Shown piece by piece: positions 1-42,593 of a stretch of 42,593 bases of DNA; positions within the stretch are counted from its first letter, which is position 1, and each line of letters opens with the position of its first letter. Both the position numbers and the translations under genes were made by a program. The DNA comes from Methylomonas sp. (lineage in GTDB: Bacteria > Pseudomonadota > Gammaproteobacteria > Methylococcales > Methylomonadaceae). The notes under the pieces were generated by a model. The model was given only the letters and a program-made list of their open reading frames with translations. It was not told the DNA's origin and did no database searches. Where the stretch lies: NCBI GenBank assembly GCA_026989395.1, contig JALSJK010000158.1, forward strand, positions 1 to 42,593. Reading direction: 5' to 3'.

Positions 1-657
1 GCTGACTGGTTCCAGAACTTCCACCTGAAAACCTTCTTTAGTATGCGTAACTCGATGTAACTCCTGAGATCTCGAACCTCCTACTGGAATAATCATCACT
101 CCCCCTGGCGCAAGTTGTTCCAATAATGTTTCAGGAATTTCCTCAGGAGCAGCCGCGACTAAAATACCATCATAGGGAGCATGATCGGGCCAGCCCCAAC
201 CGCCATCGCTATGCAAAAAATCAACTTTTCTTAAACGTAAGTCATAAAGGTGTTGCTTAGCCTTTTTTTGTAACGGCATTATCCTTTCAACCGAATAAAC
301 ATAACCAACCAGTTGTGCAAGAATGGCCGTTTGATAACCGCAGCCGGTACCAATTTCCAGCACTTTTTCCATATCCGGTTTTGTTTCCATTAACAACTCA
401 GTCATTCTGGCAACAATGTAAGGCTGGGAAATTGTTTGATTGTATCCAATCGGTAAGGCTGTATCTTCATAAGCCCTGCTGGCCAGAGCATCATCCACAA
501 ATATATGTCTGGGGGTTTGACGCATGGCATCCAGAATCTTTCTATCTTGTATGCCTTGTGCCCGTAACCGGTCAATCATCCTTTCCCTGGTTCGGCGTGA
601 AGTCATGCCGATACCCTGTATTCTCGGGTTTTCTATCATCGTATTTAAGGTAACCAT
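1..657 (-). CDS. pcm: Protein-L-isoaspartate O-methyltransferase, 3' end cut by window edge
   Basis: Repairs damaged proteins by methylating L-isoaspartyl residues with S-adenosylmethionine, in the cytoplasm. Reading leftward from the ATG at 657 gives 219 residues without a stop before the window edge. Residues 67-80 carry the substrate-site motif [14 protein letters not shown] and residues 99-110 the SAM motif [13 protein letters not shown]. coli Pcm is 208 residues and starts at the position of Met18 here (MTSRRTRER), so the first 17 residues may be an extension; a start at 606 is possible. About ten C-terminal residues seem to be missing beyond the edge. The start overlaps the surE stop by 13 nt, so translation of the two genes is probably coupled. 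The surE-pcm pair is a standard stress and stationary-phase arrangement that usually leads on to nlpD and rpoS. Confidence 0.95.
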
Positions 658-1385
658 TTTGCTATTTTATCCAGACTTTGATAACGCGTTAAATCCAGTT
701 GTAAAGGGGTAACAGAAACATAATTTTCTCTAATTGCACAAAAATCTGTGCCTGGCCCGGCATCTTGTTCCGGTCCGGCTGGGCCAACCCAGTAAATAGG
801 CCGGCCACGAGGGTCTTCAGTTTTAATCACAGACTCGGCCTTATGCCGCTGACCCAAGCGTGTAGCCTGAAAGCCTTTAATATCCTCATAAGGTAAATCA
901 GGTACATTAACATTTAATAGAGTATCTTTCGGTAAGGGATTATCCAATAATTGCTTCAATAACTGAACAGCAACCTGACCCGCTGAAGCAAAATGTTTTG
1001 CTTCATTACCCGCCAGAGAAATTGCAACGGCCGGTAATCCCAAAAAACGGCCTTCGGTAGCCGCAGCTACAGTGCCTGAATACAACACATCATCGCCCAT
1101 GTTAGCACCATGATTAATGCCCGCAAAAATCATATCCGGCTCTTGTTCCAGCAAGCCAGTAATCGCCAGATGCACACAGTCTGTTGGCGTGCCATCAACA
1201 CGAATAAAACCGTTTTCTGCTTTGCCCGCTCTGAGCGGCATTTCGAGCGTCAACGAATTACTGGCAGCACTACGGTTTCTGTCAGGTGCAACCACCGTTA
1301 TTTCAGCATGCGCAGCCAATGCTTCGGCCAAGGCATTAAGTCCTTCCGACAAATAGCCATCATCATTGCTTAAAAGTATATGCAT
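645..1385 (-). CDS. surE: 5'/3'-nucleotidase SurE
   Basis: Metal-dependent survival-protein phosphatase that removes phosphate from nucleoside monophosphates in the cytoplasm. The 246-residue protein has the family hallmarks: the N-terminal LLSNDDGY with metal ligands Asp8 and Asp9, Ser39 in the NRSAASNS loop, and Asn91 in [11 protein letters not shown]. Length is normal for the family. It starts with ATG and its 3' end overlaps pcm by 13 nt. Upstream lies a 193-bp divergent gap facing the Smr-domain gene, so surE-pcm probably has its own promoter there and is separated from truD by the inserted smr/uppP pair. Confidence 0.96.
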
Positions 1386-1578
1386 ATTTTCTCTTATATC
1401 TTCAAAAATGCATTAAAATTGAGATTATCTTTATTGATTTGCATTCAGGCATAATTATGAGTTATTACTTTTTTCAATATAAATCCTTAAAAACCAATCA
1501 ACTCTATATTCTTTTTCTTTTCATACATTAAGATTGTCGTACATAATACCAAAAATACTGGCCAGATAGACAATTGAC

Positions 1579-2148
1579 GTGACAAAAAAAAGCCCAGATG
1601 CAGATGATATTGAACTGTTCCGGAAAGCAGTTGGAAAAGTTACCCCGGTCAAAAATGACCGGGTGGAAATCATTAGCAAACCAAAACCCAAACCAACCCC
1701 CCAAACTAAGCCTATTGATTTCAAAGAAAACTTTCGGCAAGACAGTTTTCATGAAACAGAACAATTGAGTAATGAAGACCGGATGTCTTTTATCAGTCCC
1801 GGGCTGCAAAAAAATATTCTGAAAAAACTCAAAAAAGGTCATTTCGGTATGGACAGCGAACTTGATCTGCATGGTTTGACCAGCGCCGCCAGCAAACAGC
1901 AGTTACTCAAGTTTTTATTTTTCTGCGTGGAAGATGGCGCCCGTTGTGTGCGCATCATCCATGGCAAAGGATATCGTTCATCTGACAACTTTCCAGTATT
2001 AAAAAATAATCTTAATCTGTGGCTGAGGCAACATCAGGACGTATTGGCTTTCTGTTCCGCGCCAGCTCACGAAGGCGGTACCGGCGCAGTTTATGTCTTG
2101 CTTCGCCTAGCTCCAAAATACCGCGAACAGGAAGACGCCGAGCAATAG
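1579..2148 (+). CDS. Smr-domain protein (SmrA/YdaL-type), possible endonuclease
   Basis: A 189-residue protein with a C-terminal small MutS-related domain. The two signature motifs are visible: DLHG at residues 96-99 and HGKG at 128-131, followed by the typical EGGTGAVYVLL strand. The first 90 residues are charged and proline/lysine-rich, probably disordered. Free-standing Smr proteins of this class have nicking or RNA-cleaving activity in the family, but the substrate of this one cannot be read from sequence. The start is GTG at 1579 with no clear Shine-Dalgarno. The gene is the only rightward one in the first 18 kb, and its last 42 nt overlap the 3' end of uppP on the other strand. Confidence 0.88.
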   Translation: MTKKSPDADDIELFRKAVGKVTPVKNDRVEIISKPKPKPTPQTKPIDFKENFRQDSFHETEQLSNEDRMSFISPGLQKNILKKLKKGHFGMDSELDLHGLTSAASKQQLLKFLFFCVEDGARCVRIIHGKGYRSSDNFPVLKNNLNLWLRQHQDVLAFCSAPAHEGGTGAVYVLLRLAPKYREQEDAEQ

Positions 2149-2901
2149 TCGATACCAAACAAATGGAATCATGCCTAATTTTTCCAGCAGTCTTAAAAAC
2201 CAGCCAATCGTCAAATAGGCGACGACCCCAGAAACCAACGCGCCAATCGCCATTAACCCCCATTGCACGGGTTCGTTAGATTTTATTAAATCCACTGTCA
2301 CCAACATGCCAGCCAAGGCAATCGTTGGAATAGAGAGCAAAAACGAGAATCGGGCGGCTTGCTCACGTTTTAAACCCGTTAATAAACCTGCAGTAATAGT
2401 AATACCAGAACGTGATGTGCCGGGAATCAAGGCTAACGCCTGAAATATCCCTACCAAAAAAGCATCACGTAAAATAACCTCTGTACGTTTTTCTTTGGCT
2501 GTTTTTTCTGACCACCAAAGTAATAACGCAAATATTATCGTTGCCGCTGCTATAACCAATGGAGAACGAAGCATTTCTTTAACTCCATCAGGTAACGAAA
2601 TGCCTACAAGACCAACCGGAATAGTACCTAAAATAACATACCAGGCTAATTTCGAATTAACTGTTGCAGGTTTCCCGAAAAGTGAAGCGAACCAATCACT
2701 GAGGATAGCAACTAGATCCTTACGATAATAGAGTACAACTGCTGTCAAGGTTCCGACATGCACCGCGACATCAAAAGCCAGCCCCTGATCTTTCCAGCTT
2801 GTCAGAACCGGTACAAGAATTAAATGTGCAGAACTGGAAATCGGTAAAAATTCTGTCAGCCCTTGCAACAAGGCAAGCGCAACCGCCTGTATAATATCCA
2901 T
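2107..2901 (-). CDS. uppP: Undecaprenyl-diphosphate phosphatase UppP (BacA)
   Basis: Integral membrane phosphatase that converts undecaprenyl diphosphate to the monophosphate, recycling the carrier lipid for peptidoglycan and polysaccharide synthesis; it also gives bacitracin tolerance in the family. The 264 residues are hydrophobic with several spans. Both active-site motifs are present: QGLTEFLPISSSAH at 13-26 and PGTSRSG at 160-166. It starts only 3 nt after the truD stop, so it is very likely co-transcribed with ispD-ispF-truD. Its 3' end overlaps the convergent Smr gene. Confidence 0.96.
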   Translation of the reverse strand: MDIIQAVALALLQGLTEFLPISSSAHLILVPVLTSWKDQGLAFDVAVHVGTLTAVVLYYRKDLVAILSDWFASLFGKPATVNSKLAWYVILGTIPVGLVGISLPDGVKEMLRSPLVIAAATIIFALLLWWSEKTAKEKRTEVILRDAFLVGIFQALALIPGTSRSGITITAGLLTGLKREQAARFSFLLSIPTIALAGMLVTVDLIKSNEPVQWGLMAIGALVSGVVAYLTIGWFLRLLEKLGMIPFVWYRLLLGVFLFAVFWS

Positions 2902-2904
2902 TAA

Positions 2905-3930
2905 TTATCCTTTTTTATAGTTTAAACATTCACGTAAAACTGCAGTTGCATAACTTCCCGCAGGTAAAAAAAATTTTAATTTGATCGTTCTTTCATCTTC
3001 AAAATTCCAGACTAAAGAATCGGCATTAACACGTAACGCCCTTCTTTGCTGCTTTAATCCCATTTTTTCTAGTCCATTTACTAATTCACTAAATCGGTCG
3101 ATGATGGCCTTTTCAATAGCTAAAGCTTGCCCACAAAGTTCTGATTGTCCCTCACCCCATAAAGCGCCTGTAGCATGAATCTTACCTGAGACGCAACGCT
3201 GCCTCAGTTCCTCGTCCAGATTTTCTGCTTTAAAATAACTGCCTGATTGATTCAACATCATTAAATCACCGGAAATAGCCTGATTCCAGTTTCCACTGTT
3301 TACCCGATGCGCTAAAATCTGGTTAAAAACTAAGGATCGTGCTGCAGACAGATAAATACTCCGCTGATTTTTTTTAAATTTGGCGCCTCGAAATAATTGC
3401 AATGCTTTTGCAACATTTTGACCTGAGCGGCCAAATCGTTGCTCGCCAAAATAATTTGGCACCCCTTGTTGTTTTATGATTTCGAGTCGTTTGATAATTT
3501 CCGTTTTATCTCCCTGCCACTCTCTAATTGTGATAACAAATTGATTACCCGTTAAAACGCCTCGTTTCAGCTTGCGGAGGTGCCTTTCAATCTTTCTTAT
3601 TTTTATAGAATCAGTTTCAAAATGTTGCCAATCTGGTTCATGCTTGCCTGGCAACCAAACACTAAACCATTGCGTTGTCACAGCATGCCTGTCTTTTAAC
3701 CCTGCAAAACCAATATCCCGTCTTTTGACATTTGCAATACGCGCTAATTGCCCTGCAACATAATCGGTATTTTCACCGCGCTTTTCAATTTCCAGGAAAA
3801 TATGCTCACCTTGACCTTCAGGTACAAAACCAAGCCGCTCATGAACAATAAAGTCCTCTGTTTTTTGCCGAATGAGACCCTGGTTCGAAGGCTTATCATA
3901 CGCATAAGGCAAGTCTTCCACATCATCCAT
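2905..3930 (-). CDS. truD: tRNA pseudouridine synthase D
   Basis: Makes pseudouridine 13 in tRNA. The 341-residue protein has the catalytic motif GLKDRHA at 77-83 (Asp80 is the expected nucleophile) and the NYFGEQRFG motif typical of TruD; E. coli TruD is 349 residues. The N-terminus (GLIRQKTEDFIVHERLGF) aligns with the known start region. It lies 14 nt downstream of ispF and 3 nt upstream of uppP, in the usual ispD-ispF-truD order. Confidence 0.96.
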   Translation of the reverse strand: MDDVEDLPYAYDKPSNQGLIRQKTEDFIVHERLGFVPEGQGEHIFLEIEKRGENTDYVAGQLARIANVKRRDIGFAGLKDRHAVTTQWFSVWLPGKHEPDWQHFETDSIKIRKIERHLRKLKRGVLTGNQFVITIREWQGDKTEIIKRLEIIKQQGVPNYFGEQRFGRSGQNVAKALQLFRGAKFKKNQRSIYLSAARSLVFNQILAHRVNSGNWNQAISGDLMMLNQSGSYFKAENLDEELRQRCVSGKIHATGALWGEGQSELCGQALAIEKAIIDRFSELVNGLEKMGLKQQRRALRVNADSLVWNFEDERTIKLKFFLPAGSYATAVLRECLNYKKG

Positions 3931-3944
3931 GATTCTTCAGGAGA

Positions 3945-4418
3945 TTATTTTTCAATCAAAACTACAGCCTGAACAGCAATACCTTCTTTTCGCCCTTCAA
4001 AACCCAGTTTTTCAGTTGTCGTCGCTTTGACATTGACCTGATCAATCTCCACGCTTAAATCAGCCGCAATATTCTGGCACATTGCAACAATATGCGGTGC
4101 CATTTTAGGCGCTTGGGCAATAATGGTAATATCGGCATTCACCAAACTATAACCTTTTTTCTGAACAATATCATAAACGTACCGCAACAGCACCTGACTG
4201 TCTGCACCTTTAAACTCAGGGTCAGTGTCAGGAAAATGTTTACCAATATCGCCTAAAGCCGCCGCACCCAACAAGGCATCACAAAGCGCATGGAGCACTA
4301 CATCTCCGTCAGAATGCGCTTCAAGACCTTGTTCATAGTCTATTTTAACGCCCCCCAAAATAACATCGCCGTCCGGCTTGAAACGATGCACGTCATAACC
4401 TTGCCCTATTCTAATCAT
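3945..4418 (-). CDS. ispF: 2-C-methyl-D-erythritol 2,4-cyclodiphosphate synthase
   Basis: Fifth step of the MEP isoprenoid pathway: cyclises 4-diphosphocytidyl-methylerythritol 2-phosphate and releases CMP. The 157-residue length is exact for the family. The zinc-site DVH (residues 9-11) follows the start [12 protein letters not shown], and the [17 protein letters not shown] segment is characteristic. The ATG overlaps the ispD stop by 4 nt, so the two genes are translationally coupled. Confidence 0.97.
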
Positions 4419-5110
4419 TGTTGCTCCATGTAAAATTCTGCCAATGCCAAATCTTCCGGTCTGGTAATCTTGATGTTATCCGGCCTGCCAGAAATAATTT
4501 CAGGATGAAAACCCTGAAGTTCAATTGCACTGGATTCATCAGTCACTACTGCTTGTTTTTCAGCGGCATCCAGCAAAGCGTTTTTGAGTAAGGAATAACG
4601 AAACATTTGTGGCGTCAATGCACGCCAAATGCGATTTCTGTCAATAGTTTCGGTTATTTTATTTGTTTCAACATTTTTCAAGGTATCGTGGGACGGTAAT
4701 GCCAGAATACCGCCTATTTCAACAGCTTGTAATGTCTTTACCAGCAAATTGATATCTTCACTGGTAATACACGGCCTGGCAGCATCATGAACCAAAACCC
4801 AATCATCTTCTGCTGCATGGCCTTCAAGAAATTTTAATCCTGATAATACCGAATCCGCCCTTTCCTTGCCGCCCTTTGTAGTCAGTATTTTGGGATGCTT
4901 GGAAATATCCAGTTCCGGCCAATACGGATCTTCTGGAGAAATAGCAACTGCTATTGCTTCAAAAACATCGCTGTCAAGCAATCGGTTTAAGGTATGTTCT
5001 ATGACGGTTTTGCCGGCCAAAGGCAAATATTGTTTTGGTCTGTCAGCCAACATCCGCTTACCCACACCGGCTGCCGGAACAATACCCCAGAATTTAACTG
5101 ATGAATTCAT
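4415..5110 (-). CDS. ispD: 2-C-methyl-D-erythritol 4-phosphate cytidylyltransferase
   Basis: Third step of the MEP pathway: transfers CMP from CTP to methylerythritol phosphate. The 231-residue protein has the nucleotide-binding loop PAAGVGKRM near residue 12, the [16 protein letters not shown] segment and the VHDAARPC motif, all standard for IspD. It follows the unknown membrane gene by 50 nt and overlaps ispF by 4 nt. No strong ribosome binding site precedes the ATG. Confidence 0.97.
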
Positions 5111-5160
5111 TTTTATTTTTGAATACTAACGAAAAACCTTCCATAATCGCAATGAGACAA

Positions 5161-5541
5161 TCAATTGTTTTCACGCGCCTGCTTTGCTATACGCCAATGA
5201 ATCCAAAAAACGAATGATGCGACCAGCAGAATAATAATATATTTAATAACGTCGGCAACGGACTCTTTTTTCATTCGTTCAACTTCCATTTTCCGAAATT
5301 GTTTGGTTTTTTCCAGATTTTCAAGTGGATCGGGAGGAGTAGGAATTGTGACACCAGTATTTGTTCCGCTTTGTTGAAATTCGACAAGGGGTGGTGGATA
5401 AAAAACAGGTGGTGGCGCAATGATTGAAGGAAAGGTAATCTTAACCAGTGTATATATCAACAAGCCACTGACGATACTCAAACAACCGACTGTTACAAAA
5501 CAAACAGCCAACGCATAAATTTCCTGCAACCGTGTGCTCAT
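5161..5541 (-). CDS. Unknown two-span membrane protein between ftsB and ispD
   Basis: A 126-residue protein I do not recognise. Hydrophobic spans lie at about residues 9-33 and 95-115. The segment between them is proline-rich (APPPVFYPPPLVEF) and then charged (LENLEKTKQFRKMEVERMKKES). With both ends short this predicts a hairpin membrane protein with the loop outside or inside; the polarity is not certain. A good ribosome binding site (AGGA, 7 nt before the ATG) supports it as a real gene. It sits 18 nt after ftsB, at a spot where ispD normally follows directly. A division or envelope role is only suggested by position. Confidence 0.8.
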   Translation of the reverse strand: MSTRLQEIYALAVCFVTVGCLSIVSGLLIYTLVKITFPSIIAPPPVFYPPPLVEFQQSGTNTGVTIPTPPDPLENLEKTKQFRKMEVERMKKESVADVIKYIIILLVASFVFWIHWRIAKQARENN

Positions 5542-5559
5542 AATAACTTCCTGATTAAG

Positions 5560-5874
5560 TCATTCAATTACCTGAAAAAAAGACTCATTTTTCTTGATCA
5601 TTCCCAAATCATATCGAGCCCTTTCTTCAATTGCTTCCTGACCCTTTCTTAAGTCTAGTACTTCAGCATATAGCTCATCATTACGTTCGCGTTTTTGTTC
5701 TGCCTGTTTTTTCAGCGCAGCTAAACGTTGTTGATATTGTAAAACTTGCTCCACGCTGCCATCTCCAAACCATAAGCGATACTGGAGATGCAAGGTCAAC
5801 AAAATAATAATGCCAATAAGCAGTTTGATTTTGTAATCCTCTTGGTTTTTGTCGCAAGTCAGACAAGTAATCAC
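5560..5874 (-). CDS. ftsB: Cell division protein FtsB
   Basis: Small bitopic divisome protein that pairs with FtsL and FtsQ. One membrane span (KLLIGIIILLTLHLQYRLWFG) is followed by a coiled coil and the conserved ERNDELYAEVLDLRKGQEAIEERARYDLGMIKKNE region, matching E. coli FtsB closely. The start is unsettled. The GTG at 5874 gives 104 residues with a 16-residue leader unlike other FtsB proteins. The expected start, by homology with the E. coli protein, falls on codon 16, which is ATC (5827-5829), preceded by AGAGGA at 7-nt spacing. It lies 38 nt after eno in the conserved eno-ftsB order. Confidence 0.92.
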   Translation of the reverse strand: MITCLTCDKNQEDYKIKLLIGIIILLTLHLQYRLWFGDGSVEQVLQYQQRLAALKKQAEQKRERNDELYAEVLDLRKGQEAIEERARYDLGMIKKNESFFQVIE

Positions 5875-5912
5875 AAGAAATATTACTCGTCCAACCTGCT
5901 TTTGAAATTAAT

Positions 5913-7193
<1,281 letters not shown>

Positions 7194-7201
7194 TTATTTT
7201 C

Positions 7202-9728
<2,527 letters not shown>

Positions 9729-9811
9729 CTATTGTAATCGACATTTATTTTTTCTTCATGACTTTCATGAAAAATTGCTAATGTTGGTTTCTTGAAATTA
9801 AATCCATCCAC

Positions 9812-11152
9812 TCAGCGAAGCCATGCTAATTTGCAGCAATCTCCTTGTTCTCCATAAAATTCAGCTGCCACCCAATTTTCCCCAACGGCAACCAAGCGCC
9901 CATCAAAATACAAAAAAGGAATCCTTGCTCTTTCCCATGGCGGAACACCCGCTTCTTGAAATAAATTCTTGAGTTTATGACGTCCTTTTCTGCCGGGCAA
10001 ATTAAGCTTTTCGCCACCTTGCCGATACCCCACTTCAATTATTTTTGCTTGGCGCCAATATCTAGCCTCAATACCCGAACCAGAACTAACAATTCTCAAA
10101 ACTCCATTATTTTGAAGATTTAATTCAGCTTGATTTTTTGACCAGCCAAGTTTTTTTGTCGTATCAATCCCGGGCTGCTTAGGCAAGGCGTAAATTTTGT
10201 CTTGAAAACGCCTAACTGATAAATTCTGAAATCGTAATTCGGGACATCTATCGTCACGAGCATTTATAACTTCGTCAAAGACTTGCTTGATGAATTGTTC
10301 AGAAGGCATTTTTTTCGTTATCTGATACAACCATTTCCTGATTGCGAATGGCTGTTCATTTTTTTCTAACTTTACAAGTTCCTGAATTAATAAAATATTA
10401 GCATTTTCATTAATTATTGCGGAATAACGCTGCTCGGTTAACTCACCGAGCAATTGCTCTGCCCCGGCACAATGCCTCGCCGAACGACTGATTGTCTTGT
10501 CAACAGACGGCCAGCGCTTCTTGATTAATGGAACAATCTCGTTCCGCAAATAATTTCGATCAAAATCATTCAGCACATTGGTTGGGTCTTCAATCCAGTG
10601 CAATTTATGCTGTGCCGCATAATCTTTAATCTGCTGCTTGGAAACATCGATAAAAGGCCTTAACAAAATCCCCTTTCCAAAATCCATCTTTTCAGGCATT
10701 CCAGAAAGGCCTGCCAATCCAGCTCCGCGAAACAACTGTAAAAGAACAGTTTCCATCTGATCTTCCCGGTGCTGGGCAAGCAATAACACATCATTTTCTG
10801 CCAATAACGATTGCAATGCCTGATAGCGCTCATTTCTGGCTGTCTCTTCAGGGCTTTCACGTCTTTTTTGCCGGGCATCTACAGATAGTTCCCGAAAACC
10901 AATGCCGAGCAAACTTGCAATTTGAGCACAATGCGCCGCCCAACTATTCGCCTGCTCTTGCAAACCGTGGTTTACATAAACAGCAGTAATTTTATCCTTA
11001 AGACTTGAAGCGGCGCTTAAATGCAATAAAACATGAGAATCCACCCCCCCACTATATGCAACAAAAATCTGTTTGGCAGCCTCGCAAGCAGACTGAATTT
11101 CGGTTTTTTTGTTATCAAAAACCTGTTCAAGATTGCTATGATTCACGGCCAA
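9812..11152 (-). CDS. tilS: tRNA(Ile)-lysidine synthase
   Basis: Modifies C34 of the CAU-anticodon isoleucine tRNA to lysidine using ATP and lysine. The 446-residue protein has the PP-loop VAYSGGVDS at 31-39, the HREDQMETVLLQLFRGAGLAGLSGM segment, and a C-terminal TilS domain (GRKGRHKLKNLFQEAGVPPWER). The start is uncertain: the listed start is TTG at 11152, and a GTG lies two codons later (11146); no ATG or clear Shine-Dalgarno is nearby. The accA-tilS-pyrG order is common in gammaproteobacteria. Confidence 0.95.
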   Translation of the reverse strand: MAVNHSNLEQVFDNKKTEIQSACEAAKQIFVAYSGGVDSHVLLHLSAASSLKDKITAVYVNHGLQEQANSWAAHCAQIASLLGIGFRELSVDARQKRRESPEETARNERYQALQSLLAENDVLLLAQHREDQMETVLLQLFRGAGLAGLSGMPEKMDFGKGILLRPFIDVSKQQIKDYAAQHKLHWIEDPTNVLNDFDRNYLRNEIVPLIKKRWPSVDKTISRSARHCAGAEQLLGELTEQRYSAIINENANILLIQELVKLEKNEQPFAIRKWLYQITKKMPSEQFIKQVFDEVINARDDRCPELRFQNLSVRRFQDKIYALPKQPGIDTTKKLGWSKNQAELNLQNNGVLRIVSSGSGIEARYWRQAKIIEVGYRQGGEKLNLPGRKGRHKLKNLFQEAGVPPWERARIPFLYFDGRLVAVGENWVAAEFYGEQGDCCKLAWLR

Positions 11153-11242
11153 TTATGAACCAATTACTGATAGGGACTCAAAAAATTTTGAATGAACTTT
11201 AACTGCGACATTCAGAGCTTGAGAAAATAATACCTACCTTCA

Positions 11243-12211
11243 TTATTTAACTGCTTCCTCAGCATAAGAACCAAATGTCATAATGCGGTGGTAGCGTTTA
11301 GTCAATAAATCATCAATACTGTCTTTTTTCAAAACGTCCAGATGGCGAATCAGGGCTTCACGTAAATTTAAAGCAGTTTTTTGAAAATCCCGATGGCCTC
11401 CACCCAATGGCTCTCTAACCACCTCATCTACGAAACCCTGCTCACGAATTCTATCTGAGGTGATTCCCATTGCTTCGGCAGCCAACTTTGCTTTATCAGC
11501 GCTCTTCCAAAGAATTGACGCACAACCTTCTGGAGAAATAACTGAATAGGTACTGTATTCCAGCATAATCAGGCGATCCCCCACACCGATTGCCAAAGCG
11601 CCGCCAGAACCGCCTTCCCCAATTACCGTACAAATAATAGGTGTTCTGAGCCTGGCCATTTCAAACAGGTTTCTGGCAATCGCTTCGCTTTGCCCCCGTT
11701 CTTCGGCACCAATTCCAGGATAAGCTCCCGGTGTGTCGATCAAACAAATAATTGGCAAACTAAATCGTTCGGCCATTTTCATCATCCGTAGCGCTTTTCT
11801 ATACCCTTCAGGACGCGGCATGCCAAAATTCCGATAAATTTTCTCCTTGGTATCCCGGCCTTTTTGATGACCTATCACCATCACTGACTGACCTTCCAAA
11901 CGAGCCAATCCACAAACAATGGCAGGATCATCCGCATAGGCTCGATCGCCATGCAGCTCATGAAAATCAGTAAACATCAAGTCAAGATAATCCAGCGTGT
12001 AAGGCCTTCCTGGATGCCTGGAAATCTGGGAAATCTGCCAATCTGATAAATCAGAAAAGATGCTCTCGGTCAAAGTTTGACACTTATCTTCCAATTGCCT
12101 TAAAGCGTCAGAGATATTAATGTCATTATCAAATTCTACATTCCTTAGTTCTTCAATTTTTGCTTCCAGCTCTACAATAGGTTGTTCAAAATCCAGAAAT
12201 TTTAGATCCAT
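11243..12211 (-). CDS. accA: Acetyl-CoA carboxylase carboxyltransferase subunit alpha
   Basis: With AccD it transfers the carboxyl group from biotin to acetyl-CoA, the committed step of fatty acid synthesis. The 322 residues include the family start [19 protein letters not shown], the [21 protein letters not shown] segment, and the [15 protein letters not shown] oxyanion region. The length is standard. It follows rarA after 93 bp and precedes tilS by 90 bp. Confidence 0.97.
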
Positions 12212-12304
12212 AGTTCACTTTTAAAATTCTTGTATGGTCAACAATTTACGGTTAAATTCCGTTTGAAAAAAATATTTGCCGAGCCAACACTGTTTTAATT
12301 AGGG

Positions 12305-13615
12305 TTATTTTTTACCGGCTATTTTATCCAATTCCCGTAAATGTTTTAATTTTTCTGCAATTTTTAATTCCAGGCCTCTGGAAACCGGATAATAATATTC
12401 TGAACCTTCTAAAGACTCAGGAAAATAATTTTCTCCTGCCGCATAAGCTTCCGGCTCATTGTGGGCATAACGATACTCCTTGCCATAATCGAGAGATTTC
12501 ATAAGTTTTGTTGGCGCATTTCTTAAATGGGCCGGGACCTCCAAACTACCACTGTTTTTGGCATCTCGCATCGCCGCTTTAAAAGCCATATAGACAGCAT
12601 TGCTTTTGGGTGCGCAGGCCAGATAAACCACTGCCTGAGCAAGCGCCAACTCACCTTCCGGACTTCCTAAACGTTCCTGGGTTTCCCAGGCATTCATGGC
12701 TATTTGCAAACCTCTTGGATCGGCATTGCCGATGTCTTCAGAAGCCATACGAACAATACGCCGAGCCAAATAAAGTGGATCACAACCTGCTTCAATCATT
12801 CTGCAAAACCAATACAATGCGGCATCAGGCGCACTGCCACGGACTGATTTATGCAATGCCGAGATTTGGTTATAAAACTCCTCACCCTGATTATCAAAAC
12901 GCCTGACTCCTCCACTGAGCACTTCCCGACTAATTTCATCAGTGATAACCTGATCATTCCCTGCAAGCGCAAGTTCTGCAGCTATTTCCAATAAATTGAG
13001 CAATCTTCTGGCATCGCCATCGGCGGCAACGGCAAACTGTTCTTTAAGCGAATCCGATAATCGTAATTTCAAACTGCCTAGCCCGCGTTGTTCGTCTGTC
13101 AACGCTGCCTCCAATACTTCCTGCAAATCATCAACAGTTAAAGAATTTAATACATAAACACGGGCACGCGAAAGCAAGGCATTATTTAAAGCAAAAGAAG
13201 GGTTTTCTGTGGTTGCACCAATAAAATAGACAGTTCCATCTTCAACATGAGGCAAAAAGGCATCTTGCTGTGATTTATTAAACCGATGCACCTCATCGAC
13301 AAATAAAATACTCCTTTTTCCTTGCTGATCCTGAATAGTTTTGGCCGCTGCGACAGCTGCCCTGATTTCTTTTACGCCTGCCAACACTGCGGAAACTGAC
13401 ATAAATTCAGCATCGGAATAAGCCGCTATCATTCGTGCCAGCGTGGTTTTTCCTGTTCCTGGCGGCCCCCAAAAAATCATCGAATGCAATCGCCCCTGAG
13501 CAACAGCCTCATACAACGGCTTGCCAGGCTTTAGCAAGTGTGGCTGACCAGCAAAATCCTCAAGACTTTTTGGCCGCATCCGATCGGCTAATGGCGTGGT
13601 TAAGCAATCAGTCAC
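12305..13615 (-). CDS. rarA: Replication-associated recombination protein A (MgsA/WRNIP1 family AAA+ ATPase)
   Basis: AAA+ ATPase related to clamp loaders that acts at stalled replication forks. The 436-residue protein has Walker A GPPGTGKT at 50-57, Walker B ILFVDEVH at 103-110, the arginine-rich sensor region GATTENPSFALNNALLSRARVY, and the C-terminal tetramerisation part (PAHLRNAPTKLMKSLDYGKEY). It starts with GTG inside a GTGA overlap with the lolA stop, the same lolA-rarA coupling seen in many gammaproteobacteria. Confidence 0.96.
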   Translation of the reverse strand: MTDCLTTPLADRMRPKSLEDFAGQPHLLKPGKPLYEAVAQGRLHSMIFWGPPGTGKTTLARMIAAYSDAEFMSVSAVLAGVKEIRAAVAAAKTIQDQQGKRSILFVDEVHRFNKSQQDAFLPHVEDGTVYFIGATTENPSFALNNALLSRARVYVLNSLTVDDLQEVLEAALTDEQRGLGSLKLRLSDSLKEQFAVAADGDARRLLNLLEIAAELALAGNDQVITDEISREVLSGGVRRFDNQGEEFYNQISALHKSVRGSAPDAALYWFCRMIEAGCDPLYLARRIVRMASEDIGNADPRGLQIAMNAWETQERLGSPEGELALAQAVVYLACAPKSNAVYMAFKAAMRDAKNSGSLEVPAHLRNAPTKLMKSLDYGKEYRYAHNEPEAYAAGENYFPESLEGSEYYYPVSRGLELKIAEKLKHLRELDKIAGKK

Positions 13616-14241
13616 TTTTGGTCAGTAAACACATCCACACCTTCCGGTACTTTAAATGCAAATACTTCCGGATTAATAGGGGTGTTAATTTTTAAATTGG
13701 AAAAATAGATCCGTGTTAATTGGCCAAAATTATCACTTAATTCCATACCCGCCAATTTCGCACCATCCATACCAATCAAGATATATTTAAAGCCACTGGC
13801 TTCATCTTTTGGGATTAGTTTAATCCATTGCATGGCCTCATCCTGACCTTGGTTTTTAATATCAAAATTTTGCTCCAACGCCACCTCGCCACTCAATAAC
13901 AACGCCGGAGTTGAACCCAATGATTGATCGGTTTTTTTTACTGTCACCTGTTCCAAATCAGCATCATAAAACCATACCTTGCCGGAACTGGAAACGATTT
14001 GTTGAACAAATGGTTTTTTGTAATCCCATCGAAATTTACCCGGACGCTGCAAATAAAAAGTACCATAGCTAGTTTTTGCAGGTTTGCCATATTCATCAAT
14101 AGAAACCTGTTTGACATCCGCAATCAAAGTATTGGCCTTTGCTATAAATGCCTTGAATTGCTGTACAGGTTGTTCGGCTGCAAAACCTGCGTAAGCCGTA
14201 AAAAGTAATTGTAAAAAAATAAAATGTCTGATTTGTATCAT
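13612..14241 (-). CDS. lolA: Outer-membrane lipoprotein carrier protein LolA
   Basis: Periplasmic chaperone that ferries lipoproteins from LolCDE to LolB. From the ATG at 14241 the protein is 209 residues, starting with a short signal peptide (IQIRHFIFLQLLFTAYAGFA) and then AEQPVQQFKAFIAKANT. The conserved FYLQRPGKFRWDYKKPF core and C-terminal NPEVFAFKVPEGVDV are typical. The open frame could begin at a TTG (14253), but the ATG sits 5 nt after the PBP1b stop and gives a clean signal sequence. Its stop overlaps rarA. Confidence 0.95.
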   Translation of the reverse strand: MIQIRHFIFLQLLFTAYAGFAAEQPVQQFKAFIAKANTLIADVKQVSIDEYGKPAKTSYGTFYLQRPGKFRWDYKKPFVQQIVSSSGKVWFYDADLEQVTVKKTDQSLGSTPALLLSGEVALEQNFDIKNQGQDEAMQWIKLIPKDEASGFKYILIGMDGAKLAGMELSDNFGQLTRIYFSNLKINTPINPEVFAFKVPEGVDVFTDQK

Positions 14242-14246
14242 TCTGT

Positions 14247-16604
14247 CTACCAAAATTTATCTTCCAGCAATCGATCAAACCATTGTTTAGCTCGGTTAAC
14301 TGGCGTTTCAACACAAGGGGAATAATCTACTGGCTCTGAACCAGCAATAAATGGAAAAAGTTCTGCACCAGGGCAATTCTCATTTGCCAACAAATCATAT
14401 TCAGAATCAATCCAGATCATTTCAACATTCTCTGGCGCAATTAAATCAACAGGCTGTTTCGCAATTTTGCGCATTAATGAAATCCACACCTGCAAAGCGC
14501 CACTGGCTCCAGTTAAGCCAGTTGGCTTGTTATCATCCCTGCCAAGCCAGATTGTCGTTAAATAATCGCCGCTAAACCCTGAAAACCAACTGTCTCTTAG
14601 AGAATTGGTGGTGCCTGTTTTACCGGCCAGATTCAAATCTCTTGGCATATACAAATAAGCTGAACGCCCCGTTCCTTCTCGTATCACCTCCTGCAAAATG
14701 GTATTGGTGATGTAGGTGGCCGCTGGGTCAACCACCTGCCTGATAACAAAAGGATAACGCTGCATCACGTCACCTTCGGAGGAAACAACCGCACGTATCG
14801 CCCGTAATGGCGCAGAAAATCCATCACCCGCAAGGGTCTGATAAAGCTGTGTTACATTCATTGGCGACAAGGGCAATGCTCCCAATAATAATGAAGGATA
14901 TAAATTGATCTCCTGGGATACTCCTAAACTACGCAATGTTTTTGCAATCCGCGCAATTCCAATATCCATACCAACCCTGACAGTCGCCAGATTGTATGAA
15001 TGGGCCAATGCAGTATGCAAAGGGACATCGCCATGTTCTTGGCGATCATAATTTCTCGGCGCCCAAACTTTGCCATTTTTAGCTTTTAATTGCAGCCTTC
15101 GGTCACTTATTCGGGTAATCACTGTATATTTTTCGGGATATTCCAGTGCCGTTAAATAAATAACCGGTTTGATCAACGAACCAATCGGTCGCAGTGCATC
15201 CAAGGCTCGATTGAAACCGGCATTTTTTTTGTTTCTGCCGCCAGCAAAAGCTGCAATTTCACCATTTTCTCTTCTTGTGACAACTGCTGCCGCTTCCAGC
15301 TTGTCTGTTTTCGGACGTTTTTCAAGCTGTTTGAGCTTAACATCCAGCGTTTGTTCCAAGACATTTTGTATTCGGATATCCAACGTAGTAAAAATTCGCA
15401 ACCCTTCTGATGTTAAATCTTCCTCATGGTATTGCTCGCGCAACTGGCGCTTAACCAAATCAATAAAACTAGGATATCGGTTGACTGCACGATGGGTATA
15501 GGCGATTACGCCCAATTTCTGCCGTTTCGCATCGGCCGCTTGTTTCAAAGTAATGTAACCCTGGTTATGCATTTCATCCAAAACCAGATTTCGCCGAGCA
15601 ATCGCTCTTTTTTTATATCGTCTTGGATCATAATAGGATGGACCTCTGACCAACGCAACCAGAGCTGCTACCTGATGCAAAGGCAAATTTTGCAATGGCC
15701 GGCCAAAATAAAACTCGCTTGCCAAGCCAAATCCGTGTACCGCACTGGCGCCATCCTGTCCTAAATAAACCTCATTAAGATAGGCTTCTAAAATTTCGTC
15801 CTTGCTGTAGCGAAAATCAAGAATAATCGCCATTAATGCTTCATTAATTTTGCGCCACCAACTCCTTTCTGAAGTCAGGTAGAAATTTTTTACCAACTGC
15901 TGGGTGATGGTACTGCCACCCTGAACAATCGTACCTGCCCTAATATTGGCAAGCATTGCTCTGGCAATTGCTCTGAATGAAATACCAAAGTGATGATAAA
16001 AATCCCGATCTTCTGTGGCCAGCAAACCCTGAATCAAAGCATCAGGCGCTTGTTTCAGCTTGATAAGCACCCGATCTTCCTTTCGGGTTGGATAAAAACT
16101 GGCAATCTGAACTGGGTCCATGCGTACAATAGCCGCTTGCTTGCCGTTACTCAGATTAATGATTCGCTTAATACGATCCAATCCAAAATTGATTCTGAAC
16201 TTTTGTGAATCCTGCCGGCCATCCCAAAAAGTGAAAGCACGGGTTTTAACTGTAATCTGTGAGGCTTTTTTGAAATAGGTTCCTTCTGAAGATAATTGAT
16301 AATCCAGGCGATAATGCAAAGTTTGCAGCAATTTTTCAAAATTGCTTGCTGAAATATCATAACCCGAATATATCTCTGTTGGGCTTGCATACACTTTGGC
16401 AGGAATAGCCCAGCGCCGACCTTCAAACTGTTCTCTCAGGGTGTAATCAAGATAACCCAGGTAACTCAGAAAAACAAAAGTCAGAATACCAAAAACAATA
16501 AAAAACAGCTTTTTCAACCATGTACCAAATGTCTTTTTCTGCCCCCTTTTGTGTTTTTTTGTCTTGACTGTTTTCTTGGTATTTTTTTTTCTGCTGGATG
16601 CCAC
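14247..16604 (-). CDS. mrcB: Bifunctional penicillin-binding protein 1B-type peptidoglycan synthase
   Basis: Polymerises lipid II and cross-links peptidoglycan at the outer face of the inner membrane. The 785 residues read: basic cytoplasmic tail (1-30, lysine/arginine-rich), membrane span 32-52, UB2H-like segment, GT51 glycosyltransferase with catalytic Glu198 in ATEDRDFYHH and GGSTITQQL at 229-237, then transpeptidase with Ser476-x-x-Lys479 (GSLIKP), SYN at 536-538 and KTGT at 662-665. All catalytic motifs are intact. The start is GTG at 16604 without a clear Shine-Dalgarno, 9 nt after the REC-GGDEF-EAL gene, so the two are probably one transcript with lolA and rarA. Confidence 0.95.
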   Translation of the reverse strand: MASSRKKNTKKTVKTKKHKRGQKKTFGTWLKKLFFIVFGILTFVFLSYLGYLDYTLREQFEGRRWAIPAKVYASPTEIYSGYDISASNFEKLLQTLHYRLDYQLSSEGTYFKKASQITVKTRAFTFWDGRQDSQKFRINFGLDRIKRIINLSNGKQAAIVRMDPVQIASFYPTRKEDRVLIKLKQAPDALIQGLLATEDRDFYHHFGISFRAIARAMLANIRAGTIVQGGSTITQQLVKNFYLTSERSWWRKINEALMAIILDFRYSKDEILEAYLNEVYLGQDGASAVHGFGLASEFYFGRPLQNLPLHQVAALVALVRGPSYYDPRRYKKRAIARRNLVLDEMHNQGYITLKQAADAKRQKLGVIAYTHRAVNRYPSFIDLVKRQLREQYHEEDLTSEGLRIFTTLDIRIQNVLEQTLDVKLKQLEKRPKTDKLEAAAVVTRRENGEIAAFAGGRNKKNAGFNRALDALRPIGSLIKPVIYLTALEYPEKYTVITRISDRRLQLKAKNGKVWAPRNYDRQEHGDVPLHTALAHSYNLATVRVGMDIGIARIAKTLRSLGVSQEINLYPSLLLGALPLSPMNVTQLYQTLAGDGFSAPLRAIRAVVSSEGDVMQRYPFVIRQVVDPAATYITNTILQEVIREGTGRSAYLYMPRDLNLAGKTGTTNSLRDSWFSGFSGDYLTTIWLGRDDNKPTGLTGASGALQVWISLMRKIAKQPVDLIAPENVEMIWIDSEYDLLANENCPGAELFPFIAGSEPVDYSPCVETPVNRAKQWFDRLLEDKFW

Positions 16605-16613
16605 AAAAATTAA

Positions 16614-18449
16614 TTAATGATTATTGGTGGAAAAACTATCCGAGTCGTTAAAAATAGATAAATCGCGAGTAAAAATAGATTCATCCTTCATAATCATGGT
16701 TTGAGGTCGACCGAATAAATGCCCTTGCGCAAAATCAATTCCCAGCCTTTTGGCAATATTCAGTGATTCAAGTGACTCGATAAATTCTGCAATGGTTTGC
16801 AAACCCAGTTTTTTGGCAATATCGCACATTGCCTTGACCAAAACCTGGTCAGTTTCATCATTGCTAATATTACGAATAAATTGCCCGTCAATTTTCAGAT
16901 AGTCAATCGAGAATGATTTTAGATAGTTAAAAGAACAGAACCCTGTTCCAAAATCATCTAAGGCAAAACAACAACCTAACGATTTGATTTCCAGAATCAT
17001 TTTTTGCGCTTTTTCAAAATTTTCGATGATTGCAGTTTCTGTTATTTCAAAAGTAATCCGGTTTGGGCTTATCCACGTTGATTCCAGAAGTTGCTTGATT
17101 GCCGGTAATAATGACTCATCCTGGATCGCTTGACTCGATAGATTAATTGCTAATGATACATGGTTCATTTCCGGCGGTAAATCGTCAAGAAATCCAATCG
17201 CATGTTCCACAACCCATAAATCGATACCGTGAATCAGTCCTGTTCTCTCAGCTACGGAAATAAATTCATCCGGATGGATAACCCCATTTTGCCCGGCCAT
17301 CCTGAGCAAAACCTCATAATGAGAAATTTTTCCAGTGTGTAAATTGATGACAGGCTGATATTCAAGAAAGAATCGATCATCTTGCAGCGCCGTCCTTATT
17401 ATTGGCACCCATTGGATATCGTTATTTTTTTTCTGGATTTGCGGATCTCTTTCATTATATTCCCATACCTGATGTTGCCCTAAATCCTTGGCAAGGTGAC
17501 TGGCTTGTCTGGCTCGCGAAATTAATTCTTCAGGATGACTAATCATTTTATCTGATAAAACCATTGCCATTCCAGCGCTGACCGTCAGGTTATAGCAAGT
17601 TGACCCTGAAATAAAACGAAAATCAATCAGTGACGAAACGATTCTTTGGGCAACTTTTTTTGCTGCACTGGCAGAAATATCATCAAGATAAACACAATAT
17701 TCATCATAACCCAGACGTGCAAATAAATGATCTGATCGGACAGTCCTTCTGACAAGCTGTACCACCTCAACAATCAGCCGATCACCTTCTCCAAAGCCCT
17801 CCAGTTCATTAACCAGGCCAAATCGGGCCAAGTCAAGAAATAACAGCGCACCATTTCGGTTAATATTATTATTTCGTTGCAGAATGATTCTCAATTTGTA
17901 ATCCAGGCTACTCCTGGTTAATAGCCCGGTCAGCTCATCATGGGTAGATAAATAGGTGATTTTGGCATTGAGCAATTTGCGCTCTGCCAATTCATTAATC
18001 AAACGCTCTTCCTGTTTTAAACGAAAACACCGCTCATTTTTGATCGTTAAAAAAAGATTAACAAGCGTTGCCAGTTCTTCGTTTCGGAAGGTGTCGGGTA
18101 AATTACTCACTAAACAACCACTTTTCAAACCATGTTTTTGTTGCCAATCTGAAGTATCTTCACCAACAACAATGATTGGAATATCCTGATCCTGTCCATT
18201 ACAGGAAAAAATTTTGCATAGCTCATCAACCTGGCAGCCTGGAAGCGACTGATGAATAATCATAACTCCCATTTTATCTGGAGTTCTGGCCATTGAACGA
18301 AGTGTTTCAAAGACCTTTTTCCCATTTGCCGCTAAAACCAGATTTTCAAATCCTTTTGCACTCAGTATGTGTTGTATGTTTTCTCTGAAACTCGGTTCAC
18401 TTCCGGCGATGACTATACATTGATAAAAAAAAGCGAAATTGGAAACCAT
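16614..18449 (-). CDS. Receiver-like/GGDEF/EAL protein, probable c-di-GMP phosphodiesterase
   Basis: A 611-residue signalling protein. Residues 10-135 look like a receiver domain, but the phospho-acceptor aspartate position holds His66 (IIHQSLPG), so it is probably not phosphorylated. The GGDEF domain (165-335) is degenerate: the signature reads GYDEY at 247-251, so cyclase activity is unlikely. The EAL domain (345-600) keeps all catalytic positions: EVL 379-381, Asn436, Glu468, Asp498-Asp499, Lys519, Glu555 and Gln575. The likely function is c-di-GMP breakdown controlled by the two degenerate domains. It sits 9 nt upstream of the PBP1b gene and is divergent from an HDOD gene. Confidence 0.92.
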   Translation of the reverse strand: MVSNFAFFYQCIVIAGSEPSFRENIQHILSAKGFENLVLAANGKKVFETLRSMARTPDKMGVMIIHQSLPGCQVDELCKIFSCNGQDQDIPIIVVGEDTSDWQQKHGLKSGCLVSNLPDTFRNEELATLVNLFLTIKNERCFRLKQEERLINELAERKLLNAKITYLSTHDELTGLLTRSSLDYKLRIILQRNNNINRNGALLFLDLARFGLVNELEGFGEGDRLIVEVVQLVRRTVRSDHLFARLGYDEYCVYLDDISASAAKKVAQRIVSSLIDFRFISGSTCYNLTVSAGMAMVLSDKMISHPEELISRARQASHLAKDLGQHQVWEYNERDPQIQKKNNDIQWVPIIRTALQDDRFFLEYQPVINLHTGKISHYEVLLRMAGQNGVIHPDEFISVAERTGLIHGIDLWVVEHAIGFLDDLPPEMNHVSLAINLSSQAIQDESLLPAIKQLLESTWISPNRITFEITETAIIENFEKAQKMILEIKSLGCCFALDDFGTGFCSFNYLKSFSIDYLKIDGQFIRNISNDETDQVLVKAMCDIAKKLGLQTIAEFIESLESLNIAKRLGIDFAQGHLFGRPQTMIMKDESIFTRDLSIFNDSDSFSTNNH

Positions 18450-18977
18450 ATTGAAATACCCTGAATTATTTATTATTTTTGATTCACCATTTAATAATGA
18501 TGAGATTTTTTCACCTTCTCGAAACTAAGGTTCTAAAAAAGGCAGGAGTATTTAGAATTGACAGGAGAAAGCGAGACTTCTCCGCACACGTTATAACAAA
18601 ACCTTTGAAGAATCAAGGTTGATTCAATAGGCAGAATAAAAATATCATCCGAAAAATATTTCCTTATTAAGAAAATACTAAACTACGTGCACAGAATAAG
18701 TTGGGCGACTGCGTAGTATTCATACAACGAAGAAGAAGATGGATAAATAGACAAGCCAGTTGTTCAAGTTATTTCATGCGCTTTCCTAATCATAACCGAA
18801 TAAAAATGCCTAAAATTTGACAATTATAGTTGCGCCACTGATGATACATACTAAACTAAAATTTATATGTACATTTCCATCACTGCTGAAATACCCGTCA
18901 AAACTGGATAACTGAAGCTTGCCTGATGAAATGTAATGATTTGAAAATAAGCATAATGCTTGCATAGAAACAGCATC
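18450..18977. other. 528-bp intergenic region between divergent EAL and HDOD genes
   Basis: The longest non-coding stretch in the window. It must hold promoters for both divergent genes. I found no convincing sigma-70 pair, riboswitch or tRNA. One small inverted repeat is visible: GGAGAA at 18564-18569 and TTCTCC at 18578-18583. A TTG (18960) extends the HDOD frame upstream, but the ATG at 18978 is the better start. No ORF of note is seen on either strand. Confidence 0.5.
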
Positions 18978-19829
18978 ATGACAAAAACCAAACACAGTGA
19001 AATTACAATATCCGATCTTTTACGAGGCGACATTCAGTTAGCCTCTCCTCCAACACTTTTTTTTGAATTAAAAAAAGTCACTGAAGATCCGACCAAAACT
19101 CTTAATGATGCAGGAGAAATTATTGAGAAAGACCCTGGTTTGACAGCAAGATTACTGAAAATTGTCAATAGTGCTTTTTATGGATTTCCTGCCCAGATTT
19201 CTACAATTTCCCACGCCATCACCCTAATTGGCATTAAAGAAGTAGAAACACTGGTATTAGCTACACTGGTTATTGATAAATTTTCTTCCTTACCTGGCGG
19301 CATGATGTCCATGCGGGATTTTTGGAGCATGAGCCTAAGATGCGCATTAAATGCCAAAGAACTTTGCAATTCTCACTGTCAACCCGAATCGCTTGATGCG
19401 ATCTTTGTCTGTGGCTTGTTACACGATATTGGCAGACTTATTTTTTATCGTCGAATTCCCGCACTAGCAAGGGAAATCGGCTTACAAAAAGCTGCTGGTG
19501 ACAAAGACGAATTACAAATTGAACATAACCTGCTCGGCTTCGATCATTTTCAAACCGGCGCTGAACTGGCAAAGTTATGGAATCTGCCCGCTATCATAGA
19601 AACCACCATTCGCCACCATTGCAAACCGGAACTTGCAGGCCAGTTTCAAACAGAAGCCAATATCGTCAAGCTCGCCTATAGACTCAGCCAACAAAAAATC
19701 TTTGATCCAGATAACTTTATGATTGATAGTAATTTTTCTGCTTTTACCATTTCCGAACTAGAAGCGGTCACAGAAAAGGCCAACACCAAATTTGACGAAA
19801 TCTTCAGTATTTTTTATCCATCCCATTGA
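18978..19829 (+). CDS. HDOD-domain signalling protein
   Basis: A 283-residue protein made almost entirely of one HDOD domain (a relative of HD phosphohydrolases without a complete metal site). Typical segments are LASPPTLFFELKKVTEDP, IIEKDPGLTARLLKIVNSAFYGFP, ISTISHAITLIGI and CGLLHDIGRLIFYRR. Such proteins act as signalling scaffolds in chemotaxis, motility and stress circuits; the partner here is unknown. The ATG at 18978 was preferred over the TTG at 18960. The gene is divergent from the EAL gene, and its last 16 nt overlap the convergent decarboxylase gene. Confidence 0.9.
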   Translation: MTKTKHSEITISDLLRGDIQLASPPTLFFELKKVTEDPTKTLNDAGEIIEKDPGLTARLLKIVNSAFYGFPAQISTISHAITLIGIKEVETLVLATLVIDKFSSLPGGMMSMRDFWSMSLRCALNAKELCNSHCQPESLDAIFVCGLLHDIGRLIFYRRIPALAREIGLQKAAGDKDELQIEHNLLGFDHFQTGAELAKLWNLPAIIETTIRHHCKPELAGQFQTEANIVKLAYRLSQQKIFDPDNFMIDSNFSAFTISELEAVTEKANTKFDEIFSIFYPSH

Positions 19830-20947
19830 TTTTTGTAATCTTGATACGAGTATTTCTTCAGACCAATCGCTTCGTTGTTGCTGATTGCATAAATATCTGG
19901 AAAATTATGGCCATTGAAACGACTGGCTTTTACCAGACTATAAGCGCCAACATTCTTGAAAAAAACAGAATCTCCGATAGCCAAGACTTTAGAAAAACGA
20001 TATTCACCAAAGATATCGCCAGACAAGCAAGTATTCCCTACCAAATCATAACAATAATGGCCCTTGTCATCGTGATTAACTAATTCTGGTTTTATCTGGT
20101 ATTCAAAGACTTCCGGATTATGATTAATCGAGGTATCCAAAACCGCAATTCTTTTTCCGTCACTATCAAACAAATCAATAACTGAAGCAACTATAAACCC
20201 TGCTTGACCAACTACAGCATTGCCCGGTTCAAGAAAAACCTGTATCTGATATTGCTCCTGTAACCTACGGATCAAATCAATCAATGTTGCCAAATCTTCA
20301 ATTTCATCCAATAAATATCCACCGCCCAAATTTAACCATTCGATTGAATACAGTTGTTTTTGAAAATCCCGCTCAAGTAATGCAAGCACTTTTTCAAGCG
20401 GTCTAATATCCTTTCCAGCAAAATGGGTATGCACATGCAACCCCCGGATTTGCTGCTGAATTGACTTTTCATGCAGATACTGTAAAGGCGCACCCAATTT
20501 TGAATGAGTTCGGCACGGGTCATATCGGATATCATCAACACTGGAAAGCCCCGGATTCAATCTCAAACCAATATTGCAATTTTGCGAACCTAAGCCAGCA
20601 AATCTATTCAATTGACTGACTGAATTAAAACTGATGAATTGACAAATATGGACTAATTCCTTAATTTCCCTGGAATTAATCCCGGGTGTAGTCAAATGAA
20701 TGCTGCCTGTACCCGACAAAACTTCAGCGGCCAATTTTGCCTCAAATAATGAACTCACTGAAAAACCATCAACATAAGGTTTAAGCCACTGCAACACCGT
20801 TGTTAACGGCAATGACTTTATTGAATAAAGAACCTTGCATCCCGTTTGCTGCTGCAAATACTGAAGTTTTTCCGCAGATCGAACAATTTTATCCTTATCC
20901 AATAAAAAAGCAGGGGATGTTGGTATGCGGATGTTTTGAATATTCAA
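19814..20947 (-). CDS. nspC: Carboxynorspermidine decarboxylase-like PLP enzyme
   Basis: PLP-dependent decarboxylase of the alanine racemase fold (type III), resembling carboxynorspermidine/carboxyspermidine decarboxylase of the alternative spermidine route. The 377 residues include Lys44 in VLYSIKSLPL as the expected PLP lysine, IGLRLNPGLSS followed by YDPCRTHSKLG, LNLGGGY, FLEPGNAVVG, the NTCLSGD cysteine loop, and GAYSLVKASRFNG. The start is TTG at 20947, supported by GGGAG 5 nt upstream; no ATG is available in frame. It begins 1 nt after the cyclo-ligase stop. The usual partner, carboxynorspermidine dehydrogenase, is not in this window, so substrate assignment is by family only. Confidence 0.85.
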   Translation of the reverse strand: MNIQNIRIPTSPAFLLDKDKIVRSAEKLQYLQQQTGCKVLYSIKSLPLTTVLQWLKPYVDGFSVSSLFEAKLAAEVLSGTGSIHLTTPGINSREIKELVHICQFISFNSVSQLNRFAGLGSQNCNIGLRLNPGLSSVDDIRYDPCRTHSKLGAPLQYLHEKSIQQQIRGLHVHTHFAGKDIRPLEKVLALLERDFQKQLYSIEWLNLGGGYLLDEIEDLATLIDLIRRLQEQYQIQVFLEPGNAVVGQAGFIVASVIDLFDSDGKRIAVLDTSINHNPEVFEYQIKPELVNHDDKGHYCYDLVGNTCLSGDIFGEYRFSKVLAIGDSVFFKNVGAYSLVKASRFNGHNFPDIYAISNNEAIGLKKYSYQDYKNQWDG

Positions 20948-20948
20948 C

Positions 20949-21551
20949 TCATCTCCCTTTTCCCTTGTAGACCATGTTCTCAGTGATCACATAATCCATA
21001 AATACATCATGATCCTGCATTTCGACTTCTGGCAATATCTGTGATTCAAAACAAACGCCAGTCAACACCGTATCTGATTTAATGCTACTTAACAGACGAT
21101 CATAATAGCCCGCACCATTTCCGAGCCGACCACCCGAATGATCAAAAGCAACGCCAGGAACCATAATTAAATCAAGTTGGCGTGGATCAACTCGTTTCGC
21201 CTTTTCATCCCAACGAGATTTTGGCGGTTCAAGTATCCCCCAGGTTCCGGGTATTAATTCCTGCAAACTTTCAAGCCACCAAAGCCCCAGTTGCCGCTCT
21301 CCTTTTTGATCATGCGTACAATAAGGGATTACAATTTTTTTCTGCTGAGCGGATAATGCCTGAATCAATGCTGGAAGCGTTCTGACTTCTGACCGGCAAT
21401 GGACATACCACATTACCCATTCAGCTTGAATATAAGCTGATTGCGACATAAATACCTGACAAATCACCTGACTTAAGCGATCCTTGTTTTTTTGCTTATC
21501 ACGTGCCTCATAACCCTGGTTACGTTGTAAAACTTTCAGATTATTTTCCAT
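20949..21551 (-). CDS. 5-formyltetrahydrofolate cyclo-ligase
   Basis: Converts 5-formyltetrahydrofolate to 5,10-methenyltetrahydrofolate with ATP, recycling a stalled folate form. The 200-residue protein has the family C-terminal motif DLIMVPGVAFDHSGGRLGNGAGYYDRLL and the basic N-terminus. E. coli calls this gene ygfA/fau. It lies 41 bp downstream of hrpA and 1 nt upstream of the decarboxylase. In E. coli the 6S RNA gene precedes ygfA; the short gap here leaves no room for it. Confidence 0.94.
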   Translation of the reverse strand: MENNLKVLQRNQGYEARDKQKNKDRLSQVICQVFMSQSAYIQAEWVMWYVHCRSEVRTLPALIQALSAQQKKIVIPYCTHDQKGERQLGLWWLESLQELIPGTWGILEPPKSRWDEKAKRVDPRQLDLIMVPGVAFDHSGGRLGNGAGYYDRLLSSIKSDTVLTGVCFESQILPEVEMQDHDVFMDYVITENMVYKGKGR

Positions 21552-21592
21552 TCGTTATTGTCTTTTTTGGATCCAATTGAGTAAAAAAAACC

Positions 21593-24500
21593 TTAAACCT
21601 CATCATGCCAGATTTTTTCCAATCTTTTAGCCGAAACCGGATAAGCGGTTTTCAATTGTTGAGCGAACAATGACACCCTGAATTCTTCAAGCATCCAGCG
21701 AAAACGGCTGTGTTCTGGTTGAATTTGCTCATTTTTGGCCAGTTTTTTTTGCTTGTCCCAGAACCAGTTTTGAAAACGCCTGACCTCCTGCATTTTTTGC
21801 TGGTCTTTTTGGGGTTCCTGAAACATTTTTTCAATTCGATATTCAATGGCTTTTAAATAACGCGGATAAGCTGTTAAATTTTCATAATTGACGGTTTTGA
21901 GAAATCCCTGATAAACCAGACAATCAAGTTGCTGAATAATATCCTGCGTTGCCGCTTCCTGCTGCGGCAATTTCTGTAATTGTTTTTTTAATTCAATATA
22001 TTGCTGCATTAAATCTTTGATGCGGGTTCCTGCCTCATTAGCAAATGCAATCAATTGAGATTTTTTTTCTGCCAGGCATTGTTCAAAATCCTGTTGTTTG
22101 CGTATCGAAGCCTGGCTGACAAATACTTCTGAAAAAGCCAGAAACAAGATATCATCCTTGAAATTGGCCAGATGATTTGACATTGGCACTATCGGATGTT
22201 TTCCCAGGCGTTGATAAACCAATTCAGCTTCCGGCGCATACGGGAGGTTTTTCAGAATATACTTGCTGTCCTTGCGTAACCGCAACAAAAACAGACGCAC
22301 CAACCCCGCCCGATGTAATTGTTCCGCCTTTTTTTGGGTTTCTATAATTCTGACACCAACTGAATCAGCTTCATCAATAATGGCCGGATAACCGACAAAA
22401 GCCTGGCCGTTCAGCGTGAATTGCCTGGTTTCCGGAAGATCGCCAAACGTCCAGTCTACACAATCTGTGTAATTTAATTCATCTACCGCCAATTGATCGA
22501 AACTCTGCTCTGCCTTGACTGCGTGCTGTTGCTGTAATGCTTTGAGATTTCGGCCAAAATCCAGTAATTTATCATTTTCGTCAATCACCCGAAAGTTCAT
22601 CCGCAAATGATCTGGTAATTCATCCGGATTCCAGGCGGTGTTTGGAATAGCTTCGCCCGTCAATTTGCGCAACCTTGTTCCTAACCATTCATAAAGTGAA
22701 CCTTTGGCATCCGGTTCAATTTCCAGACATCTTTCAACGGTTTGTGGAACCGGCACAAAGTATTTTCTGATATTTTTTGGCAATGACTTGACCAAGGCCA
22801 CCAGTTTTTCCTTGAGCAAACCTGGCACCAGCCATTCAAAGGGAGCCTCAGTCAATTGATTTAACTGGTGAACCGGAACAATGGCAGTTACCCCGTCTTC
22901 CTCATGCCCAGGTTCAAAGCGATATTGTAAAGCTATTTTCAATTCCCCAATTTTGATCTGGTCTGGAAAATCCCATTCATTGACTTGATGATCCTGCTCT
23001 CGGGTTAAATCTTCCTTGGTCAAAAAAAGAACTTTCGGATTTTGTTTTTCTGCCTGCTTACGCCATTTATCCAAGGTAATGCCGCTGACAACTTGTTCAG
23101 GAAGCTTTCGATCATAAAAGCGATATAACCACTCTTCATCTTCAATCAAATCAACCCTGCGGCCTTTATGCTGAATATAACCCACCTCTTCCAGTAATTT
23201 TTGATTGGCTTTAAAAAATGGCGCATTCGTGTGATATTCGTGATTCACCAATGCTGAACGTATAAAAATCTCCCGCGCTGCAATCGGGTCAATCCGCTCA
23301 AAAGGCACCTTGCGTTTCGCCTGCAACGTCAACCCATACAAGGTAGTTCGCTCATAAACTGCACTACGACCAGCTTTCTTTTCCCAATGGGGATCAAAGT
23401 AACTGTGCCTTAACAGATGCTTTCCAGCCTGCTCAATCCATTCCGGTTCTATTTTTGCCACGCACCTTGCATAAACCTTACTGGTTTCAACCTGTTCTGC
23501 CGCCATAATCCATTTGGGGCGCACTTTATGCAAACCCGATCCAGGAAAAATAAAAAACTTGAGATTTCTGGCGCCAAGATATTCATATTGTTCATGTTTA
23601 AAACCAATATTGGATAACAGGCCGGTTAACAGCGCCCGATGAATTTCCTCATAACTGGCATCAATCTGATTGGCTTTATGCTTTAACTCGCCTTTAATAA
23701 CCTGCATGATCTGGGTATGAATATCATGCCATTCCCGCATGCGCAGATAGGAAAGAAAATTGTCGCGGCAATATTTGCGTAATTTATTGTTCGACAAATG
23801 TTTTTTCTTTTCTTCAAAAATATTCCAGATGTTGAGAAAAGTTAAAAAATCCGAATTTTCCACCCGAAAAGCAGCGTGCTTGGCATCTGCTTGCTGCATT
23901 TTATCCGCCGGTTTTTCTCTGGGATCCTGAACACTCAAACCGGAAACAATGATCGCCACTTCAGTCAAACAGTGTTGTTTATTTGCCTCCAATAACATCC
24001 GTGCCAGCTCCGGATCAATCGGCAATTTTGCTAGCCGCCTTCCGGTTTCAGTCAATTTACCGGTTTTATCCAGTGCATTAACTTCCTGCAACGATGTTTT
24101 ACCATCCCGGATCATTTTACTTTCCGGCGGTTCGACAAATGGGAATTTTTCAATATCACCCAGCTTCAAACTAGCCATTTGTAAAATCACCGATGACAGG
24201 TTGGTGCGTAAAATTTCCGGCGTTGTAAATTCAGGTCTGGCCAAATAATCTTCTTCAGAATATAAGCGAATACAGATTCCCTCAGCGACACGTCCGCACC
24301 GTCCCGCACGCTGATTGGCGCTGGCCTGGGAGATTTTTTCTATCGGTAAACGCTGAACCTTGCTGCGATGACTGTAACGACTGATCCGGGCATGGCCGGT
24401 ATCAATGACTGAGCGAATTCCCGGCACGGTCAATGAGGTTTCGGCAACATTGGTTGCCAACACAATCCGTCTTTGTCCTTTGGGTTTGAATACACGCTCC

Positions 24501-25498
24501 TGTTCACTCACGCTTAATTTGGCGTAAAGCGGTAAAATTTCGCAATGTTTCAGATTGTGTTTGCGTAGGGTTTCGGCAGTCTCTCTGATTTCATGTTCGC
24601 CACTGAGAAAAATCAGAATATCACCTGATATATCCCGCTGTAATTCATCCACCGCATTAGCAATCGATTGTTGCAAATCCGGCGTGGTTTCATCGTCTTC
24701 TTCGATTTGCTCAACTGGACGATAACGAATTTCTACCGGATAAGTTCTGCCCGACACTTCAATAATCGGGGCATTATTAAAATGCTTGGAAAACCGTTCA
24801 GGATCAATGGTTGCCGAAGTGATAATCAGCTTTAAATCCGGCCTCCGTGGTAATAACCATTTCAGATAGCCGAGTAAAAAATCAATATTCAGGCTGCGCT
24901 CGTGAGCTTCATCAATGATAATGGTATCGTATTGATTCAGATAGGGATCATTTTGCGACTCGGCTAATAATATACCATCGGTCATCAATTTGATAAGCGA
25001 TTGATCCCGGGTTTTATCATGAAAACGGACTTTATACCCAACCGTTTTTCCAACTGTCTCCGCTAATTCTTCGGCTATTCGGTCGGCAACAGTACGGGCG
25101 GCAATTCGGCGGGGTTGAGTGTGGCCAATAAATCCTGCACAGCCTCTTCCAATCGCTAAACAAATTTTAGGCAACTGTGTGGTTTTACCGGAGCCGGTTT
25201 CGCCGCAAACAATTACCACCTGATTTTGTTTGATCAGTTTGGCAATTTCATCTTTCTTAGCAGTAACCGGCAAATCTGGATATTCAAGAACCGGGATACT
25301 GGCAGCTCGCTTTTTTCGGGCATTAATTGAGTTTTGAATTCGTCTGGAAATGTCAGAGAGCGGAACTGACAATTGCTTGCCTCTATTATGCTCACTACGC
25401 AGCCTGTCTAATTGTCGCTTGATCTGAAATCTGTCCTTATTCAGACATTTCGGTAGCTGGCGAATTAATTGCTGAATTTGTTCGGGGATACTGCTCAT
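21593..25498 (-). CDS. hrpA: ATP-dependent RNA helicase HrpA
   Basis: Large DEAH-box RNA helicase linked to ribosome rescue and mRNA processing. The product is 1301 residues from the ATG at 25498 (a TTG codon immediately before it is a less likely start); E. coli HrpA is 1300. Walker A GETGSGKT is at 99-106, the DEAH box at 196-199, SAT in ITSATIDPERF, and the QRAGRCGRVAEG motif VI follows. The long C-terminal half matches the DUF3418-type region of HrpA, which separates it from HrpB. The gene appears intact. Confidence 0.97.
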   Translation of the reverse strand: MSSIPEQIQQLIRQLPKCLNKDRFQIKRQLDRLRSEHNRGKQLSVPLSDISRRIQNSINARKKRAASIPVLEYPDLPVTAKKDEIAKLIKQNQVVIVCGETGSGKTTQLPKICLAIGRGCAGFIGHTQPRRIAARTVADRIAEELAETVGKTVGYKVRFHDKTRDQSLIKLMTDGILLAESQNDPYLNQYDTIIIDEAHERSLNIDFLLGYLKWLLPRRPDLKLIITSATIDPERFSKHFNNAPIIEVSGRTYPVEIRYRPVEQIEEDDETTPDLQQSIANAVDELQRDISGDILIFLSGEHEIRETAETLRKHNLKHCEILPLYAKLSVSEQERVFKPKGQRRIVLATNVAETSLTVPGIRSVIDTGHARISRYSHRSKVQRLPIEKISQASANQRAGRCGRVAEGICIRLYSEEDYLARPEFTTPEILRTNLSSVILQMASLKLGDIEKFPFVEPPESKMIRDGKTSLQEVNALDKTGKLTETGRRLAKLPIDPELARMLLEANKQHCLTEVAIIVSGLSVQDPREKPADKMQQADAKHAAFRVENSDFLTFLNIWNIFEEKKKHLSNNKLRKYCRDNFLSYLRMREWHDIHTQIMQVIKGELKHKANQIDASYEEIHRALLTGLLSNIGFKHEQYEYLGARNLKFFIFPGSGLHKVRPKWIMAAEQVETSKVYARCVAKIEPEWIEQAGKHLLRHSYFDPHWEKKAGRSAVYERTTLYGLTLQAKRKVPFERIDPIAAREIFIRSALVNHEYHTNAPFFKANQKLLEEVGYIQHKGRRVDLIEDEEWLYRFYDRKLPEQVVSGITLDKWRKQAEKQNPKVLFLTKEDLTREQDHQVNEWDFPDQIKIGELKIALQYRFEPGHEEDGVTAIVPVHQLNQLTEAPFEWLVPGLLKEKLVALVKSLPKNIRKYFVPVPQTVERCLEIEPDAKGSLYEWLGTRLRKLTGEAIPNTAWNPDELPDHLRMNFRVIDENDKLLDFGRNLKALQQQHAVKAEQSFDQLAVDELNYTDCVDWTFGDLPETRQFTLNGQAFVGYPAIIDEADSVGVRIIETQKKAEQLHRAGLVRLFLLRLRKDSKYILKNLPYAPEAELVYQRLGKHPIVPMSNHLANFKDDILFLAFSEVFVSQASIRKQQDFEQCLAEKKSQLIAFANEAGTRIKDLMQQYIELKKQLQKLPQQEAATQDIIQQLDCLVYQGFLKTVNYENLTAYPRYLKAIEYRIEKMFQEPQKDQQKMQEVRRFQNWFWDKQKKLAKNEQIQPEHSRFRWMLEEFRVSLFAQQLKTAYPVSAKRLEKIWHDEV

Positions 25499-25600
25499 CA
25501 ATGGGAAAACAAAATATTTTATTATACGTGATCCAGTTCAAGGCAGAATTTTCAGATTCTGCTATTTTTAGCTTTATCACAATATCATTATAGTCTGGCT

Positions 25601-26140
25601 ATGCTTGCTGCCATTTCAAGTCCGTTACCAACCGTTTTTCCCGCCTTGCAAGGAGAACAGGCTGTACCTGTAGAACAAGACAAAAATTCTACTGAAAAGC
25701 TGCCAGAATTATCTGAACAATCACTACAGCAAGAATTATCTCAAGAAGACCAACAGAAACTGGAATATCTAAAATCCCGAGACCGCGAGGTAAAAACCCA
25801 TGAGCAAGCTCATCTCAGCGCTGCTGGCGGTTTGGCGATGGGCGGCGCCAGTTTCAGCTATGAAAAAGGACCCGATGGAACCAGTTATGCCATCGGCGGT
25901 GAAGTGAATATTGATACATCGGACGTTGCCGGCGATCCAATTGCGACTTTGAAAAAAGCCGAAACAATTCGTAGAGCTGCACTGGCGCCTGCCAATCCAT
26001 CAGCTCAAGATAAAGCAGTTGCCAGTCAGGCCTCGGCCATGGCAAATAAGGCTAGAGCGGAGATTTTTCAAAATAATCAGACTAATTCTGGCATTGCTCA
26101 TAATGAATCCAATTTCAATAAAATTGATTTATCAGTCTGA
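25601..26140 (+). CDS. SprA-related putative metalloprotease family protein
   Basis: A 179-residue protein of the SprA-related family (also labelled putative metalloprotease CJM1_0395 family). The conserved core reads SRDREVKTHEQAHLSAAGG with a HExxH-like HEQAH at 67-71, followed by SFSYEKGPDGTSYAIGGEV and the APANPSAQDKAVASQASAM helix. The first 55 residues are variable and glutamine/glutamate-rich. No signal peptide is obvious. Protease activity is predicted from the motif only. It is divergent from hrpA, with a 102-bp gap, and converges on the possible glycosylase gene 33 bp away. Confidence 0.85.
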   Translation: MLAAISSPLPTVFPALQGEQAVPVEQDKNSTEKLPELSEQSLQQELSQEDQQKLEYLKSRDREVKTHEQAHLSAAGGLAMGGASFSYEKGPDGTSYAIGGEVNIDTSDVAGDPIATLKKAETIRRAALAPANPSAQDKAVASQASAMANKARAEIFQNNQTNSGIAHNESNFNKIDLSV

Positions 26141-26173
26141 CCTAAACTTCAGGAATAGTTGACCAATTCCGTT

Positions 26174-26986
26174 TTAAACAGATTTCATTTTTCTCTTTAC
26201 CTGAGACTCATTCTTTTTCCACCATGGATTAGCCGATCCTGAAGCCAGATGACCAATAGCTACGTGCTTAATCTTTTTGCCATTAACTTGTGTGTCAATA
26301 AATTGAGGCAATTTCATTGACTTATCAAAAGTCTTGAGTATTTCGCCCACTGAAATTGCCACTTCTCTTCCATGAGATATAATCAATTCAGGCTTTACAA
26401 ACAAAATTTCATCCTTGAGAAATTGCCCAGCAACATTTGATCGAATTTTTTTCCATTTATTTTTTCCAATTTCTTCAATTTTGTTTGCTTTTCCTTTTGG
26501 TGCAAAATGACATAGATCTGTTATATAAAACTGCAAGAAAAATTTATCCCAATCTTCTATAGAATTAATTGGCGCACTTGTTAGTTCTATTAACCTTTTC
26601 CACAGCTTCCATGAATTACCGACATTCAAGCACCCTCCTGCGCAATTTCCATTTTTTACGTGGATATCATAATTTTTTGCGATGGTATCAATATCATATG
26701 TTTTTTGGAAATTACGTTTCTCAATATGTGGTTCTAACCCAATGACCATATATTTTCTCGGTCCAAATTTTCCTGTATAACCAGGAAAATCAAATGCCCA
26801 AGTGAATTTTTTTATTATTTCATCTTCGATAATTTTTTTATTTGCGGCCGTATTAAGTTTAATAAGAATTTCCTGGCTTTCCTCTTTCTTAAGAGTTAGC
26901 GCATCAACTTCGTAATCTGATTGATCCTGATCGTATAAAATTGTAACTATTTTTTCTCCAAATTTTCTTTCTAAAAAATTTTTCAT
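26174..26986 (-). CDS. Hypothetical protein, possible uracil-DNA glycosylase superfamily
   Basis: A 270-residue lysine-rich protein. I do not recognise it with certainty. Two segments recall the uracil-DNA glycosylase fold: a strand-loop KYMVIGLEPHIEK (motif I position) and a late HLASGSANPWWKK (motif II position), with the strand LIISHGREVA between them. Typical catalytic residues cannot be confirmed. The frame opens at 26998, but the ATG at 26986 is chosen because GGAG lies just upstream of it at good spacing. GC content is about 30% in sampled lines, visibly below the core genes, which suggests recent acquisition. It starts 25 nt after the metallophosphoesterase gene and is probably co-transcribed with it. 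Confidence 0.65.
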   Translation of the reverse strand: MKNFLERKFGEKIVTILYDQDQSDYEVDALTLKKEESQEILIKLNTAANKKIIEDEIIKKFTWAFDFPGYTGKFGPRKYMVIGLEPHIEKRNFQKTYDIDTIAKNYDIHVKNGNCAGGCLNVGNSWKLWKRLIELTSAPINSIEDWDKFFLQFYITDLCHFAPKGKANKIEEIGKNKWKKIRSNVAGQFLKDEILFVKPELIISHGREVAISVGEILKTFDKSMKLPQFIDTQVNGKKIKHVAIGHLASGSANPWWKKNESQVKRKMKSV

Positions 26987-27011
26987 ATATTTCTCCATTC
27001 AAAAAAACTCT

Positions 27012-27740
27012 TCAAATCTCAACCATCTTATTCACATCAAAACTTTCAACCATTTTTCTACCAAAGTAACCTCTGGGATTGGACAAAATTCTGGCGCCTG
27101 AAATTCGATAATCCGCCGGCGAATGGATATGTCCATGAAACCAGGCTGCAATATCATATTCATGAAACAAAGATTTCAAATCATTGCAATAGGCCAGTTT
27201 TTTTAATGCCTTGGGTGAATCATTCCAGCTCCAGGCGGTTGGCGCATGATGAGTCACTACGATGGTTTTTCCGGCAAAGGGCTTGGCCAATTCTTCCTCT
27301 AGCCAGTTTTTTGAGCGCTGGTGTAGCCAACTGAAGTGATCCGGGTCAAAAGCATCATCCAGAAATGTTATCCGTTTAAAATCATTTAATGACCTATTCA
27401 GCTTACCTGCTTTTTTTTCACCCTCAATATAAAGATCTGCCCAAAGCGTACAACCCAGAATGCGCACACCGTAGAGTGTTATATGCTGGTTTTCCAGAAA
27501 ATGAATATTGCTGTTTTTACATTGGCTGGCAATATCCCTTAATATTTCAGCGTGCTCATTTCCATAGAACTCATGATTGCCAGCAACATAAATAACTGGT
27601 TTGTTAAAAGTTTTTAACCAATCAACGCCTTGCCGCGAAACGCCAATATCACCTGCGGCAATAATAATATCAGCATCAGAATTTGGCATTTCAAGCTCGC
27701 CAAACTCCAAATGAATGTCAGAAAAGTAATTAATCTTCAC
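27012..27740 (-). CDS. Calcineurin-like metallophosphoesterase
   Basis: A 242-residue cytoplasmic phosphoesterase. The dinuclear metal-site motifs are complete: D8-x-H10 (SDIH), GD at 30-31, GNHE at 54-57, THHAP, and GHIH near the C-terminus. The substrate could be a nucleic acid end, a cyclic nucleotide or a phosphorylated protein; sequence does not tell. The start is GTG at 27740 without a good ribosome binding site. It is the first gene of a leftward pair with the possible glycosylase gene and is divergent from ispG, with a 194-bp gap. Confidence 0.88.
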   Translation of the reverse strand: MKINYFSDIHLEFGELEMPNSDADIIIAAGDIGVSRQGVDWLKTFNKPVIYVAGNHEFYGNEHAEILRDIASQCKNSNIHFLENQHITLYGVRILGCTLWADLYIEGEKKAGKLNRSLNDFKRITFLDDAFDPDHFSWLHQRSKNWLEEELAKPFAGKTIVVTHHAPTAWSWNDSPKALKKLAYCNDLKSLFHEYDIAAWFHGHIHSPADYRISGARILSNPRGYFGRKMVESFDVNKMVEI

Positions 27741-27934
27741 CAGTTTTCAGAACATGGTTATTTTATAGAAAACATATCTCATTAAGTTTAGTTGATGATT
27801 CTTGACCTGCTGAGACCATTTTCAAAAAATTTATATTGCCTAACATTTACCTGTAAAATATCGATCATATATTTTTAACGGCTTAGGAACGAGCATTTAA
27901 AATCCGCAGAATTGTTAATTTGAGTTTATAAATT

Positions 27935-29149
27935 ATGTCCATCAGTCCGAGAAAAAATACCCAGCAAGTTTTGATTGGCGACGTCAAAGTGGGGGGCGGC
28001 GCACCTATCGTAGTCCAGTCGATGACCAATACCGACACTGCGGATATTGACGCGACTGTAAAACAGATTATGGAGTTGGCAACGGCTGGCTCTGAATTGG
28101 TTCGTGTAACCGTCAATAGTGAAGCTGCGGCCAGATCCGTAGCTGAAATTCGCAACAAACTTGATCAAAAAGGGTTTTCTGTTCCCATTATTGGTGATTT
28201 CCATTTTAATGGTCACAAATTACTGGATAAATATCCCGATTGTGCTGCAGCACTAGCGAAATTTCGAATAAACCCCGGTAATGTTGGACGCGGTAAAAGC
28301 CGTGACCCACAATTTGCCCAAATGATTGAATTTGCTTGTCGCTATAACAAACCCGTCAGAATTGGTGTTAATGGCGGAAGCCTGGATCAGGCGGTTTTAA
28401 CCCGCCTAATTGATGAAAACCGGCAAAAAGCGACACCGGATGATTTATCTGTAGTAATGCGCGAAGCCATCATTGTTTCTGCATTGGAAAGCGCAGCCAC
28501 GGCACATGAACTAGGCCTGCCCAGAGATAAAATAATTTTGTCTTGTAAAATCAGCAATGTACAAGATTTAATCAGCATTTACCAGGATTTATCCAACCGC
28601 AGTGATTATGCCTTGCATTTAGGATTAACTGAAGCTGGCATGGGTTCAAAAGGTATTGTTTCTTCCGCTGCGGCTCTTTCGGTGCTTATGCAGCAAGGCA
28701 TTGGCGACACTATTCGAATTTCTTTAACACCAGAGCCGGGAGGCGCAAGAACCAAAGAAGTCGTCGTCGCCCAGGAAATTTTACAAACCATGGGCTTTCG
28801 TTCTTTTGTACCAATGGTAATCGCTTGCCCAGGCTGCGGTCGCACCACTAGCGATTATTTCCAGAAACTGGCGATGGATATTCAAGGCTACCTGCGCGAC
28901 CAAATGCCAATTTGGCGTGAGAAATATCAAGGCGTCGAAGAAATGGAAGTCGCGGTAATGGGATGTGTTGTTAATGGCCCGGGTGAAAGCAAAAATGCCA
29001 ATATTGGTATCAGCCTACCTGGCACGGGTGAATCGCCAGTCGCCCCCGTCTATGAAGACGGCCAAAAAACAGTGACCTTAAAAGGCGACAATATTGCTGG
29101 TGAATTTCAGCAAATTGTTGAACGTTATATTGAATCGCATTATGGGTAA
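27935..29149 (+). CDS. ispG: 4-hydroxy-3-methylbut-2-en-1-yl diphosphate synthase (flavodoxin)
   Basis: Penultimate step of the MEP pathway, an iron-sulfur enzyme converting MEcPP to HMBPP. The 404-residue protein has the 4Fe-4S cysteines Cys298 and Cys301 in CPGCGRTT and Cys344 in GCVVNGPGE, and the N-terminal [15 protein letters not shown]. With ispD and ispF it makes three MEP genes in the window. It stands alone here, without the rodZ/pilF or hisS neighbours found in many gammaproteobacteria. Confidence 0.97.
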
Positions 29150-29296
29150 ATCTGTCTTTTGCGTTTGAGGATATCTCGTTTAGAAAGTACCTCCCTTTTT
29201 TTAAGGACTAAGTGTAAAAACGCAGCAATAGCGGACTTTTTTTCTATCCCTGAGAATCCTCAAGGCTAGCTTAATCGTAACTACTTATTCCAGAAG

Positions 29297-29345
29297 ACGT
29301 CGTAAATACGTCCATGTAGGCTTGATTGTGTCATCCATGACACAT
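29297..29345. repeat. Two adjacent palindromes, REP-like intergenic element
   Basis: In the 281-bp gap between ispG and the AAA+/vWA gene. GACGT (29297-29301) pairs with ACGTC (29309-29313), and TGTGTCA (29328-29334) pairs perfectly with TGACACA (29339-29345) around a 4-nt loop. Two hairpins separated by about 14 nt resemble the dispersed intergenic palindromes of many gammaproteobacteria. No T-tract follows either hairpin, so it does not look like an intrinsic terminator. No second copy was noticed in the window. Confidence 0.45.
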
Positions 29346-29430
29346 ACACTTCTTCCATAAGTTACTGCTTTTGAGAAATTTTAGATATATCAAATATGCT
29401 GAATGGTTACGCTTAATCATTACTATTTCG

Positions 29431-32400
29431 TCAAGGAAGCATTTCCAATGGCAATGCATAAACAGCGTCACCATCAATTGCCTCACCATCAAGGCTGACC
29501 CATAAATCGACATTATCATGGATCTTTTGGTAATAATTGATTTTATCTTGTAAGCGTTTTAAAAACTCACCCTGCCGTGTTGCAGACCAGGTTTGCCAAT
29601 CTTCTAATGAGACATTCATGATTTCCCCAGTATAGGGTAAATCCTCGATATACTCTCTCATAAAGCCCATTTCAGCTAAATTCCGTGGCTGTCCAGAGGT
29701 TGTACTGGTGGTTGTTCCTAGTTGCTTGGGATCTCGCATCAAAGTTGCCGCTAGACTTTTCAACTCATCAAGAAATTGTTTTGGGGACACTTGCCCTTGT
29801 CTCGCAGTTTCCAGCACTTTCTTTAAAACATCATGTAAATCAGATAATTGATCACGAGTTAACAACGCCCGAACTTCCAAAGCTGGCTTTTCCGGATGTT
29901 TAAAATCTTTATCCAACACCCAGGCACTGAATACATCAGGAATTTTCCCCTGCCCGGTTTTTTGAAGGTATTGTAATTCCAGAGCATGACCGAGTTTCGC
30001 TACTTTCCGTTGCAACTCAATTAGTCGTGGGTTGTGCTGTTCTGGTTCAAACGGAACTTTTTTCCCGCCGTTTATTGTTGACACTTGGTAAGTGATTTGT
30101 TTAGCCAACTGTTCTATTACACTGCCAAACTCTTCCAAACTGGTTGTTGGAACGCCATAATAAAAGCTACCAATACCTGGATAATGCGAAACTGTACGAT
30201 ACTGTCTTTCCGCCAGCTTGTGATCTGCCTGGGGATCAGGTGTTAAAATATGCATGACAAATATCGCCGCATTATTTTCTTGCGCCAATCGTTTCAACCG
30301 GCTTGCAGTTAAACCTGTTGAGGCCAGCGGGTCGCCAGCTTCTCTAGCCCCTGCATCAGTAATCAAAATAATATAGCGCGCCGCAAATGGCGACCAGTCG
30401 AGATCTTTCAATGCTTTTGAAATACCCGCATAACTATCTTCTATAAAGCCTCTGCTGGAAATTTCAGCGGCTTTTAAACCATTAACAGCCGCCATAAAGG
30501 TTTGTGGGTTTTCACCCTGCTTTAAACTGACATATTGCCGGGTTAAATATTCAATTCCTGGAACGACATCAGTATTATCCCTGAAAGCAATTAACCCAAA
30601 GTTAACCTGACCGATTAAATCTGCTTTTTCCAAAGTCCCATAAATTTTTGCTACCGCTTCCCGGGTTCGATCAATAAAAGGCTGCATCGAAAATGTAGAA
30701 TCTATGACGAAGGTTATACCAGCCTTGTAACTATTGCTTGGAACACTAATAGCCTCATGGTTGCTAATATTTGAATCGCCCACATTTTTTGCAATTTTCT
30801 TAATTGGTTTTTCTTTGCGCGCAACGCTGGAAACTTTTAATAAACGGGCTACTTCATTATTCAGATAAATTTGTTCATGATCCTGAATTGGCAACAGATA
30901 AAAATTCCTATTAAAATCTATGTGTTTGTCAGGTTGAATTGCAACGACAGGTGAATCTTTGCCAACTTTCCCTTGTGTTGCCTCTTTATGGAGTTTTTTA
31001 TAAGTTTCAATATCATAATTTTCTGCGAGTTTAATTAAAGATGATTTATCTTTAAACAACATCACCCTGTCTTGTTTTCCAGGGTCTTTAAAACTAAGCG
31101 TTAGACCTTGGTTCCAATCTTGTACACTATCCGTGGTTATCCATCCAGCCAAATTACCTTTGCGCCCAAGCCCAACCTGAACCCATTCGCGTCCAGAATC
31201 ATCTTTTAGTCTCAAATAAACATAATAAACAGAAAAAGCGGGGAGTGGGATAGCATCAAATGACGTAACCTTAGGTTGCTGATAAAGTATGGCCCCTGGC
31301 TGGGTAAGTACTTTTTGGAACAAACTTTTTTTGCCCGGCATCAACAAGGGCTTTAATGGTCCGGATGACTGACTTGGGTTACTTGCCTCCTCAAAGGAAA
31401 GCACAGCTTGATCTGACTGTTCAATTGCTTTTGCCTGGGGTAGCGATTCATTAGTATTAGCCATCAAATCTTTTTTGCTGGCTTTTTCCAGAATATTATC
31501 TGCTGGACTGAATAAAAACATAATAAACAGCAACAACATAATGACACCAAACCCCCAGAAATAACCGCTTGCTGTCACATAATCGGGTTTGGTTTCTTGC
31601 TCGGCTGTCTCTTCATTCTGGGCATTCTGCTTGTCGTATGTTAATCGATGGTAGAACTTTTCAATGGTGGTAGCAGAGCCTAATTCATCTATTCCAGCTT
31701 CATCGGTTTTTTTTAATGAAATCCTTTCCAAAACAGGAGCATCCTTAATGACTTTTTCTACAATCTTTTTGGTCACTACCGGTTTTTTTTCTCCTGCTAG
31801 TTTTTTTAATGACAAAGAGCAAAGTATATTAATTAATGCCGGAATACCTTTAGAATGACTAACTATTTTTTCTATGGCTTCAGGTTTAAACTGGCTTTCA
31901 ATTTTTTGTCCGATTGTTTGGAGCCGCTTATCGATGTAATACCTAACTTCTTGTTCAGATAATTTTTGTAATTGATACGAACTAATTTTTAACTCTGCAT
32001 CGGCAGGCAACTGTATTTTCAAAACTCGCGACTTTAAGTTTGATTCTCCAGTCAGAATAATCTGTAACGAACCACGGTCGGGTAATGGAGCAACTGAAAG
32101 CATCAACAGTTTTTTTAAAATTTCATCTGATAATTGATCTGCATCATCAATCACCAGCGCCACTCTTGTATGAATATTTCCTGGCTGATTCAAATAGCGA
32201 TCTAAAGCCAGTATGTTTTCGAAGAAATCCATATCCTCGGTATCAATCTCCAAAAAATGGCAAAGCTGATTTACAATTTCTGAAAAGCTTTTATGTATAA
32301 CATCATTATTCCCAAGCGAATAAAATTTCACTTTTTTATCCAGATTGTGCAGCAGGGATTTCAGAAAAAAGCTCTTCCCCATACCGGGTTCACCGCTAAT

Positions 32401-32541
32401 CAAAACAGCACCTTCACCGCAACTGACATCAGCAAACACTTGTTGACAAACAGAGTCCAAACTTGCAGAAATATAAAAATAATCAAGTTCCAGTTCCGGA
32501 CCGAAGGGATCTTGAATACGATCTGATTGTGATGAAGACAT
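29431..32541 (-). CDS. Membrane protein: ExeA-like AAA+ ATPase fused to PpkA-like SH3/vWA region
   Basis: A single intact 1036-residue frame. Residues 20-270 are an ExeA/MshM-type AAA+ ATPase with Walker A GEPGMGKS at 50-57 and Walker B VALVIDDADQ at 127-136. A charged linker leads to one membrane span at about 327-346. The segment 400-500 (LLMPGKKSLFQKVL, REWVQVG, LAGWITTDSVQDW) is SH3-like. Residues 608-830 form a von Willebrand A domain with MIDAS DSTFS at 614-618 and ITDAGARE at 727-734. The SH3-vWA part looks, from memory, like the periplasmic half of the type VI secretion kinase PpkA, but the kinase domain is absent and the AAA+ module takes its place. A helical tail of about 200 residues follows. 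N-in topology would put vWA in the periplasm. It is divergent from an ABC transporter. Confidence 0.85.
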   Translation of the reverse strand: MSSSQSDRIQDPFGPELELDYFYISASLDSVCQQVFADVSCGEGAVLISGEPGMGKSFFLKSLLHNLDKKVKFYSLGNNDVIHKSFSEIVNQLCHFLEIDTEDMDFFENILALDRYLNQPGNIHTRVALVIDDADQLSDEILKKLLMLSVAPLPDRGSLQIILTGESNLKSRVLKIQLPADAELKISSYQLQKLSEQEVRYYIDKRLQTIGQKIESQFKPEAIEKIVSHSKGIPALINILCSLSLKKLAGEKKPVVTKKIVEKVIKDAPVLERISLKKTDEAGIDELGSATTIEKFYHRLTYDKQNAQNEETAEQETKPDYVTASGYFWGFGVIMLLLFIMFLFSPADNILEKASKKDLMANTNESLPQAKAIEQSDQAVLSFEEASNPSQSSGPLKPLLMPGKKSLFQKVLTQPGAILYQQPKVTSFDAIPLPAFSVYYVYLRLKDDSGREWVQVGLGRKGNLAGWITTDSVQDWNQGLTLSFKDPGKQDRVMLFKDKSSLIKLAENYDIETYKKLHKEATQGKVGKDSPVVAIQPDKHIDFNRNFYLLPIQDHEQIYLNNEVARLLKVSSVARKEKPIKKIAKNVGDSNISNHEAISVPSNSYKAGITFVIDSTFSMQPFIDRTREAVAKIYGTLEKADLIGQVNFGLIAFRDNTDVVPGIEYLTRQYVSLKQGENPQTFMAAVNGLKAAEISSRGFIEDSYAGISKALKDLDWSPFAARYIILITDAGAREAGDPLASTGLTASRLKRLAQENNAAIFVMHILTPDPQADHKLAERQYRTVSHYPGIGSFYYGVPTTSLEEFGSVIEQLAKQITYQVSTINGGKKVPFEPEQHNPRLIELQRKVAKLGHALELQYLQKTGQGKIPDVFSAWVLDKDFKHPEKPALEVRALLTRDQLSDLHDVLKKVLETARQGQVSPKQFLDELKSLAATLMRDPKQLGTTTSTTSGQPRNLAEMGFMREYIEDLPYTGEIMNVSLEDWQTWSATRQGEFLKRLQDKINYYQKIHDNVDLWVSLDGEAIDGDAVYALPLEMLP

Positions 32542-32801
32542 TCTAAAAAATTACCTTATTACTAAAAAAATTGTAAAGCTTTAATCAATTGCACAAACAA
32601 AAAGTTTATAATAGAGTGGTTTTATGCGGACATATTTTCAACCAACTATATTGCAATCCATCCCATCCTTTTAAAATGGCCCGGGTATTATAACCTACTA
32701 AATTCGTTCATTTTTCAAAACCTGAAATCTTGGCTACTTTACCCTTTGTATTTGATCTTTTTGCTCAATAAACAACCAAACAACCTATTTCTTTTAACAG
32801 C

Positions 32802-33545
32802 ATGAAAACGCATTCCAACGGTCAACCATTGCTTCTTTACAAGCTCTTTAAAGTCAGCCGAAGCAGGGGGTTAGAAAACGCAAGGTTTAATATGGTCATC
32901 CACAATCTCCGCATTCATCAAGGCGATAAAATTGCATTTATTGGCGAAAGTGGCTGTGGCAAATCAACATTGCTTGATATGCTGGCATTTATTGCCCAAC
33001 CCAGTTACTCTGAAATTTTTAATTTTTATTTACAACACCAAAGCTCGATTAATATTGCTGTTGAATGGCAAAGAAAACACCTGGATCCATTAAGCCAGCT
33101 CAGGAAACGCTATATTGGATATGTAATGCAAACTGGTGGGTTGTTACCCTATCTTACAGTCAAGGAAAATATTTTATTGTCGCGAGAAATTCTCGATTTA
33201 CCGCTTGAAGACGAAATTGTTTTTCAATTAATCAATGATTTGAAGCTGGAAAGACATCTGAAAAAATCGCCTGCGGTTCTTTCGATTGGCGAGCGTCAAC
33301 GCGTTGCTATAGCCCGCGCACTTTCTCATAAACCCAAAATTGTCATTGCGGACGAACCAACTGCTTCGTTAGACCCCTACTCAGCCAAAGTTGTCATGGA
33401 GCTTTTTATTAATCTGGCAGAACAATTCAATATCACATTAATCATTGCCAGCCATGATTGGCAACCCCTTAAAAGTTTTGGCTTACACCGTTATTATCTC
33501 CATACCAGCTATTCTGAAAACCTAACTGAAACCAGCATTATTTAA
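32802..33545 (+). CDS. ABC transporter ATP-binding protein (LolD/MacB or TagT-like)
   Basis: A 247-residue nucleotide-binding subunit. Walker A GESGCGKST is at 48-56, the Q-loop glutamine at 110 (GYVMQTGG), the signature LSIGE at 160-164, Walker B IVIADEP at 180-186, and the switch histidine at 218 (IIASHD); all are intact, so it should hydrolyse ATP. The stretch between Walker A and the Q-loop is longer than in LolD. It precedes the FtsX-type permease by 9 nt. Placement beside a PpkA-like vWA gene suggests the TagT role of type VI threonine-phosphorylation clusters; this is inference from context. A generic MacB/LolD transporter is the alternative. Confidence 0.88.
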   Translation: MKTHSNGQPLLLYKLFKVSRSRGLENARFNMVIHNLRIHQGDKIAFIGESGCGKSTLLDMLAFIAQPSYSEIFNFYLQHQSSINIAVEWQRKHLDPLSQLRKRYIGYVMQTGGLLPYLTVKENILLSREILDLPLEDEIVFQLINDLKLERHLKKSPAVLSIGERQRVAIARALSHKPKIVIADEPTASLDPYSAKVVMELFINLAEQFNITLIIASHDWQPLKSFGLHRYYLHTSYSENLTETSII

Positions 33546-33554
33546 GCTTTCTGT

Positions 33555-34751
33555 ATGTTTAAAATCTTTAAACTTGCCGCTCGAGACTATTTTTACGAAT
33601 GGCAAATATCAATCTGTCATGTTTTAGCATTAGCATCAATCCTCGCTCCCTTGATGATCTTATTTGGCTTAAAATTTGGTATTATTGGCAAAATGGTAAG
33701 TCGACTTGTTGAAGAACCACTCAACCGGGAATTACGACCTGTTAGTAGTAAACATATTGAACCTGATTGGTTTAAAGAAATTAAAAGTCGTTCTGATGTA
33801 TCTTTTATCATACCTTTAAAGAGGAACCTGGCGGCCAATATTCAGTTGAAGAGCAAAACTGCTAACAAAATATTAAATGTCGAGCTGATCCCAACCGCGG
33901 AAAATGATCCTTTACTTCCTGAAATAAATCGTGCGCCCAAACAAATTGACGAAATCATTTTATCGAAAAGCGCAGCTAATAAATTATCAGTAAAAGCGGG
34001 CGATCGTATAGATGGCAGCATATCAAGAAAGTACCATAATAAAACCCAAAGAGTTCATATCCCACTACGGGTACTCGCTGTTGCTGAAAGTCAATCATTT
34101 AACCGGGATGGTGCTTTTTGTTCTCTAACCTTAGTTGAAGCTTTAGAAAATTTTCGTGATGGTCATGCTGTACCAGAACTTGGTTGGTCAGGAAAACCAA
34201 ATAAATTACAAAACTACTACACAGGATTCAGATTATTTGCTAAAACAATCAACGATGTTGAGCCTCTAAAACAATGGTTAAACGAACAGGGAATTGATGT
34301 TAGAACCCGAGCTCATGAAATTGCTGTCGTCAACAGACTGGATCAAAATTTGACTACAGTTTACTGGGTCGTGGCATTCACCAGCATCATTGGCTATATT
34401 CTATCCCTTGGCGCCAATCTTTGGGCCAATGTTGACCGCAAATACAAAGAACTCTGTATATTACGTTTGACTGGCTTTCGAACCAGCGAAATTATTTGCT
34501 TTCCAATTATTCAGGCAATGATTACCGCTGGTCTTGGCTGGTTTTTAGCCATTGTAATCTTCCAGTTTGTAGCATTCACAATGACCCACTTTATTTCTGA
34601 ATTTACAGATACTACTGACATTTGCCGTTTGTTACCAAGTCACTACTTTCTGGCATTGACCATCACCACTTTAGCAGCATTTTGTGCCGCATTATTAGCT
34701 GGATTTAGAACCATTAAAGGTGAACCAACTGATGGGCTTAGGGAATTGTAA
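33555..34751 (+). CDS. ABC transporter permease, FtsX/MacB type (TagS-like)
   Basis: A 398-residue permease with one N-terminal span (about 20-45), a large periplasmic segment (about 46-270), and three C-terminal spans (about 271-296, 315-345, 362-386), the arrangement of FtsX/MacB/LolC proteins. It ends in GEPTDGLREL, matching the usual C-terminal motif. Such permeases work as mechanotransmitters rather than as conventional pumps. It forms a pair with the ATPase gene just upstream. No MacA-type periplasmic adaptor or substrate lipoprotein gene is adjacent, which argues for a signalling or lipoprotein role over drug export. Confidence 0.88.
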   Translation: MFKIFKLAARDYFYEWQISICHVLALASILAPLMILFGLKFGIIGKMVSRLVEEPLNRELRPVSSKHIEPDWFKEIKSRSDVSFIIPLKRNLAANIQLKSKTANKILNVELIPTAENDPLLPEINRAPKQIDEIILSKSAANKLSVKAGDRIDGSISRKYHNKTQRVHIPLRVLAVAESQSFNRDGAFCSLTLVEALENFRDGHAVPELGWSGKPNKLQNYYTGFRLFAKTINDVEPLKQWLNEQGIDVRTRAHEIAVVNRLDQNLTTVYWVVAFTSIIGYILSLGANLWANVDRKYKELCILRLTGFRTSEIICFPIIQAMITAGLGWFLAIVIFQFVAFTMTHFISEFTDTTDICRLLPSHYFLALTITTLAAFCAALLAGFRTIKGEPTDGLREL

Positions 34752-34753
34752 AA

Positions 34754-34876
34754 AAGGAGAATACCGGGTTAGCGGGGTCATCAAAAAGCAAGTGGCATTA
34801 GCCAACGAAAAAGACTGAACAAAGAAGTCGATTTCCCATTGTCGCAATAGTATCTTCTTAACCCGACAGTCTCCTT
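34754..34876. repeat. 123-bp element with 18-bp imperfect terminal inverted repeats (MITE- or REP-like)
   Basis: The left arm 34754-34771 and the right arm 34859-34876 match in inverted orientation at 15 of 18 positions (AAGGAGA near the outside, CGGGTTA near the inside). The element lies between the convergent permease and thiC genes, starting just after the permease stop. No target-site duplication is apparent. The arms could form one long hairpin and so also act as a terminator for both genes. A 61-residue frame across it shows no recognisable protein. Confidence 0.5.
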
Positions 34877-34983
34877 GCATCGAAAAAATTACGGCCTGTC
34901 AACAAGGCAATATGTCCAACCATCTCCCGGCTATTACTGAATTCAACAGGCTTCATCCTTGAAACCCGCTCTATCAAATAAAC

Positions 34984-36861
<1,878 letters not shown>

Positions 36862-36895
36862 CTAAAATACAATAACATAGCGCAGAAAAAGCGGG

Positions 36896-36998
36896 CTTTC
36901 CTACGCCGGGATTAACCGGAATCAGGTTCGAAGGGTTTGTCTCAGCTTTTGAGGAAGATATTGTTTCTAGTCATCTTCACCAAAGCACCCCTAGCCTT
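36896..36998 (-). promoter_or_regulatory. TPP (thiamine pyrophosphate) riboswitch in the thiC leader
   Basis: On the minus strand the conserved THI-box blocks appear in order: GGGGTGC (near 36991), CTGAGA, ACCCTTCGAACCTGAT, then GGTTAATCCCGGCGTAGG. Position directly upstream of thiC agrees. The 3' strand GCGTAG can also pair with CTGCGC further downstream, six pairs including one G-U, around a loop ending in a U-run. This offers an alternative structure between the aptamer and the ribosome binding site (36859-36863). Whether control is transcriptional or translational is not certain. Confidence 0.93.
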
Positions 36999-37017
36999 TT
37001 GGGATTGGTTAAAATAA

Positions 37018-37046
37018 AGGATAACTGGCAGTAATGCAAGCCTCAA
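37018..37046 (-). promoter_or_regulatory. Candidate sigma-70 promoter for the thiC riboswitch transcript
   Basis: On the minus strand TTGAGG (37041-37046) and TATCCT (37018-37023) are separated by exactly 17 nt, each matching 4 of 6 consensus positions. The predicted start lies just upstream of the riboswitch 5' end, which supports the call. Experimental mapping is lacking. Confidence 0.45.
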
Positions 37047-37195
37047 ATCATTTTATGGTTAAAATTTATCCACATTTTTATTGCGCCTTACAAATTCAAA
37101 AACATGGTTTTCTATCATTGAACAATGCTTTTTTTTATCAGCAATGTTAAAATTTGCATCAATAAACCGTGTAACATCAATCCCAACAATTACGG

Positions 37196-37933
37196 ATGTC
37201 TTCAAATCCACATAACGCTACGTCACAACGACCAGTGCTGGAACTTAAAAGCAGTTCTTTTACTGTACCTTTACTTGTTCTGAACAAATATGATCTTCAT
37301 CTCATATCAGACCAACTCGCGTTTAAAGTACAACAAGCACCGGAGTTTTTTAAGAACTCGCCGCTGATCATTGATCTGAATATCTTGGTTAAAACCACTA
37401 CAGATCTTGATTTGAAGGCCTTATTCGACATTGTTAGAAAACACAAATTCATTCCTGTTGGTATTCGTGGCGGCAAACCGGAACACAATACTGCAGCAAA
37501 TGAATTAGGCATTCCCGTTCAATCAACCACCCAAACTAACAGGCCGGCGCCAAAACCACAAAAAATTGAAACGACTCCTGTTGCTGAACAACAATCGGAC
37601 AACGAAAAAAACCAAACTAAGATTATTACTCATCCCATCCGTTCTGGACAAAGAGTTTACGCGCATGGTGATTTGATTGTACTTAGCCAAGTGAGTGCTG
37701 GAAGTGAAATAATGGCTGAGGGCAATATACATGTATACGGAACATTAAGAGGACGGGCTTTAGCTGGTGTACAAGGCAACAGCGGCAGCCGCATTTTCTG
37801 TTCCAATCTTCAGGCTGAACTGGTCTCAATTGACGGCATATATAAAATAAATGATGACCTGAATGACATATCACCAGGCAAGCCTGTACAATTATTTCTA
37901 AAAGAACAAAATTTAGTAATTGAATACCTATAA
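37196..37933 (+). CDS. minC: Septum site-determining protein MinC
   Basis: Inhibitor of FtsZ assembly that keeps division away from the poles. The 245-residue protein has an N-terminal MinC domain (SSFTVPLLVL start), a proline/glutamine-rich linker at about 118-145, and the C-terminal beta-helix with HPIRSGQRVYAHGDLIVLS and ALAGVQGNSGSRIFC. The C-terminal part binds MinD. It opens the min cluster, 20 bp before minD, and is divergent from the thiC promoter. Confidence 0.96.
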   Translation: MSSNPHNATSQRPVLELKSSSFTVPLLVLNKYDLHLISDQLAFKVQQAPEFFKNSPLIIDLNILVKTTTDLDLKALFDIVRKHKFIPVGIRGGKPEHNTAANELGIPVQSTTQTNRPAPKPQKIETTPVAEQQSDNEKNQTKIITHPIRSGQRVYAHGDLIVLSQVSAGSEIMAEGNIHVYGTLRGRALAGVQGNSGSRIFCSNLQAELVSIDGIYKINDDLNDISPGKPVQLFLKEQNLVIEYL

Positions 37934-37953
37934 TTTAAAGGGGGAAAAATCCA

Positions 37954-38766
37954 TTGGCTAGAATTATCGTCGTAACATCCGGAAAAGGCGGCGTCGGAAA
38001 AACCACGACGAGCGCAGCTATTGCCATGGGCCTGGCAAAAAGAGGCCATAAAACCGCTGTCATTGATTTTGATGTTGGTTTACGAAATCTCGACTTAATT
38101 ATGGGGTGTGAACGGCGTGTGGTTTATGACTTCATCAATGTCATCAACGAAGAGGCCTCACTCAATCAGGCATTAATCAAAGATAAGCGTTGTAATCAAC
38201 TATACATATTACCTGCCTCACAAACGCGAGATAAAGACGCCCTAACTCTCGAAGGTGTGGGAAAAGTTTTGGACGAACTTAGTAAAACTTTTAAATATAT
38301 CGTTTGCGATTCTCCTGCGGGGATCGAAAAAGGCGCACACTTGGCCATGTATTATGCTGATGACGCATTTGTCGTTACCAATCCCGAAGTCGCCTCAGTA
38401 CGAGACTCTGATAGAATGCTGGGGATTCTCTCAAGTAAATCCAGGCGCGCAGAACAGGGTAAAGACCCGATCAAGGAATATCTGCTACTTTCCCGCTACT
38501 CCCCGAAAAGGGTTAATTTAGGTGAAATGCTTAGTGTCGATGATGTGCAGGAAATTTTATCATTGCATTTATTGGGCGTTATTCCGGAATCTCAATCCGT
38601 TCTAAATGCTTCTAATTCTGGAACCCCTGTTATTTTGGATGAGCAAAGTGATGCTGGCAAAGCCTATAATGATATTGTTGCACGTTATTTAGGCGAAGAC
38701 GTACCCCACCGCTTTATTAATGAAGAAAAAAAGGGGCTTTTCAGCAAGCTGTTCGGGAGCAAATAA
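37954..38766 (+). CDS. minD: Septum site-determining protein MinD (ATPase)
   Basis: Membrane-binding deviant Walker ATPase that drives pole-to-pole oscillation and recruits MinC. The 270-residue protein has the deviant Walker A GKGGVGKTT at 10-18 with signature Lys11, and a C-terminal amphipathic membrane-targeting helix (KKGLFSKLFGSK). The start is TTG at 37954, with a purine-rich GGGGG stretch about 10 nt upstream; the family N-terminus MARIIVVTSGKGGVGKT leaves no other choice. minE follows with no gap. Confidence 0.98.
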   Translation: MARIIVVTSGKGGVGKTTTSAAIAMGLAKRGHKTAVIDFDVGLRNLDLIMGCERRVVYDFINVINEEASLNQALIKDKRCNQLYILPASQTRDKDALTLEGVGKVLDELSKTFKYIVCDSPAGIEKGAHLAMYYADDAFVVTNPEVASVRDSDRMLGILSSKSRRAEQGKDPIKEYLLLSRYSPKRVNLGEMLSVDDVQEILSLHLLGVIPESQSVLNASNSGTPVILDEQSDAGKAYNDIVARYLGEDVPHRFINEEKKGLFSKLFGSK

Positions 38767-39048
38767 ATGAGCTTATTGGATTACTTTAAAAAATCTAAAC
38801 CCAAATCAGCATCAATCGCTAAAGAACGACTCCAAATTTTGGTCGCCCATGAAAGGGCGTCACAACATCAGCCGTCTTATTTGCCGCGATTACAACAAGA
38901 GCTGCTTGAAGTTGTGCGCAAATATGTTCATGTTGATCAAGAAGATATTTCAGTTATTTTTGAGCAGGACGATGAACAGGAAACTTTGGAGTTAAATATC
39001 GTACTCCCAGACGCCCAGCAAAAAGAATCTCACGCATCAAGAAATTAA
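38767..39048 (+). CDS. minE: Cell division topological specificity factor MinE
   Basis: Stimulates MinD ATPase and confines MinC to the poles. The 93-residue protein starts MSLLDYFKKSKPKSASIAKERLQ with the anti-MinCD helix, followed by LVAHERA and the dimerisation domain (PRLQQELLEVVRKYVHVD). Its ATG directly abuts the minD stop codon. Confidence 0.97.
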   Translation: MSLLDYFKKSKPKSASIAKERLQILVAHERASQHQPSYLPRLQQELLEVVRKYVHVDQEDISVIFEQDDEQETLELNIVLPDAQQKESHASRN

Positions 39049-39060
39049 CAGGAGAACTTT

Positions 39061-39267
39061 ATGAGCTTAACCACATCAATCGGCAATACCGCCGGAAAAG
39101 TATGGAAATTCCTGGATACCAATGGCGCGTCTAGCGTTAATAAAATAGCAAATGGCACAGGTCTTAGCAAAAATGATATTCAACGCGCTATTGGCTGGCT
39201 GGCCCGCGAAGAAAAAATTTCAATCGAACAACAGGGCCGAACTGAAATGCTATCACTTATCGAATAA
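39061..39267 (+). CDS. Small winged helix-turn-helix protein (DUF2582-like)
   Basis: A 68-residue protein consisting of one winged helix-turn-helix. The pattern NTAGKVWKFLDTNGASSVNKIA, TGLSKNDIQRAIGWLAREEKI and a wing ending IEQQGRTEMLSL fits the DUF2582 family (PF10771). It lies 12 nt after minE with a strong AGGAG ribosome binding site, so it is the fourth gene of the min operon. The role is unknown; DNA binding is inferred from the fold only. Confidence 0.85.
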   Translation: MSLTTSIGNTAGKVWKFLDTNGASSVNKIANGTGLSKNDIQRAIGWLAREEKISIEQQGRTEMLSLIE

Positions 39268-39310
39268 AAACTATGCCCATTATCTAAACTGGTTGCTTGC
39301 TGCACCTGGT

Positions 39311-39352
39311 AAAAAACAGCCCAATTCAGCAGTACTTTCCCGCTGAATTGGG
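39311..39352 (-). terminator. Intrinsic terminator after mgtE
   Basis: CCCAATTCAGC (39320-39330) and GCTGAATTGGG (39342-39352) form a perfect 11-bp stem with an 11-nt loop. On the minus strand the hairpin is followed by CTGTTTTTT, a good T-tract, so it terminates mgtE. It could also stop the rightward min transcript, although no T-tract follows on that side. Confidence 0.9.
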
Positions 39353-39359
39353 AAATCTG

Positions 39360-40718
39360 CTACATAAGAAAGGCTGTTGCTAATCCTAAAAAGGCCATAA
39401 ATCCTACAACATCAGTTACTGTTGTTAATAGCACCCCACCCGCAAGCGCTGGATCAATCCCGACTTTATGTAAAATAAGCGGAATTGCCGTTCCGGCTAA
39501 TGACGCACAAATTAAATTAATAACCAATGCCGCACCTAACAACAGCCCAATGCTGCCACTTTGAAACCACAACCCACCTACGATTGCAACAATAACAGCC
39601 CACGCGACACCATTAATCGCTCCAATGGAAAGTTCTTTTATAATCAGATTTAAGGCATTTGCTTGACCAATCTGTCGAAGCGCTAACCCACGGACCACTA
39701 ATGTTAGAGTTTGACTGCCCGCAATACCCCCCATACTTGCTACAATCGGCATCAATACTGCCAATGCAACAATTTGATCTAATGTAGCTTCATATAAATC
39801 AATCACCCACGAAGCAAAAAATGCTGTCAACAAATTAATCCCTAACCAAACCGCCCTACGTTTTGCACTATCAACAACTGGCGCAAACATATCTTGCTCT
39901 TCGTCAAGACCAGCCATACTCATGAAAGAGTGGTCAGCCTGATCTCTAATCACATCGACCACATCATCAATAGTGACTATTCCCAACAACCGATTATTTT
40001 CCGCTACCACGGGTGCTGAAATCAGATCGCGTTGCTCAAAAACCATTGCAACATCGGCAGCAGGCATATTATATGGAATCAGCACGACATTTTTATCCAT
40101 CCAATCTGATACCAATGATTCAGGTGGCTTGGTCAACAATACCGTAATCGGCAATGCCCCTTGCACAATATTATCTCTATCGGTAACAATCAGGCTCGAT
40201 GTTGCATTTGGTACCTCGCCGCGCCTTCGTAAAAGACGTAGTACAGCATCCAAAGAAACATCTTTCCTTGTAGTTAAGACCTCGAGCTGCATTAACCCGC
40301 CAGCGGTATTTTCCTCGTAAGAAAGCACTGACTCTAATTTCGCTCCTTGCTCCTTGCCTAGTTTTTTTAGAATTTTGGCGACCACTTGTTCTGGCACAAC
40401 CTGGAGTAAATCAACCAAGTCATCAGAATCCAGACTATTCGCAGCTTGTATTAAATCAGTATTGCTGGTGATTTCAATAAGACCTTTCGCGACTTCTTCA
40501 TGCAACCCAACAAGAATTTTACCCATGATCTCCGGCGGAATAAGAGACCATATCCTTTTTCTATCTTCAACGGGCAAACTTTCCAAAACCATTGCGATTT
40601 CAGCTGGATGCAGAGTATGAAGATACAGCCTTACATCATTCAAATTCCCTTCTTTCAGTAACGTTGAGACCTTTTGCAAATACTCTTTTCTTTGATCAAT
40701 TTTTTGGGTTTCAGGCAT
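39360..40718 (-). CDS. mgtE: Magnesium transporter MgtE
   Basis: Magnesium-gated magnesium channel of the inner membrane. The 452-residue protein has the cytoplasmic N-domain (about 15-130, LHPAEIAMVLESLP), two CBS domains (about 135-260), and a five-span membrane domain (about 285-450) with the SMGGIAGSQTLTLVVRGLAL and TTVTDVVGFMAFLGLA segments. Length is normal. No ribosome binding site is clear. It ends at a strong terminator and lies 158 bp downstream of rapZ. Confidence 0.96.
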   Translation of the reverse strand: MPETQKIDQRKEYLQKVSTLLKEGNLNDVRLYLHTLHPAEIAMVLESLPVEDRKRIWSLIPPEIMGKILVGLHEEVAKGLIEITSNTDLIQAANSLDSDDLVDLLQVVPEQVVAKILKKLGKEQGAKLESVLSYEENTAGGLMQLEVLTTRKDVSLDAVLRLLRRRGEVPNATSSLIVTDRDNIVQGALPITVLLTKPPESLVSDWMDKNVVLIPYNMPAADVAMVFEQRDLISAPVVAENNRLLGIVTIDDVVDVIRDQADHSFMSMAGLDEEQDMFAPVVDSAKRRAVWLGINLLTAFFASWVIDLYEATLDQIVALAVLMPIVASMGGIAGSQTLTLVVRGLALRQIGQANALNLIIKELSIGAINGVAWAVIVAIVGGLWFQSGSIGLLLGAALVINLICASLAGTAIPLILHKVGIDPALAGGVLLTTVTDVVGFMAFLGLATAFLM

Positions 40719-40876
40719 ATTTTTACTTTTTATTTAGATCGGTTGAACTTCAAATAATGTATCATTAAATTTAACTGTAACATAAAATCCTCATTGAAAT
40801 TCCTTCTTCAAATACTCGCACAGACAGTTTAAGACAAAAAAATAAAGTCTTTAGTTTCTATTTTAAACACGGCCAT

Positions 40877-41734
40877 TTAATTTAGTTCTCTATGATGAAC
40901 GATGGTTTTCATTTTGCTCTGCTCTAATTTCATTGCTAACTTTTCGGCCAAATAAACTGATCGATGCTGCCCCCCTGTACAGCCAATTGCAACAGTCAGA
41001 TAGCTACGATTTTCTTCCTTAAAAAAAGGTATCCAATGCTCTAGAAAATCACACATGGTTTTAAAATATTCCTGAACAATATCCTCGGCAGTTAAAAAAT
41101 CAATGACCAACTGATCCCTACCTGTTAATCCTCGTAGCTCCGGCAGCCAATACGGATTGGGTAAAATTCTTACATCAAAGACATAGTCGGCATTCAATGG
41201 CATACCATGTTTGTAACCAAATGACTGAATTTGAATTAATAACTGCTGGGCATCATCTGCTTCAATATGGCTTTTAATTAGTTTGCGTAACTGATGAAAT
41301 TGTGTCTTACTGGTATCAATAACCAAATCAGCATGCTTTAAAATATTTTTTAGAATATCTTTTTCAGCTTGTATAGCCTCCAGTAATGTCAGATTATACT
41401 CGGTCAAAGGATGTCGACGCCGCGTCTCGCTATATCTTTTAAGAAGCGTTGCATCATCAGCCTGCATATAAAAGACTTTACAATCAATGCCCTTACTGCG
41501 AATAAATTCCATGTTTTCGCCAAATGCAGCCAAATATTCATTCTGGTTTCTGGCGTCTATTCCTATCGCTGTCTTGCCATACAAGCTCTCGTCCTGCAAC
41601 ATAATTTTGCTGACAAAACCTGGTAACAAGGTAATTGGCAGGTTATCAATACAATAATAACCGCAGTCTTCAAAGGTATGTAAGGCTACGCTTTTACCTG
41701 ACCCCGAAAGCCCACTGACTATAATAAGCTTCAT
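40877..41734 (-). CDS. rapZ: RNase adapter protein RapZ (nucleotide-binding)
   Basis: P-loop protein; in E. coli it delivers the sRNA GlmZ to RNase E to control glucosamine-6-phosphate synthase. The 285-residue protein has Walker A GLSGSGKS at 8-15, the DNLP segment, and the C-terminal GCTGGQHRSVYLAEKL motif. A GGAG lies about 11 nt before the ATG. It follows hpf, but a strong terminator stands between them. ptsN, which usually sits in this interval, is absent. Confidence 0.95.
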   Translation of the reverse strand: MKLIIVSGLSGSGKSVALHTFEDCGYYCIDNLPITLLPGFVSKIMLQDESLYGKTAIGIDARNQNEYLAAFGENMEFIRSKGIDCKVFYMQADDATLLKRYSETRRRHPLTEYNLTLLEAIQAEKDILKNILKHADLVIDTSKTQFHQLRKLIKSHIEADDAQQLLIQIQSFGYKHGMPLNADYVFDVRILPNPYWLPELRGLTGRDQLVIDFLTAEDIVQEYFKTMCDFLEHWIPFFKEENRSYLTVAIGCTGGQHRSVYLAEKLAMKLEQSKMKTIVHHRELN

Positions 41735-41749
41735 AATTTTTTTTGCTCC

Positions 41750-41779
41750 AAAAAAAAGGGCATCTAAAATGCCCTTTTT
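41750..41779 (-). terminator. Intrinsic terminator between hpf and rapZ
   Basis: On the minus strand GGGCAT (41769-41774) pairs with ATGCCC (41758-41763) around a 5-nt loop, preceded by an A-run and followed by eight Ts. It sits just after the hpf stop, so it ends the rpoN-hpf transcript or reduces read-through into rapZ. Confidence 0.92.
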
Positions 41780-41788
41780 CGGCCTTTA

Positions 41789-42079
41789 TTATCTGTGTTT
41801 CGTTATCTTTTCTTTATGCTTTATTAGCTGGCGATCTAACTTATCAACCAAATTATCGATGGCTGCATACATATCCTCCTGATGATCTTCAGCAAACAAT
41901 GTTGCCCCACTGATATGGACAGTTGCCTCAGCTTTTTTATTCAACTTTTCAACCCCCAAAATAACATGAACATCGGTTACATGATCAAAATGACGCTCCA
42001 ATTTTTGAAATTTCGTTTCAACATAGGCTCGTAATGAGTCAGTCACTTCCAAATGGTGGCCCGTTATACTTATCTGCAT
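41789..42079 (-). CDS. hpf: Ribosome hibernation promoting factor (short HPF/YhbH type)
   Basis: Binds 30S subunits and promotes inactive 100S ribosome dimers in stationary phase. The 96-residue length fits the short form. The MQISITGHHLEVTDSLRAYVETKFQKLERHFDHV start and the EDMYAAIDNLVDKLDRQLIKHKEK C-terminal part are typical. It has a GGAG ribosome binding site 9 nt upstream and follows rpoN after 247 bp, the usual rpoN-hpf order. Confidence 0.96.
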   Translation of the reverse strand: MQISITGHHLEVTDSLRAYVETKFQKLERHFDHVTDVHVILGVEKLNKKAEATVHISGATLFAEDHQEDMYAAIDNLVDKLDRQLIKHKEKITKHR

Positions 42080-42200
42080 AAAAATTAACTCCTCTGTAAA
42101 AAACTTGTGACCTTTATTCTAATTTCGCATTTATAGTACACAATTATTGCAATTTCAGATAATGCAAAATTGAGTTCTTAGCTATCCTTTGGCCATTGAT

Positions 42201-42227
42201 AAAAAACGCATGTTCGTTAGAGAACAT
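42201..42227 (-). terminator. Probable intrinsic terminator downstream of rpoN
   Basis: On the minus strand ATGTTC pairs with GAACAT (42222-42227 with 42210-42215), loop 6 nt, then GCG and six Ts. The stem is short and AT-rich, so strength is moderate. It lies about 100 bp after the rpoN stop, in the gap before hpf. Confidence 0.6.
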
Positions 42228-42326
42228 CATAAAAACAACAATATATTATTACTTTTTCGGCAATTTTACTCAACAAACTCCCAAAAAATTTTCGGTAAAA
42301 TATCATTCCACTCAGATTTTTTCATT

Positions 42327-42593
42327 TTAAATAATCGACTTTCTCTGACTTGAAGAAGGAATCGACAAAGCCTCACGATATTTGGCCACGGTGCGCCGAG
42401 CAACATTGATACCTTTTTCTTTTAATAAATCAGCAATCTTGCTGTCACTTAAAGGTTTTGCCGGGTTTTCTCCTGAAACCAGTTCTTTGATAAAGGCTTT
42501 GATGGCGGTTGCCGAACACTCCCCTCCCGCTGCTGTTGAAACATGACTGGAAAAGAAGTATTTGAATTCAATAATGCCATTGGGTGTGTGCAT
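42327..42593 (-). CDS. rpoN: RNA polymerase sigma-54 factor RpoN, C-terminal fragment (window edge)
   Basis: Only the last 88 residues are in the window; the gene continues beyond the right edge, and the Met at the edge is an internal codon. The RpoN box [10 protein letters not shown], which contacts the -24 promoter element, is intact. It is preceded by [16 protein letters not shown] and the [17 protein letters not shown] helix, both standard for the C-terminal domain. The C-terminal tail runs on about ten residues after the box ([12 protein letters not shown]). Sigma-54 serves nitrogen, motility and stress regulons. Confidence 0.95.

Follow-up and report, generated by a model that had tools for sequence, protein, structure and literature searches.

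The locus examined here raises the question of what is achieved by a single protein in which an ExeA-like AAA+ ATPase is joined, through one membrane span, to SH3-like and vWA domains. The window, meaning the whole 42,593 nucleotide stretch of DNA that was analysed from Methylomonas sp., a methane-oxidising bacterium, encodes this fusion at 29431-32541 on the minus strand, in a frame of 1036 aa with an ATG start and no internal stop; the opposite (plus) strand of the same interval contains 63 stops. The preliminary description had reported one unbroken frame at these positions, as is found, and had not given the strand. The sample includes three fusion genomes, all from one genus: the source genome (G000), a MAG deposited as 'Methylomonas sp.' (G001) and G002. 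The orthologues in the latter two have an identical architecture, at 81% and 58% identity. Comparing the source with G001, the domains of the fusion give pN values of 0.07-0.11 and pS values of 0.60-0.76, a pN/pS of about 0.1-0.2, and hence both halves of the protein are under purifying selection. These orthologues and ratios place the open reading frame beyond chance. The source is a draft assembly of 182 contigs, in which a chimeric join or a pseudogene fusion might be suspected, yet the join recurs in each of the three genomes sampled from the genus, with selection acting on either side of it. Such an origin is therefore vanishingly improbable, and an assembly artefact was rejected on these grounds. 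The vWA half is present in 19 of 301 genomes of the order. Among the loci that were read, the complete fusion is known only from the three genomes of one genus; a few further family members with long open frames, such as those of G535 and G579, resemble the SrfBC branch at 39-40% identity. No viral relatives were found.

All features of the fusion lie on the minus strand. The ATPase domain, of the ExeA/AAA_22 type, occupies residues 1-290 (31672..32541), with Pfam matches to AAA_22 (E 6.5e-15) and AAA_16 (E 2.2e-8) and an NCBIfam match to the XrtA/PEP-CTERM ATPase family TIGR03015 (E 2.5e-31) that, at 109.1 bits, is below the curated cut-off of 324.5. Its Walker A (GEPGMGKS, residues 50-57, 32371-32394) and Walker B (VALVIDDADQ, residues 127-136, 32134-32163) motifs are where the preliminary description had put them. 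A sequence search of the PDB with the fusion returned matches to ATPase domains only, and the AlphaFold model of this part, for which the alignment was thin, is poor in confidence (pLDDT mostly under 60). Pfam gave no Pkinase match in the fusion, AAA_22 being found in the place of the kinase, and the peptidoglycan-binding domain PF01471 was likewise absent among its Pfam matches. The catalytic glutamate of the ExeA-type Walker B (DEAQNL) is replaced by aspartate in the fusion (DDADQ). The corresponding acidic pair is DE in ExeA-type paralogues, DD in the fusion, and DN and DD respectively in G038 and G045 (loci L040 and L041), two genomes with a related AAA domain. This implies that hydrolysis by the AAA domain of the fusion may be slow or absent, and a slow ATP-dependent oligomer switch would fit the substitution better than a motor. 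ATPase work of the kind envisaged in the preliminary description is no more than a possibility. The single transmembrane span that had been described is evident as a hydrophobic stretch at about residues 326-344 (31510..31566), shared by all three orthologues. Judging from hydropathy and homology, the AAA domain probably lies on the cytoplasmic side of the membrane.

Beyond the span, the AlphaFold model is sound for most of residues 400-1036, with pLDDT mostly 80-95. Residues 396-479 (31105..31356), which start with a conserved PLLMPGK, form a bacterial SH3-like domain according to the model, structural matching and alignments. Its best comparison with the bacterial SH3 domains of autolysins and NlpC/P60 proteins has a Z of 8.8 (rmsd 2.0 over 68 residues), while a Foldseek E of 0.03 limits the likeness to the level of the fold; at that level, the SH3-like segment of the preliminary description is borne out. 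There follows an alpha/beta connector (residues 480-600, 30742..31104), conserved across the family including PpkA, in which no known domain was found. The vWA domain (residues 603-822, 30076..30735) is supported by Pfam, by alignment and by an integrin I-domain fold over residues 604-855 (Z 18.5), and retains conserved MIDAS motifs at residues 614-619 (DSTFSM, 30685-30702) and 728-732 (TDAGA, 30346-30360), so that its earlier classification as a MIDAS-type vWA is upheld. The remaining, conserved helical/beta domain (residues 823-1036, 29434..30075), which contains LPYTGE and ends in MLP, is specific to the family. The structural matches returned cover neither it nor the connector.

This half of the protein had been likened to the periplasmic half of PpkA. 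A profile of the vWA half, built from 29 vWA relatives (alignment A1), matches proteins in Pseudomonadaceae at E values of about 1e-193 to 1e-200 across approximately 635 of its 640 positions. The open frames concerned are mostly 1017-1189 aa long, and an N-terminal kinase was found in three of the matches that were read. One of these loci, L210, has the gene order TssM, PpkA (Pkinase E 8.9e-48), TagT, TagS, TagR (with an FGE domain) and TagQ (a glycine-zipper lipoprotein). Against the PpkA of this locus, residues from about 391 to 1036 of the fusion align at 32.7% identity over 646 aa (E 3e-116). As this is a full-length match to a genuine PpkA, with the kinase, membrane span and vWA domain beside tagTSRQ and tssM, the suggested likeness is correct, and it extends from end to end of the periplasmic half rather than being confined to the vWA domain. 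Similarity to generic vWA proteins alone was discarded as an explanation, since such matches span only about 50-140 residues at E values of 1e-3 to 1e-6. The topology also appears to be kept relative to PpkA, as the preliminary description held, to the extent that homology is a guide; the C-terminal part of the Acidovorax PpkA is periplasmic by PhoA fusions (PMC12607579). Damage to the outer membrane elicits a response from TagQRST-PpkA in Pseudomonas, which can also be induced by dimerising PpkA artificially (PMC11881912, PMC10482370).

The proposed connection to the PpkA pathway stood as regards homology, but overlooked the strongest functional link, which is an ABC transporter encoded immediately beside the fusion (32802-34751). 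Its ATPase (32802..33545, plus strand, 247 aa) has an intact Walker A, LSIGE signature and ADEPT Walker B, is 43% identical to the TagT beside PpkA and matches Pfam ABC_tran (E 1.7e-26). Its permease (33555..34751, plus strand, 398 aa), of the FtsX/LolE type by homology, Pfam (FtsX, E 9.4e-8) and tree, is 35% identical to the TagS beside PpkA (E 4e-83). Between the fusion gene and tagT is a divergent intergenic region of 260 bp (32542..32801) that presumably bears the promoters of both, and in which scans for promoters and terminators gave matches no more often than expected by chance. In G002, TagT and TagS still adjoin the fusion while the remaining neighbours have changed, and the pair adjoins the vWA gene in most of the loci examined. 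The trees of TagS and vWA agree, the fusion and its nearest relatives forming one group in that of TagS (support 99), which indicates that transporter and vWA protein evolved together. An anti-phage role was considered and rejected: PADLOC gives no match for the fusion, and its TagT matches represent generic ATPase similarity. Elsewhere in the window, at 16614-18449, is a putative protein that apparently joins receiver-like, GGDEF and EAL domains.

Given this homology of both the periplasmic half and TagT/TagS to the pathway of the P. aeruginosa type, the fusion might be supposed to regulate a type VI secretion system (T6SS), as PpkA does. This is highly improbable, because the fusion has no kinase domain and the sheath protein TssB was not found in the three fusion genomes or in G045 and G675, which hold close relatives of the fusion's vWA half. 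The other neighbours of the fusion resemble ispG and thiC, with no T6SS genes near. A TagR gene is absent beside the fusion, the single FGE match in the genome being a 293-aa frame on another contig (C170), and no TagQ gene was seen among the neighbouring genes that were read. Nor is any gene for a cytoplasmic partner linked to the fusion. SrfB was not found in the source genome either, which is weak evidence as the search matched no control genome.

Most relatives of the vWA half are kinase-less secreted proteins whose genes share an operon with those for a Sel1-TM protein and a TagT/TagS-like transporter. The order Sel1-TM, vWA, TagT, TagS is common to many Gammaproteobacteria, and an extended set (SrfB, SrfC, Sel1-TM, vWA, TagT, TagS, FGE) occurs in Pseudomonas, Halomonas, Proteus, Xenorhabdus, Alcaligenes and others. 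On a Klebsiella pneumoniae plasmid (L260:659-14432), the annotated order is SrfA, SrfB, SrfC, hypothetical protein, vWA, ABC ATPase, ABC permease and SUMF1, and the vWA gene is found in 114 Klebsiella plasmid records. In host-associated Deltaproteobacteria, srfB, srfC, tagQ, ppkA, ligA and often tagRST make up one neighbourhood, mostly without T6SS machinery (PMC3608642). The surroundings of five Sel1-type loci (L108, L110, L123, L129 and L134) are mostly housekeeping genes and offer no functional clue; those of L123, named by eye, are lnt, leuS, lptE, holA, proA and nadD. Here (L123:373-13050), as in similar genomes, lptE and holA flank the four-gene module within a run of housekeeping genes. 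No description of either the fusion or the Sel1-vWA-TagT-TagS module was found in mainly open-access literature, an absence that is weak evidence; the closest account is that of the Deltaproteobacterial neighbourhood.

Several loci depart from this plan in ways that bear on the origin of the fusion. In G038 and G045, a gene for an AAA-TM-Sel1 protein directly precedes a separate vWA gene. In Chromatium okenii (L164:4214-5887), it is a Ser/Thr kinase (E 6.6e-38) that is fused to Sel1-TM, directly before a separate vWA-TagT-TagS-FGE set; this arrangement is the mirror image of PpkA, and the vWA protein concerned falls beside PpkA in the vWA tree with moderate support (85). G675 has a standalone vWA gene with no Sel1 gene adjoining. 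Upstream of it on the same strand (L235:4939-5301) is a gene for a 120-aa protein that looks to be of the roadblock/MglB type. In a vWA protein of G060, another member of Methylococcales (L047:8032-10233), the N-terminus consists of a Cys-rich segment resembling a zinc ribbon, together with a membrane span, and is possibly another cytoplasmic output.

The preliminary description envisaged that the kinase of PpkA had been swapped for an AAA+ ATPase. This is not borne out: the vWA tree places the fusion within the Sel1-type branch, which lacks a kinase (support 100), with G675 and G038/G045 as its nearest neighbours, and a replacement within PpkA was accordingly rejected. In the AAA tree, the fusion groups with the AAA domains of the AAA-Sel1 proteins of G038 and G045 (98/96), a grouping subject to a warning of long branches. 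The kinase-less relatives, the AAA on Sel1-TM in the sister lineage and the kinase on Sel1-TM in Chromatium okenii argue that the AAA domain joined a kinase-less module, and by sequence it now occupies a position parallel to that of the kinase in PpkA. No separate Sel1-TM partner was found in G000 or G001. The simplest reading would be that an ancestral Sel1-TM partner first acquired an AAA domain; Sel1 and the signal peptide of the vWA protein would later have been lost, which brought AAA-TM and vWA together in one protein. Four arrangements are thus represented (AAA-TM-Sel1 with vWA, kinase-TM-Sel1 with vWA, kinase-TM-vWA in PpkA, and AAA-TM-vWA in the fusion), which implies that kinase and AAA can each take either place.

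The abundance of relatives consisting solely of secreted vWA, Sel1-TM and TagT/TagS implies that the module can work without a cytoplasmic output domain, and, as TagT and TagS are LolD/LolE-like, it could be supposed that they transport lipids or a lipoprotein as LolCDE or MacB do, with the vWA protein as a chaperone or adaptor and the AAA as an anchor or regulator only. That a kinase or an AAA was attached separately in different lineages, to the vWA protein or to Sel1, points instead to signalling across the membrane, and renders such a transport machine rather doubtful. An alternative that is unlikely, yet deserves somewhat more weight, is an assembly factor passing energy from inside to outside, in which the AAA multimerises, the SH3-like and vWA domains bind the wall, and an envelope machine is built or placed as ExeAB does for the secretin. 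ExeA, too, combines a cytoplasmic AAA ATPase with one span and a periplasmic domain, which binds peptidoglycan and drives multimerisation (PMC4098917); the AAA of the fusion is of the ExeA/TIGR03015 type, and its SH3-like domain resembles the cell-wall-binding domains of autolysins. Against this, the periplasmic half resembles that of PpkA and is linked to TagT/TagS, neither secretin nor pilus genes adjoin the fusion, and the Walker B glutamate is not kept.

The interpretation modestly favoured is that the fusion belongs with sensors of the PpkA/TagST type: it would cross the inner membrane once and have an AAA switch as the output on its cytoplasmic side. This interpretation starts from what was observed, namely the domain content, the full-length homology to PpkA, the linkage to TagT/TagS, the presence of AAA or kinase on either protein, the loss of the Sel1 partner and the lack of TssB and SrfB matches; the ligand, signalling direction, oligomerisation and target of the fusion are inferred, along with a topology taken from homology. 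In such a sensor, the SH3-like and vWA/MIDAS domains would bind a wall or outer-membrane partner in the periplasm. On disturbance of the envelope, TagT/TagS, of the FtsX/LolE mechanotransmission type and using cytoplasmic ATP, would expose or remove a ligand, or alter the vWA head. The change in the head would gather fusion subunits together, as for PpkA, whereupon ATP-dependent oligomerisation of the AAA domains might lead to a cytoplasmic partner being recruited or released.

The TagQRST-PpkA pathway is known as specific to the T6SS. Many bacteria, however, have kinase-less relatives alongside the same transporter, and a kinase or an AAA has been attached to the vWA or the Sel1 component; such variable attachment allows a shared sensing step to be separated from the output, and gives reason to study the module outside the T6SS, including in SrfABC operons, some of them on Klebsiella plasmids. 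There is about an even chance that PpkA represents a single branch within a wider family of sensors of envelope damage, sharing a periplasmic head (SH3-like/vWA, often with Sel1) and TagS/TagT and having a kinase, AAA, SrfB/SrfC or nothing as output, of which the fusion would be the AAA branch, with an ATP-dependent damage response.

Set against known systems, the fusion resembles PpkA, the kinase of the TagQRST-PpkA threonine phosphorylation pathway (H1-T6SS of Pseudomonas), in having an N-terminal cytoplasmic enzyme, one span, the same order of parts and a periplasmic half that aligns over its whole length, with a TagT/TagS-like ABC transporter adjacent in its locus too. It differs in having AAA+ where PpkA has a Ser/Thr kinase, in a genome without a TssB match and with TagQ/TagR unlinked to the fusion, and its vWA sits in another branch of the family. 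With ExeA/GspA and the TIGR03015 ATPases it shares an AAA_22-type cytoplasmic ATPase, one span and a periplasmic domain of a wall-binding fold; by contrast, the identity of their AAA domains to that of the fusion is about 33% or less, the periplasmic domain of ExeA/GspA is PF01471 rather than SH3-like/vWA, and its Walker B reads DEAQN rather than DDADQ. The SrfA-SrfB-SrfC-vWA-ABC-SUMF1 operons of Pseudomonas, Proteus, Xenorhabdus and Klebsiella plasmids encode a vWA of the same family and a TagT/TagS-like transporter, but there the vWA is separate and secreted, SrfB/SrfC and FGE/SUMF1 are present and there is no AAA. The Sel1-TM/vWA/TagT/TagS module of Chromatiales, Thiodiazotropha and relatives represents the lineage that holds the vWA and TagS of the fusion; its vWA is secreted and its Sel1-TM separate, whereas in the fusion genus, where Sel1 was not found, AAA-TM is joined to the vWA itself.

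Follow-up and report, generated by a model that had tools for sequence, protein, structure and literature searches.

Three genes in the 42,593-nucleotide stretch of Methylomonas sp. DNA analysed here (the window) are co-inherited as a unit that is independent of the type VI secretion system (T6SS). We see an about even chance that the trio belongs to the TagS-TagT/PpkA-vWA family as a stand-alone member, in which a type VII ABC pair works with a periplasmic vWA protein of its own and the most probable role is sensing envelope damage or responding to it. That judgement is on the explanation as a whole, proposed mechanism included; the homology, co-inheritance, intact motifs, predicted fold and lack of T6SS and SrfB matches are observations described below. 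The layout of the original prediction, with a 260-bp gap between divergent genes, was borne out by open reading frames encoding AAA_22-TM-vWA, ABC and FtsX domains (Table 1).

Table 1. Coordinates of the trio and its parts within the window.
Feature	Position	Strand	Basis
AAA_22-TM-periplasmic vWA protein, 1036 aa	29431..32541	-	ORF list, Pfam, hydropathy
Cytoplasmic AAA domain, residues ~1-290	31672..32541	-	Pfam, AAA tree, residue comparison
Single predicted TM helix, residues 326-344	31510..31566	-	Hydropathy
Periplasmic part of vWA protein, residues 381-1036	29434..31401	-	Homology, motifs, model
Divergent intergenic region, 260 bp	32542..32801	.	ORF starts, alignment
TagT-type ABC ATPase, 247 aa	32802..33545	+	Pfam, ABC tree, motifs
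TagS-type FtsX permease, 398 aa	33555..34751	+	Pfam, tree, predicted fold

A Pseudomonas T6SS locus (L159) encodes a kinase-TM-vWA PpkA carrying a Pkinase domain, an ABC ATPase, a permease, an FGE-domain protein (TagR-like), a PP2C phosphatase, IcmF and a Gly-zipper protein (TagQ-like). Some of these Tag names are our presumed assignments to the L159 domains, and the roles of the Tag proteins are taken to be those given in excerpts of PMC6657622. The periplasmic half of the window vWA protein shares 34% identity with the C-terminal half of the L159 PpkA over 649 aa, the ATPase 41% with TagT over 236 aa and the permease 36% with TagS over 394 aa, all three matches being near full length. These identities, together with placement on the same side of the ABC tree, support the proposed TagT/TagS kinship of the ABC pair. 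The description of the vWA gene as PpkA-like is right for the periplasmic half and wrong for the cytoplasmic one, where Pfam finds AAA_22 in place of a kinase domain.

The T6SS core models for TssK (PF05936) and VipB (PF05943) had no match in this 98%-complete genome, so a full T6SS elsewhere that might use these proteins, a possibility raised at the outset against the idea of a self-contained unit, was not seen. VipB was found under five of 39 genome handles, equal to four of 37 distinct genomes, and 33 of the 37 gave no VipB match. SrfB had no match in this genome or in any of the 37 genomes searched, a weaker zero than that for the T6SS in that no control genome matched; the same Pfam model hits the L033 protein (E 0). 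As foreseen for T6SS, TagQ and TagR genes in the vicinity, nothing in the window matched the T6SS, kinase, FGE or TagQ-like references, nor those for Srf, and a whole-genome TagR query returned a single partial match of 18 bits.

Trees of the ABC ATPase, permease and vWA protein each place the T6SS rows in one clade and the window, L045, L046 and L032 in another (97-98 SH-aLRT). The latter clade groups with the stand-alone rows (support 100 in the vWA tree). On the other side of the ABC tree (support 99) lie six ABCs of the genome's own Lol, Mac, FtsE, Ybb and Dev-like systems; every outgroup row, ABC or permease, was taken from the window's genome and named from gene order and size. The outgroup of the permease tree does not fall cleanly on one side (an FtsX-like row has a branch of 9.2), and the separation is read from the ABC tree, for which the program warns of long branches meeting. 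All are "quick" trees whose only support measure is SH-aLRT, and the placement of the long rows L160 and L044 is unsure.

Relatives confirmed by a GTDB scan numbered 313, and among the best 80 of these loci both ABC genes adjoin the vWA gene in 73: in 71 the ATPase and permease lie downstream on the same strand, and in two they are divergent. Contig ends cut five of the best 80 (L063, L070, L073, L085, L101), and the ABC pair is missing at two, L081 (from the same genome as L033) and L124. These two are Srf loci that keep the vWA gene alone, so the vWA protein can exist without the ABC pair. In the order sample (151 genomes), relatives of the vWA half occur in 14 others, 13 of which have the ABC pair. 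In the class sample (369 genomes), the vWA half was found in 26 at E <= 1e-20, and the same 26 have a strong permease match (best match in each >300 bits, versus weak matches of 42-45 bits in five further genomes); permease profile A3 was built from vWA-linked permeases only, and divergent unlinked permeases may escape it. Linkage holds in 25 of 27 class loci; L195 is cut by a contig end, and at L197 the ABC and permease homologues lie farther off, beyond the 4-kb limit. For class positives G000 and G003 the loci are the window and L041, and the samples overlap: L047 and L048 are G002 and G010 of the order sample, while L081 and L123 are apparently the G057 and G095 loci. Within the genus Pseudomonas, full PpkA was matched in 60 of 119 genomes at E <= 1e-60, these matches being a mix of kinase-vWA, vWA-only and kinase-only proteins. 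The clustering of the ABC pair with LolDC/MacB, unlinked to vWA genes, that would have spoken against the original prediction was thus not found: the ATPase stands apart from LolD and MacB in the ABC tree, and 73 of the best 80 loci are linked. Co-occurrence of the three genes stood up; conservation of their divergent order did not, being confined to the window, L045 and L046, with a codirectional operon elsewhere.

The trio's neighbours in the window are IspG, ThiC, MinC and MinD (named from reading the ORFs). In a second Methylomonas genome, the MAG of L045, the whole block is preserved, from IspG through the AAA-vWA gene divergent from the ABC-permease pair to ThiC and MinCD, and the trio is 83-90% identical to that of the window. 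This conserved block and the linked relatives of all three genes in many genomes make the arrangement more than chance. Alignment of the intergenic region revealed a TATAAT-containing stretch common to the window, L045 and L046; a promoter scan of the region found sites no more numerous than in shuffles.

The relatives occur in five gene contexts: (i) the T6SS, with a kinase-bearing PpkA; (ii) Srf loci, with SrfB, SrfC, a TM protein, vWA, ABC, permease and often an FGE protein; (iii) a Tubulin_2-like protein (L042, L043, L044 and L160) with vWA, ABC, permease and FGE; (iv) a stand-alone operon of a TM protein of ~200-260 aa with a Sel1-like C-terminal part, vWA, ABC and permease; and (v) loci with an AAA domain, fused in G002 and G010 to the TM/Sel1-like gene of the same operon, and in the window, L045 and L046 to the vWA protein, with the ABC pair divergent. 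The majority of the 26 positive class genomes show form iv, and no T6SS gene was recognised next to the operon; the T6SS reference set for neighbourhoods, drawn from two genomes, may overlook distant T6SS genes at some loci. A cytoplasmic output domain is lacking in most relatives. In forms ii and iv the vWA protein is usually free and has a signal-like N-terminal segment of its own, so that, judging by the tree, PpkA and the window clade seem to have gained their link to a cytoplasmic ATP-binding domain through two separate fusions. The close kin within T6SS and Srf loci might suggest that the trio is a functionless leftover of such a regulatory cluster; we regard this as highly improbable given the intact catalytic motifs, the conservation in the second Methylomonas genome, and a stand-alone form that clusters separately from the T6SS and Srf forms and is present in most positive class genomes.

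In the 1036-aa protein, Pfam matches AAA_22 at residues 43-172 (E 6.5e-15) and, weakly, vWA at residues 609-771, and hydropathy indicates one TM helix between them. The XrtA-associated ATPase model TIGR03015 was rejected as an identity (score 109.1 versus a curated cut-off of 324.5). The AAA domain has an intact Walker A, a Walker B reading IDDA versus DEA in most AAA_22 proteins, and Ala in place of the conserved GxP-Arg, the Arg being lost across the window clade. Walker B is DD or DN in all five module AAAs versus DE in 13 of 15 other AAA_22 proteins. Module AAA domains form one clade (98 SH-aLRT), confined to the window clade and one sister lineage and missing in most relatives. The AAA domain is a Methylococcales addition, the core of the module being vWA, ABC and permease. 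The trio had been predicted to act as a relay in which the periplasmic vWA part senses, the ABC complex transmits force and the AAA+ domain is the output. The AAA-vWA fusion in three loci and the AAA-Sel1-like membrane gene fusion in the sister lineage, all within that single AAA clade, are consistent with such a role, but most linked loci lack an AAA domain altogether and the Walker B and Arg changes also speak against it, so that we consider this relay quite unlikely. What survives is a co-inherited trio; an "AAA+ output" as a part of its machinery is not supported.

The periplasmic part has a beta-rich N-terminal region, an integrin-I-like vWA domain and a helical C-terminal part ending in PLEMLP. 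The MIDAS of the window vWA domain is intact (DSTFS, TDA), and the motif is retained in most module vWA rows. Its model (pLDDT 79.2) is matched by integrin I domains over residues 223-475 (Z 18.3, rmsd 2.7, 190 residues), a comparison essentially of the vWA domain that barely covers the flanking parts. A PDB sequence search gave weak matches for both the vWA protein and the permease.

Pfam identifies ABC_tran in the ATPase (E 1.7e-26) and FtsX in the permease (E 9.4e-8). The catalytic motifs of the ATPase are intact, with Q-loop QTGG and Walker B ADEPTA; a QxGG Q-loop is found in 60 of 60 module ABCs versus none of six other ABCs. Hydropathy of the permease indicates four TMs, the first two separated by a large loop. 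Its model (pLDDT 85.7) has a predicted type VII ABC fold, with four TMs and a periplasmic domain after TM1 as expected for this superfamily. The best structural match is LolE (Z 21.7, rmsd 7.1, 371 residues), followed from Z 21.7 downward by LolC, YtrEF, MacB and FtsX. With LolE/LolC and MacB all ranking high, the predicted fold alone is unable to separate a mechanotransmitter, a lipoprotein extractor and an efflux pump. An identity as MacAB-TolC was rejected: ATPase and permease are separate ORFs, and the neighbours are IspG, ThiC and the Min genes. Another locus of the genome, L205, holds a LolC/LolD-like pair, so named on the basis of gene order and size.

The closeness of the model to LolE and LolC over its whole length raises the alternative that a special lipoprotein or lipid is extracted from the inner membrane by the permease and handed to the vWA protein, much as LolA receives its cargo from LolCDE. 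Such a carrier role would suit the relatives, where the vWA protein is usually free and starts with a signal-like segment of its own and a cytoplasmic output domain is mostly missing. The NCBIfam scores nevertheless fall far below cut-off for both LolD (130 versus 307.75) and LolCE (18 versus 362.45), and we rejected these identities for the ATPase and the permease; moreover, the module stands apart from the genome's own LolD-like protein in the ABC tree, and a search not specific to lipoproteins recognised no lipoprotein gene beside the stand-alone type. On balance, we find Lol-like extraction unlikely.

For the TagS-TagT/PpkA-vWA reading, we propose that ATP hydrolysis by the cytoplasmic ATPase would move the periplasmic domain of the permease, which would act on the vWA protein rather than pump a small molecule, and that the vWA domain may bind an envelope ligand in a metal-dependent manner. 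In the window clade, the vWA protein would be anchored through its fusion to the AAA domain, sited where PpkA carries its kinase and most likely an ATP-binding on/off switch, not a strong motor. Sensing or answering envelope damage is the likeliest job by analogy with TagQRST-PpkA, through which P. aeruginosa answers outer-membrane damage (excerpts of PMC11881912); deletion of tagS or tagT reduced baseplate foci without abolishing them (excerpts of PMC6657622). The analogy may not carry over to the stand-alone relatives because these have no TagR-like neighbours or clear output domain. Because the module is retained in bacteria without a T6SS, its role at the cell envelope is probably more general. 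Tentatively, and as a possibility that we put below an even chance, TagS-TagT-vWA could be an envelope-damage module of general use rather than a T6SS accessory, its cytoplasmic partner being exchangeable: a kinase in the T6SS, an AAA switch in Methylococcales, SrfB/SrfC or a tubulin-like protein in other loci, and no partner at all in the minimal four-gene form that many Gammaproteobacteria carry. The distribution suggests that one envelope module is common to the T6SS, Srf and tubulin-like systems, and the small stand-alone operon offers a reduced system for testing ABC-vWA coupling without a T6SS, in bacteria not known as pathogens.

Among known systems, proteins of the ExeA/GspA and DamX type combine AAA_22, one TM and a periplasmic C-terminal part; the window protein has a vWA part where they have a peptidoglycan-binding or SPOR domain. 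LolCDE, MacB, FtsEX and YtrEF, all type VII ABC systems, resemble the module in permease fold and topology, but the module forms a separate ABC-tree clade and has a vWA protein as partner in place of LolA, MacA/TolC or EnvC. With the TagQRST-PpkA pathway of the T6SS the window shares the periplasmic vWA half of PpkA, the TagT ATPase and the TagS permease in adjacent genes; it differs in its divergent order and in having AAA in place of the kinase, and PppA, TagQ, TagR, Fha and the T6SS were not found. The srfABC-linked TagST/vWA loci of Pseudomonas, Alphaproteobacteria and some Methylococcales likewise keep vWA, ABC and permease together, with a kinase-free vWA in the loci examined, but carry alongside SrfB, SrfC and often an FGE (TagR-like) protein, none of which the window has. 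TagST/PpkA homologues without a T6SS were reported beside srfBC in host-associated Deltaproteobacteria in 2013 (PMC3608642), and excerpts of PMC2875224 describe vWA proteins accompanying FtsZl1 tubulin-like genes. The window resembles such tubulin-like loci through the vWA-ABC-permease sets of context iii, although it has no tubulin-like gene itself. Full-text searches of open-licence papers brought up none that we recognised as describing a TagST-vWA operon standing alone or a fusion of AAA to vWA.

In most of the Srf loci examined (L086-L122 and L034-L041 from other genomes), the vWA-ABC-permease set follows the SrfB and SrfC genes, and an FGE-domain, TagR-like protein is a frequent companion of the set. 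The SrfB/SrfC "virulence factor" operon may belong, together with the TagST-type module, to an envelope system. Two further Srf loci, L081 and L124, retain the vWA gene without a TagST-type ABC pair inside 4 kb. The set also adjoins Tubulin_2-like genes in four loci (L042, L043, L044 and L160).

The gene upstream of vWA in L049-L080 codes for a short TM protein whose C-terminal part is Sel1-like; the protein is barely detected by Pfam and is kept across the stand-alone operons. The Walker B glutamate is substituted in the module AAA domains; Walker B DD also occurs outside the module, in two AAA_22 proteins (L016 and L026).

Features of the window and their coordinates
Feature	Position	Remark
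HDOD-domain protein	18960-19829	
SprA-related (PF12118) family protein	25601-26140	adjoins HrpA
AAA domain	31672-32541	

The HDOD-domain protein resembles an HDOD gene near L159, a Pseudomonas T6SS locus with PpkA.
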